64,000 nucleotides of DNA from Antedon mediterranea (Eukaryota > Echinodermata > Crinoidea > Comatulida > Antedonidae). The DNA lies in the NCBI RefSeq assembly GCF_964355755.1, contig NC_092674.1, positions 27,950,001-28,014,000 on the forward strand. The letters run 5' to 3'. Both the position numbers and the translations under genes were made by a program. The notes beneath the pieces are model-generated. The model saw nothing but the letters and a program-made list of their open reading frames with translations. It was not told where the DNA came from and ran no database searches. Shown one piece after another: positions 1 through 64,000 of the stretch (positions within the stretch are counted from its first letter, which is position 1; each line of letters begins with the position of its first letter).

Positions 1-1038
1 GTTTTTTACGTAAAGACCAAAATGGGACTGGTTCACGAGCGAAGCAAAAGTACGAATATCGTTAGGCCGAACGCCCAATTGACCGAGCGAATTACTGTCT
101 AACGTTTATTAGTTGGTCGGTCGGTCGGTAAACACTAACTCAAATTTGCGCACGCAACTGCAGCCATGTATATGGCCTTGTTTTAACGGTGATGCGGTGC
201 GATAGAAGAGAAATGTTTCTTTTTATTTGATATAATAGATCGAAAGTACTAAAAATGGTACTTAAAACGAATGCTTGCGGAAATTATTTTAAGGGTGAGA
301 TGAAAATTATGACAAAACAGAATATTAAATGCATGAAATTAAATTAATTTTTAGAAATGGTTATGGTAATGTTATGACATAGGCCTATAAAACGTAACCC
401 CATTATATTAAGCTTGCCATGGAGGTATAACCATATGGCTTAGCTTGGCTGTTATATTATGTAATCTCGTTTTCCTTCATTGCGATTCTTCCCATAGAAT
501 ATAAAATAATAAAATTGACCTCCTAAACTAATTTTTTTTTCAATTGTTATATGTCATTTTAATGTCACACAATAGTTATTTACTTTGACAAAAAAAATTT
601 GATGAAAAAAAAATGTATTTACCTGAAAAAAAAAAAACTTTAAAAAAATGATTCGCACTTTTGGGTGTAGTTCGACCTCCCATTGATATTTTGAATGGTA
701 GGCCTACAACGTAATATAGGCGTAATAACTACACGATTACTCGAATTTAATCTTTTATATGCGTAATCCAGTGTAATACAAATGACCAAGGCCTATTTAA
801 AAACGAAATGTATTTTTATTTTATTTCCAAAAGATTCTGTTTACTTTTTGTTATCTGACCCCCACTTTCTTTGATGACATGCGCACTAATTGACCAATCA
901 CCGTCCAGATTTTTCTGAGCCATGGATGATCTTGAACACATGTATTTTGTCGAATCTGGCGCACTTACTTTTTGTGGTCAGTCTTCATCTTTAATTTTTA
1001 GCCTGTATATTTTATAAACAAAACATTCCTGTGTTAAA
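1..1038. other. Upstream region of the PRPP synthetase gene
   Basis: No coding exon is visible. The stretch is AT-rich with a short TCGG repeat near 117-132, A- and T-runs at 530-650, and a CATGGAGGTATAA motif at 419-431 that recurs around 9434-9500 and probably belongs to a small interspersed repeat. The promoter and 5' UTR of the PRPP synthetase gene must lie here or further left; no TATA box or start site can be assigned with confidence. Confidence 0.4.
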
Positions 1039-4959
<3,921 letters not shown>

Positions 4960-6220
4960 CAATGCAAACATGCCTATGGACAGAATCCGTTGCTTGGTTC
5001 TGTAATTCATCCAGTCTGTATGTATATAATCTGTTAAGATCTGCTAGGTGTTGTCGGTTCCAAATATGGTAACAATTGTCTTTTAAAACTTTACGGAAAT
5101 TTACCGTATACCAAAAAACACACAAATTCCTGCAGGTGGTCTGTGGGTATTTCTTTAATAGAAGCTGTAAAGGCATTATTTATTTTGAGATTATTATTTC
5201 TCTATTAACATACATTTTTATTTTTGATATACAGTGGTATTACAAGGTGTTTAAAGCTATTAACAGATTTGTAGGTAGGTGTGGTGGAAATCTAGAAAGT
5301 GTGTTGTATAAACCTTGTCTGTGATGCCTCAAGTGTTTGTACCCAGGCAAACAAAAACATGAAATTGAGGATTAGTTGAAAAAAAACCTGGAACCATGCG
5401 TTAATTGGCCTCAGTGTTTCCTCGCAATGTTTTTAATTTTTACCGAATTGTTTCGATCGCTATCGTGTATGAAGTGTTTATTTATTGTTTGTATTCATTT
5501 GTAGTATTGGTTAGTTTCAGAAAGTAATTTAAACAAAAAACTTCTAAAAGTAAGAAAAAAACATGGTAAAGAATATACTGTATTATGGTGGTAATCTCAT
5601 AGTGGCCAGTAAATTAAAAAAAAACAAATATGGAAAATACATTCCATATATGGTATATTTAATCGTTTCCTCTCTTATATTAAAATTATTCTTTTTACTT
5701 GAATCTTTTTAGGTGAATTAAAATAGTTTATTTTCCTGCTTGCTTCAATAAATACAAATATTGGTTTTTCTTAACTTGAGTACCGAAGATATTTATGATT
5801 ACTTTTCAATATTTTTTTATTTTATGCGAATAATTTACCCAGTTAATTTGAAATGAATGTGAAGCTATGGAAATTAAAAAGAAATTTGGGGAAAAAATGA
5901 TTGACTACATTGAATTTATTCATAGTTGTCTGTTGAGATCGCCTCATGAGATCTACATCTGTAGCTTAAAACCTTATAGTGGTCACTTAGCAAATCCATG
6001 TACTCTTAGCTACCTCTCTTTATACAGTATTTCATTATTTGCTTACTTTTTTTCAGCCCAGCTCAATTGCAATAGCTTTCATCGACACCACCATAATTCT
6101 TTTCGATGTATTGACCCTCATTTTGCCATGTTCATCTGAGAGAGCCAACTGGTCTCTCAAATGAAAAGCACTTTTTAATAAAGTTTATTCTTTTAGCCAC
6201 ACAATTTTAGTTTAGTTATT
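4960..6220 (+). other. Probable 3' UTR of PRPP synthetase
   Basis: No protein gene is supported. AATAAA-type signals occur at about 5748 and 6178. Close upstream of the second is a nearly perfect hairpin at 6138-6158 (stem GAGAGA/TCTCTC continued by CCA/TGG). The UTR end is placed near 6200 from that signal; this is inference. Confidence 0.45.
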
Positions 6221-6322
6221 CCGTTAGTAGGGACAAACAATAACAATTTTAAGCACCAGATTCGTTCTGTGATTATTTAATTTAAATAAATAAACTATGT
6301 TAATAAATGCAATTGAACTTAA

Positions 6323-6416
6323 AGCTCTGTCTACACTATAAAACTTTGTGTGACAAAAAAATGTGATGTGCCCATATATGGACATGATGATATCACTACC
6401 ATATTTGGGCACGTAC
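6323..6416. mobile_element. Foldback MITE family 1, copy 3 (3' truncated)
   Basis: Starts AGCTCTGTCTACACTATA after TAA, continues through CCCATATATGGACATGATGA and CACTACCATATTTGGGCAC, then stops; the right inverted terminus is missing. Intergenic. Confidence 0.7.
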
Positions 6417-6546
6417 TGCATTCACTGTGTACAGTATATTATAACTAACATTTCTTTCCCTATGTAACAACCTGTAATAAGTCATTGGAAACGCGAGTTT
6501 TATTTATATTTGATCTATTTGAACTGTCTACTGACGAATTAAGACG

Positions 6547-6786
6547 ATGCCTTCCAAAGCCGTACTTGATGTTCTAGCTTCGGCCGAGTTGAGTAAACAA
6601 ATATCAGACAGTATCTCAACAGCGCTGACCGGTCCCGCCTTTCGGGCAACCATGAAAGCGTTATTGGATGAAGTTTTAAATGAACAAATGGAAGCTAAAT
6701 TGAAACCCTTGTTTGATAGGTTAGACCAGGGTGAAACTAGAATTAGTGAACTGGAGAACATTACAAAATCTGTCACAACACTGTAA
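6547..6786 (+). CDS. Small coiled-coil-like open frame, 79 aa, possibly transposon-derived
   Basis: Single open frame from ATG to TAA. The product is predicted helical and charged (MPSKAVLDVLASAELSKQ at the start, GETRISELENITK near the end), with leucine spacing resembling a short coiled coil. It recalls the N-terminal coiled-coil of LINE ORF1 proteins, but the following domain is absent. An AATAAA lies near 6870. It could be a remnant of a LINE ORF1, a small host gene, or a chance frame; no family is recognised. Confidence 0.35.
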   Translation: MPSKAVLDVLASAELSKQISDSISTALTGPAFRATMKALLDEVLNEQMEAKLKPLFDRLDQGETRISELENITKSVTTL

Positions 6787-7202
6787 TATATGAAATGTAT
6801 TATTTGAAACTCGTACTTTCTTTTTTAATTCCTTATTACTTGTTTTATTGTTATTAATTGAAAGAAAGAAAATAAATGTTTACGTTGAAAACCATTGAGA
6901 ACATGACAAATGACGACAAACCGTAATCATTTTTTTAAAACATTTATTTTACTAATTTATAAATACACAATTTGGACTAAAATATGATTATTAATACTTT
7001 CTACTTTTAATAAATAAGCCCAGGAGACTTTGTAAGGTGCATTCATTTCTGTGAGCAGGTTTTATTTGGCATGAAAAATTGTTTAGCGCTAAAATATAAA
7101 AGCCAACAAATTATTTTTTGCTGATAATCAGTTACCGATTGTAGTTAAAGTAAATCATTAACTGTAGCATTTCTATAATTTATAGCTATTTTTTGGGAAA
7201 AT

Positions 7203-9247
7203 CTAAAAATAGAAACAATCTTCTGCTTCAATTTGTTCCGCATCACTGAGTCTAGACAGATCAAACGGACATTCTGTAAAAAAAGAATGTAAATGATTAT
7301 TATCTTGCTGAAGATTAGAAACTAATAGGGAATAAAAATTGTACAAGAACCTGAAAAAACATCCCTCATATCTTTTGTATCTCAACATGAATGTACTGTA
7401 CCTGCACCCTCCACAAAGGGAAGATCCAGCGAGTAGCACTAGAGCTCTGTCTACACTAAACTAATTTGACAACAAAATGTAATGTGCCCAAATATGGTAG
7501 TGATATGATGTCATGTCCATATATGGGCACATCACGTTTTTGTCACATAAAGTTTGATAGTGTAGACAGAGCTTTCCCAGCTCCCCTACCCTCTAAACTA
7601 TACATTTTTTTTTCCATTTTTAACTTTGCTGTACTAACTTTTCTGGCAATGCTTGCAGTAATAATGTGACCCTTCGCACATGCACCGGTATTGTTTGTTG
7701 TTCAGTTGCATACACTGCCCTCCGTGTTTGCATGGATTTTCAGCGCATACATCATCTGTTTATGAAATAAAATTATCGTTGGGAAAGAATTTAAATGATT
7801 TATGAACGATTATGTGGGTTGGAAAGAGACAGCTTAACGTACGTGTTAATGATCTCTCACCCCCCCCCCTCCCCCTACCTTCCTCATTTTGTCTAACTCA
7901 CAAAAAAGGTCCTGTTTGCATTGCTCCTCCGTGTTGTATTCAAATGGGTTTTTACAAGCCATCCTAGAATGACATACACACCGGCCATTCTTCACCTTGC
8001 AGCCTGTCCACTCTGTGTCGCAGCCTACATCATTTTTCTTAGCCTTCCCTGAAAATATAGATGTCCAATTGATGTTTATTCACTTTATTTAATATTTTAA
8101 AATACAGTCAATTAGAATTTTTCTTTGGTGAGCCAGTAACATATGTTCTCTTGAATGATGCTTCTCTCTCAGGATTAGGTTATCTCTTAAATAAGACTCT
8201 AACCACCAATTATCATTACCATTAGGGATGAATAACACTAAAGGTCCATTTTATATATTTATAAATTATTTCATAAATAAAGACTCTAAATAAGGACCAC
8301 ATTCTTGAAGTTCTTTCTTTATATGATTCTATGTTAGGGATAAAGAACACTGTAGTTTAACAATAATTTTTGTTTTGTTTTTAAATAAATGACTGTATTA
8401 TTTGCAATCGCTCATCCCTGTTCCTTACAGTTTTATAAATATTTATGAATAGGTTGGAGAGAAAAGTACCACTGTACTTTGAGTAACCTACAGTAACCAA
8501 ACACGCCTACAAGCTGTCAAAGTTTATTGTCAAACAATAACATGCGATCTTGTTTATTTGAAGAATTAATAAACAAGGTTTTAAACATTAAATTATACGA
8601 CTGTCTCCGCACTTAAAATACTGTTGTAAAGTTTATCATAGTTTTTAGTATAGTATATCTGGTTTAATATTCACATATTATATAGATTGCAGGGAATAAT
8701 TTCGCCAGTGTAGCATAGCAAAAAGCTATACAAAACAACCTTCTTGCTACACATTTCTACAATTGTGTAGCAAAATATACTATAGAAAACTATGTTTCTC
8801 AACTCACTCAAACATCAGTTTTATTAGCAATATTTTAAGATGAAATTTTTCCCTGGATTGTACACTATAAAGCATTCAATAGCGCCTTGAGCACCTTTGG
8901 TGGCAAAGTTCGCTTTAGAAATCTGCATTATTATTATATTATTAATTATGTTCATACACTATTATATATAAAATGGTGGAAGACACGGGCATTCCCCCAT
9001 ACATGAACAAAAAAAAACAAGTCTTCTAGGGGTGTTAGACATGCTGCTTCCTGCTTGTAAACAAGTACACTTATGAATGAGGGTTGTTTTCAATAACATT
9101 ATAATACTACTGTATAACGTCTTTTAAACCCTTAAAATAGCTGTATAATATGTTAAAATGCAATGAAATGAAGAAACCTCATACATTACCTTCAACAATT
9201 TGTGAAATAAATGAGAAAGCTACCATTAGGATGATGAGACGCAGCAT
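7203..9247 (-). CDS. Small secreted protein with CRIM1/IGFBP-like cysteine motif and EGF-like domain
   Basis: Exons, read leftwards: 9247-9190, 8048-7902, 7755-7639, 7273-7203, total 393 nt (130 aa), all in phase; exon 2 uses a GTGAGT donor and exon 4 follows a strong pyrimidine-rich acceptor. Residues 1-20 form a hydrophobic signal peptide (MLRLIILMVAFSF). Next comes a motif GCDTEWTGCKVKNGRCVC...CKNPFEYNTEEQC that matches my recollection of the segment C-terminal to the IGFBP domain of CRIM1. An EGF-like domain follows (CAENPCKHGGQC, then CMC and CKHC). The last exon is acidic and ends DCFYF. If the GTTAGT donor at 7638 is not used, exon 3 runs to a stop at 7634-7636 and the product is 108 aa ending CKHCQKS. 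A probable non-coding first exon lies near 10532-10620. Likely an extracellular ligand or matrix peptide; function unknown. Confidence 0.75.
7443..7573. mobile_element. Foldback MITE family 1, copy 4
   Basis: Both termini are present (AGCTCTGTCTACACTA and GATAGTGTAGACAGAGCT) with one internal ATATGGTAGTGATATG unit. It sits between the third and fourth exons of the EGF-like gene, which suits an intronic position there. Confidence 0.85.
8878..8948 (+). repeat. LINE-type 3' tail fragment
   Basis: Sequence of the type GCGCCTTGAGCACCTTTGG followed by an ATTATTATT-rich end, like the 3' ends at 48330 and 49652. Short fragment in the first coding intron of the EGF-like gene. Confidence 0.45.
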
Positions 9248-9433
9248 TTTAAATGGCTACCGCTTTTTAACCTGCATAAATAAAATAAAAATAATAATAA
9301 TAATACAGTAACAATAGAACAGTACAGTATATGTATAATATTTCACATTTTCTGTAGTTTTCAGACAGAAATCGAAACCAACTGGTGGACTAACATTAAA
9401 AAGACAATAACTACAGACTTAGGGCAAGTCTAA

Positions 9434-9500
9434 GCATGGAGGTATAACATTTTTATTTTTATACCTCCATGGTCTAAGCAATTATACCTCCATGGTCTAG
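9434..9500. repeat. Short inverted repeat with CATGGAGGTATAA arms
   Basis: CATGGAGGTATAA at about 9435 is followed by its reverse complement TTATACCTCCATGG-type arms at about 9462 and again at about 9483. The same arm occurs once at 419. Probably remnants of a small palindromic element. Confidence 0.5.
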
Positions 9501-9600
9501 TACAGTACTGTATTTCATTGTGTTGTAATGTGGTCATTGCAAAGTCATTTGGAGTTTGTGCATTGGACTTTTGATAAGTTATATCCTCATGGCATAGTAC

Positions 9601-9631
9601 TATTGTATTGTATTGTATTGTATTGTATTGT
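9601..9631. repeat. TATTG microsatellite
   Basis: About six tandem TATTG/TTGTA pentamers, directly visible. Confidence 0.85.
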
Positions 9632-11293
9632 AATCATAAACACATTATAATTTTCAAGACAATTCCAAAATCATTGAAGGAAAGGCTCTCAGAGGGTAAA
9701 CTAACAGATTGACCAATCAGAGAACTGGATTCCTATTTTATAATCAAGGCCATGTTTACATAGCACTGAGTGACTATAGTAATGAGGTCAACTCAAGTGC
9801 TGTATTGGGGTGTCAAATACCAAACCTATAATAAGGTCCCCAAAGGTCAAATCTATAACACCTTGCCTGTCTTATTATCTTGTCTATATCCTTTATTTCA
9901 GTAATAAAAAAAAGTATTGGTACTAATACCATTTAAGACATTGGGAGTGGCTACAGTTTTTACACTTACTGTATTGAATTTAAAATAATTATAATTTTTG
10001 TTTCATTATTAATTTCATGCTGAGCGACATATGGCAACCAATCAAACTAACACATGTCCCAGGATGGTGGTTCATAAATACACTGGTGTGGTAGCAGATC
10101 ACTTCATTTAATGAACAGATTTGATATTATATTATTATTCTATTATAGTATGGCCAACTATTTTGGAGTTTTTTCACCTATCACAAAATTACATACACCA
10201 AAATAAAGATTCAATGAGTTTATGATTTATGTAGAGCTGTTTCACTAATTATGATAATGATGAGATCCAATAAAGTAAAATGGAACTAGATGTTGGAATG
10301 TAATCCGAAATGAAATGTAGGTAGGTATCAAATTACAGTAAGATTCTGTTGCTCACTCACTCAGGCAATCAACAAACGTCTTATCTAACATACCAAATCA
10401 TAACTGTCAGTCTGCAATCTACAATGTGTTCTAACACGACAGAAACCCATAATTATAAATTATACTTCTGTAGTCTATTAGTAGTAGAAGTTATATGTTT
10501 AATATTATGGAAAACAAATGATTTTAAACTCACCTTTTCACAATGTCTACCAGCTTCAGCCTTGCCCTTCTTAAGCCTCTTCTCAAGTATCCAACGAAAT
10601 CACATTTTTGGGCTTATTATCTCTTTGGTAACTTTATACCCAGTGGTTACTGATTGGTGCGTAGTAAAAATAACAAAGCCTGTTAACCAATCAGCGTGCA
10701 AGAGGAAAATGGGACAGTCCCTAATACAACTTTAGGCGGATCCGATATATTAAGCACGTTTTTAGACTTTTGGTCGTGGAAAGGTAAGTCAGTACTTAAA
10801 TTCATTGTTTGTGTTAAAGAAAGTCGTTTATAGATAGTAGATTAGTTATTGATGATTGCATTTTTAGTTCTAGAAATAACTAGTCGACTAGTTAATACAC
10901 TAGAAATCTACAAATCACATAATTATTGAATCCCAGACTATACTAGGCAGGTCGACAATCTCTGTATCGTCCCTTTATTACTGGCCGGCCGGCCAGGCAG
11001 CCACCTGCCTGCATGAAATTCGTCATATCTGAGATGGAACGGTGCTCTGCCTAGGCCTAGATATAACATGCAATAACATGTGTACTCACTACAGTAGCAT
11101 ACTACAGTTATATTATACATTGTGATTCTAACTTGTGTTTATGCATCATGAAAGGAATAAATGTTATTTTGAATGAATGACCATGTCCAGGTTTCGTTTG
11201 TGGAGTTTAATTACAATGTGTTGTTCATCAGAACAAAATGATATCATAATCATGTATGATCATGTTTAGGTTTAAAATAAAGAAGAAAGCAAA

Positions 11294-11832
11294 ATGCTGC
11301 GCATGGCAACCGGACCTAAGGTTGACCCTAAGGAGGAGCAGCAGAGAATGCGTAAGGCATTCTGGAAAAACGTGGCTACGTTTGCAGCGATAGTCGTCAC
11401 CTTACGAGCAGGTATTTATGTAATTGATGACAATTAACTTTTATTAATTAAAGCCAAATATTATTTTCTGTATAAGTGTATGAATTAATTTTAAGGTAGG
11501 GTATGTAGGCTCAGTGGCGTAAAAGCTATGAGAGGATCGGGGCCCCAGAGCTTAAGGAGGCCTAGAGCAGGTTTTAGAAGAAAACAAATTATCTCCTGGG
11601 TTAAAGGGCCCTAGAAGTGCTAACCAGGGGCCTTTGCCCTACAAAACACATGTTTAGAACTAAAAAAAATTATTTAATTTACATACACTGTACTTAATTT
11701 ATTGTATTATTCAATAGAAAAGTTGTATGAAATTTATTTTTTATGTTTTCTCCAATAATTTGCCAAGAAATAACAATAAAATACGTTTGTTTGTATCTTG
11801 CAGCTCCATATGTCATCAAGCAGTTCTCGTGA
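11294..11832 (+). CDS. TOMM5: Mitochondrial import receptor subunit TOM5, 48 aa
   Basis: Tiny tail-anchored subunit of the outer-membrane TOM complex. Two coding exons, 11294-11411 and 11804-11832, join in phase (147 nt with stop). The product keeps the family layout: a short charged N-terminal part with PKVDPKEEQQRMRKAF, one membrane helix (about residues 27-44, VATFAAIVVTLRAAPYVI) and a very short C-terminus KQFS. This resembles animal TOM5 (about 51 aa) in length, in the PK-x-DP-x-E motif and in the LR-x-x-P-x-x-x-K motif after the helix. A non-coding exon ending at a GTAAGT donor near 10786 probably precedes it, and an AATAAA signal occurs near 12020. The short length makes the identification less certain than for larger genes, but motif order and phase agree. 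Confidence 0.8.
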
Positions 11833-13006
11833 AGACTGGTGAAGATGTAAATCGTATTGCCATGGAAACCAATACCAAGTCCACCATTATATGAAATGGA
11901 CAACTACAACTGACCATTGTAAATAAAAACAATACCCCATTGTATTGAATTGACTGAAGAATTATGATGGTGTAAATTTGTATGTTTAACATGGTATATG
12001 TTTGATTGTGTTAGATTGTAATAAAGAAATTGTATTAATAAATGAATTTGCTTTGATTCAATACCCTATTTTAATGGTGAGAAGAAGAAGATTGAAAAAC
12101 TACATTATTTAATATTGCACATCAGACTTTTATTTTATTTAAAGAACTAGGTAATCATATTTTAAAATATATATATTTTCTCTGAATATTAAATACATTG
12201 CATCCTGTTAAATTACATAGTAATGATCTGTTTGAAATCTCAATAGCTTTATATACATTGTTTCATTTAATTTTCATTTCAAAACTGCTGTGGTTGTCTA
12301 CTCATAGGCACTAGAGTAATAGTTACACTCGCCAGTGTACAGTCTGGGCCTTGGATGTACCTCAACCTCCATTGTTCCCCTGGGCCTGCTTCGTGCAGTT
12401 CCACTTGACCCTCCAATGTACCTCCATGCTCCACGCTCCACTTGTCTGCTCATTGTCAGTGGTTCCACTCCACCCCTCCTTAACCTAGACCACCTACTCC
12501 TCGTCCACCCCCTCTAACACATCTTCCACTTGTTTATGTGACTGCCCCAGTATCCCAATCTATGCTCGGCGTCCTTGTCACCTATTCTTGCTGTATAGTT
12601 CTGGTCTGTCTCCTTCAAAATTCCAGCCTCCACCCCTCTTCTACCAGACCACCTCCCACTACTCCTCCTTGTCCACACCCTCTTGAACATCTTCCACTAG
12701 TTCATGTGACTGCCCCAGTATCCCAATCTATGCTCGGCGTCCTTGTCACCTATTCTTGCTGTTAGTTCCATCTGGTCTCTCTCCTTCAAAACTCCAGCCT
12801 CCACCCCTCCTCTACCGGACCACCTCCCACTACTCCCCCTCGTCCACCGACTCAAAAACATCTTCCAGTAGTTTATGTGACTGCCCCAGTTTCCCAATTT
12901 ATGCTCAGCGTCCTGGTCACCTATCCTTCCTGTTAGTGTTAGTTCCATCTGGTCTGTCTCCTTTAAAACTCCAGCCTCCACCCCTCCTCTACTGTACCAC
13001 CTCCCA
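11833..13006. other. TOMM5 3' UTR, spacer and tandem units beyond duplicated gene A
   Basis: 11833-12040 is the likely TOMM5 3' UTR. 12060-12330 is AT-rich spacer with nothing recognised. From about 12345 to 13006 the sequence is C/T-rich and made of about 170-bp tandem units described separately. Confidence 0.5.
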
Positions 13007-13050
13007 TTACTCCTCCTCGTCCACCGCCTCTAGGACATCTTCCAACACAC
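12520..13050 (-). repeat. About 170-bp tandem units at the 3' end of duplicated gene A
   Basis: Three units start with ACATCTTCCA at about 12520, 12688 and 12860, and a fourth copy of that start, at about 13035, is inside the last coding exon of gene A. Each unit holds a copy of the final codons and stop region of that exon followed by shared 3' sequence (for example GTTTATGTGACTGCCCCAGT on the plus strand). The units are diverged by scattered substitutions. The equivalent array beside copy B is at 16425-16945. Confidence 0.75.
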
Positions 13051-14864
13051 TCTGTGGTTCCATTAATGTTTGGTTGTGTTGTTGCTTCATTCGTAATTTC
13101 AATCTTCTGTTACGTTCTCGTCTTTTCGCCATCTCGTTCATATTGTCTTTTAGCTTTAGCTATAAAATATAAATATTATACATTAAATTTTCGTCAACTG
13201 AAAAGAAAATTAAGTATTTGTTTGTTTCTTACTTATTTTTTTGTTAGTTACTTACTTGGCGGTACCGATTAAGCATTCCAATTTCTTCCATCAGTTCACT
13301 GTCATTATCTGCCTGTGCCATTGTAGAAAACGCAGATGGCATCTCCCTGTTCACGTCTCTATAGGATAGAAGTAGTTCGTCCTCGATGCCGAACCGCGAT
13401 GGCGGTCGACGACGTCGTGTAGTAAGTCTGCTGTCCACAGACAAGTCTTCGACATTGCTGAATAAAATTATTAACAACATAACTTTTCTCAATTATGATA
13501 CAGTAGTTGATAACAAATGATGATGATTTAATAAAGACGATGATTATACAATACCTTCTGATCACACGAGTAGGAACATCCGTCGGTAGTATAAAACGGT
13601 CAGAAAGTTCATCTGTGAATAATAAAAAACATGTTTTAAAATCATATCCTTTTTAAACTAAAACTTAAATACAAGAAAATTTTGTCTATAACCTGTACCG
13701 TACCCAATCTCCTATTGCCTTCTTGAACCATTTTGTATTCTTCAACGTCTAAATCTGAGTTCACACTATGTTTGTCGCCCTCCTCCGACGAGTCATCTAC
13801 CATTCATTTCATCATCTATAACGTCAGGCATAGGCTGCTCACTGAAAAAAGATTAAAATCATACAAGAACTTATGATGTTCTCTTAGGCTGGTCGTAATT
13901 TCTACTCGTCTCTTCATCTAAACAAAATTAGACATAGCGTAGATTGTAGGCCTAATTAAAATGTGTTTTGAGAATTGAAATTAATAGTTATCCTTACAGA
14001 ACGCTTTGCTCTTCCAGATCCTCACATTTCATGTCATCTTCTTTAACCAATTCTGATTCATCCTCTTTTAAACTAAATTTAGAGAATGATTAAGAGAAAT
14101 AATTAGTACCAATAATAATAATAGTTAACGACAAATGAAATCTAACAGTTAAAGCCGAAGTCTCAACCAGAATGATAGGTAGAGCGTAAATATCGTGATT
14201 AATATAAAATATGTTATATAAATACCATACATTTTTAAAATCTTTCCTGTACGTAATGGTGTTGTCAGTCTCCTCAGATTATTAATGAACTAAAAACTTG
14301 TATCATGAGTAGCAAACGATATCATATCCACTGCTGAGTCAGTCAAGTTTACCGTGCCTTTTGGCAGGGAATTCAGTTTATGTGACCCCACTAAAACTCT
14401 TTTACATCTAGACACTAAATAATAAATAACCTTTTATTTGAATCTGCTGCCTCGGCTTCAACCAGTAGTGGTATGTCTACGTCTTGTTTGACAGCAGGTG
14501 TCTCTACACCATCATTGCAGTCTTTCACTTCATATACATCTCTGACCTCGGCCATGGTTCTTCTCCGTGACCTGATTGACCGACGGATTCTTGTGAAAAT
14601 TGAAGTCTTCTTTTTCTTTTCTTTGCTATCCGTACCGTGGCTATCCGACAGATCCTCTACTGGTGGGACGTCTGCCAACGCAGTTGCTGAGGAACCATTG
14701 TCATTGTTGGTATCGTCTTTAGCTTCAGCGCTTTCGGTTGGCACCGATTGCATAGGATTATCAACATCAGTTCCTTCATCTTCTTCTAATTTCCCATGAT
14801 TGTCCACCACGGTGGATTCAACAGTATAACTTCCACAAGAAAGTACGCTGCATTTATTACCCAT
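13007..14864 (-). pseudogene. Duplicated lipid-anchor gene, copy A, frameshifted in exon 3
   Basis: Exons read leftwards: 14864-14431, 14072-13998, 13841-13704, 13612-13555, 13457-13256, 13159-13007. Exon limits and splice sites match copy B one to one, but exon 3 is 138 nt against 140 in copy B. The 2-nt loss lies near 13800 and brings a TGA into frame, so the predicted product is about 185 aa instead of about 350. Exon 1 starts MGNKCSVLSCGS (predicted N-myristoylation at Gly2, with Cys5 as possible palmitoylation site), is acidic, and has a basic block KEKKKKTSIFTRIRRSIR. Downstream exons still look coding (for example RRRRPPSRFGIEDELLLSY), so the lesion seems recent, or a truncated product may be made. 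No known family is recognised. Confidence refers to the gene model; whether it is dead is less sure. Confidence 0.65.
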
Positions 14865-16424
14865 TATAATAAACGAATTAATACAATAACCTAGATAAAT
14901 AGATTTCACAATAACTTCTAAGTTGTCGATAGTTTTCTGAATTAGATATTAATGTTCTGTATCGTAGGAACGTTCACGCACACACGATAATTGGCATGGC
15001 AACGCAATGCTCACGTCATACAACCACACTGCGCATGTCGGCTCACTCTCTCGATCGAATCGACTGCGCATGCTGGCGCGCGTATTATAACTATTCAACT
15101 AGATCTTTGCTATTCAATGAATGATCTTGGATTTAGGCTAATTTATGATCTTTACCAACGTTATAGTTTCAACGTTTTTTAACCAGATCAGTGAATGAAA
15201 GGAATAAATAGAAATCAGAGATTAATGCTATAGGTGGCATCAAATGTTGGCTCTTAAATGATGAAAGAAGGGATTAAGATGAAGTGAAAGTCGGGTGCAC
15301 CGTGTGGGGGGGGGGGGGGGGCGGCGGGGCTTGTCTTACAGCCATATAGTACATAGAGCCTACTAATGTAATCTATAGTTTAGGTGGATTGAGAAAGTAC
15401 AGATAGGTATGGCCACGACGTGCAATTATTTATTTATACTTTATTACATATCAGATTGTTAATTAAAATCCGGAATTACCCGCAGTATGACGAGAATCGG
15501 TCTCAGATTAATTTAAGATGCATTTTTAATCAATCTAATTTTATTTACAGCATGGTATAATCGAATGCACATAATTACATTCCAGCTGATCATTCGGATA
15601 AATATAAATTAATGTTGCAACCCGGAAAATTTTCTTTTAAATTTGGAATCAAAATGTTTTCATGATAGGCCTACCAGAAATACACATTGCAAACATTTAC
15701 GGCAAGAACATTCTGTTTTCGCAAATGAGATAACTATTATTATTACACATCATAACATTAATGCCCTACCTCCTATGTCCGGAATAATTTTAAAATAGAA
15801 TTCCCATTTTGCACCTTGCCATTTTAAAACACATGTGATAACAATGTATGGTTTTAAAAAAAGCTTTAAAGGATAGTTTATTCCTATGTGATCATTCTAT
15901 AACTTCAACAAAGACAATGCTAGATAAATCATTTCTTTAAAAACTGCTCACTTTATTTTCATCATATTTATATATTATTTGTATATTCTTAAGTTTTCTT
16001 AATGATATTCATATCTGATCATTTATCGCAATGCATTATGACCTGATCATCTTTTATGAATACAAAGACCAATACATAATGTAGGCCTAATTCAATTCTG
16101 TTTCGTATCATGCAGTCTAATATTTTACAAGTTAGGTGTGTTATGCAACGACATGTGCCATGTGGTATTAAAACCATTTATGTTAGGCCTATATCCTCCA
16201 TTTCATAACTCATCACAGAAACCTAAAAATGAAAAAGAAAGAAGAAATCCGTTTAGTATTCAAAAAGATAGGCCTACAGTATTATAAACGGTATAACTAG
16301 AGGTGTGTTCACATTACACATCAAATTCGGCCACACTGGGCTGACTAACGTGAGCACTTACCTAACGTAGAAGATGCTAACTAAAATCTGGTGAATAATA
16401 CTCATCGTCTGACTTTCTTTACTA
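14865..16424. other. Promoter of copy A and spacer between the duplicates
   Basis: 14930-15060 is relatively CpG-rich and matches the region upstream of copy B; both keep GATAATTGGCATGGCAACG and CTGCGCATGTCGGCT. TGCGCATG is an NRF1-like site and GGCATGGCAAC a partial RFX X-box; function is inference. A poly-G run is at 15306-15320. 15350-16390 is AT-rich spacer with no recognised gene. Confidence 0.45.
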
Positions 16425-16945
16425 GTTTATGGACTGCCGCGCCCCAGTATCACAATCTATGCTCAGCGTCCTGGTCACCTATCATTGCTGTATATTTCCA
16501 TCTGGTCTGTCCCCTTCAAAACTCCAGCCTCCACCCCTCCTCTACTCGACCGCCTCCCACTACTCCTCCTCGTCCACTGCCTCTAAGACATCTTCCATAA
16601 GTTTATGTGACTGCCCCAGTATCCCAATCTATGCTCAGCGTCCTGGTCGCCTATCCTTGCTGTATAGTTCCATCTGGTCTGTCTCCTTTAAAACTCCAGC
16701 CTCCACCCCTCCTCTACCAGACCACCTCCCACTACTCCTCCTCGTCCACCGCCTCTAAGACATCTTCCACTAGTTTATGTGACTGCCCCAGTATCCCAAT
16801 CTATGCTCAGCGTCCTGGTCGCCTATCCTTGCTGTATAGTTCTATCTGGTCTGTCTCCTTCAAAACTCCAGCCTCCACCCTTCCTCTACTCGACCACCTC
16901 CCATTACTCCTCCTCGTCCACCGCCTCTAAGACATCTTCCAACAC
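16425..16945 (-). repeat. About 172-bp tandem units at the 3' end of duplicated gene B
   Basis: Three units, starting at about 16421, 16594 and 16766 as judged by the recurring TAGTTTATG(TG)ACTGCCCC motif, closely alike. Each contains the stop-codon end of the last exon (plus-strand CTCGTCCACCGCCTCTAAGA type). They correspond to the array beside copy A, so amplification began before the gene duplication or homogenised later. Confidence 0.8.
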
Positions 16946-19900
16946 ACCCTGTGGTTCCATTAATGTTTGGTTGTGTTGTTGCTTCATTCGTAATTTCAAT
17001 CGTCTGTTACGTTCTCGTCTTTTTGCCATCTCGTTCATATTGTCTTTTAGCTTTAGCTATAAAATATAAATATAAATATACATTTATATTGGCGTCAACT
17101 GAAATGAAAATTAAGTATTTGTTTGTTTCTTACTTATTTTTTTGTTAGTTACTTACTTGGCGGTACCTATTAAGCATTCCAATTTCTTCCATCAGTTCAC
17201 TGTCATTATCTGCCTGTGCCATTGTAGAAAACGCAGATGGCATCTCCCTGTTCACGTCTCTATAGGATAGAAGTAGTTCGTCCTCGATGCCGAACCGCGA
17301 TGGCGGTCGGCGACGACGTGTAGAAAGTCTGCTGTCCACAGACAAGTCTTCGACATTGCTGAATAAAATTATTAACAATATAACTTTTCTCAATTATGAT
17401 AGTTGATAACAAATGATGATGATTTAATAAAGACGATGATTATACAATACCTTCTGATCACACGAGTAGGAACATCCGTCGGTAGTATATAACGGTCAGA
17501 AAGTTCATCTGTGAATAATAAAAAACATGTTTTAAAATCATATCCTTTTTAAACTAAAACTTAAATACAAGAAAATGTTGTCTATAACCTGTACCGTACC
17601 CAATCTCCTATTGCCTTCTTGAACCATTTTGTATTCTTCAACGTCTAAATCTGAGTTCACACTATGTTTGTCGCCCTCCTCCGACGAGTCATATACCGTA
17701 TTCAGTTCATTATCTATAACGTCAGGCATAGGCTGCTTACTAAATTTAAAAAAAATCATACAAGAACTTATGATATTCTCCTAGGCTATTCGTAATTTCT
17801 ACTCGTCTCATACCGTAGATTGTAGGAGGCCTAAATAAAATGTGTTTTAAGAATTGAAAATAATAGTTATCCTTACAGAACGCTTTGCTCTTCTAGATCC
17901 TCACATTTCATGTCATCTTCTTTAACCAATTCTGATTCATCCTCTTTTAAACTAAATTTAGAGAACTAGATGGTACGCTCGCTTCGCTCGCGTACCATCT
18001 AGGTCGTGCCCACAGATGGTTCTCGAATACATAATAATTTCAGCGTTAAAAAACTGGCGATTTCAAATGTACGTACAATAATACATGTCGTTTATAGGAA
18101 CGAATAAATAGACACTGATTTATGTACTCAACTAAAATTAGCACCCTGAGAATTACTTCCGAAAGAGAAACTTGTCACAAAATGTGACCAATTGTTTAAG
18201 TCAAATTTAAACAAACTAAATTTGTGTTTTGTATGTAACATTAGGGGTGAGGGATGGGGAAGAGGGTGGGTGCAAAGAGGAACAATTTTTAAAAATATAT
18301 TAAATATATTCTTTATCGATTTAGTAACGAAATATTAATTGTTTTCATGTTTTACAAATAATATATCACTAAACACAGTAAAACATTGCTATGTAACACT
18401 TTGTTGAAACTATCACCGTCCTAGTCGATTGAAATAGTACAGTACATGTAACGATACATCACTACGACGTGTATGTTTATATAATGTAAAACAATTTGTG
18501 AAAACCACCTCTATTCGGGGAAAATCATAAAATCGATTTAATCGTCAATAAAAATTAAATTATCTAACTCAACTTTATTAGTAGGCCTAATGGTTTTCAA
18601 TTGTTTCTTGAGCCAATTCATACTTAAGTTGGTTCCTACCCTACCCACCAAAGTTGTTCTGCGTTTAGGGGATTTGATGCACCGTAGGCCTATCCTCTAC
18701 TGGCTTTACAACGCTACTCATGCCAGTGAGGGAAGGGTGATGATGTGGGTGGTTTAAATGCAATAATAAAGATTTGTACATAATATACGGCGACTGAAAA
18801 CGCTAGCTCATTATCCGTTAAAAAAAAAATTATATCCAACCTCTGTAGCACAGATTGAAAAAAAAATGGATCGAATTTCTGTTATGAGTATCAGTACTTG
18901 CCTTTACGACGCCTGAGGGAATAGACACTTGTGGAACAGAGATTGGAATGTTCCATTCATCGCAAATCAATACATTTGTATAAACGTATATTAAATCTAT
19001 CAAAATAGTATTTTTTAAAGAAAAGCGGCCTGTCTTCAACATTATGATGCTGTACTCGAGCTGTTCAACCGGTTTTCAGCCATTAAAAACAATTATCGTA
19101 GGAGGAGATAGGAAAATGCGAAGCATCCTCGTATTATTGTCTGTGGGTATTTTTCAAGACGGACATCCATTAGACAGTGTATACCACGATCGAAAAACAC
19201 CCCTATTTGGGGCAAATCGTTGAACCTAAATTCGTTTTAATTGTCAATAACTAATTATCTAACTCAATTTAATTAGTAAACAGGGTTACATCAGGTGGTT
19301 AAAATCAGTACCGAGATTCTAACCAACTTTATATACCATCGAGTAAACATTCTAGAAAAAACGCGCGATTTACCGAATTTTGCCCTTACGTAAATTTATA
19401 TATAGATGATTAAGAGAAACAATAATAATATTTAACGACAAATGAAATCTAACAGTTAAAGCCGAAGTCTCAACCAGAATGATAGGTAGAGCGTAAATAT
19501 CGTGATTAATATAAAATATGTTATAAATACCATACATTTTTTTAATCTTTCCTGTATGTAATGGTATTGTCAGCCTTCTCAGATTATTAATGAACTAAAA
19601 CTTGTATCATGAGTAGCAAACGATATCATATCCACTGCTGAGTCAGTCAAGTTTACCGTGCCTTTTGGCAGGGAATTCAGTTTATGTGACCCGGCCTACT
19701 AAAACTTTTACATCTATAAGACACTAAACAATAAATAACCTTTCATTTGAATCTGCCGCCTCGGCTTCAACCGGTAGTGGTATGTCTACGTCTTGTTTGA
19801 CAGCAGGTGTCTCTCCACCATCATTGCAGTCTTTCACTTCATATACATCTCTGACCTCGGCCATGGTTCTTCTCTGTAACCTGATTGACCGACGGATTCT

Positions 19901-20164
19901 TGTGAAAATTGAAGTCTTTTTCTTTTCTTTGCTATCCGTATCGTGGCTATCCGACAGATCCTCTACTGGTGGGACGTCTGCCAACGCAGTTGCTGAGGAA
20001 CCATTGGCATGGTTGGTATCGTCTTCAGCTACAGCGTTTACGGTTGGCAATTGCATAGGATTATCAACATCAGTTCCTTCATCTTCTTCTAATTTCTCGC
20101 GATTGTCCACCACGGCGGATTCAACAGTATAACTTCCACAAAGTACGCTACATTTATTACCCAT
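16904..20164 (-). CDS. Duplicated lipid-anchor gene, copy B, six exons, 350 aa, family unknown
   Basis: Exons read leftwards: 20164-19740, 17951-17877, 17739-17600, 17508-17451, 17358-17157, 17056-16904, total 1053 nt with the stop, all phases consistent. The product starts MGNKCSVLCGSY: Gly2 with a Ser at position 6 fits an N-myristoylation signal, and Cys5 and Cys9 could be acylated. The rest appears disordered: an acidic part, a basic block KEKKKTSIFTRIRRSIR (about residues 80-96), more acidic stretches such as YDSSEEGDKHSVNSD, an Arg-rich patch RRRRPPSRFG, and a C-terminal RRERNRRLKLRMKQQH helix ending LEAVDEEE. A cytosolic-face membrane-associated phosphoprotein or adaptor is possible but only inferred. 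Intron 1 contains a 1441-bp Helitron-like insertion. About 95 percent by eye like copy A in the exons. I recognise no family. Confidence 0.7.
17966..19406 (-). mobile_element. Non-autonomous Helitron-like insertion with known empty site
   Basis: Copy A reads TTTAGAGAA then TGATTAAGAG without interruption; copy B has 1441 bp between exactly these halves and no duplication of the target. Read on the minus strand the element begins TCTATATATAAATTTACG after an A and ends in CTAG before a T, as Helitrons do. A long hairpin (arms AGATGGTACGC and GCGTACCATCT) abuts the CTAG end. No helicase or Rep frame is present. An internal direct repeat of about 75 bp occurs at 18511-18590 and 19200-19280. The hairpin touches the terminus instead of lying about 10 nt inside, which is atypical. 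Confidence 0.75.
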
Positions 20165-22518
20165 TAATAAACGAATTAATTACTACAAAAGATAAAATAG
20201 ATTTATAAAATATAAGGTAAGCATAAGGTTTCCTATAAGTTTCTGAATTAGATAAGCAAGTTGTATCGTAGGAATGTTGACGCGCACGATAATTGGCATG
20301 GCAACGCGATGCGTACTTTCCTAACTGCGCATGTCGGCTTCCTTCCTCTCTTTTAATTTCTCCTCGTTCCTCCCTCCGATATCCTCGACAACTTTTCTCG
20401 AGATAAAATGCTATACCGCCCTCTATAAATGTTTCATTTTTTTATAATTTTTACCAAAAGATAATATATTTAATTGTTTTGTTTTTCCCCCATAGTTTGT
20501 GTTCAGTAACAAAAAATAACATTTCTAAATACATCGTTTTGAGAATATTATTTTAAACTTCATTTCCACTATTTTTTACCAACTTCATAATCCATCACAT
20601 GCATTTTTTATTTTAATATTTTAAAATGGTTTGTAGAATATTATGCCTAGTCTAGTTAGTATTTTCCCCCTTCCTTTTAAAACTATATTTTAGCTATGAT
20701 AGGATATTGAATTCATGAAAGGTCTACTGAAATTAGGACATTACATTACGGTGTTCTACAAAACTGAAAACAATTTTATATCATTTATTTAATATTCTTA
20801 TTTTCTTAAATATGAGGTTTAATTTTCACCATCAATTTGTGTTGTCTTGCTTCTGTTTATTACTGTTAAACAATATCCCCTCTTAAGCTACATCCACACT
20901 TTACGAAACGGAAAAAAGCGCCGTTCAATTCTTTATATGATTTCAAAGATAAATCATAAATCTAAAACTTTCCGGATGGGAAAAAAATATGGAACGAGTA
21001 CGTTTACGTACGACACGCTCGTGTGCTTTATCGTTACGACACGCATGGATTACCTCGGAAGACTTCGGATCGGTCGGTTCTTCCGCACTGTCAACATTGA
21101 TTTGTATGCTGCTGGTGGTTGGGAGTAATTTTAAAACTGTCTTAAAACGGTATTATTTTGTGGTTTTGAGCACTTTATTACGATATCAGGTAAATGAAAA
21201 TTAACTCATGCATTTAATGAACATTATCGGAATGTTTTTGTGGATTGTTTTTAGTATTTAATATCATTTGTTGGAGTCAAACTTATTTACATCCCTAGGC
21301 CTACCCTCACTAGCACAACAGCAATTTACACATGGATATAACACAGTCGTTCGGGACACTCACAGCCGCCCTGGCTGGCACATGCACCGAACATGACCAA
21401 GCCTAGCTTCGAATTTATTGCGTCTTTGGTGCTTAATTTATAGTTTATACTGCACTTACGTAATAAAATTAATTTCTTAATTATTTCACTCATTTCATTT
21501 TTTTGTTATTAATATATAAAATTAATTTTTTTTGTTAATATATAAAATTAATTGTTTTAATTATTTTTTACTAGCTAGGCCTAGGATCGTAGGAAGCCAA
21601 CAAAACTATTTCAGATTATTACTAAACTAAATAGTATTGCAGATGAAGACATACTGTATAAATATGTTTTTGTAAGGTAAGTCTACAATGATCTTATCAA
21701 ACCATAGTTTTTGTACATTATTTGGTGACATTTGAGTTGAGAGACTCACTTAATTGTGCTTTCTTCCTGCATATCATAAACTGACATTTAAGACCATTGT
21801 AAAATTGTAGTGTGTTTAAGTTTACGAATAGTGAATCATTTTTTAGCATATTTACTGGGTTTAATCAAATTTTTACAAAATTACATCAAATATTGTTCAT
21901 TTAATTTTGGGATCATAAAATGTTTTTAAAATTTAGTTTCTAAGCTTCATGCCAAGTGTGTTTCTTTAAATTTATTTATAAATCTGTTTCAACAAATATA
22001 ATCATAAAATACAGCTTATTTAAAATTCTAAATATTTGCCTATAAACTTCCTAGAAGGGTAAATAGAATACTGTATGTATGTATTAATATAGAAAGGAAA
22101 TAACAATAAAATTTGACCATAAGAACTGTTGCACACTTTCCCCGTAGCTCTCCACAGGGAATCATAAATGTCACTTACTTTTCCCTTTTTGTTTCCTGCT
22201 ATAAAGGCCATGCTAACTGGGTCAAAATGTTCCAATTGCAAGTGACATTTTAAAAGCTTTCATTTGTAAGTTTGTGTGTAATTAATAAATTTGTTACTTA
22301 ACACTGTTGGTTTTTCAGTTTTAGATTGAATTATTTTTTTTGTTCCTGCTAAAGAGAAATTAATTAGTCGGATGTCATTTTAATTTTATCATTGTCACGT
22401 GATTTAATAATATAAATACTCGAATCTTAGCCTCATTTTTTCGTTTGCAGTGAGCATTCTCGAAGCATCCGAGCCCTGTTAACATCAATGGTTGGATTGC
22501 CATCTTGGGCCTAGCATT
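20165..22518. other. Promoter of copy B and upstream region of INPP4
   Basis: 20240-20345 resembles the copy A promoter (NRF1-like and X-box-like motifs conserved). 20884 begins like a foldback MITE (TTA then AGCTACATCCACACT) but no matching right end is seen. 20990-21130 is a CpG-richer patch that might hold a non-coding first exon. 21480-22440 is AT-rich. A CACGTG E-box lies near 22396, and a TTTGCAG acceptor near 22450 leads into the INPP4 leader. No other gene is supported. Confidence 0.4.
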
Positions 22519-25500
22519 ATGCGATTTAACAGTAAGGAATTGATTAATGTAGCCATCCAGCCAGCCAAGTTCTTTACTAAAGAAGGCCCTCTTTACATCA
22601 GGAATGGAAATGGGGGTTGGTTACGCAAGTCTGAAGGTAAGAGTTTTTCAGGATTCTATATATATTTTTTTCTTTTTATTTTGGTAAGATAGGATAGACA
22701 GACTCCTTTTTCACTCAAGCTCCTGTGAATACTGTTCTTGCAAGCTCTCATGTGGGAGCTTAAAAGTGCTGGAGAATGGAGCCGTGTAAATGGTTCCTCT
22801 GCTTTTCTTTTTTTAGGATATTTTATGGATCAGTCTTTGTGTGTAAAGAATCTTGTTTTAAAAACATTTTAATTATTAAAAAAATTAAAAGAGCTTTAGG
22901 TTAATTTTTTATTTCATTTCTATTTCCGGGTCTGTCTAAATTCTAAATTGTAAATAATCTTTTTCGGGTCTGAGGCTTAGATATTTTCTCAGCTCCTGTT
23001 TTTTTGTTTTAATTTTTAAAGTTTTTACTTCCCTGATTGTTTGTTGTTGTTTTTTCATGTTTTTTCCCCTTCTTTCAGTTTTACATATCAGGATACCAGA
23101 TTTCGTATCTTTCCATATTTTTATTATTTTACAGTATGATTATTTATGTTTAGATAAAAAAGATAAATAATATATATTATTTATCTTTTTTATCTTATTA
23201 TTGTATTGTACATTAAACAAATAAGAAATATTAAATATTAATAATAAAAAAAAACATAAAATCCAAATTTTAGGATGGGATTAATTACCAACTGTACTGT
23301 ATCCAAGCAATACCAAAATGTTTATATTAAACATTTCACTGACAACATATGATTATGACTTCATATGAAAACTGGTTAAGCAAGCCTACTTTAATAATTA
23401 AGTAGTACAGTCATGACTATAATAGTATGGAAATAAATGTAGAGTGCTTTATTAACGTCAATTAATTTCTAAAATGTCAGAGTAGAGAGGAAATCACACT
23501 CTCTTAGGGCTAAGTATTAACTGTTGCTTCCCGTCTTATCAAGGCCTACTCTACGCTAGCATCTTTATTAACGTTTAAAATAATTATTTTTTTAACCTAG
23601 ATTTTACAGTCATGTAGCGAAAATCAAACTGGATCGCAATCCAATACAAAATGTTACTACATATATAGTATACTCATCTAAATAATATTTTTAATTTTAA
23701 TAAATCAAAATATTTCATTAAATGAATACAGTAAATATTTAATTAAAAAAATAAAAACTTCTGAAAAAATGTAGGCCTACTGTAGGACTGACATGAAATA
23801 TTTATTGCTTTAAAATACTATAAATATTTAGAACTTAATCTTCAGAACTACCATACAATACATTATTTAATATATTTAATTTAAATAATAACATTGTTTG
23901 TATACATAGCTAAAAAGTAAACAAAATATGTACAGTATACAGTATAACTGTACGTAGTATTAGAAATAATTATATACTGTACAGGTATTGTAAAATGGTT
24001 TCCTAAAACTAATAAAACAGTTGAATTCTAAAATTATAACTGTTTATAAATCTATGAATAGACTCATTGTATATAAATCTAAAGCTCTGTCTACTGTACA
24101 CTAGTATTACTGTAAACTAGTTTGACAAAAAATGTGATGTGTCCAAATATGGAAGTGATATGCACAAATATGATAGTGCTATGACATCATCATATCCATT
24201 TAATAGGCACATAAAGTGTGATAGTAGACAGAGCAATAGTAATTCTACTAATGGTAATTCTGTAATTTTTCAAAGAATTAAATGACGTTACTAGTCTATT
24301 ATGATACTAAAACCATTTAATAAGCCATATATACTGTAACATGCTATAATTAAAATATGAACATTATAAAACTAAACCAAATATTTGTTGAAAAGTGATA
24401 AGTAATAATTATACTGAGGCTGAGGTACTGGTATATTGTAAAATGTGTTGACCATGATTTCCTGGAACTAATATATAGTTTAACAACAGTTGAATTTCTA
24501 TAAATAAACACAACATTCATTCATTCACTATAGTCTATTTGCCTAAAGGCAGATTATGAAATATACTGTTGCTAAATCTATACAACTCATTGTATTCTAA
24601 ATCTCAATAGTTTTACTAAATCTGTACATTTTCAAAAATTGTTACAGATTCTAATGACTTAGTCTATTAGTATTATATTAATTTGTGTTTTAAACTCTAT
24701 ACAATGTATTAATAATATTACCTTTTTGTATTACCTTTTATTAGAGTAAAAATAACCACTGAAAGAAATTTGGTTAAGTTCAACTTTCACAATTAATTGT
24801 GGTTAAATTATTGAAAATTTAATTGTGTTCAAAAAGTGTTCAGTATAAATTAACTCTATATAAATTATAATGTACTTTTCTAGTTTCATAACAGTATTAC
24901 AAATTAGTTACACTAATTTCCTAATGGGTGTAATTAATAAATTATGTATTTCTGACTGTGAAATTTTATGTGACAAAAAACTGTGATGTGCCCATATATG
25001 GATGATCATCATATCACTACCATATTTGGGCATATCAATACCGTATTAAGGCACATCACACTTTTTTGTCAAACTAGTTTGATAGTGTACTATAGACAAA
25101 TCATGTCAAAATTATTCTACAGCAACTACATTTTTTTCTGAAACTATAATAACATATAAACAGTGTGTGTGATTACCCAAAAATGCTCAAAACAGGTTAT
25201 TAAACAGTAAACAAAATATAGTTACTGCAGTAATTGCAGTAGAATAATTTTAACATGCTCTCTCAATCATATGTGACAGCGCCATTTTTAAATTTAAAAT
25301 ATCAATGCATCTACAGTAACTACGACTTACTGTAGTTAAGCTATTCTTTTTTTATAGCTTTACTTTGAATACAGGAAAAGCATAGACTGTTAGGTTTCCT
25401 GTAGTTTACCAGTGTTTGTTTATATAATTACTTTGCTTGTTGCGGATGTCAAGTTCTTTCTCCACAAAGGCATGACATCATCAATTTCTTTACTTCTTGT

Positions 25501-28500
25501 TCTTGCATTAATGATGGCAATCCAGCTACAGTACACTATGTGGTTCTTTGGAATTATGTGATAGTGGAGATCTTATTATTTGTACCTAAAAATAGTAAAG
25601 AATATAAACCTATACTCCTGGTTCTGACTTGTATGCTGCTGTATGTATCATTGTATGGGACTGGCAGTGTGACTGACATCATTCCATGAGTGCCTGGTTT
25701 TGTCTGATGATGTCACTATTCCTTGTTCTATCTGAATACATTCAGAGGCCCCTGGTTTAGGGACCCTAAGTAGCTTTCGACATACAGTACTAATAATGCC
25801 TGTTTTTTTACACTGGGCCCTTTTATGCCCTGGGTTAGTGCTCATAAACTAGCTGTTATATCACTGATGATGACATGACACTACTGTAGTCTTCTTATTG
25901 CCACCTTCTTTCCGATTACTGTACATCACTATTCTCCCAGTATCGTATCCTTCCCTTCATCTGATAAAAGCTCTATTTTCTGTCATTCCCAATGATTGAC
26001 TGCTTTCTATTTTAAAGGTTAACATTATTAACGATGGTAATGTCCTATATTGATATCATGTCAGCGATTGCATTAATGACTCTGTGTTTAAACACTTTGA
26101 TATTTATATATTTTCAGTTTTAAATCTATCAAAATTCCTGATTTAATTGCAGTAACTACTGTAAAGCTCTGTTTACACTATCAAATTAGTGTGACAAAAT
26201 ATGGTAGTGATATGCCCGAATATGGTAGTGATATGCCCGAATATGGTAGTGATATGCCCGAATATGGTAGTGATGTCATCATGTCCGTATATGGGCACAT
26301 CACTATTTTTGTTGCATAAATTTTTATTTTTATTCACGTTCTGTAATTCTTTCCAGGATATCAGGAGAAATGGTGTCGTCTTCGTGGAAATTTATTATTC
26401 TATTTCAAAGGTCGTGACCTTTTGTCGGACCCTCAAGGAGTGATTGTTCTGGAGCAATGCTTCATTCAGGAGGAGTACCGGGAGATACAACCTCACGCAT
26501 TTTGTGTAGGTGAGTAAAGCAATACTCATTTTTAAGAATTTTTTGGTTGACAGTTTTCATTGTGAATCTTCATAGTCCCCCTACTCTGTGTAGTAGGAAT
26601 GAAGAAAATAATACTGAGGTTCTTCCTACCCTACTAGAGTCATCTGAACACTATTATTACAAATTAAACTAAAACATTTAGCCAAGTGGAGTGGGAAAAT
26701 TTGGTTTTTGCTAATAATACCATTTTATGAATGTGTAGCAATAATGTGGTAAACGATAAACTTGCTTTTGTACAGTATCAGCAGCGCACGTTCTTAAAAT
26801 GATGTGTTCATAATTTACAAGGCAATTCAAAACAAAAAGAAAAGTACCAAAACATACAAAAATTATAAATGACCAAAGATAAGATATACTTGAAACTCTG
26901 TGTTTTTCATGAAATCATTTTTTTTTTTCGTATAGTTTTTTAATCATATGTACTGTAAATGATAACTTGTGTAAATAGTTTTGTAGTAAGTAACGGCCTT
27001 GTAAAAAACACCAATATGGTGATTCAAGTGTTGCATCCGTTTTTAAATAAAGTTATTATTATTATATTATTATTATAATTATATAACATTAAAATTGTAA
27101 ATAAATAAGGAGCGAATTATACAAGTAAAATAAAATAGTAAAATAAAAATAATCAACAGTACAGTACTTAATTGTTATGATGGAGTATTTTGGCTACTAC
27201 CCTGGCAAAAATGTTCCCGGACCAAGCCTGCATTGCACCGTACTTAAGGAGATGTTGTTTCCTATTTAAAGAATCAGACACTGTACAGGCAACATAATTA
27301 CAATCTCATTTGTACAGTGTAGTATACATTCTAACAAAGATACAGGTTGGGTTTACCCTGGGAAGATTCCCTGCTTTGCTAAAGTGTACTTGAGTTATAA
27401 ACAAATCATACAGATCAAACAAGGAAGACTATTAAATTATGTCATTCAAAGCAAAGTTAATATTTAATTTGTGATATTTATCAATAATTGATTTTAGATA
27501 CAAAACATTCTCTGATAGTGTCCCAGATAGTCATTCTAAAAATAGCCACAATGAATGAAAAGGGGAAATACCCTTTTTGTGCAATTTGACATTTCATATT
27601 ATTACATTTTTGTTAAATATTACATTGTTTTCTTGCTCATTATTATATAGTAACTGTATATATGAAACTTCCATTGGAAGCTTCTGTACTACAGCATGAA
27701 ATTGTTTATCTTAAATTGTTTGTTACAGTTAGCTGGAACTTGAATGGACCCAAACCCTAACCCTACAGTAATTGGATTGCTGAGCCGGATCCTGAAAATA
27801 CTCTAATTTACTTTACACAAAATTAATATCTGTATTCCCACTCCACTGACACTGGTATTTCCTACCAGCCCACTAGGGCATCTCCCACCCACAGGGGTAT
27901 CCTCCACCCACAAGGATATCCTCCACCCACAAGGATATCCTCCACCCACAAGGATATCCTCCACCCAAAAAAAAAAAATCCTAACAAATTCTTTAATTTG
28001 ATAAATCTGGTTATTTTAGTCTTTGTAGGAGAGGAACACAACCAGTATTTTGCGGCACACTCAACTGATCAGCGTGATGAGTGGGTGGCGCTATTGCAGC
28101 AGGCGAGCTACGAAAGTTTACGTGGCCAGTTAAAGAGTCTGAGAGGTCAGTTAATAGCAAGGACAGGTCGTGACCCCATCAATGAACAGAGGCATGGTAT
28201 CCTAGATCTGGGCGATCCTATGGACCTACAGCAGGTTGAACCTATGCTGGAGATGTCACTAGGTTGGTTTTAAAACAATATATTAAAACATTAAATTTTG
28301 TTTCTATTCATTTATAATCACTTCTAATGCTTTTTTGTACAAGAAACAAAATCCACAGTAGTGAAGCTGTAGTTCGGTGGGTATCGTGCTTGCCTTCTAA
28401 TCCCAAGGTCCAGGGTTCAATCCTGACCTACAGTAGTGCCAGGGCTGTATCTCACGACTCTTTCAACTCCACTCCCTAGGCCTCAAATGAGACTTAGTTT

Positions 28501-31500
28501 ATAAGCACAATAAATTAGAAAAAAGTTTATCCATCCTGTAATTGGTGACTTACTCACTGTTGGATCCGTGTGAAATAAAAAATTACTAAATTTTAAAATA
28601 TATATGAGCTATTTTCTTCAATTTTCAGCTTGCTCAGATTTACCAAAAACCGTCTCAGGAAAAGCACCTAGTACATTTATTACAATAAGTGTTGTTACAC
28701 CCCCTGAAACGGAATGGACAAAATGTGGACAAACCGAGATTATCGACTCCAATTCCGATCCATTCTATCTTATGACCGTAGTCTTTGAAGCAAGCAGTCG
28801 TGTGTCTGTGATAACAAGATTACGCGCTACTTTATATGAAATACGAGAGAAACCAAATGGTGCTGTGAGTATTATAATATTTAACCATTACTATGGAACT
28901 CATCCATACTGTATACCAAAATATTTCGCCATATAGGAAGCTAACATACAACAAAATAAATTTTAAAGCAATGAGGCAGGGTTACCTGAATGTTATAACA
29001 ATTGTAATATAACAGTTGAGAGGCACTCCACATATAGGGAACACCCCAGTTAATGAACACTTTTCTGTGAAAAGATTCCTCAACCATATATGGTAACACT
29101 ACGGCCAACCCCTATTAAAGGGAACACTTTTAAAAGTAAAATTCACTTTTAGTAAACCTTCTTTTGACATAAATTGTAATTAAACATGGATATTTTTTTA
29201 ACTAGGTAATGCCAATGGGTAGTGCTCTGTGCTCATTTAGGGACATTGTCACGTCACCTGAAAACCGTCTAGAGTTAACCATTATGTCCGCTGACGGCAG
29301 GTCTATAGGTGGCACTATAACACTATTTCTTTGGGAGGTAAGTTGACATAAAAGGTGAATTATTTATCAATGTTATTTCTTGTTGCTTTGCCATTTTAAA
29401 AAATGTACCTTTTTGTCAGGTTTGCCTTTTCAGACATATTTCCAAGAAAGTGAAAAAATCATTTTTGGATTAATGTACAGAATTGTATTTTATTATATTG
29501 ATGACTATCTATAGAATAATGATTTGGTATTTCTTTCCAGCTGGACCTCCCAGCCCCACCAAAAAACACTACTATTCAAAAAGAGGTAGGTATAATATTC
29601 AACTATACATTATTAGTAAAGTGAAATAAATGTAATGGAACTAGTCATACAGTAGATGTAATTGTGCTGGGGGGAGGTGGGTGAAAGCATCCACCATAAA
29701 AGTCTTCACCCACCCTAAAGCTTAAGGTCTCCCACCCAGCCTACATAGCACCCAGCCAAGAAACCTCAGTGTACCTGCAAGTACTGTTCGTTCTCATCTA
29801 CTCTTTTAAACTTGCCCTATACATATTCTAGCTACATCCCTGACCAGTCTAGAATGTACTCTATGTCATGTGATCTAAATATCCCTGTCACCTGTCGGTG
29901 TCCTCCGCTCGATTCAGATTTGATTGGCTGTCATGAATTTCCATTCTTTCCACACTTTTCATAGCTCATTTTTGTCCATTCCATTCATAGCCTACCTCTG
30001 CCACTTTTTCCGTCTATTTTACCATCTAGTAGTTCCCTTTGAAGACATTTCTTCCTTATGAGATGACCAAAAAATTCTAGCTTTCTTTTCTTGATGATAT
30101 AACCTACATCCCTAACACCATATGTTTAAAGAAACTATTTTCAACAATAGGATAGATAGAACAAGAAAACTCCTGGAAAATATGTACCATACTACAAAAA
30201 AAAAGTTGTTATGTTAGAAGATGCGATAATAATTGTTTTTCGTCTTACACAGAAAAGTGTGACAAATTCTATACCTAGGCAGACTAGCACACGCAAGAAA
30301 AAGGCTTTGTCCCTAACTCAAGATAGCTTTTATAAAGCGCTGTACTGTTGTCCAATTAGTAAAACGTATCGTTACCCGAACACAGATGGAGCAATTGTGG
30401 TCGTACAGGAAATAATGGTTGAAAGTAAACTTAGTTTTAATCTGCCCCAGCAGCTTATGTAAGTATTGTAATAATTTTTCTCCGTCGTTATCAATAATAT
30501 TTATTGATGTTACACTTTCTAATTGTTTTTTCATTATCTATTTTTGTATATCTTAGAGCAAACATAATTTCTATGTATATTTAATATGCAAATGATAATA
30601 AATCGAAGTAATTTTTCACTAATAAATGAATGAAATATAATTACATTACATTTCAACTCTTTAGTATTAGTGTGTTTTGTAAATGTTGAATTATATTCAA
30701 TTTCACAGGATGTTATATTTACAAGAGGAAAAGAATTGGTTTGAAGAATTAGACCGTCTAGCTAATGTAAGTTTTTTTTTATTAATTATATATCAATTTT
30801 GTTCATGTAATGTATTATGCAAGTTTGGAAGTCATAAATAAAAAAAAAATAAAAAAACTTTGTTGTGCTATGGCTACCAAACATGCAAATTTGTTTTAAA
30901 CTCTATGCTTTAAAAACATTATTTATTCAGTTAATTTACAAATCTTTAAAATCAACTATTAAGAACCTGTTTAAAGCAATTTGTATCTCGTGAATAGATT
31001 ACAGCTTCCTGATGATAAACATAAACTGTCCCTCTAGCTGTCAATGCCAAGGTACCATTTGAAGGAAGTGTCAGGTCTCTCGGGCAGATGTTACGTCAAT
31101 GAACTGATCGGAGGTTTAATACTTCCTCTTCAAATGCATACTCGGTTTTAGAAACAGTTTTATTTGTGATAACAACCCTTAATATATGCAAGCTGTTATA
31201 TACATAATATTTCTTTATAATTTTTTTAAGTCATAATTTTATTATTAAATATTATTAATATATTTTTTTTTCTTTCTTATACAAATAAAAAGTGGAGTCA
31301 TAATATAGATTAATAATGAGATTATTTATTGAATTGTTTCTGATTGATTGAATGTGATCGATTTTGATTTGTTGATTTGAATTATTGTTGTCATCAGTTT
31401 TTGTTGTATATTTACTATTGATTACTATAAAATACTGTATAGGACATAAAACCTCTATGAATATTCATATTAATATGCAAATTATGCACCTTGTCAATGA

Positions 31501-34500
31501 TTTAAATAAAAACACCTGGACATACACAAGTGTTTACCAGGTGGTTTTCCAATGGTATTGGTAGGTGCAACATAAACGTGCTTGAAGCTGGACTTGGCTT
31601 GTAATGATACAAGGTCAAAGGTTATGGACAAGCATACAATAGTATACAATTAAATGAATTTTACCACTGAGATATTAAATCTCCCTGGTTTTACTGTGTT
31701 TTGTTTGAAATTGAATGGAAAATAAATGAAAATATTAATATAATTTTTTTAAAGCTAAACGAAGAATATGAAGCAGCCAGGAAGGAGGTTATAGCAGAAC
31801 ATGTTAAACTGAATGCAACGTATAGAGCAACATTAGAATTCTTTAAAAATTACAGAGGTTTGTAATAAACTCATTATAATACAAATACAAATCAAATATC
31901 TTTAATATGAATAGTCTATAGGGGTCTATAATCATCATTAATATAATAGTCAAATTGTTTTATGTATATCTTCAATATAAAAGTTAGAGAGACACACCCT
32001 TTGGCGATAGTTGTCTTTGACAGCCCTTGTCTCTCCTCAGTGTTCCCTTTTTAATAAAATAGGGTTTATATTTTTGGTATGTTTATAAGTTTGTATCATC
32101 ATTAATATAATAGGTGTATATTTTTAGCGTAATAGTCTATAGGGTCTTATCCATAATATACGGTCTATGTCTATATACCTGATTGACATTTTAGCCTTCC
32201 AGGCATGCACAAAATACAATTATTATCAACTCTAAGTACTTTTAAGTGTCTGTGTAAGTAATGTTGTAATTTAACTCAAGTGGTAGTGTAGGGTGTTGTA
32301 AAATGTGTGTTTTATTTTAAAAATCTATTGTCATTTATTTATTTTGTCTTTTTACTTCCCGTTTCTCAGGTGCTCAGTTTAAACGTAGTATGGACAAAAC
32401 CGACAAGCAATTAGAATTTGTTCCAACGAACCTTCACTTACAGATGTTAAAGGTCGAGGAGAATATGGCAGACGGTAGAGGTAATTAAGTAATTTAATTG
32501 CGTACAGCTTTTTAATGTTTACATGTATCGTGATTGAATGGTACTGTATACCATTCTGTAAATCAGTTTAAACTTAATCTCAAATTTGTCTGTAAGTGCT
32601 GTGAGACCTCACTTGGTAACGAACACCTCATAAATATTCAGATTATTTTTATAGTTTTAAATTTAAACAATGAAACAAAAATCTCCATTCTGTGCATGCA
32701 ATCTTTCTATGCCTACAAATAAATATGCTGATACTGTAAATATATTGAATAATACATACATTTGTTTAAAGGTCTGTCTACACTATCAAACTAGTTTGAC
32801 AAAAATGATGTTCCCAAATAGGGTAGTGAAATGCCCAAATATGGTAGTGATATGACATAATCATGTTCATATATGGGCACATCACAATTTTTTTGTCACA
32901 TAAAGTTTGATAGTGTAGACAGAGCTTTATTAGAAACACATTGAATTCCTGTAGTCATATACTTGTATGGTAGTTTCACTATTATTACTACTACATCTAA
33001 TTTTGTTTAGATGCTTCGTATGATATTGTCACATTTGGTGCACCAGCGGCTCACCCTCACAAGTTCCGTCATGGAGGCCTTCTCAAGTTACTACACAACA
33101 CTCCAGAGGAACATCAAAAGTGAGTTAACATTGTCTTTATTTTTTCTCCAAACTTGGTATAGGGTGTAGACAAGATTACCCAACCCCTTTTTAATCTCAA
33201 TTCTACCAATCTAGAAATCAGTCTTCATATTTTCATGCCTGAATAATTCCATCATTATATAATAGTCACTTTAAGTTGAGGTATTAAGCTCTGTCTACAC
33301 TATCCATAAAATGTGATGTGCCCATATATGCACATGATGATGTCATATCACTGCCGTATTTGGGCTTATCAACACCATATTTTGGCACATCATATTTTTT
33401 GTCAAACTATTTTGATATTGTAGACAAACTAAGTTTCATCATTGCTTGTATACTAATTTTAAAATACCATTTGTTATGAATAACTTTAGCATGTTGTATT
33501 TGCTAGTCAATACTAGAATATTTTATACTATTTTCAGTGCAATACGGCCACGGAGTCAGGTACCGAGCGCCAAAGATGCGAGTGGGCAGTTAAACACGAT
33601 CAAAGAGATCGTTGAACAACAACTAGACAAAGTAGTTACAGCTGCTAAAGACTATTCACTAGATGCTGTTAAATGTGTTTTATTAGTGCTCAATGAAAAG
33701 GTATGTAAATACTGTAAAAATAAATACTGTATGTATGTAAACAAGTGCCTTAAATGAATGCTGCCTTGCCATGTGTTCGTTAGAAAGAAATTGATCTAGT
33801 TAATACTGTAGACGTTTGTACCAAAATACCAAGATTCCCTACTAAATTCATTCATCTACGAAGACTTTTATTTAAACAGTACTTAATTAAAACCTTTTGT
33901 ATTTGCTTTCACACACACAAGAAATGTAGTTCAGACTAATTTTTGCTGAAGTAATAATTTAATAAACATTTTATTATTTAATATATTTTTATTTAAAGAC
34001 TGTAGATTTAATTTTCTTATTTCTATATTTTTTTACAATATTTTGTATGTTAATTCCAGCTTTGTAAAATAATAGGACACCATAGGTTGTGCTCTTGTGG
34101 CAGCACTGTTGTAAGTTATATGCAACAACATCATCATTTATCCCCTCAGCCTTCCTTTGCACAAATATTTCATTCTTTGTTTGGTGTTGGTTTTATTCAT
34201 CACAATATATATTTCAATATGTCCCGAGTTTCCCAGCTGTTTATGCAAACTTTCAAAACAATATGCATTTTTATCTCATTCATTCTATATATCCACCTGT
34301 CGTAGTTTTATCACTTTTGGTGTTTGTTTCACCCTACATCCTTTTGTAACTATGTTGGTATATGGTAGTGTAGTATCAATCTATCACCTTGTGAGCATCA
34401 ACTTATCACCTTGTGAGCATCAACTTATCACCTTGTGAGCATCAACTTATCACCTTGTGAGCATCAACTTATCACCTTGTGTATCCTCTATATGTATTGG

Positions 34501-37500
34501 TATCACCCTGCATATCCCCTTTTTGTAGTTCTATCACTTAATATTCTTATCTTATCACAAATTGTGTTGGTTCCATATGCATTATAATATTGGTAGTACA
34601 GTAGAAGGATGAAGACCCAACAAAGTGTCCCTTTAAAGGGCCTTTCACACCTGTTCCGGCACGGTTCCGGTCCGGCGAATCGAACGCCAATGTTTCGTTT
34701 TCACGACGCTCCACGCGGCCAAGCACCAATCGATATGCGTGTAGCCGCGTAAAAACGAAACACTAACGTTCGATTGGATTTGCCGTCGCCGGACCGGAAC
34801 CGTGTCCCCTTAATAGAGGTATTTCTCCTGGAAAAATAGGGATGTCTCAAAGGAAGTGTTCTACTGTATGACATTGGTATGATAGTAGTGTAGCATCATA
34901 TATTATGTAGTGTCACTTGTATCATCTATTTATAGTGTTATCACCTTCTTATCACAATGGTGTTGGTATGCTATCACTTTTTAAATTAATACATTAATTA
35001 GTATTCTTAATTATTTAATCAGTCATCTAGATATTATGCCATAAAGCATTCCTCAAATTGTCTTGCCTCAGCCCCAAAAAGTAGTATGGTCACTACAAAA
35101 ATCAGTTTTACTCTTCCTTAAGCCCAATTTCCACTAGGCAAATTTGTTCGCGCGAATCAAAAGCGTTAGCTTATACGCATACATAGAGGGAGATTTGAGG
35201 GATTGAAACATGAATTTGCATGCGTATAAGCCGACGCTTTCGATTCCCACGAACAATTTTGCTAAGTGTAAAATCGGCTTTACTGACAATCAGCTAGTGA
35301 TATACACATACTCTCTCACTTGCTATGGTTATTTGACAGCTGCAAGAGTTCTTGATAACGTGTGACACTGCGTATTTTGAAACGACGTACACATCGTACA
35401 AGAGCGCCCTGGAGCCGAAGCGAGGGGCGATAAATGGTAGTGAGACAAGTAGTATTCTATCTGCAGAATCTACACATTCAAAAATAGTTACCCCAGAAGA
35501 TAAATGGACATTCGACGGGGTAGGGTTTGTTAAAATTGATGCAGAGGAAAGAGGAAAACCTGGTACATGGGTAGGTACATTTATTTTAGGGTGTTTTTTA
35601 CTGTATAAATTATCAATTGAGTACATATTAGTGGAGCTGTAGCTTGGTGGTTAACATGCTTGCCTTTCAATCTCAAGGTCCAGGGTTCAATCCTATCCTA
35701 GTGCCAGGGTTCAATCCTGACCTAGTGCCAGAGTTGTAACTCACGACTCTTTCAACTTCACTCCTAAGCCTCAAATGAGACTTAGTTTATAGCACAATAA
35801 TTGAAATAAATAAATATCTTCATACAGATCAAGATCAGGTAAGGCATCCAGTCGGCCTAGGCCTCCTAAATTTATTTTAAAATGTAGTTCAAACGGTTGG
35901 ACAGATTTCATGCCCCATTTTCTTTAAATCCTGGATATATCATGTGTATGATATCAGGTTACTGATTTGATATACCTTTATTTATTTTAGCAAGGGATGA
36001 AACACCAAATAGAAGATTGTTTTGAAGTGCTACAACAAAGCGTTGAAATGCTGCCTCACAACGCCACCGCCACAGAGCGTTGTCACGCCACAGTCAGTTC
36101 AGTGCAGACGTTACGAGACGCGGTTAATCATCTGCATACTCAGGCTAGAATTAGTATTTCTTTCACTAGGATGAAGGTAAGAGTTATAGTTGCAAAATTG
36201 CAATCAATTATTTTATATGACCAATAAAGTAAAAAATCAGTCCTTTCAAGCCCACAACATTTTTTAAGTACAGTAATATGTATACATTTGAAATTGATTG
36301 TTGATTTTTGTTTATTTCAGGAAGAGCATAGCAACCTCGCATTCAATATGGCATTGAAATATCGGAGAGATGTTGCCTTCTCTCAAGCCGTAAGTGTGTA
36401 CTAAATAATGTGGATGAAATTGTTACACATGTCATAATTAAGACATTTCTGGTATAGCACATAATTTTATCTTAACGAGAGAATATTCAGTTGAAACTTA
36501 GGATTTTTTGAGAAATGTTTGATTATTTGTTTAGTTGACTGCGGCTACATGTGGAGTGATAGCCAAGTTACGCCAGTGCATTGACCAGAAGGGCTTTGTA
36601 CGGCAGTTACGGACTATTGGTATGATAGTGCACTTTGAAAGCCTACTCAGTACATACGGTAAGATTGAGTCGTAACGACTGATTTTGAATCACATCTCCT
36701 TTCATTTGGAGTCTACATTTAGTAGCTAGACTTGTGTTGGCTGTGATGACTTCTAATCCAGGCCTCAGAAAGTGATCGTTGGAGGAAGGATTAATTAGTA
36801 TACAAATAATGAATGTTATGAGTGGAATGTTACAAATAATGCCATGAGTTGAATAGTGCTATTACTTTCTTAACCAAATCACAAAGGCATGAAATATTGG
36901 ACTTCTACATTTAATATTTCATTTATTTTATTTTCCTTTTTTGAAATAGGAGAGGAAATGGGAATGCTTGAAGACATGACTGTTGCTATTAATGATTTAA
37001 ACAAAGTAACTTTTCATGTTCGTGAAATGTCTAATCCAGAGGGCGACCCAACACCCACAGTAACTGGCGACAGGTGAGAAAATAACAAACTCTGTCATAA
37101 TTACTTGACTCGCACAATATTTAATATCATAAAGCTCTGTATACACTATCAAACTTTATGTGACCAAAAAATGTGCCAATATATGGACATGATGATGTCA
37201 TACCACTACCATATTTGGGTATATCACTACCATATTTGGGCACATCACACTTTTTTTGTCAAATTACTTTGATAGTGTAGACTGAGCTGTAGTTATTCTT
37301 GATATTTAACCGAGGGCTTCACCTATTGCGAACACTCTAACAAATTGGCACTATCATACTTAAATTAATTGTAACCTTGATATTTTTCAGGAGTAAAGTA
37401 ATAGTAAATGTTCCCTTGTCATCTGCAATGTGTTCAAAGGTTTCTGCTGAACTTTTTCACAACTTCCAGTTTAAAGTTGTACCAATCATATTCAGTGTTG

Positions 37501-39221
37501 GTCTTAATGAGGAACAAACACTAGCAGAATTGTGAGTATTTACTACTAGACAGTTGTAAACATTCTATCCCAAATTGTATGAATTAATGCCACTTTTCCA
37601 TGCCATGTTTTTGTGGGAAAATAAATAAACAAACTAAACAAGTTGTAAACATTCTATCCCAAATTGTATGAATTAATGCCCCTTTTCAATGCCATGTTTT
37701 TGTGGGAAAATAAATAAACAAACTAAAGAAGTTGTAAACATTCTATCCCAAATTGTATGAATTAATGCCACTTTTCCATGCCATGTTTTTGTGGGAAAAT
37801 AAATAAACAAACTAAACAAGTTGTAAACATTCTATCCCAAATTGTATGAATTAATGCCACTTTTCCATGCCATGTTTTTGTGGGAAAATAAATAAACAAA
37901 CTAAACAAGTTGGAAACATTCTATCCCAAATTGTATGAATTAATGCCACTTTTCCATGCCATGTTTGTGTGGGGAAATAAATAAACACACTAAAAAAATA
38001 AAAAACAAGCAAGCAAACAAAACATGTTGATAAACAAAAACAATATTTACAACAAATTATATTTCTGATTTCTTTTTCTTCAGAATTGGTGACACGTCAA
38101 TTCAAGAAAATACAAACCGTGAGAACATGTCAAAGCTTCAGAAATATTACGATCTTTTTGTCCACGAGTTTTCTCCGGATGACCGACCAAAATCTCAATC
38201 TCCCGTCACTTTAGATATTCTAGTTAGCAGCCTCGCCCATCATGTGCAATTGAAGTCTCATAAGAATATGGAAATATTACAAATCAGTAGTGAGGTATCA
38301 AATGTTATTTATGTGGAGTGTTATTAGCTCTGTCTACACTATCAAACTAGTTTGACAAAAAAATTGTGGTGTGCCCAAATATGGTAGTGGTATGTCCAAA
38401 TACAGATACAGATATGACATCATCATCATGGACACATCACATTTTTGTCACATAAAATTTGATAGTATAGACAAGGCTTCAGGTGGAAAATGGTTTGTTA
38501 CACATCACAATTTTAGAGCAGTTTGCAATGCCAAACCAGGCTAAAGCCACTAAGCAAAGGGGCAGATACAAGGTTGTTATATTGTATGGTATAGATTTTT
38601 TTTTAACATGACCTATATTCTTTCAAATTTATTGGCTAATTACTCATCACATGGTTCTAACTCATGGAAAAGTGATATCTACTGGTGATAATCAATAGGC
38701 TCTAATACTTTTTGTAACATTTTAAAACATTTTTCTAGCATCTGGAATTGTAATAATAAAATGTAATATTTATTTCACTTTATTTTACTTTAGTTAACAA
38801 GAAGAATGAATGGAGTAAGATTCACGAGTTGTAAAAGTGCCAAAGATCGTACTGCAATGTCTGTGACATTAGAGCAATGTTCACTTCTGCAGAAGGAACA
38901 TCAGATGGATCCTAAAATCTTTCAACATCTTCTTGACACAATGAGAAGGTATTATTGACATATTTCTTATTTTTCAAGTTTATTCTATTCGTAGAAAAAC
39001 AACAATTAGCAGTAGAATCGATCTTTTAATTATAAAAGTGCATTTTCAAACAATTTTAAAACCTATTATATTTTTTTTGCAGCGATGGGATTCGTCGAGA
39101 TAACGTTAGAAAGAATCTAGTCCATACCAACAAGTACGCCTTCAGTAAGATGCAGTTAAGGGCGTTTCCTAAGCTGTACCGTCCACCAGATCGCACCTTT
39201 GGCAAACAAGCTGCAAGCTAA
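22519..39221 (+). CDS. INPP4: Inositol polyphosphate 4-phosphatase (PH-C2-phosphatase), 21 exons, 1018 aa
   Basis: Removes the 4-phosphate of PI(3,4)P2 and so limits PI3K/Akt signalling at membranes. Exons: 22519-22636, 26357-26509, 28020-28262, 28629-28864, 29206-29337, 29541-29585, 30253-30458, 30709-30766, 31755-31857, 32370-32480, 33011-33119, 33538-33700, 35340-35570, 35991-36176, 36321-36389, 36535-36658, 36950-37073, 37391-37531, 38084-38294, 38794-38948, 39083-39221 (3057 nt with stop). Residues about 18-125 form a PH domain ([16 protein letters not shown]; later [16 protein letters not shown]), about 165-290 a C2 domain ([11 protein letters not shown]), and the C-terminus carries the CX5R site CKSAKDR (Cys934-Arg940) within [32 protein letters not shown] and [12 protein letters not shown] are further family signatures. 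Vertebrate INPP4A/B as I recall them lack the PH part. Introns hold one or more SINE, many MITEs and an 89-bp tandem array. Paralogue assignment (A or B) is not possible. Confidence 0.96.
24083..24234. mobile_element. Foldback MITE family 1, copy 5
   Basis: Termini AGCTCTGTCTACTGTACAC and GATAGTAGACAGAGC, with internal ATATGGAAGTGATATG and ATATGATAGTG units. In INPP4 intron 1. Confidence 0.75.
24958..25105. mobile_element. Foldback MITE family 1, copy 6 (left end lost)
   Basis: Starts inside the left arm (TTTTATGTGACAAAAAACTG), carries two CACTACCATATTTGGGCAT-type units, and ends TTTGATAGTGTACTATAGAC. In INPP4 intron 1. Confidence 0.7.
26165..26322. mobile_element. Foldback MITE family 1, copy 7, with expanded internal array
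   Basis: Left end AGCTCTGTTTACACTATC after TAA. Inside, the unit GCCCGAATATGGTAGTGATAT occurs in near-perfect tandem, about four copies of ATATGGTAGTGAT in a row (26198-26275). The right terminus is eroded. Ends 35 bp before INPP4 exon 2. Confidence 0.8.
26985..27078 (+). repeat. LINE-type 3' tail fragment
   Basis: Short stretch with CGGCCTTGTAAAAAACACC and an AATAAAGTTATTATTATT end, resembling the 3' ends of CR1/L2-like elements. Confidence 0.35.
27886..27966. repeat. 19-bp minisatellite
   Basis: About four tandem copies of CCACCCACAAGGATATCCT, the first diverged. It lies about 50 bp before INPP4 exon 3. Confidence 0.85.
28356..28516 (+). mobile_element. tRNA-derived SINE, copy 2
   Basis: A-box-like TAGTTCGGTGG (28370-28380) and an exact B-box GGTTCAATCC (28414-28423), then the same body as copies 1 and 3 (CTCACGACTCTTTCAACTCC). 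In INPP4 intron 3. Confidence 0.8.
29010..29150. repeat. Interspersed repeat with CCCCTATTAAAGGGAACAC-type ends
   Basis: Contains GGCCAACCCCTATTAAAGGG; related phrases occur at 34800-34870, 40478-40560, 40765-40790 and 47390-47465. Probably a short inverted-repeat element; boundaries unclear. Confidence 0.4.
32770..32926. mobile_element. Foldback MITE family 1, copy 8
   Basis: Both arms intact (AGGTCTGTCTACACTATC and GATAGTGTAGACAGAGCT), two internal units. In INPP4 intron 10, ending about 85 bp before exon 11. Confidence 0.85.
33287..33430. mobile_element. Foldback MITE family 1, copy 9
   Basis: Left end AGCTCTGTCTACACTATC after TTA; right arm eroded to TTTGATATTGTAGACAAAC. Core in the opposite orientation (CCATATATGCACATGATGA first). 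In INPP4 intron 11. Confidence 0.8.
34379..34483. repeat. 22-bp minisatellite
   Basis: About five tandem copies of ATCAACTTATCACCTTGTGAGC, nearly identical, in INPP4 intron 12. Confidence 0.9.
34645..34805. mobile_element. Foldback element, GC-rich arms
   Basis: Inverted arms GGTTCCGGTCCGGCGAAT (left) and a matching GCCGGACCGGAACC (right), with AACGAAAC/GTTTCGTT inner arms. In INPP4 intron 12. The right flank merges into the CCCCTTAATAGAGG repeat. Confidence 0.65.
35121..35279. mobile_element. Foldback MITE family 3 with TTA target duplication
   Basis: Starts AGCCCAATTTCCACTAGG and ends GTGTAAAATCGGCT, with inner arms GCTTATACGCAT and ATGCGTATAAGC. Flanked by TTA at 35118-35120 and 35280-35282. 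In INPP4 intron 12. Confidence 0.7.
35630..35817 (+). mobile_element. tRNA-derived SINE, copy 3, with duplicated B box
   Basis: A-box TAGCTTGGTGG (35640-35650) and two B-boxes GGTTCAATCC (35684-35693 and 35708-35717) made by a 24-bp tandem duplication. AAAT-type tail. In INPP4 intron 13. Confidence 0.8.
37133..37288. mobile_element. Foldback MITE family 1, copy 10
   Basis: Left AGCTCTGTATACACTATC after TAA, right GATAGTGTAGACTGAGCT. Two CACTACCATATTTGGG units in the core. In INPP4 intron 17. Confidence 0.85.
37554..37997. repeat. 89-bp tandem repeat, five copies
   Basis: Unit starts recur at 37554, 37643, 37732, 37821 and 37910, a constant 89-bp step. Copies are nearly identical except the last, which diverges at its right end. 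Starts 22 bp after the donor of INPP4 exon 18 and fills most of intron 18. Confidence 0.95.
38326..38478. mobile_element. Foldback MITE family 1, copy 11
   Basis: Left AGCTCTGTCTACACTATC after TTA; right arm GATAGTATAGACAAGGCT. Begins about 30 bp after the donor of INPP4 exon 19. Confidence 0.8.
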
Positions 39222-41224
39222 TTATGACTTTAGTGTCTTCCCCCACCCCCCCCCCCCCCCCACCATCCACTAATTAGGAAAGTTTTGTAACTTTACGAAT
39301 ACGATAACAACAATGGATACGTCACACATGTGTGACATTTTAGACCTGATCCCCATTTCATATTCGTAGAGTAGAAATTGGTTTCTGCTAAAAAAAAAAA
39401 AAAAAAAGCAGTTTATATTAACTCAGGATTGTAAGACCATATTTACCAAACCATACTTATCAAAGTGATTTACATATAACAATAATATTGTTTGTATTTG
39501 TGAAGGTTGTAAAAATGAAATATAAATATTCACTATTTAATTGTTTAAAGTATTCAATGCTTTCTTTAAAGATGTATTGTCCCTTTGTCAAATTCCAAAA
39601 ATATTTAAATAAAAAGATTTCGAAAAAAAGTGGGTCATTTTGAAGTATCATAATAGTTATTAACTTTCACCAAAAATTTGTCCAAAAAAAAAATCATTTA
39701 ACTGAAATACAGACGTTTTTTGGTTCAAAAAATAACTTTGACTTCCAGTCAAAGTTTTCGATCAAAACATATCCCATATGCAATGCGCTTATTTGGCTAC
39801 TCTGTATGCATAATCATAAAACTTCCTCGCGATCTGTGTGAAAACAACTTTCAACCGTGACGAGTTGTAAACAATCCTAATTAGCATCATGCATAATGTA
39901 TACTCATGGTTTGAAATCTTTGTTTACTTTTGCTCGCTATTTTCCAGAGGAAATGTAATCAAATTAGTTTAGCTGTTAATTACGTAAAATTGTTTTTGGC
40001 TCGAATTTTCGACTTAAAGTGGATAACTTTAATATTACTTTGATATGGCCAATTAAAATTTAGTATATTTTGACCTTAATTTTTTTGTGTTTCAAGGGAC
40101 AATACATTTTTAAATGTAATAAAAATATTGCAAAATTAAAAATGTAAATATTATTAAACACACACAATGTTACATTGTAAATAATAGACTATATTCATTG
40201 TGTGAATATTAATATTCAGATTTTAAATAATAAAGTTTTAAGTTAAATAAAGAATTTTATTTTTTAAGGGTATGTTTACAGCTGTAGATGCCAGCAATAT
40301 GTGTTTATGTTTCGATTTATTTATTTGGGTATCAGACTGCCGTTATTTTTAATGGTGTCAATTTTTGTATGTTTTAAGATGTTTGATTCGATACTCTTTT
40401 TACAAAGCAATTATGTGTAACTTAGCAAAATAAGAAAAAAATGTCATTGTATGTTGCTTGTATTATCTGCTAATACAGTAAAACCCCATTAAGGGGACAC
40501 CTTCAGGACCAAACAATGTGTTCCTTGAATAGGGGTTGGTTTTAGTGCTAAAACGAATATTGAAGAATTCCATTCATTCGTTTCATGAGAAAGTTCCCCT
40601 GGAGTTGTGCAGTGGTTGATCCAGGATTTTAAAATAGGGGGACCCAGGGCCTAAAAGTAGTGGAATGAAATGCTCAACTTAATTTGATGTCCTATCTTTT
40701 GCATTACAATTTGTGAAATTTAGAGGGGTCACGGCCGGCTGGGCACCCCCTTAATTCCGCCCCCTAAATAGGGGTTCTACTGTATGCCAAACTATCTATT
40801 TACAATAAGTTCGTCACGATGATATCTGTCGGCACATCAAGTCTTTTCTTTTAAATTTCAATAAGACTTTATGGTACTTACTAACTGGTATTATTTTTGC
40901 AATAGAAACTATGGAAAGTAAAAAAAAAGTTTTATGCAATAAAAATGGAATTTCTAGTGTTCTTGTTTTTTTAATAACAAATATAGTACTGTACTAAATT
41001 AGCAGATTACACTGGTCTTTAGTTCTGACTGAACTGAAAATGAAATTAATGAATATATTTGTTTATATTGGAAAGCCTTTGGGACATAATGTTTTGGAAA
41101 CCTAGCATTATTATGAGAGATGATTGTGAAAACTATTGGTGGCAGCATTCAGTAAGTTTTGGATTTTGTTATCGTGCGTCAGGTGGTTTTTGTGTACCAT
41201 CAATGTCAATTAAAAAAGCATAAA
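39222..41224 (+). other. INPP4 3' UTR and spacer before MOSPD2
   Basis: A poly-C tract at about 39240-39260 and a poly-A run near 39390 follow the INPP4 stop. AATAAA-type signals near 40230-40250 suggest the transcript end. 40478-40790 holds copies of the CCCCATTAAGGGGACACC repeat. 40800-41160 is AT-rich with nothing recognised; the MOSPD2 promoter should lie just left of 41225. Confidence 0.45.
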
Positions 41225-44200
41225 ATGGGGTCGGAAAATGAATTAACAGAGGTAATTATTCGTTAAAATGTATTACTATTGTTTTACTACGTTACAGGGA
41301 TGTAATTTTAGCCAAACTCGCATCCTTTCTTGTCCCACACCGCTATTTAGCCTGCTTGATTAGGCTAGGCTTACCTGCCCTCTCTCTCTCTCTAGTAGGC
41401 CTAGTAGTAGATAGATGCTAGTTCTGGAATCGATGCGTTTGCTTGCCTGATTTATTATATTCTGGCCTAGGCCTGTATGATCTAGGCATAGAAATAGTTA
41501 TGTACAGTATACTCTATTATTTAAATTATCCTTATACATAATATTGTATGCATAAAATGCATCCATATTTTTATTGCCAGTTGATTTGATGCTGGCCTTT
41601 GTTTATTGTTTTTTTTTTTATTGTCTTATTAAATTGAAAAAACATCAATTTAAAATAAAAATTTTAAAAAATAAAATGTGTTTTTTTTTAAGTCACAACT
41701 TGGAGCAGTCGAGGAGTTAAGGTCACGGTTTTTCCTGGCTTGTGAAGGTAAGTTCTTCAATTGAATTGTAATTGTTTTATCATAACTATTTCCAATGCAT
41801 ATTATTTTTTTATGATGACCTTTTAAAATACAGTATTTTTTTTCACCTGTTTTAACTGTAAGTTTTATTTAATTCTACCTTCCAGAAACAGTCCCAGTAT
41901 ACTATATGTTTCATGATCAATTATTTTAAAATTATGCCTTAATAATTAAAGAATCTTCCTTTATTATTTTCAGACACAACATTTGCTAGCGAGTTTGACG
42001 AGCGGGATTTGGAACGTTTGGGCTACGATGATTGGTGGGTGTATAATTTCTTCCTCGTGGGAAAAAGCAAGATCGATACAGCCCTGCAGAAGATCACAAA
42101 TTCTTTTCGCTGGCGAAAAGAATTTGGAGTAAATGGTAATTGATTTATTTATGCAAACAATATTTGTTTTTTTGGGATAATAAATTTAGAAACATGTTGT
42201 TTTTAGAAAGAGTTTCACTTTAAAGAAGACAATTGATTTCTGAATATTGGTCATGCCTGATGTAATTGTGCAAAATATTTCCACTTTCTGTTGTCAACAG
42301 ATTGATAATAACAAAGTACCAGTATATTAAATTTAAACTCTTGTTCATATTGAGGCATTTACAGAAAAAGGTAATTTTGTCAATTTTCATAATTTACGAA
42401 AAAGTAAATTCTCCCAATTCTGGCCGAGTATGTCTGTTTTTTCAAGAAATGGTGATATTCTCAAAACTTTTTTTAATGCTGAAAAAGAATATGGGAACTT
42501 TTGGACCTCAAGATAAGACTGGTTTTGTAAAGTCAACTGTATTTAAAAAAATACACATTTATTTGTTGTTCTTATACAGATATCACAGAGGAAAGTTTTT
42601 CCGCTGAAGCACATGAGAAGGGAGCCGCCTACCCACATGGTAAAGACAAAGAAGGACGAACTATATGTAAGTGTGTGTTGTATACAAAAATACAAAATCA
42701 CTGATATCTTTTATCATATTATTATTTATTATAAAGCTCTGTCTACACTATCAAACTTTATGTAACTACAAAATGTGATGTGCCCATATAAGGACATGAC
42801 AATGTCATATCACTACCATAGTTGGGCATATCACTACCATATTTGGGCACACTTTTTTTTGTCAGACTAGTTTGATAGCGTAGGCAGAGCTTAATAATAA
42901 CAAACACTGATAAAATTTAATGTTTTCGATAGACAATGTGATTCCAAAATGAAATAATTTAAGGTTGTACGAAAAACAACCAGAACATCAAAAGTAATAG
43001 ATTTACATAGACAACAAATACTTACTTTTATGTTTTTATGTTCCAATATGTTAAAGGTCAACTTCCATTCTCTATAATATCATTATTAAAAAAACCAAAG
43101 ACTGTCCATAGTTATTATCTTAAGAACTCAAATTTACTTTATGTTCCTTTTGTAAGACTTAGCAAAAGCCAATTTTTTATTACAGTTCATGGACCTAAAT
43201 TATGGAATAACTTAAAAGAGAATCTAAAAAAATGTGAAAATGCAAAAATATTCAGACATCAAATTAAGTTTAATTATTTGGAAAATTATCATTCATAAAT
43301 ATACTATTATTATTATGCCAATTTTACCTAATTTGTACACATTTTTATTTTGTATTTGTGTTTTGTTGGGTCTTTCTGAGACAGGCCTTGGCCTCTAAGT
43401 CTGATCCAAATTAATGAAATCATTATTTGTTTATATTGTTTACATTGTTTAAGTTTTCATTAATTGAATAAATGTGAAATGAATGAATGAATATTCTCAA
43501 ACCTTTTTTTTTAGTGTGGTTTGATGTAAAATTGCATAATAAGAAAATCCCAGGCCAGACAGAGAAAGCTAAACGGTACTTGGTGTACTGGTTAGAGAAA
43601 CTACAGCGAGAATATCCATCGGAAAAGATAACAGTGTTAGAGGATATGTCAGGAGCGGGTGTCTCTAATATGGTGAGTATGCATACTAAAATGAAAGGGA
43701 GCTTGTCAAAATTATTTTACTGCAGTAAATATATTTTGTTTACCTGTAAATATTTGTTGTTATTGTGGTGACTGGCTTATAAACTTCTACATTTAAACAA
43801 CCTTAAACTCTGTTTACACTAACAAATCTTATAACAAAAAAATGTGATGTGCCCAAATATGGTAGTGATATGACATCATCATATACAGTACAGAATGTTA
43901 TTGCATTTCTAGAAAGTAGTGTTTTTAAATTTTCAAACCAACAGCAAATACATAACTCCAATTCATTTAAATTCCAACATTTCATTGCATTCTGGTACCA
44001 GACCAAAGCTCTGTAAACATGATGTGCCCATATATGGACATGATGACGTCACATCACCACCATATTTGGGCACATCCCATTTGATAGTGTAGACAGAGCT
44101 TAAGAAAACATTTGGGGCAAGTTTGGGTGTTTTGTTTTAGGAGAATTTACCATAAATTATATTTTTTTTATAGGATCTGGAAGTTGTGAAGTTTAAGATT

Positions 44201-47200
44201 CGTTGTTTTGAGGAATATTTTCCTTTTCTAGTTGGTAAGTTTTTATTATTTACTTTTTTCCATTTCCATTCTTTATTTTCAAAAAGTTTAAAAAAAATAA
44301 CAAATATGCAACCTTATTATGAAAGTGAAAGAAACTAGATACTGAAACAATGTCTTTCCTTATTACATTTGGATACAATGTATCATTGGAAATGTAATTA
44401 AAAACGCTGTATCATCGCTTCCTCCTTCCAGTTTGGATTCTAGTCAATTATGTAAATTAATATTATTGGTGTAATAACCTTGTCAACAAAATTGAACAAT
44501 AAGAATAATTCATTGTTTCTGTTTTTATAGACATGTTGTTTATCTATGAAATGGCATGGATACTAAATGGTAAGTTAAATAATATTTTCCTGATTGTGCT
44601 GATAAAGAAAAACAATTAATAATACTGTATGTCCTATGATATGTTCCACCACCCCCCCCCCCCCCCGCCCATCATTACGAGGGGTGGGACTATACATGGG
44701 AATACCCTCGTGCAGGAACAAATATGATTAGTATAGCATTTCTAACTGACTAGAGAGAGGCCTAAAAGACCAAAAGTCCAAAAGTAACTATACCTGGGGA
44801 TATGCCTGTTTGTGAAATCAGACATAAAGTAGGAGGTGGGTTATACCCTAAGTGGGATTATACCCTAAGTGGGATTATACCCTAAGTGGGATTATACCCT
44901 AAGTGGGATTATACCCTAAGTGGGATTATACCCTAAGTGGGATTATACCCTAAGTGGGATTATACCCTAAGTGGGATTATACCCTAAGTGGGATTATACC
45001 CTAAGTGGGTTATACCCTAAGTGGGATTATACCCTAAGTGGGATTATACCCTAAGTGGGATTATACCATAAGTGGGATTATACCCTAAGTGGGATTATAC
45101 CATAAGTGGGATTATACCCTAAGTGGGATTATACCCTAAGTGGGATTATACCCTAAGTGGGTTATACCCTAAGTGGGATTATACCCTAAGTGGGATTATA
45201 CCCTAAGTGGGATTATACCCTAAGTGGGATTATACCATAAGTGGGATTATACCCTAAGTGGGATTATACCCTAAGTGGGATTATACCATAAGTGGGATTA
45301 TACCATAAGTGGGATTATACCCTAAGTGGGATTATACCCTAAGTGGGATTATACCCTAAGTAAGATTATACCCTAAGTGGGATTATACCCTAAGTGGGAT
45401 TATACCCTAAGTGGGATTATACCCTAAGTGGGATTATACCCTAAGTGGGATTATACCCTAAGTGGGATTATACCCTAAGTGGGATTATACCCTAAGTGGG
45501 ATTATACCCTAAGTGGGATTATACCCTAAGTGGGATTATACCCTAAGTGGGATTATACCCTAAGTGGGATTATACCCTAAGTGGGATTATACCCTAAGTG
45601 GGATTATACCCTAAGTGGGATTATACCCTAAGTGGGATTATACCCTAAGTGGGATTATACCCTAAGTGGGATTATACCCAAAGATATACGGAAATCAAAT
45701 CAAAATGTAGATCATTTAGATCAGAAACTGGTTATTTGTCACTCACCCACGGACAGTAGTAGTTTTTAATAGACAAATATTTAAATACTTAGAAAAAACC
45801 ACTTAAATGTTAGTGGTGTATACTGTTAATGTGTTGCCGTATTTATCAATCACACTTGGGCTAAGGAAACAATTTTCTTATCTAGTGAATACCAGTGAAA
45901 AAAAGTGAAATACTTACTTTCTATTTAAAGGAAAGGTGTGTTTGGTGAATGCTGCCACTGTTGACACATATTTACCAATCCCACTCGGGCTATTTACCAA
46001 TCACACTTGGACTAAGGGAAAAATTCTCCTGTCTACTGAATACCACTTAAGTGAAATACTTCCTTATTGAAACCAGAGGAAATGTTTTCACTTTTAAAAT
46101 TTCTTCCTATCTTTGGGGAAAAGTATGATTGTTGAATGCAACCAAATAAATAGTTTTACTTTTGTCTCCTTGCAGCAATATGGAAGATAGTTGAAAAGCT
46201 TCTGTCAGAAGAAGCCAAGAGTCATATCAAGTTTATTCGAAAGGGAGATATTAAAACATACATTGAGGCTTCCACTCTTCCAGCTCACATGGGAGGAACA
46301 GTAAGTTGACTGTAGCTAATCCATTTAATAATAATATTAATACTGTATTAATTTCTGATGACATTATGTAGTGATATTTTTTCAATTGAGTAAATAGTAA
46401 TGGGAATTATTTTGCCGCTGGAATGATTTTCTTTCTGGTTTATGATTAATTTAATGATTGATTGAATTTATAAATTTGATTGAATACAGTATTACATTTG
46501 ATTACTGATCAAATTGAATGAATAATACATTCATTTAATTAATTATAGATGAATTTATTGATAAAAATTGTTTAAATTTGTTTTGTATTATTGATAAATA
46601 AATCTGATTTGAAGAGCGATATAGTTATTTAATTTAATGTCTAATTTATAAGTTTAATGTTTAAGTTTATTAATAAAAGAATTTATTTATTTAAAAACTG
46701 CTATTGAAATTAAAATGTTTTGTGTTTCTTTTTAAGGACACCTTTAAATGGGAGTACAAACCAAGAAGTAAAGAATTTGATGAATTCCAGTCAATATTAT
46801 ACACAGAAGATTTACAAGAGTTAACTGATAGAAAAGATGATACATTAACTAATGGACAACATCCTGCAGGAACATCAACCAATGGGATGAATTCTAACAA
46901 CTCGCCTTCTCATAAAAAACAATCAACTAACATTAAAAAATCAAATCTAGAATCCCCAACTGGAGATGCCAGTGTTAGAAAAGACAATTGTGAGATACAG
47001 TCTTCAACAGCCAATCGTATGCAGAATAAGCAGTCAACAGCCACTGGGGACAGTTCTAGTAGTAGATTAACTAACGCTAACAGTATTGTTGATGATAATT
47101 TTCAAGTTGCTACACCGTTAGAAAGTGACCTATTAACACGGAGAGTGAAGCAAGCAAGACCCAAAAATGGAATTATTCAGGAGAGACCAAAAAAGGTGTG

Positions 47201-50200
47201 TTTAAAAAGCATTTAAGTAATTATTTATATTTAAAGTTCATTTTATATGAATGTTATTTAATAGCATGTTTTTTTTTTACTAATATTTCTTCTACTTCTT
47301 TCTTAAATTAATTACCGGTAATTTTATCTTTTCTAATTATTTCTATTTCTACAATAGAGTACCTTTTTGGGACACTACTTTGTCACTTTCTTGTGAAATG
47401 AACACTGGATGTGGCCAACCCCTATTCTAGGGACACCCCTCCTAAGGGGTCATTTTGTTGTATCCCAAAGTTGTCCTCTTAAGAATGTGTACTGTAGTTA
47501 CACTCACTAATTTTTAATTAATTTATCTTTTTATATATAGTACTAATGGCAGCATGTTTGTTTTTGTAATTTTCTTTATTTAAACTTTTCTTGTAGCTTG
47601 CATATTCCAACTCGTATAACTCAAAGGTCGGTTTTTAATTTCTGTTTGTCGCACGCTTTTAAATTTAGTTATTTATATTTGTATTTTCATCTTCTGTCTG
47701 CATTTTAATTTGAAATCGTTCTTAGAAAAATGATAAAAAAAAAGAATTTATTATGGTATATTAAATAGTTTTTCAATTGTATATATTATTCATACAGTCT
47801 ATTGATGCAAACTATGCATCAACTAATAAATGCATTATATCAGATTTTTGAATAATGATATGAAGCAATTATTGATTTATTATTAACTTATTTCTGCATT
47901 TTAGGTTCAATTTGCCGAGAGTGAAACGGAGGAAGTTACGCGAAAAAAGCTTAATGAACAAAACAAAGGGGTACGTTTTTAATCAATTCTGTTGTGTTTG
48001 CTGTGTGCTGTACTGTACATTATTGATAGCTTTTGATGCTACTATACTCTACTGTATATTAATTGATGAAATCTTTGTCATTCATCCATACTGTATATTT
48101 GCTTTGACTATTCTAACCCAGAACACGCAGACACACTTTTGCTGACCGGTCATTCTCTTGCACAGCTCCATCCTTATGGAATACTCTTCCACCATCAATC
48201 AAGAATACCAATTCTATTGACATTTTCAAACCATTGCTGAAAACCCATCTTTCGCATAGCTGTATATGAAATGACGTAATTGCCACCTTGTTTCGAACCT
48301 TGTGGTCGTAGTGCTTTAGAGAAAATTTATTTTGGTTAAGCGCTATACAAAAGACAATTATTATTATTATTATGACTCATTATTTTTTTCTCATTTCAGT
48401 TACGGTTACTCCGGCGTTTAAAATCAAAGGATGCACACGTCGGACCCCTCATAACAATCTCGTAAGTTTATTTTATTTTTCTATGTTTTTTAAGATTCTT
48501 ATATTAAAGCCATACTGGTAGTAATATTCAGTATACCAGTATTTTGAAAAATGCTGGCAGTGTAATTTCCTAGCATACTACTGTAAAAAGAAAATGATCG
48601 TAAATCAAACATCTTGCCGACCAACAACTCAAATTTAATTAAATCCTGGTTAAATTTGTTCTCTTTTTGTTTTGAATGTTTTATATACTATCCGAAATAA
48701 TGCAAATGAATGAATAATTTTGTTCCTATTTTTTGTGTATATTCAGGCCTGGAGAACAACTTGAATTTTCCTTGAACCTATCAAAAAACGAAGAGCCATC
48801 TCTGGAGCTGTGTGCAAGAATATCATTACAAAATACAAGAGATCACACAGTAGCATTTAAGGTAACATTTGATATCAAATCCTATCTTCAATTTAAAAAC
48901 AACAATTTTATGGTATTTACGTTCATATTTTGATATTTGATAGGTGAAAACAACCAGCCCGGACAGGTACAAAGTAAAACCAAGTGCTGGCCCTATCAAA
49001 CCAAATGCTAGTGTCAACATAAATGTGTATATTAGTACAAGTAAGTTAAGAATTGTGTCTACTTACAGATATGTTTAGTTAAAAGAATTTTATGACCAAC
49101 AGACAGACAGACCAGTATTATGATGTATTTTTTGTGTAATACTAAAGCTCTGTCTATATTATGTGACAAAAAAATGATTATTTCATACTGTATCACTACC
49201 ATATTTAAGCATACCACTACCATATTTAGGCATACCACTACCATATTTAGGCATACCACTACCATATTTAAGCATACCACTACCATATTTAGGCACATCA
49301 CACTAGTTTGATAGTGTAGACAGAGCTTAATATTTATAATTTCTCGTCACAAGTTCACAAGGAAGCAATTTCAAATGACAAGTTTCTCGTGATGTCAACT
49401 GAGCTACATGAAGTGATCAGAGTTCCTGCGGAAATGACAGAATTCTGGAAGAAAGTATCGAAAGAAAAGATCATGGAGCACAGGTGAGTGAAAGAAAAAG
49501 AATGTATTAACCAGTTCTTTAATGGTGAAAGAAAGAGTGTAGGGGAAAGAAATCGGTGGAGCAAAAACATTTGTAATGTGCACTAAAAATTTATATGTAT
49601 ATAGATGTAATTATTGACTGTGATAACCTATGATCACTGTCAACTTTGGTAGCGCCTTGAGCACTTCTAGTGGATATGTGGTCTTTATAAATTATTATTA
49701 TTATTTCACTAACAATTTTTTCCGTGTGTATTTAAAATGTTGTGTGTTTTATCCACATTTTTTTTTAAAGGTTAACATGTGCATATGTGCCGGCAGAGGA
49801 AGAGAAAGAAAAGATACCACAGGATCCCAGTATAGCTCTTAACAAACGAATACTGCAACTCAACGAAAAGGTAACCTTATGTGAATTATAGGATTTAAAA
49901 TGTGTCTGTATTGGGTGAGGAACATGCATGGTATTTCAGGTTTCATTTGATGTTTAACAAGTTTGTCTGTTTTCTCTTGTTCTATACATTTTTACCTACT
50001 GTTATACATAGAGACGCAACGCAAGGACTTAACACAACGTAAGTGATTTGACTTATTACAAGCAATATATTATTTAACAGCCGCTTGTCATTGGTCAATT
50101 CGCTTGCGCTGCATCTACGCGCTTGCATCTACGTGCTTGCAGTGTGTCTATAGTGGGAACCAAGCTTTATAAATAAATGTATAACAGTGGGTAAAAATGC

Positions 50201-50458
50201 AATAAATTTTCGGAAGGATAAATAAAGATAATTTGAATGTACTATTCATTTTGATAGATAACCACACTGACTGAGCTTACAACAGAACAGCATAGTGCAC
50301 TGCAACAGAAATTCAACAGAATCTTAATTCTGTTAATACTGATATCATTACTGATGATGTACTTTATACTGACTGTACCAGGAAACAGCTCGGAGGCTGT
50401 CTCACATTCCTGTCCAAGTCAACACCAAGTATACACTGACACTAATAGTAATTCCTAA
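41225..50458 (+). CDS. MOSPD2: MOSPD2-like ER tether (CRAL-TRIO, MSP domain, C-terminal anchor), 17 exons, 657 aa
   Basis: MOSPD2 sits in the ER membrane and binds FFAT-motif partners on other organelles through its MSP domain. Exons: 41225-41251, 41693-41747, 41974-42135, 42580-42666, 43515-43672, 44174-44234, 44531-44569, 46176-46300, 46737-47195, 47597-47626, 47905-47970, 48400-48461, 48747-48861, 48944-49040, 49354-49483, 49771-49870, 50258-50458 (1974 nt with stop, phases consistent). The N-terminal part is CRAL-TRIO-like (ITNSFRWRKEFGVND; VLEDMSGAGVSNMDLE; STLPAHMGG). Exon 9 encodes a 153-aa polar, Ser/Asn-rich linker. The MSP domain spans about residues 436-560 (LEFSLNLSKNEEPSLELC; YKVKPSAGPIKPNASV). 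A membrane helix lies at about 612-632. The human protein, about 518 aa as I recall, is shorter, mainly in the linker. The 30-nt exon 10 (donor GTCGGT) is the least certain. Confidence 0.92.
42735..42891. mobile_element. Foldback MITE family 1, copy 12, with TAA target duplication
   Basis: Left AGCTCTGTCTACACTATC, right GATAGCGTAGGCAGAGCT; flanked by TAA at 42732-42734 and 42892-42894. In MOSPD2 intron 4. Confidence 0.9.
43038..43495 (+). mobile_element. 3' fragment of a CR1/L2-like LINE
   Basis: An open stretch 43038-43298 encodes a piece typical of the end of LINE reverse transcriptases: LYVPFVRLSKSQFF, then HGPKLWNNLKENLKKC, then a short helix. Past the stop are about 180 bp of 3' sequence ending in (TGAA)n near 43480, as in L2/CR1 tails. 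5'-truncated, in MOSPD2 intron 4. Confidence 0.7.
43806..43890. mobile_element. Foldback MITE family 1, copy 13a (truncated)
   Basis: Left half only (ACTCTGTTTACACTAAC, then CCCAAATATGGTAGTGATAT and CATCATCATAT). In MOSPD2 intron 5. Confidence 0.65.
44007..44100. mobile_element. Foldback MITE family 1, copy 13b (short)
   Basis: AGCTCTGTAAACATGATGTG at the left and GATAGTGTAGACAGAGCT at the right, only 94 bp. It may be a separate insertion or, with copy 13a, the two halves of one copy split by 116 bp of other sequence. Confidence 0.7.
44832..45680. repeat. 17-bp satellite in MOSPD2 intron 7, about 50 copies
   Basis: Unit GTGGGATTATACCCTAA repeated almost perfectly for about 850 bp; occasional variants are TACCATAA for TACCCTAA, one TAAGTAAGA, and two units lacking AT of GGATTA. 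Preceded by a poly-C tract near 44650. The unit contains CCCTAA, but the 17-bp period shows it is not telomeric. Confidence 0.97.
48115..48375 (+). mobile_element. 3' fragment of a LINE with ATT tail
   Basis: Frame CACACTTTTGCTGACCGGTC onwards reads HTFADRSFSCTAPSLWNTLP (one frameshift not needed) and IDIFKPLLKTHLSH, typical of the C-terminus of LINE reverse transcriptases. It is followed by TTAAGCGCTATACAAAAGAC and (ATT)n. In MOSPD2 intron 11. Confidence 0.75.
49146..49327. mobile_element. Foldback MITE family 1, copy 14, with expanded internal array
   Basis: Ends AGCTCTGTCTATATTATG and GATAGTGTAGACAGAGCT, flanked by TAA at 49143-49145 and 49328-49330. Contains five tandem units of the type CACTACCATATTTAGGCATAC. 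Ends 24 bp before MOSPD2 exon 15. Confidence 0.9.
49652..49710 (+). repeat. LINE-type 3' tail fragment
   Basis: AGCGCCTTGAGCACTTCTAG followed by a TTATAAATTATTATT end, in MOSPD2 intron 15. Same type as 8878-8948. Confidence 0.5.
50012..50171. mobile_element. Foldback MITE family 2, decayed copy
   Basis: Carries ACGCAACGCAAGGACTTAAC at the left and AGTGGGAACCAAGCTTTAT at the right with CATTGGTCAATTCGCTTGCG between, matching the copy at 62137. Left terminus lost. In the last MOSPD2 intron. Confidence 0.7.
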
Positions 50459-50659
50459 CTATAATAAATAGCTTTAATATCATATATATGTACGTATAAC
50501 CGTTTGTATTACTAATATTTTCTTTACATAAACTATTTTCAATTTTTATGTACTGTATATGTGAAGTGTTGTTTGTAAGGATATTGAATCTGGACATGAT
50601 AGAGTTTTTGTTCCTACAGTCTGATGCGATAAGAAATGCTGTAGGGGCTGTGTCGTAGA

Positions 50660-51416
50660 GGCTAAACCCTGAGGTACACATCACTAGGTCACCACACATT
50701 ACCAGGTCACCACACATCACAAGGTCACCATACTTCACCAGGTCACCACACATCACCAGGTCACCACACATCACCAGGTCACCACACATCACCAGGTCAC
50801 CACACATCACCAGGTCACCACAAATCACCAGGTCACCACAAATCACCAGGTCACCACAAATCACCAGGTCACCACAAATCACCAGGTCACCACACATCAC
50901 CAGGTCACCACACATCACCAGGTCACCACACTTCACCAGGTCACCACACTTCACCAGGTCACCACACATCACCAGGTCACCACAAATCACCAGGTCACCA
51001 CACATCACTAGGTCACCACACATCACCAGGTCACCACACATTACCAGGTCACCACACTTCACCAGGTCACCACAAATCACCAGGTCACCACACATCACTA
51101 GGTCACCACACATCACCAGGTCACCACACATTACCAGGTCACCACACTTCAAAAGGTCACCACACATCACAAGGTCACCACACATCACCAGGTCACCACA
51201 CATCACCAGGTCACCACACATTACCAGGTCACCACATTTCAAAAGGTCACCACACATCACAAGGTCACCACACATCACCAGGTCACCACACATCACCAGG
51301 TCACCACACATCACCAGGTCACCACACATCACAAGGTCACCATACTTCACCAGGTCACCACACATCACAAGGTCACCACACATCACAAGGTCACCACACT
51401 TCACCAGGTCACCACG
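50660..51416. repeat. 18-bp satellite just downstream of MOSPD2, about 42 copies
   Basis: Unit CACCAGGTCACCACACAT in tandem for about 750 bp, with recurring variants (ACAAGG, CACTTCACC, CACAAATC, TTACC) arranged in patterns that suggest higher-order duplication. It starts about 200 bp after the MOSPD2 stop and may lie in its 3' UTR. Because 18 is a multiple of three, the minus strand is open for 320 codons (repeat Cys-Gly-Asp-Leu-Val-Met); this is not read as a gene. Confidence 0.97.
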
Positions 51417-52834
51417 ATAATCTTAATTAAATTTGTGATGTCCTTTAGTGTATCATCATTGTGTGGATGTGTTTGATATTTAACCTCAAAGTAAAAAGCT
51501 TGTCTTTCAAAATGTAAATAATATTAAGGTCTTCTTGTCAAGTCCGGACTGTCTGTGTTCGAATCCGGTAACCGTCAACATTTTTTGCTTGAATTTTGTA
51601 CTTAACCATCGCGTTTAACTATTTTTGATCAATGAATCAGATTTGTAACTATTTTATATTCGATAACGCTTTAATGTTATTACATATGCAAGCTTTTAAA
51701 AACTCAATTTTACACTCTTGAGTGCAAAAGTGCTCGGGAAAATATTTTCAGAAGGTTTCGTATTTGTATTGGACCTAACCATACAAAAATACCCAACATA
51801 AAACTGTTAGAATGTTACATTTTATATACACAATATGTTTATTTTTAAATATTATTAATATGTAAAAATGTATTCATCCTCCAATTGTTCACGATTCATA
51901 TAGTAATTTATGCGAAACGTATTTTTAGTGCAATTTTATAAGACTATTTCAGCTTAGGTTTTAATTATTGTTTTGTTTTACTATATATTACTAAATATTA
52001 ATATTTTGTTGTATATACGATGTGATATCGGTTTGGTTTTCAGTCTCACCGATTTTTGTACTATTCTATCAATTGAATCCATTTTGTAGTGCATTAAACA
52101 AATTATTTGAATGTTCAGTTTGATAGAGTACATGGACTAAACTACACAGCATTCATATCTACACTTTTAATAAATATTTTTATCTACATGCGTTAATTTG
52201 CCAAAGATACGCTATTTTCTGCTTATGAACTAAAGCTGAACATTTACCTTTAACCTTTATGCAATTTATAATTTAGTTTAGCGCTTTAAAGATCTTATTA
52301 TTTATTTGATTACAAAAGTTGGTTTAGAATAATATACATTTAGCCTATTGGACCTTTTCTATCACATGACTCCGGAATAGTTAAGTTATGATGTAAACTC
52401 AGTTTAATATGTTTTGTTATCGATTGCACCGATAATTACATTATTATTACTTAATCTCATATAAAAGTAATAAATCATGGATTATTAATTATACACCGTA
52501 TTACAGACCTATTACATTTTTACAGTTGTTTGTAAAAATAATACTTTTGTCTATCTATATTCACGAATGTTCGTATTATTAGAAACTGCTCTCTCCGCCG
52601 CCGCCAGATTTCTGCGTATTGAACCATTTCCGAATCGGACAACGCACTGTGGCACGCGCGCACATCGTTTCCGATTTGTGTTGGTACGCGCGCGTTTTAC
52701 TAGTGAATGCGGGTCAAATTGTACTATGGAAACGGCAATAATAAACATTCAATTGAACAGCTGAAACGAAGAAGTTCGTTTTATACTGACCACATCTGCT
52801 ATTATTAACTAGAAATCTAAGAGAAAATTAAAAA
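51417..52834. other. Spacer and promoter upstream of the 328-aa gene
   Basis: 51420-52540 is AT-rich with no recognised gene. 52570-52740 is a GC-rich patch (CGCCGCCGCC, CGCGCGCAC, GTACGCGCGCG), suggesting a promoter or first exon for the gene starting at 52835. Confidence 0.4.
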
Positions 52835-53934
52835 ATGGATATGACAAATGGTAAGATAATTTACTTATGTAGTATTTTTATTATATAATACTGTAATTGC
52901 ATTGATTATTAAATATTTATTTAGGCCTTACAACAATTCATTTACATTTCTTTGGTTATTAAGGTCCTGTGCACAAGTCCGGGACCCGTCGTAGACATGA
53001 ACCGAACAACCGAGAGCGCTCTCTCGAATTACCGCCATCGTTTAGAAGACCTAAACAAGTCCCAGTAAATTCAACAAATGATTGTGATGTTGGAACAATC
53101 AGAAACTTGCTAGCAAGTGCCCGTTCTGAGATTCAACGGTTTACTGATCTGATGTCCGATTACGTCGACTTAGCCGATCGACGAGTTAAAAATATACAAG
53201 AACCACCGGCTAGTGCTTTCCCCGGAGGAACGACAGATGAAAAAATACAATATTATGAAAACAGACGTCAGAAGTGTGCACACGCATACGAAATGAGTTT
53301 GAAATCAAGAAAACGTGATGAAAATGCGAAGAATTTACAGATTTTTCCAGATGACGGTTTTAGAAAGAGATATTTTCTAAAAGAAGAAATGAGGATTGAA
53401 ATGAAACTCGAAGCGGAGGAAGAATTTGCGAAGCTATGCGAATACATAGTTAAAATCAGGCAACGTAAATTTAATCGTGCTAATAGTTTAGACGATGTTC
53501 AAGAAGTAGGACATTCCCGCCAAAATGAGGAATCACAGGCGTTACTGACTAGACGACAGTTAGTTGGGAGCGAAGAGAGGAATAGAGTAATGGATCATAG
53601 TGCTGGTGATGGAGCAACGAACCAACACCAAGGAGATGTAATAGCACATGATGACCAGACCACGACACCAGCCATTGATGGTGATAACGCAACAGTAGGC
53701 AGTAATCAACACCAAGGAGATGTAATGGCACATTGTGACGAGTTCACGACACCAGCCATCGATGGTGATAACGCAACAGTAGGCATTAATCTACAGGAAA
53801 GTACTACTGCCCAACCTCGCCGCCGCCGTTGGCGAATTCGTGTGCCGTGGCTTCGACGGATCTGGCGATGGGCACGCAAGCATCGACGGCGAAACAACAG
53901 AACTATTCCAGATGCTGCAGCAGACAACCAATAG
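52835..53934 (+). CDS. Unrecognised 328-aa protein with two 28-aa repeats and an Arg/Trp-rich tail
   Basis: Two exons, 52835-52850 and 52964-53934, join in phase (987 nt with stop). The start is the ATG of MDMTN, spliced to GPVHKSGTRRRH. The N-terminal part is charged; residues about 45-165 look helical (RNLLASARSEIQRFTDLM; LKEEMRIEMKLEAEEEFAKL), perhaps a coiled coil. Residues 225-252 and 253-280 are two near-identical 28-aa units (NQHQGDVIAHDDQ... and NQHQGDVMAHCDE..., both with PAIDGDNATVG). The C-terminus is strongly basic and aromatic (RRRRWRIRVPWLRRIWRW). No signal peptide or clear membrane helix. An ATTAAA polyadenylation signal is near 53978. Nucleic-acid or membrane binding by the tail is conceivable but only inferred. 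I recognise no family. Confidence 0.7.
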
Positions 53935-54644
53935 TGTTTTTTTTTAAATTTCATGATGTTTGTATTTCAAAATGTGAATTAAACAAGATTTCATAGCAAA
54001 ACGAGTTTGAAGTTTTATTGTTCACACACAAGAAGCTGGAAATAATTCCAAAATCAAAAGCTTAACATTTCTGTTTAAAAAAACTCCTATAATAGCATAA
54101 TATATAACATCGTGCACCCCATACAATACGAAAAGTACACTTTTTTCTCAACGTAAACAAACACACATGTCGACACAACAGTCTACTGTAATTTTGTAGC
54201 CAGTGACTCCAAAGAACCTCGGCCCTCGCAAAGTCTGGTTTCTGAAAACAATAATATGCGGGGATCGAGGTTCTGGTACATGAACATCGTATACCAATTA
54301 TTTTTTCGATCCAACTCCCCACCCTTAAACTCCCTTAAACGAACGCAATACCCCTATACTAAAAAACTATCAATTATAGCAAGGAACTTGTTGATTGCAC
54401 TTTTGTCCATTAATGATGAAACAATTGTTTTGTCGAAGTTGATAATGTAAGCTATTTACATTAAATTAATAGGATAGTTTTATGTTAACATTATTGCGAA
54501 AATATCATTTTAAAGAAACTAAAACAACAGTTGTTGCTGAATGCAACCGGAAAGGTGATCCTTTACAAATGAACAGACACTCTGTTCATTCCAAATTAAC
54601 GAGTGTATTCCTTCTGTCCCTTTAGTATTGTCTCACACTAGGCA
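53935..54644. other. Spacer between convergent genes
   Basis: Contains the 3' end of the 328-aa gene (to about 54000) and the 3' UTR of the minus-strand ankyrin gene. 54060-54450 shows no feature I can name. Confidence 0.4.
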
Positions 54645-56015
54645 TTATTCGTACATAAGATAGCGAATGATTTGCTTTGGTAGTGGAAGCGAACTTAACT
54701 TTGATAAGTCATTTCGGCCAAAATAGTCGCGAATAAACAACCTGGAGAGATGTTTCAAAGACCGGGGAGTATCGTTCATTGTAATCAGGTGTGATCTTAG
54801 AGGCTCTTGCAGCTTCTCTGGAATGTTGCCATTGCTGTCATAAAGACAAACAATATCTGATCCTTCAATCACAACACTCGCTGTCTCTGATATGTATGGT
54901 AAACCAATCAGAAGTGGTAGGAGGGTAAATGGGTCATCTCGACTGAAACTTAATGTCCAGACGGCTCCGTTGTTAATAAGAATCCTTAATTTTTCGCCAC
55001 ACATGCTATCCATGGCTTCCAAATCGTTATTGAAGAAGCTTTGCAACTTCAGCAAGACGTATTGCATCGGTGTTTCCCCACTTTCAGTCTGCGCATTTGG
55101 ATTCGCTCCATATTTGATTAATAACCGGAGCATGTCGGTGTCGTCACACATGGAGCATGCTCTGTGGATTGGTTGACATTTACGATGATTACATGAATTG
55201 ATGTCAGCACCGTGAATTAGAAGTAGTTTGGCGATCTCAAGGTTTCCTTGTGCCGCAACTCTGTGTAGAGGAGTGTTCAGTTGCGAATCGCTCAAGTTCG
55301 GATCCGCGCCATGTTTCAGAAGCAACTCAACAATTCCCTTTTCTTCACCGACGACTGCTAGTCGAAGAGGAGTCACACGATTCCTTGACGGAGGTATTGT
55401 GATAACATTTGGATTCGCACCGTACCGTAGTAACAGGAAGACAAATAAGATATTTCCAGTCTGTGCAGCGATATGTAGAGGCGTCATTCCATTTCGGTCG
55501 CGTACATCGGAATCGGCCCCATATTTCAACAGAACTTCGAAACAGTCTGGTAAATCCGATCGCACCTGAAAAATTTCGTGCCCAAAGTGGCGATGTTTGT
55601 AGTTAGGATTAGCGCCAAATTTTAGCAGTCGTTCAACAATGTCTGTATGTCCTTTGTATAAAGCAAGATGCAAAGCGGGGCAACTGGTCATGTCCAGCGC
55701 GTTGACGTCAGCACTGTGATCCAGAAGAACGGTGAGAGCATCACGACTGCCATATCGTGCTGCGATGTGGAGAGGTCTGAAACCACACTTGTCTGATAGC
55801 TCGATATCCGCGCCGTTTTCTATCAAGCACATCATGTAGTCCGGTTTGTTTTTATACACAGCATGGTGGATTGGCCGCAGCTGCATTGAGCTCTGAGGTT
55901 GGTTGACATCAGCTCCTTGTTTTAAAAGCTCTTGCAACCTGCTGACTGGTTGCCCGCCATTGATGACGTCTATCAACCCTTGAGATGTCAGCGGAGGATC
56001 TGCTGCGGCTTCCAT
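54645..56015 (-). CDS. Ankyrin-repeat and SOCS-box protein (ASB family), 456 aa
   Basis: ASB proteins are substrate receptors of Elongin B/C-Cullin 5 ubiquitin ligases. A single open coding exon runs from MEAAADPPLTSQ to IIRYLMYE. Eight or nine ankyrin repeats cover about residues 43-340, with clear cores such as RPLHIAARYGSRDALTVLL, TPLHIAAQTGNILFVFLLL and TPLHRVAAQGNLEIAKLLL. The last 40 residues form a SOCS box: the BC-box part RSLKHLSRLFIRDYFG, then LPLP (the Cullin 5 motif) in LSSLPLPKQIIRYLMYE. A non-coding first exon ending at the GTAAGT donor at about 56947 probably splices to the acceptor at 56050. No frameshift. Which vertebrate ASB it corresponds to cannot be told from here. Confidence 0.92.
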   Translation of the reverse strand: MEAAADPPLTSQGLIDVINGGQPVSRLQELLKQGADVNQPQSSMQLRPIHHAVYKNKPDYMMCLIENGADIELSDKCGFRPLHIAARYGSRDALTVLLDHSADVNALDMTSCPALHLALYKGHTDIVERLLKFGANPNYKHRHFGHEIFQVRSDLPDCFEVLLKYGADSDVRDRNGMTPLHIAAQTGNILFVFLLLRYGANPNVITIPPSRNRVTPLRLAVVGEEKGIVELLLKHGADPNLSDSQLNTPLHRVAAQGNLEIAKLLLIHGADINSCNHRKCQPIHRACSMCDDTDMLRLLIKYGANPNAQTESGETPMQYVLLKLQSFFNNDLEAMDSMCGEKLRILINNGAVWTLSFSRDDPFTLLPLLIGLPYISETASVVIEGSDIVCLYDSNGNIPEKLQEPLRSHLITMNDTPRSLKHLSRLFIRDYFGRNDLSKLSSLPLPKQIIRYLMYE

Positions 56016-57513
56016 GTTTGCAGTGGCAAGTAAGTACCAATTGTTTTTTCTGAAAATACATATTTTGCATGGTTAGTATCTTGGCACGTATTATTGATGA
56101 TTTTGAACGCACTATTATGTTAGTAACTTTTAATTTTTTTGAACGCACTATTATGCATACATCAATTTGTGTCGTGTAATTTTTCTTGCGAAATGAAAAA
56201 ATATTTACTTTGACGTCAGTAGGCCTACTAATATTTTGTAAATTACCCGTAATTACGTCATGTCGACCTACATATTTGTTTTGTTGATATTTTTATTATA
56301 CAATCGTAAGCACTGGTCATCCTTATATTTAGGCTACTTTATTTTTGGTTTGGCTGTCATGAATTCTTCCGAAAGAACCAATAATTCTAAATCTTCGAGT
56401 TCTTTTTGTAGTCCAACAACAGCATAACGTTCTTTACTTTTTAAATTCATGTTTTTTCAAAGTAAGCTTGGCCCTGTTAAATTTGGTATATTAAACACTC
56501 TAATAATGTCTTGTATTTGCCTATAAATATTTATACTTTAGGCCTATATATAGAGTTATAGTGTATTTTATATTGTACGATTGCGTTACTAAAATAGGTC
56601 TTGATTATGCAATTGAACTACGTGTACTGTGTTGTTAGACACAAAAACGTCATGAGCGATTGAAACGTACGTATTGCACATGCGCTAATTTGTGGTGTCG
56701 TTTGATTGTCTCCTAATATTAATTACTTTTTTGTCTGTAGGCCTAATCATCATGACCTTTGTGGTCTTAAAATTAATTAGTATTTTATATATTTTATGAC
56801 GGTAGGCCTACAACAAACATTGTTAAATCACGGAGGAAGTAAGAAGCAAAGAAGCCACAAACATATATTTTGTCCCGGTCTTCAAATTTCGTAAGAAGTA
56901 GGCCTATGTTAAATATTATAATAATTATATAAAAAATGAAACTTACCGGTTACGCGTACACGATAAGAAACAGCCTAATCACAGCGAACGCTATATTCAT
57001 ATGTTACACCATCAAGTATCCTCGAATTGTAATATGTCTTCACGTCATAAAGATTCTTAATTAATTTTCGCATTAACTTCTGATTCAGTCTTCTCTTTAA
57101 TACTTATCAATACGTTTATAGAGCATCGTCATCATGACTTGATCATTTACGCAGTGAGCAACATTATTATTCAGAATGTACATCGCCAAATATGCAACTA
57201 AGGAAAGTTTGACACAGAGGTCAAGAATCCGTGGTATTTTTGGCGCGCTATCTCTTGATGAGTTAATCACTGTAGGCCTACAACATGATGACGTAGTGCG
57301 TGACGTGCTATATTTAGATTAACCGTCTTAATAGATACACCATGTCTCTTACGTAGACAGTGTTTAAAGACGAATTCTGAGAATGTGCGTACATTAATTG
57401 ATATGCGTCAACTCGCTATAAATATTGTTATATTATGTAAAACTCGTGACTGGATCACATTACCTGAAACGCTTCTGTAACTTATTCACAACTAGGTGGC
57501 GCCCTTGATTACT
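56016..57513. other. Upstream region of the ankyrin-SOCS gene
   Basis: Holds the likely 5' UTR intron and first exon (about 56947 to 57000, minus strand). GCACATGCGC near 56677 is NRF1-like. The remaining 500 bp up to the LINE tail shows no gene. Confidence 0.4.
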
Positions 57514-57700
57514 CTTTTTTTTTTTTTTTTTTTTTTTTTTATTCAATCAAAACCAACAGCGATAAATACCGCCACTAACAGGTTTGAAACATAAAACAAT
57601 ACAACATCAAAAACGGTTAACAATAAAATACAGATAAAATATATATATATATATATAAAACATAGATTGGCATGCCATAAACAATTTCAATTAAAACAGG

Positions 57701-60700
57701 TTATGCAGGCTGTTCAAGAAGTGAACACATCATCGTCCTCTTAAAATAACCAAGTCTATCATTAAAAATATCGATATGATTGCTATTTAGATTATTAAAT
57801 GTATAAGGTAGTCTATGAAAAAGTCCCCTCTTAGTACAGTCGACACGGCTAAAAGGAATATGCAATAAATGTCTATTTCGTGTACGACCAGGAACATTTA
57901 AACTAAATAGTGAAATTAATGAACAGTCATATTTAGAATTTAAAATATTATATAAAAAAACCATATCAGATATCGTTCGACGATTGCTGACAGAATCAAT
58001 GGAAAAGGCAAAATTAACACAGTTATAAGACAGGAATCGAACAAACTTCCGTTGAACAGTGTCGATTCGACGGGCCTGACATGGAGAAATTGAATTGAAA
58101 ATTGCGGAACAATATTCAAGGTGAGGACGTATAATAGATTTGTATAAAGATAAAAGTGCCCTGCCGTCGTTCATAAACCTACAATTTCTCCATATTAAGC
58201 CCATCATTCTATTAGCTTTTGACAACACATGATTAATATGTGAACAAAAATTTAATTTACTATCAATAAAAATACCTAAATCTTTCCATACATAAACCAT
58301 CTCAAGATCATGTCCACTCAGATTATAATTGAAGAGCACAGGCCTTTTTTTAAGTGTTATAGATAAATATTTGCATTTATTAGCATTAAGTTTTATCCCC
58401 CACTTCTCCGTCCATTCCACGAGACCATCCAGATCCTCCTGAAGTGAAAAAGCATCCTGTGGAGTGGTAATCACTTTAAACAATTTCAGATCGTCAGCAA
58501 ATAAAAGAGACTCGGAATGATTAAATTTTAAAGGAAGATCGTTGATAAATAAATTAAACAAAAGCGGGCCCAGGATCGAGCCCTGCGGAACGCCCGATAA
58601 CACAGGGAGCCAATCAGATGTCTCTCCCCCAATGACAACACGCTGTTGTCTATTAGTTAAATAGCTTTTAAACCAACTTAACAGTGAACCGGATAAACCA
58701 AATTTTGAAAGTTTAAAAATAAGCAAATCATGGGAAACGGAATCAAAAGCCTTAGAGAAATCAGTGTAAATCACATCGCACTGCTTCTTGCTGTTAATTG
58801 CATCGTATGATGTAGCAAGAAGCAGTGCGAGGTTGGTTTGACATGATCTCCCAGAGACAAAACCATGCTGCCTAGGACTTAAAGCATTAGCAACATGTGA
58901 TGACAAACCATCATGCACAATGCGCTCAAAAATCTTAGACATAGTAGGCAATAACGAAATAGGACGATAGTTACAGATTAGTTTTTTGGGACCACTCTTG
59001 TGAATTGGGACAATATTAGCGTGTTTCCAAGATGAAGGAAAAACCCCAGAATTAATAGATAGCTGAAACAATTTGCAAAGCGGATAAGAGAGTGAGGAGG
59101 AGGCACCCTTTAAGACAACGTTACTAATCTGATCAATGCCAGTAGCTTTATTGATATCAATGTTACTAAGTGCCTTTTCCACAGAATGCTGATTCACAGA
59201 CAGAGAACTTAAGTTATCCACCGCATAGTCAGGAAGACCTGGATAGTCCCGGGGAACGTCCGGAGAAGGCTCACTGAAAAAAGAATGAAAATAAGAATTA
59301 AATGTGGTAGCTTTATCATAATTAGACTGGAATGAAATGTTATCGTGACTCATGACAGAAGGAAGATTATTTGACTTGTATTTAGTTTTCATCCAGCTCC
59401 AGAATCTTTTACTGTTAGTGACAATTTGCTTAGCCAAAGAGTCCAAGTAATCTTTGTACTTTTTATTGCACATTTTTTTAAAAGACGCGCGAGCAAATTT
59501 GAAATTACTTTGGGCTAACCGATTATTATTTTTTTTCAGATATCTATAATACTTTTCTTTGAGTTGAAGCGCACTTCTCAACTCATTGTCAAACCACGGA
59601 GGAAGCTTTCTGCGCTTTCTAATTTTAGGCACTGTGTCATTGACGGCAGCATTTAACAAATTATAAAACATATCCAAAGCTTCATTTAAATCACCTTCAA
59701 AATCAATTAAGACACTCCATGGAACACAGTTAAGAGTATTACATAGATTATTGACATCAAGTGCTTTAAAATTGTAAATTATACTTTTACGATTCAAATT
59801 ATCATTACTACAATTAACATCAAAATTTAAACGGAAATCAATTCTCAAAGATGAGTGGTCAGATAAAAAAATATCGTTAGCAGTATAGACTTTGTCGGAA
59901 ATGTTTTTACTACAAATAACAAGATCAAGCATTTTATCCATTCTTGTACAGTACGTATTGCATTGAAATAGGCCACAGCTAGAAAGCAATACATCAAGTA
60001 AGTGTTCTCCCATGGACTGAGCTGGAGCAGAATAAGGGTTGCTACTCCAATTAATTTCGGGCAGGTTGAAATCTCCTAGAATGAGGAATTCACTGTTTTT
60101 GTAGTAGAGCATAGCGATTTCCACAGACGAAGTAAAACGACGGAGGACATCGGGTGTAGCGTTTGGTGGTCTATAGAATAATCCAACAAGTAGGCTAATA
60201 CGCCGCTTTAGCTGAATCTCTATCCACATGAACTCCGTTGAATCACTTTCTAGGCGTTCCACTCGGTTACAGGTAAATTTGTTATTCACTAGCATCAGGA
60301 TACCACCACCGCGTTTATCAGTATCTCTATCGCGTCGAAATAAAGTGTAATTAGAAACGGAAAGTTCAGAATCGAGCACGTTGCAGTTTAACCATGTTTC
60401 CGTAAGTGCGACAATATCCAAATTGCTCTGAATTAGGTGTGCATTCAGATCTGAGTTGTATACGTCCATTTTATTCTTCAGGCTACGTACGTTTTGATAG
60501 TATACCTTAACTGAAGATGTCTGAGTATTACCTGGACCTGGATTCGATTCAACATCGCCACTTAAAAGAATACAGAATGTAACAGTGGAATTAGAATAGA
60601 GCAAACGTGGTGCACTGTAGATCTTCCTTGACGGTCTGCTGCTACGTTGGAATGCAACAACACTCGTAGTCGTACTGCTTTGACCGCATAGATACAAATT

Positions 60701-60877
60701 CCAACATTTACATACAACGATGCTAGGAATGTTGCAGCTTACCGGCTCAGAGTATCCATCGACTGGCCTTAGCCATTGATTTCTGGATGAAAATCCCATA
60801 TTAAAACTTGAAAAATAGAGGCCAAGAAATAAGTTCAAAATAAGTAGCGGCACACGTAGCCCGGTCGAACACATCAT
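57701..60877 (-). CDS. LINE ORF2-type polyprotein (2A motif, APE endonuclease, reverse transcriptase), 1058 aa
   Basis: Open without stops from MMCSTGLRVPLLIL. Residues 7-22 are hydrophobic, like a signal sequence. Residues 108-115 are DVESNPGP (60556-60533), matching the 2A consensus D-V/I-E-x-N-P-G-P, preceded by the usual hydrophobic-Ser-Gly run. An APE-type endonuclease follows: YYQNVRSLKNK (about 126-136), ALTETWLN (Glu160), LILGDFNLPEINW (Asp269, Asn271) and LSDHSSLRIDF (Asp340-His341). The reverse transcriptase has KATGIDQI, YRPISLLPTMSKIFERI, YTDFSKAFDSVSHDLL (Asp706), SGVPQGSILGPLLFNLFIND and LLFADDLKLF (Asp795/796). The C-terminal part has the family YKSIIRPHLEYCSAI motif. Jockey/CR1-like superfamily by motif order; clade uncertain. 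All catalytic residues are present, so the copy may be young. Confidence 0.93.
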   Translation of the reverse strand: MMCSTGLRVPLLILNLFLGLYFSSFNMGFSSRNQWLRPVDGYSEPVSCNIPSIVVCKCWNLYLCGQSSTTTSVVAFQRSSRPSRKIYSAPRLLYSNSTVTFCILLSGDVESNPGPGNTQTSSVKVYYQNVRSLKNKMDVYNSDLNAHLIQSNLDIVALTETWLNCNVLDSELSVSNYTLFRRDRDTDKRGGGILMLVNNKFTCNRVERLESDSTEFMWIEIQLKRRISLLVGLFYRPPNATPDVLRRFTSSVEIAMLYYKNSEFLILGDFNLPEINWSSNPYSAPAQSMGEHLLDVLLSSCGLFQCNTYCTRMDKMLDLVICSKNISDKVYTANDIFLSDHSSLRIDFRLNFDVNCSNDNLNRKSIIYNFKALDVNNLCNTLNCVPWSVLIDFEGDLNEALDMFYNLLNAAVNDTVPKIRKRRKLPPWFDNELRSALQLKEKYYRYLKKNNNRLAQSNFKFARASFKKMCNKKYKDYLDSLAKQIVTNSKRFWSWMKTKYKSNNLPSVMSHDNISFQSNYDKATTFNSYFHSFFSEPSPDVPRDYPGLPDYAVDNLSSLSVNQHSVEKALSNIDINKATGIDQISNVVLKGASSSLSYPLCKLFQLSINSGVFPSSWKHANIVPIHKSGPKKLICNYRPISLLPTMSKIFERIVHDGLSSHVANALSPRQHGFVSGRSCQTNLALLLATSYDAINSKKQCDVIYTDFSKAFDSVSHDLLIFKLSKFGLSGSLLSWFKSYLTNRQQRVVIGGETSDWLPVLSGVPQGSILGPLLFNLFINDLPLKFNHSESLLFADDLKLFKVITTPQDAFSLQEDLDGLVEWTEKWGIKLNANKCKYLSITLKKRPVLFNYNLSGHDLEMVYVWKDLGIFIDSKLNFCSHINHVLSKANRMMGLIWRNCRFMNDGRALLSLYKSIIRPHLEYCSAIFNSISPCQARRIDTVQRKFVRFLSYNCVNFAFSIDSVSNRRTISDMVFLYNILNSKYDCSLISLFSLNVPGRTRNRHLLHIPFSRVDCTKRGLFHRLPYTFNNLNSNHIDIFNDRLGYFKRTMMCSLLEQPA
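60533..60556 (-). other. 2A-like ribosome-skipping motif in the LINE frame
   Basis: Codes for DVESNPGP, with skipping expected between the last Gly and Pro (residues 114 and 115). If active, the first 114 residues are released from the endonuclease-RT part. The match to the 2A consensus is seen directly; activity is inference. Confidence 0.85.
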
Positions 60878-62136
60878 GTAGACTAGTCTACAGTATGCCT
60901 ACGTTGACTGGCCTAGTATCCACACAATGGGTAGCCTAGCGGAGCTCGATATGAACACGTCCGCTCACAACGAGAACTGTTGAGATATAATAATAAATGT
61001 CATTTTATTATGTACCCGACATACTGTGTTTTTACTACACTATATATTTTATATCATGGTAGATGCTTTTCATGAATTTATTATTATTTTTTTTATTTCT
61101 TTGCATTTATTACATTTTATTGTTTGCCAATATACAACCAGCAAACACTGGATGAGAACTTATATTTATGAAATTATATGGTTTTTTATTGATTATTTGT
61201 GTTTGTTTTTTATTTAGTTAATAATATAGGTAACTTTAATATATATTTTTTTATTTTTACCTGTAAATGTAAAGTTTAAATGAAAGTGTGTTGCTCTCAC
61301 GAAATGTTCAGATAACAATTGATCCCGGCACACAACGTTACGGGCTTAAAATATCATGATAAACAATACTTGTTCGTTGACCCTTTTAACAAATTAGTAA
61401 AAATAATCATTGTTATTTTTATCAATTATGTTAACTGTATACGTTTAATCTAAAAGATGAATCGTTCAAATGATTACACTAGCTCCCAAATTGTAGCTGT
61501 AGATAAATATATATTTTCCTAGTTGATAAGATAGATATTACTGCGTTGATAATGACAGCGTAGAGCTGACCTTCAGACTGTCTTTGGATACTAACCTATC
61601 ATTGTACACCTCGTATGACTCGAATTCACTGATTGTATTGTTTTTAATCGTTCTATACCAAAAGCGTTTTAATAAATAATTCAACCAACAAAAGAATCGC
61701 AACATTTCTTGTAGACTTTATTGGAATTGTATTAATGTAATGTAGGATAAATTCCTGTTGTATTTTGCACAAGTGCTGCTAATTCGGATACACTTAAAAC
61801 AGCCTGTGAGTAAGTATGTTCACATTTTCGCGTGCTTTAAATTGACATGTATCCTTTTAAATTATAACTTTTAATTTCGAGGTTACTTTAACGTTTAATG
61901 TATTACACCAAGAAAGAATTAAATTATCATTCTTTCCTGATTGCACCTAAATACCCTCGGGAGGTACGTAATATTAATGAAAAATCTAGAGTTTAAATGT
62001 TACGACAGCCATTATATAGGCCTATCTTGGTATCTTTATTTATATAGACAAAAACAATTGAATACATTTGCAGGCAAAGGCTGAATTGCTGTGTTTTGTT
62101 ACAATAAAAATATACACTATGTTGATTATAATGTTA
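60878..62136. other. LINE 5' flank and spacer
   Basis: 60878-61000 is GC-richer and is probably the LINE 5' UTR. 61020-62130 is AT-rich with no gene recognised. Confidence 0.4.
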
Positions 62137-62315
62137 AGCTTGGTTCCCACTAGAACGTAACGCAAGGACGTAAACGCAACGCAAGCGTTTTAACCTATGA
62201 CAAGCGAAGTTATAGACAGTTAGCAATAACAAGCGAATAAGCCATCGCTTGTGATTGGTCAATTCACTTGCGTTGCGTTACGTCCTTGTGTTGCGTCGCT
62301 AGTGGGAACCACGCT
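62137..62315. mobile_element. Foldback MITE family 2, TTA target duplication
   Basis: Starts AGCTTGGTTCCCACTAGAAC and ends GCTAGTGGGAACCACGCT, with long CGCAACGCAAG arms. Flanked by TTA at 62134-62136 and 62316-62318. Confidence 0.85.
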
Positions 62316-62789
62316 TTAATATTAATCATTACATCATACTAATTATATGTGTATGATATATTACAAACGCATTTTAGACGAAGTCTGGGCTACAACTTTA
62401 CATTGTCTTAGTAACTGTGAAATAAACAGATGATAACGTATTAAAGGATATTAAAACCTGTTTCCATAAGTGAGTGTAAGGAGTGTTGTATTAATTATTA
62501 AGTCTTTGTTTAAACACGGTAACAGTATGTTTACCATGGAATCAAGCGTTTCTGTGCACACTCATCATTTATAACTTGTTTAATCTTATGTGACATGTTA
62601 TGCAATGTATGTAGGCTACATTTCAACACTTAAGGTAGGGTAGGCGTACGGTATTGGGGATGTTAGATGTGTAAGGTTTGTGTCTCTCTCAACAGTCTCT
62701 ACATTATTGCATTAGGCCTACTCCATCCTCTTTTTTATCTATTTATCTATCATGTGCGACTAATACTCAAATGTCTGTTCTGCAAAATA

Positions 62790-62855
62790 TGATAATAATA
62801 ATAATAATAATATTATGATGAGGATGATGACGTTGACGACGACGACGATGACGAT
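62790..62855. repeat. Trinucleotide-rich microsatellite
   Basis: (ATA)n then GATGA/CGA-rich triplets (GACGACGACGACGATGACG), directly visible, about 90 bp before the CD36-family start codon. Confidence 0.8.
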
Positions 62856-62948
62856 TTACTGTACCACCAATGTATTGAGAAAATATTGACGAATCATTCG
62901 AATATAAACGAATTTTTTTTTCCAGATTTTATTTTTACCGGAACAATC

Positions 62949-63874
62949 ATGAATAGATCAAATTGTCTGTGGTGCTGTGGCATTATGGGAGTTTGTCTGA
63001 CAATTCTTGGAACCATTTTGTTGCCTCTTCTTGGACCCGGAGTTAGCAAAATCTTGGCTAAGGTAAGGTAGTAACATTTATTTAAAGAAAGTCAAAATAA
63101 CATTCGACAGACATTCACCACCACCAAAAATGACTTAATATATCTCTTTGAATAATTTTACACGAATTTTGTTATCGTATCTATATATTATTTGAGCCAC
63201 TGCTACTTTGAAAATTAACACATAATCTATTGCATTTATTTATTTTTTCCCTTGCAAGATCCTCTATTAATGGTATTTTTGTATTGTCTTATTATATATA
63301 TTACCACTTTTTTATTGTATTGTTTTTACCATTAATAGAAACTAATACATGTTTAAATGTTGTTGGTTCATTGTTAAGCGTGGTTCCCACTAGCGACGCA
63401 ACGTAACGCAACCTACGCAACGTAAGAAAATGCCCTTCCGATAATTGTGTTTGCCTCCGCCTGCGTGAAATCAAACCTGCGACTCATTACAGCACTGTTC
63501 TGTAGTCGGTTCCCACTTGTGATTACGCAATACAGCACCTTGCGTCGATACGTCGCTGCGTTACGTTGCGTTGCGTTCTAGTGGGGACGACGCTTTAAAC
63601 TAAAGAACAAGCTACGCAAGCAGGCGACCGATTTGAGTTTCCGTTGAAGAGACTTTTACACTTTATCTTCATATTCTAGAATTGTGTTTTCTTATTCTCT
63701 TTTTCTTTCCTCGTAGGAACTGGAACTAACAGAGGGAACTTCGGGTTGGGAAAGTTTCATCTTCACTCCTATACCTGTTTATTTCCAAATATGGGTATGG
63801 AACTTGACCAATCCAGAGCATTTCCTGAATGGCGAGAAGCCACACTTGGAGCAACGGGGCCCATATACTTACAG
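62949..63874 (+). CDS. CD36/SCARB/LIMP-2 family scavenger receptor, first two coding exons (partial)
   Basis: Class B scavenger receptors are two-pass membrane proteins that bind lipoproteins, lipids or lysosomal cargo. Exon 1 (62949-63062) gives MNRSNCLWCCGIMGV and an N-terminal membrane helix (CLTILGTILLPLLGPGV); exon 2 (63717-63874) gives PVYFQIWVWNLTNPEHFLNG and EQRGPYTYR, both hallmarks of the family. The exons join in phase 0, and exon 2 ends with two bases over at a GTAAAT donor. The rest of the gene lies to the right of the window. An acceptor (TTTTTCCAG) just left of the ATG suggests an upstream non-coding exon. Intron 1 contains a family 2 MITE. Whether it is SCARB1, SCARB2 or CD36-like cannot be told from 90 residues. 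Confidence 0.9.
63377..63594. mobile_element. Foldback MITE family 2, second copy, TTA target duplication
   Basis: Starts AGCGTGGTTCCCACTAGCG and ends TAGTGGGGACGACGCT; TTA at 63374-63376 and 63595-63597. An internal GTCGGTTCCCACTTGTG at about 63507 suggests a nested or duplicated terminus. In intron 1 of the CD36-family gene. Confidence 0.85.
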
Positions 63875-64000
63875 GTAAATGTGCGTTTTATTGATATTGA
63901 CTGATCCAACGGCAGGTTTGGGTTCGAATATCGGTTGTGTTTCTCATTCTTAAATATTTCCACATCTTTTTATCTTTTTAAATTAATTTATTATATTAAT

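Follow-up and report, generated by a model that had tools for sequence, protein, structure and literature searches.

The element described here raises the question of what an APE-type LINE does with an N-terminal hydrophobic leader that a 2A skipping motif would detach from the endonuclease and reverse transcriptase (RT) behind it. It lies in a 64,000-nucleotide stretch of the Antedon mediterranea genome (NC_092674.1, positions 27,950,001 to 28,014,000), hereafter the window. An earlier note on this DNA, in which the strand was unstated, had proposed that the leader is released as a Cys-containing peptide with a possible secretion signal and a job of its own. The answer that we favour, at roughly even chances, is a disposable ER-targeting leader, cut off by a co-translational 2A skip, on a single-ORF APE-type LINE.

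The whole element, a single-ORF APE-type LINE of about 3.46 kb, occupies 57515..60976 on the minus strand, as do all its features given below. Its 5' edge was placed at about 60976 by comparing copies with unlike flanking DNA, and its 3' end by the tail and the 3'UTR that the copies have in common. This 5' edge gives a 5'UTR of 99 nt (60878..60976) that is free of ATG, and the window element therefore has no upstream ORF1; the leader Met is the first AUG of the element, and an in-frame TAG precedes the start codon by 24 nt. ORF, Kyte-Doolittle and Pfam analyses confirmed the intact 1058-aa frame (60877..57701) reported previously, with a hydrophobic leader and DVESNPGP at residues 108-115, before the endonuclease. 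The leader, which would be released if the 2A skips, comprises residues 1-114 (60536..60877) and contains six Cys by count. Its hydrophobic signal-like segment (residues 9-21; 60815..60853) falls within a predicted helix at residues 8-26. A pre-2A block at residues 82-107 (60557..60634), made of a basic cluster and P..LLYSNSTVTF..LLSG and showing 50% similarity with L037-L039, precedes the 2A core (60556..60533). This core is a canonical D[VI]ExNPGP (StopGo) motif, and the skip is expected between G114 and P115. Downstream, an APE-type endonuclease (Exo_endo_phos, residues 143-343; 59849..60451) and an RT (RVT_1, residues 631-839; 58361..58987) both exceed the Pfam cut-off in one protein, which together with the 2A core supports the previous assignment to the 2A-bearing APE-type LINEs. 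The 3'UTR (57541..57700), common to other copies, ends in an A-rich tail of 26 A (57515..57540), and other copies have (TAAAA)n-like tails.

A genome search for further copies, suggested in the earlier note, was productive: the leader region is present in 12 full copies with 97-100% identity. Full and 5'-truncated copies of the family are dispersed in the genome with A-rich or simple-repeat 3' tails, and several contain frames of >1000 aa. Given this identity and these frames, the window element is, judged from sequence, a complete, young and recently active single-ORF LINE. Inspection of the copy ends with their 3' tails revealed no convincing target-site duplication. The layout, the PHD-bearing relatives and the 3' repeats suggest a CR1/L2-like clade. 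Elsewhere, at G000 C6:13758813-13839276, four copies of one truncated fragment of this family (query 314-943), each with one TAG, lie within 80 kb, which suggests segmental or tandem duplication. The window also contains, about 1.5 kb beyond the 3' end of the element, an intact 456-aa ankyrin-repeat ORF (54645-56015, minus strand) that by its look may be ASB (SOCS-box)-like.

The 2A motif extends well beyond this family. A degenerate DNA pattern for GD[VI]xxNPGP matched 176 sites in the 354-Mb genome versus 0 for the reversed control, so the motif is not due to chance. Together with loci recovered through similarity to the leader or to endonuclease-RT, 60 of the 176 sites, taken with 700 bases upstream, fall into some 25-30 LINE families in which the 2A is followed by an endonuclease, a PHD finger or a coiled-coil ORF1-like region. 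Among the about 100 sites of the 176 that were read, every identifiable downstream frame leads to one of these three LINE regions, and none to a host gene with a 2A. Since families found via the 2A pattern are unfit to prove 2A conservation, we added endonuclease-RT homologs and a sample drawn by endonuclease homology. The loci L053-L064, picked by endonuclease-RT similarity alone, all carry an in-frame D[VI]ExNPGP except L063, whose open frame begins inside the endonuclease and which has no NPG in any frame. The core, whose possible decay beside a conserved RT had been raised previously, is thus kept in families sampled by homology and not by motif.

Variation at this site was also recorded. 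Multi-copy families with S or A instead of E at p14 (L065-L067, L083-L085, L088-L090, L092, L093, L097-L099 and L111-L113) have the cores DISSNPGP, DISPNPGP, DVSLNPGP, DVSPNPGP, DIASNPGP and DVASNPGP, while p14 is Q, K or G in singletons and D in one pair. The active variants listed in the accessible part of PMC12846837 include none of these S, A, Q, K, G and D cores. In a further LINE family, which has several ~1142-aa frames (L132 with L150, G000 C1:21305593-21306663), one copy shows GDIHPHPGP at the 2A position, that is, p14 H and p16 H together; each alone is >95% active (PMC12846837). At L045 (G000 C3:15586814 region), a gypsy-like pol (RT, RNase H, integrase start) runs on without a stop into an in-frame LINE 2A and endonuclease, a nested insertion that gives a 1945-aa open frame.

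The other half of the layout is the hydrophobic start. Residues 9-21 of the window leader (VPLLILNLFLGLY) are its most hydrophobic 13-aa stretch, with a mean Kyte-Doolittle value of 2.12. As in a signal sequence, this N-terminal core follows a short n-region that is not acidic (charge +1). By inspection, we saw no clear (-3,-1) cleavage site. The N-terminus is signal-like, as previously proposed, but the term "secretion signal" is better replaced by "ER-targeting-like", and the segment could be a signal anchor. Taken alone, the window leader is marginal: its N-terminal hydrophobicity is modestly above residue shuffles (p=0.047) and not above nucleotide shuffles (p=0.14). The strength of the observation comes from 21 families taken jointly, all with Met-starting leaders of 76-246 residues. 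In each of these long-leader families, hydrophobicity within the leader peaks in a 13-residue stretch whose first residue is number 2-17, with combined p-values of 2e-26 for residue shuffles and 3e-14 for nucleotide shuffles, values that overstate the surprise because the families share ancestry and are not fully independent.

A different origin of this start is that it is not an ER signal, being either a by-product of a T-rich 5' end or another kind of targeting or membrane-binding segment, with only the 2A of importance. The first 25 codons of the leaders are indeed T-rich (29-45% T), and in 4/21 families frame 1 is matched or surpassed in hydrophobicity by frame 2 or 3. However, frame 1 is more hydrophobic than both others in 17/21, and the first 40 residues past the 2A are less hydrophobic than the leader start in 21/21; with the nucleotide shuffles, these tests favour selection on a protein property. 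ORFs without a 2A provide a further comparison. We drew a blind sample of 20 LINE frames from endonuclease searches, mostly of at least 950 aa and of 2A status unknown beforehand. Three carried a 2A: L147, of the L092 family, and L132 and L136, both new. Both new ones have a hydrophobic segment at the very start, with values of 2.25 at residue 3 in L132 and 2.80 at residue 6 in L136. Among the 2A-less frames with a Met, such a start was present in 2/10 (L131 and L141) and absent in 8/10, against 21/21 2A families (p=6e-6, a comparison in which the first Met of 2A-less second ORFs is uncertain). That 2A-less ORFs mostly start without the segment also speaks against a by-product. We consider this origin improbable; a composition artefact is disfavoured by the controls, yet the T-rich N-terminal codons contribute. 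As read from these sequences, an N-terminal hydrophobic segment is kept in about two dozen 2A families.

A few elements depart from this rule. In L114 and L095, a strong N-terminal segment is missing, and the hydrophobic stretch adjoins the 2A. L131 and L141 lack NPGP, yet carry a hydrophobic signal-like segment ahead of the PHD finger or endonuclease; these are possibly lineages in which the 2A was lost or was never present.

The distance between the two parts bears on the order of events at the ribosome. In all 22 long leaders, the 2A glycine lies 61-229 residues beyond the end of the hydrophobic segment, and 93 residues beyond it in the window element; L132 and L136, added to this set, have spacings of 83 and 80. 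As the ribosome exit tunnel holds 30-40 residues (PMC2978324), a long leader would have exposed its signal by the time of the skip. L071 and L075, two families with short leaders, have a spacing of only 9-10 residues, so that their signal would still be inside the ribosome at that point. Further observations argue against docking: these short leaders leave no room for it before the skip, and L131 and L141 have a hydrophobic start despite the absence of a 2A.

The short leaders lead to a second reading, dual targeting. The NLR proteins of Strongylocentrotus purpuratus are dually targeted by a signal that also acts as a 2A (Roulston et al., 2016, PMC4981915); as proposed for our LINEs, an N-terminal signal and 2A recoding part an ER-directed from a cytosolic piece. 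By analogy, skipping would be deliberately incomplete, with leader-fused endonuclease-RT partly exocytic and the rest cytosolic. This behaviour was measured for the SpNLR2A signals, which makes it the nearest published precedent (PMC4981915), and it would best fit L071 and L075, whose hydrophobic stretch adjoins the 2A and whose layout is closer to that of the NLRs than the window element is. The p14 variants S, A, Q, D, G and K of several families may also skip less well, and E14Q gave 26-56% (PMC12846837). In the NLRs, however, signal and 2A form one short N-terminal oligopeptide of host immune proteins, whereas in the window element they are 93 residues apart and do not share such an oligopeptide, an arrangement that we saw only in short-leader families such as L071 and L075; in long leaders generally, a wide gap between signal and 2A sets them apart from the NLR module. 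The window motif is moreover canonical, and an exported endonuclease-RT is of no evident use to a LINE. Dual targeting thus seems unlikely to us, although less so than the compositional origin discussed above.

We then considered the leader body. Counting each variant once in 19 families, omega is 0.80 in the leader bodies (95% bootstrap 0.54-1.34), indistinguishable from neutral, versus 0.41 (0.29-0.69) in the downstream protein, which is constrained (leader versus downstream, p=0.03). Omega is 0.45 (0.17-1.08; binomial p=0.04) over the 30 codons that lead up to the 2A. Purifying selection on leader and 2A, as envisaged in the earlier note, is therefore seen in these last codons and was not detectable in the body. 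In the window family, the leader shows 4 nonsynonymous and 0 synonymous changes among 8 copies, which gives no power for a selection test; L018 and L019 are frameshifted copies. Between families, leader bodies are 28% identical versus 29% after shuffling, while the endonuclease reaches 35%. Because the bodies are unalignable and near neutral while the downstream protein is constrained, the conserved parts are, on this comparison, the signal-like start and the 2A, and not the sequence of a secreted peptide. The constrained end has a recognizable pattern in many families, with a basic cluster at about -35 to -31, a Tyr at about -24 to -22, N(S/H)T(A/S)TF-like residues and L, I or V at -12. FMDV 2A is fully active only with >30 residues of its native sequence (PMC12846837), and we therefore interpret this block most readily as an extension of the 2A context.

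An effector function would give the body a role of its own, as a secreted or ER-resident peptide, and fast adaptive evolution would be compatible with it. Many leaders contain Cys and N-glycosylation sequons, and the duplicated Cys-containing unit of the L056-L060 leaders points the same way. Against this stand an omega indistinguishable from 1 and bodies that do not align between families. The leader bodies have no Pfam match and no PDB relative, and AlphaFold2 without an alignment predicted no confident fold beyond one N-terminal helix, the mean pLDDT being 48 in the window leader and 30 in that of L057. A conserved secreted protein was accordingly rejected as the main reading, the released peptide with its own job went unsupported, and an effector of any kind appears to us as doubtful as the compositional origin. 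The L056-L060 leaders, of 240-250 aa, contain an internal duplication of a ~65-residue unit with a Cys at each end (SCPGQY..VKW..VE.E.T.RSMNNFVQYFFYYF...FHPIP.YYSKCAIT), possibly a disulfide-bonded repeat.

We thus return to the ER-targeting leader, for which we infer skipping, ER engagement and a purpose as follows. The hydrophobic segment would emerge from the ribosome during synthesis of the remaining leader (93 residues to the skip site), and SRP and the translocon could then engage it. At DVESNPG|P, the leader would be let go into or onto the ER, and the ribosome would continue to make a signal-free endonuclease-RT in the cytosol beside the ER membrane. The leader body would serve mainly as spacer or passenger, and the ~30 residues ahead of the 2A as tunnel context. 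The purpose may be translation or particle assembly at membranes, in replacement of an ORF1 protein. The 2A reaction works on translocon-docked ribosomes, the downstream protein stays cytosolic, and the sequence directly before the 2A governs efficiency on docked ribosomes (PMC2978324). A membrane role was also proposed for L2-type LINEs from their ORF1 esterase (Schneider et al., 2013, PMC3905857). It is this work on docked ribosomes, the NLR signals and the esterase proposal that lead us to favour an ER-targeting leader removed after docking. A broader version, which we advance tentatively, is a guild of LINEs whose replication protein is made on ER-docked ribosomes: a signal leader of free sequence would bring the mRNA to the translocon, a 2A at least about 60 residues downstream would cut it off after docking, and endonuclease-RT would join the element RNA at the membrane of the ER or nuclear envelope, with no ORF1 protein involved.

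To our knowledge, no general link between 2A-bearing APE-type LINEs and an N-terminal signal-like segment has been described. The presence of 2A in APE-type non-LTR retrotransposons is itself already known: a 2013 study by Odon et al. reportedly found it in the Rex1, Crack, L2, L2A, CR1 and Ingi clades, several of the sequences being active. Like the window element, those LINEs have an in-frame 2A upstream of endonuclease-RT and a tendency to a single ORF (Odon et al., 2013). L1Tc of Trypanosoma cruzi belongs to another clade and host (Heras et al., 2006, cited in PMC4981915). The ORF1 esterase proteins of ZfL2-1 and CR1 have likewise been proposed to act in membrane targeting in L2/CR1-type retrotransposition (PMC3905857), but they are folded lipid-binding enzymes and not a signal-like leader with a 2A. 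Artificial polyproteins with an N-terminal signal and a 2A downstream share our layout, and a permissive 2A context leaves their downstream protein in the cytosol (de Felipe et al., 2010, PMC2978324); those are engineered reporters, while the window LINE is a natural element. What is new is the link of the 2A with a separate N-terminal signal-like segment across families, a rule that we found neither in the literature searched, with few subscription papers among it, nor in the accessible part of the ORF1 survey PMC4120745.

A layout common to about two dozen LINE families suggests a so far undescribed use of the secretory membrane by these elements. This touches on particle formation in ORF1-less LINEs and on the cellular site at which LINE proteins meet their RNA. 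If our reading is true, signal and 2A, being separately mutable, would offer a direct genetic handle on retrotransposition, and the spacing between them would be a natural experiment on skipping by docked ribosomes. Signal plus 2A would then be a general module, in LINEs as in the NLR genes of sea urchins.
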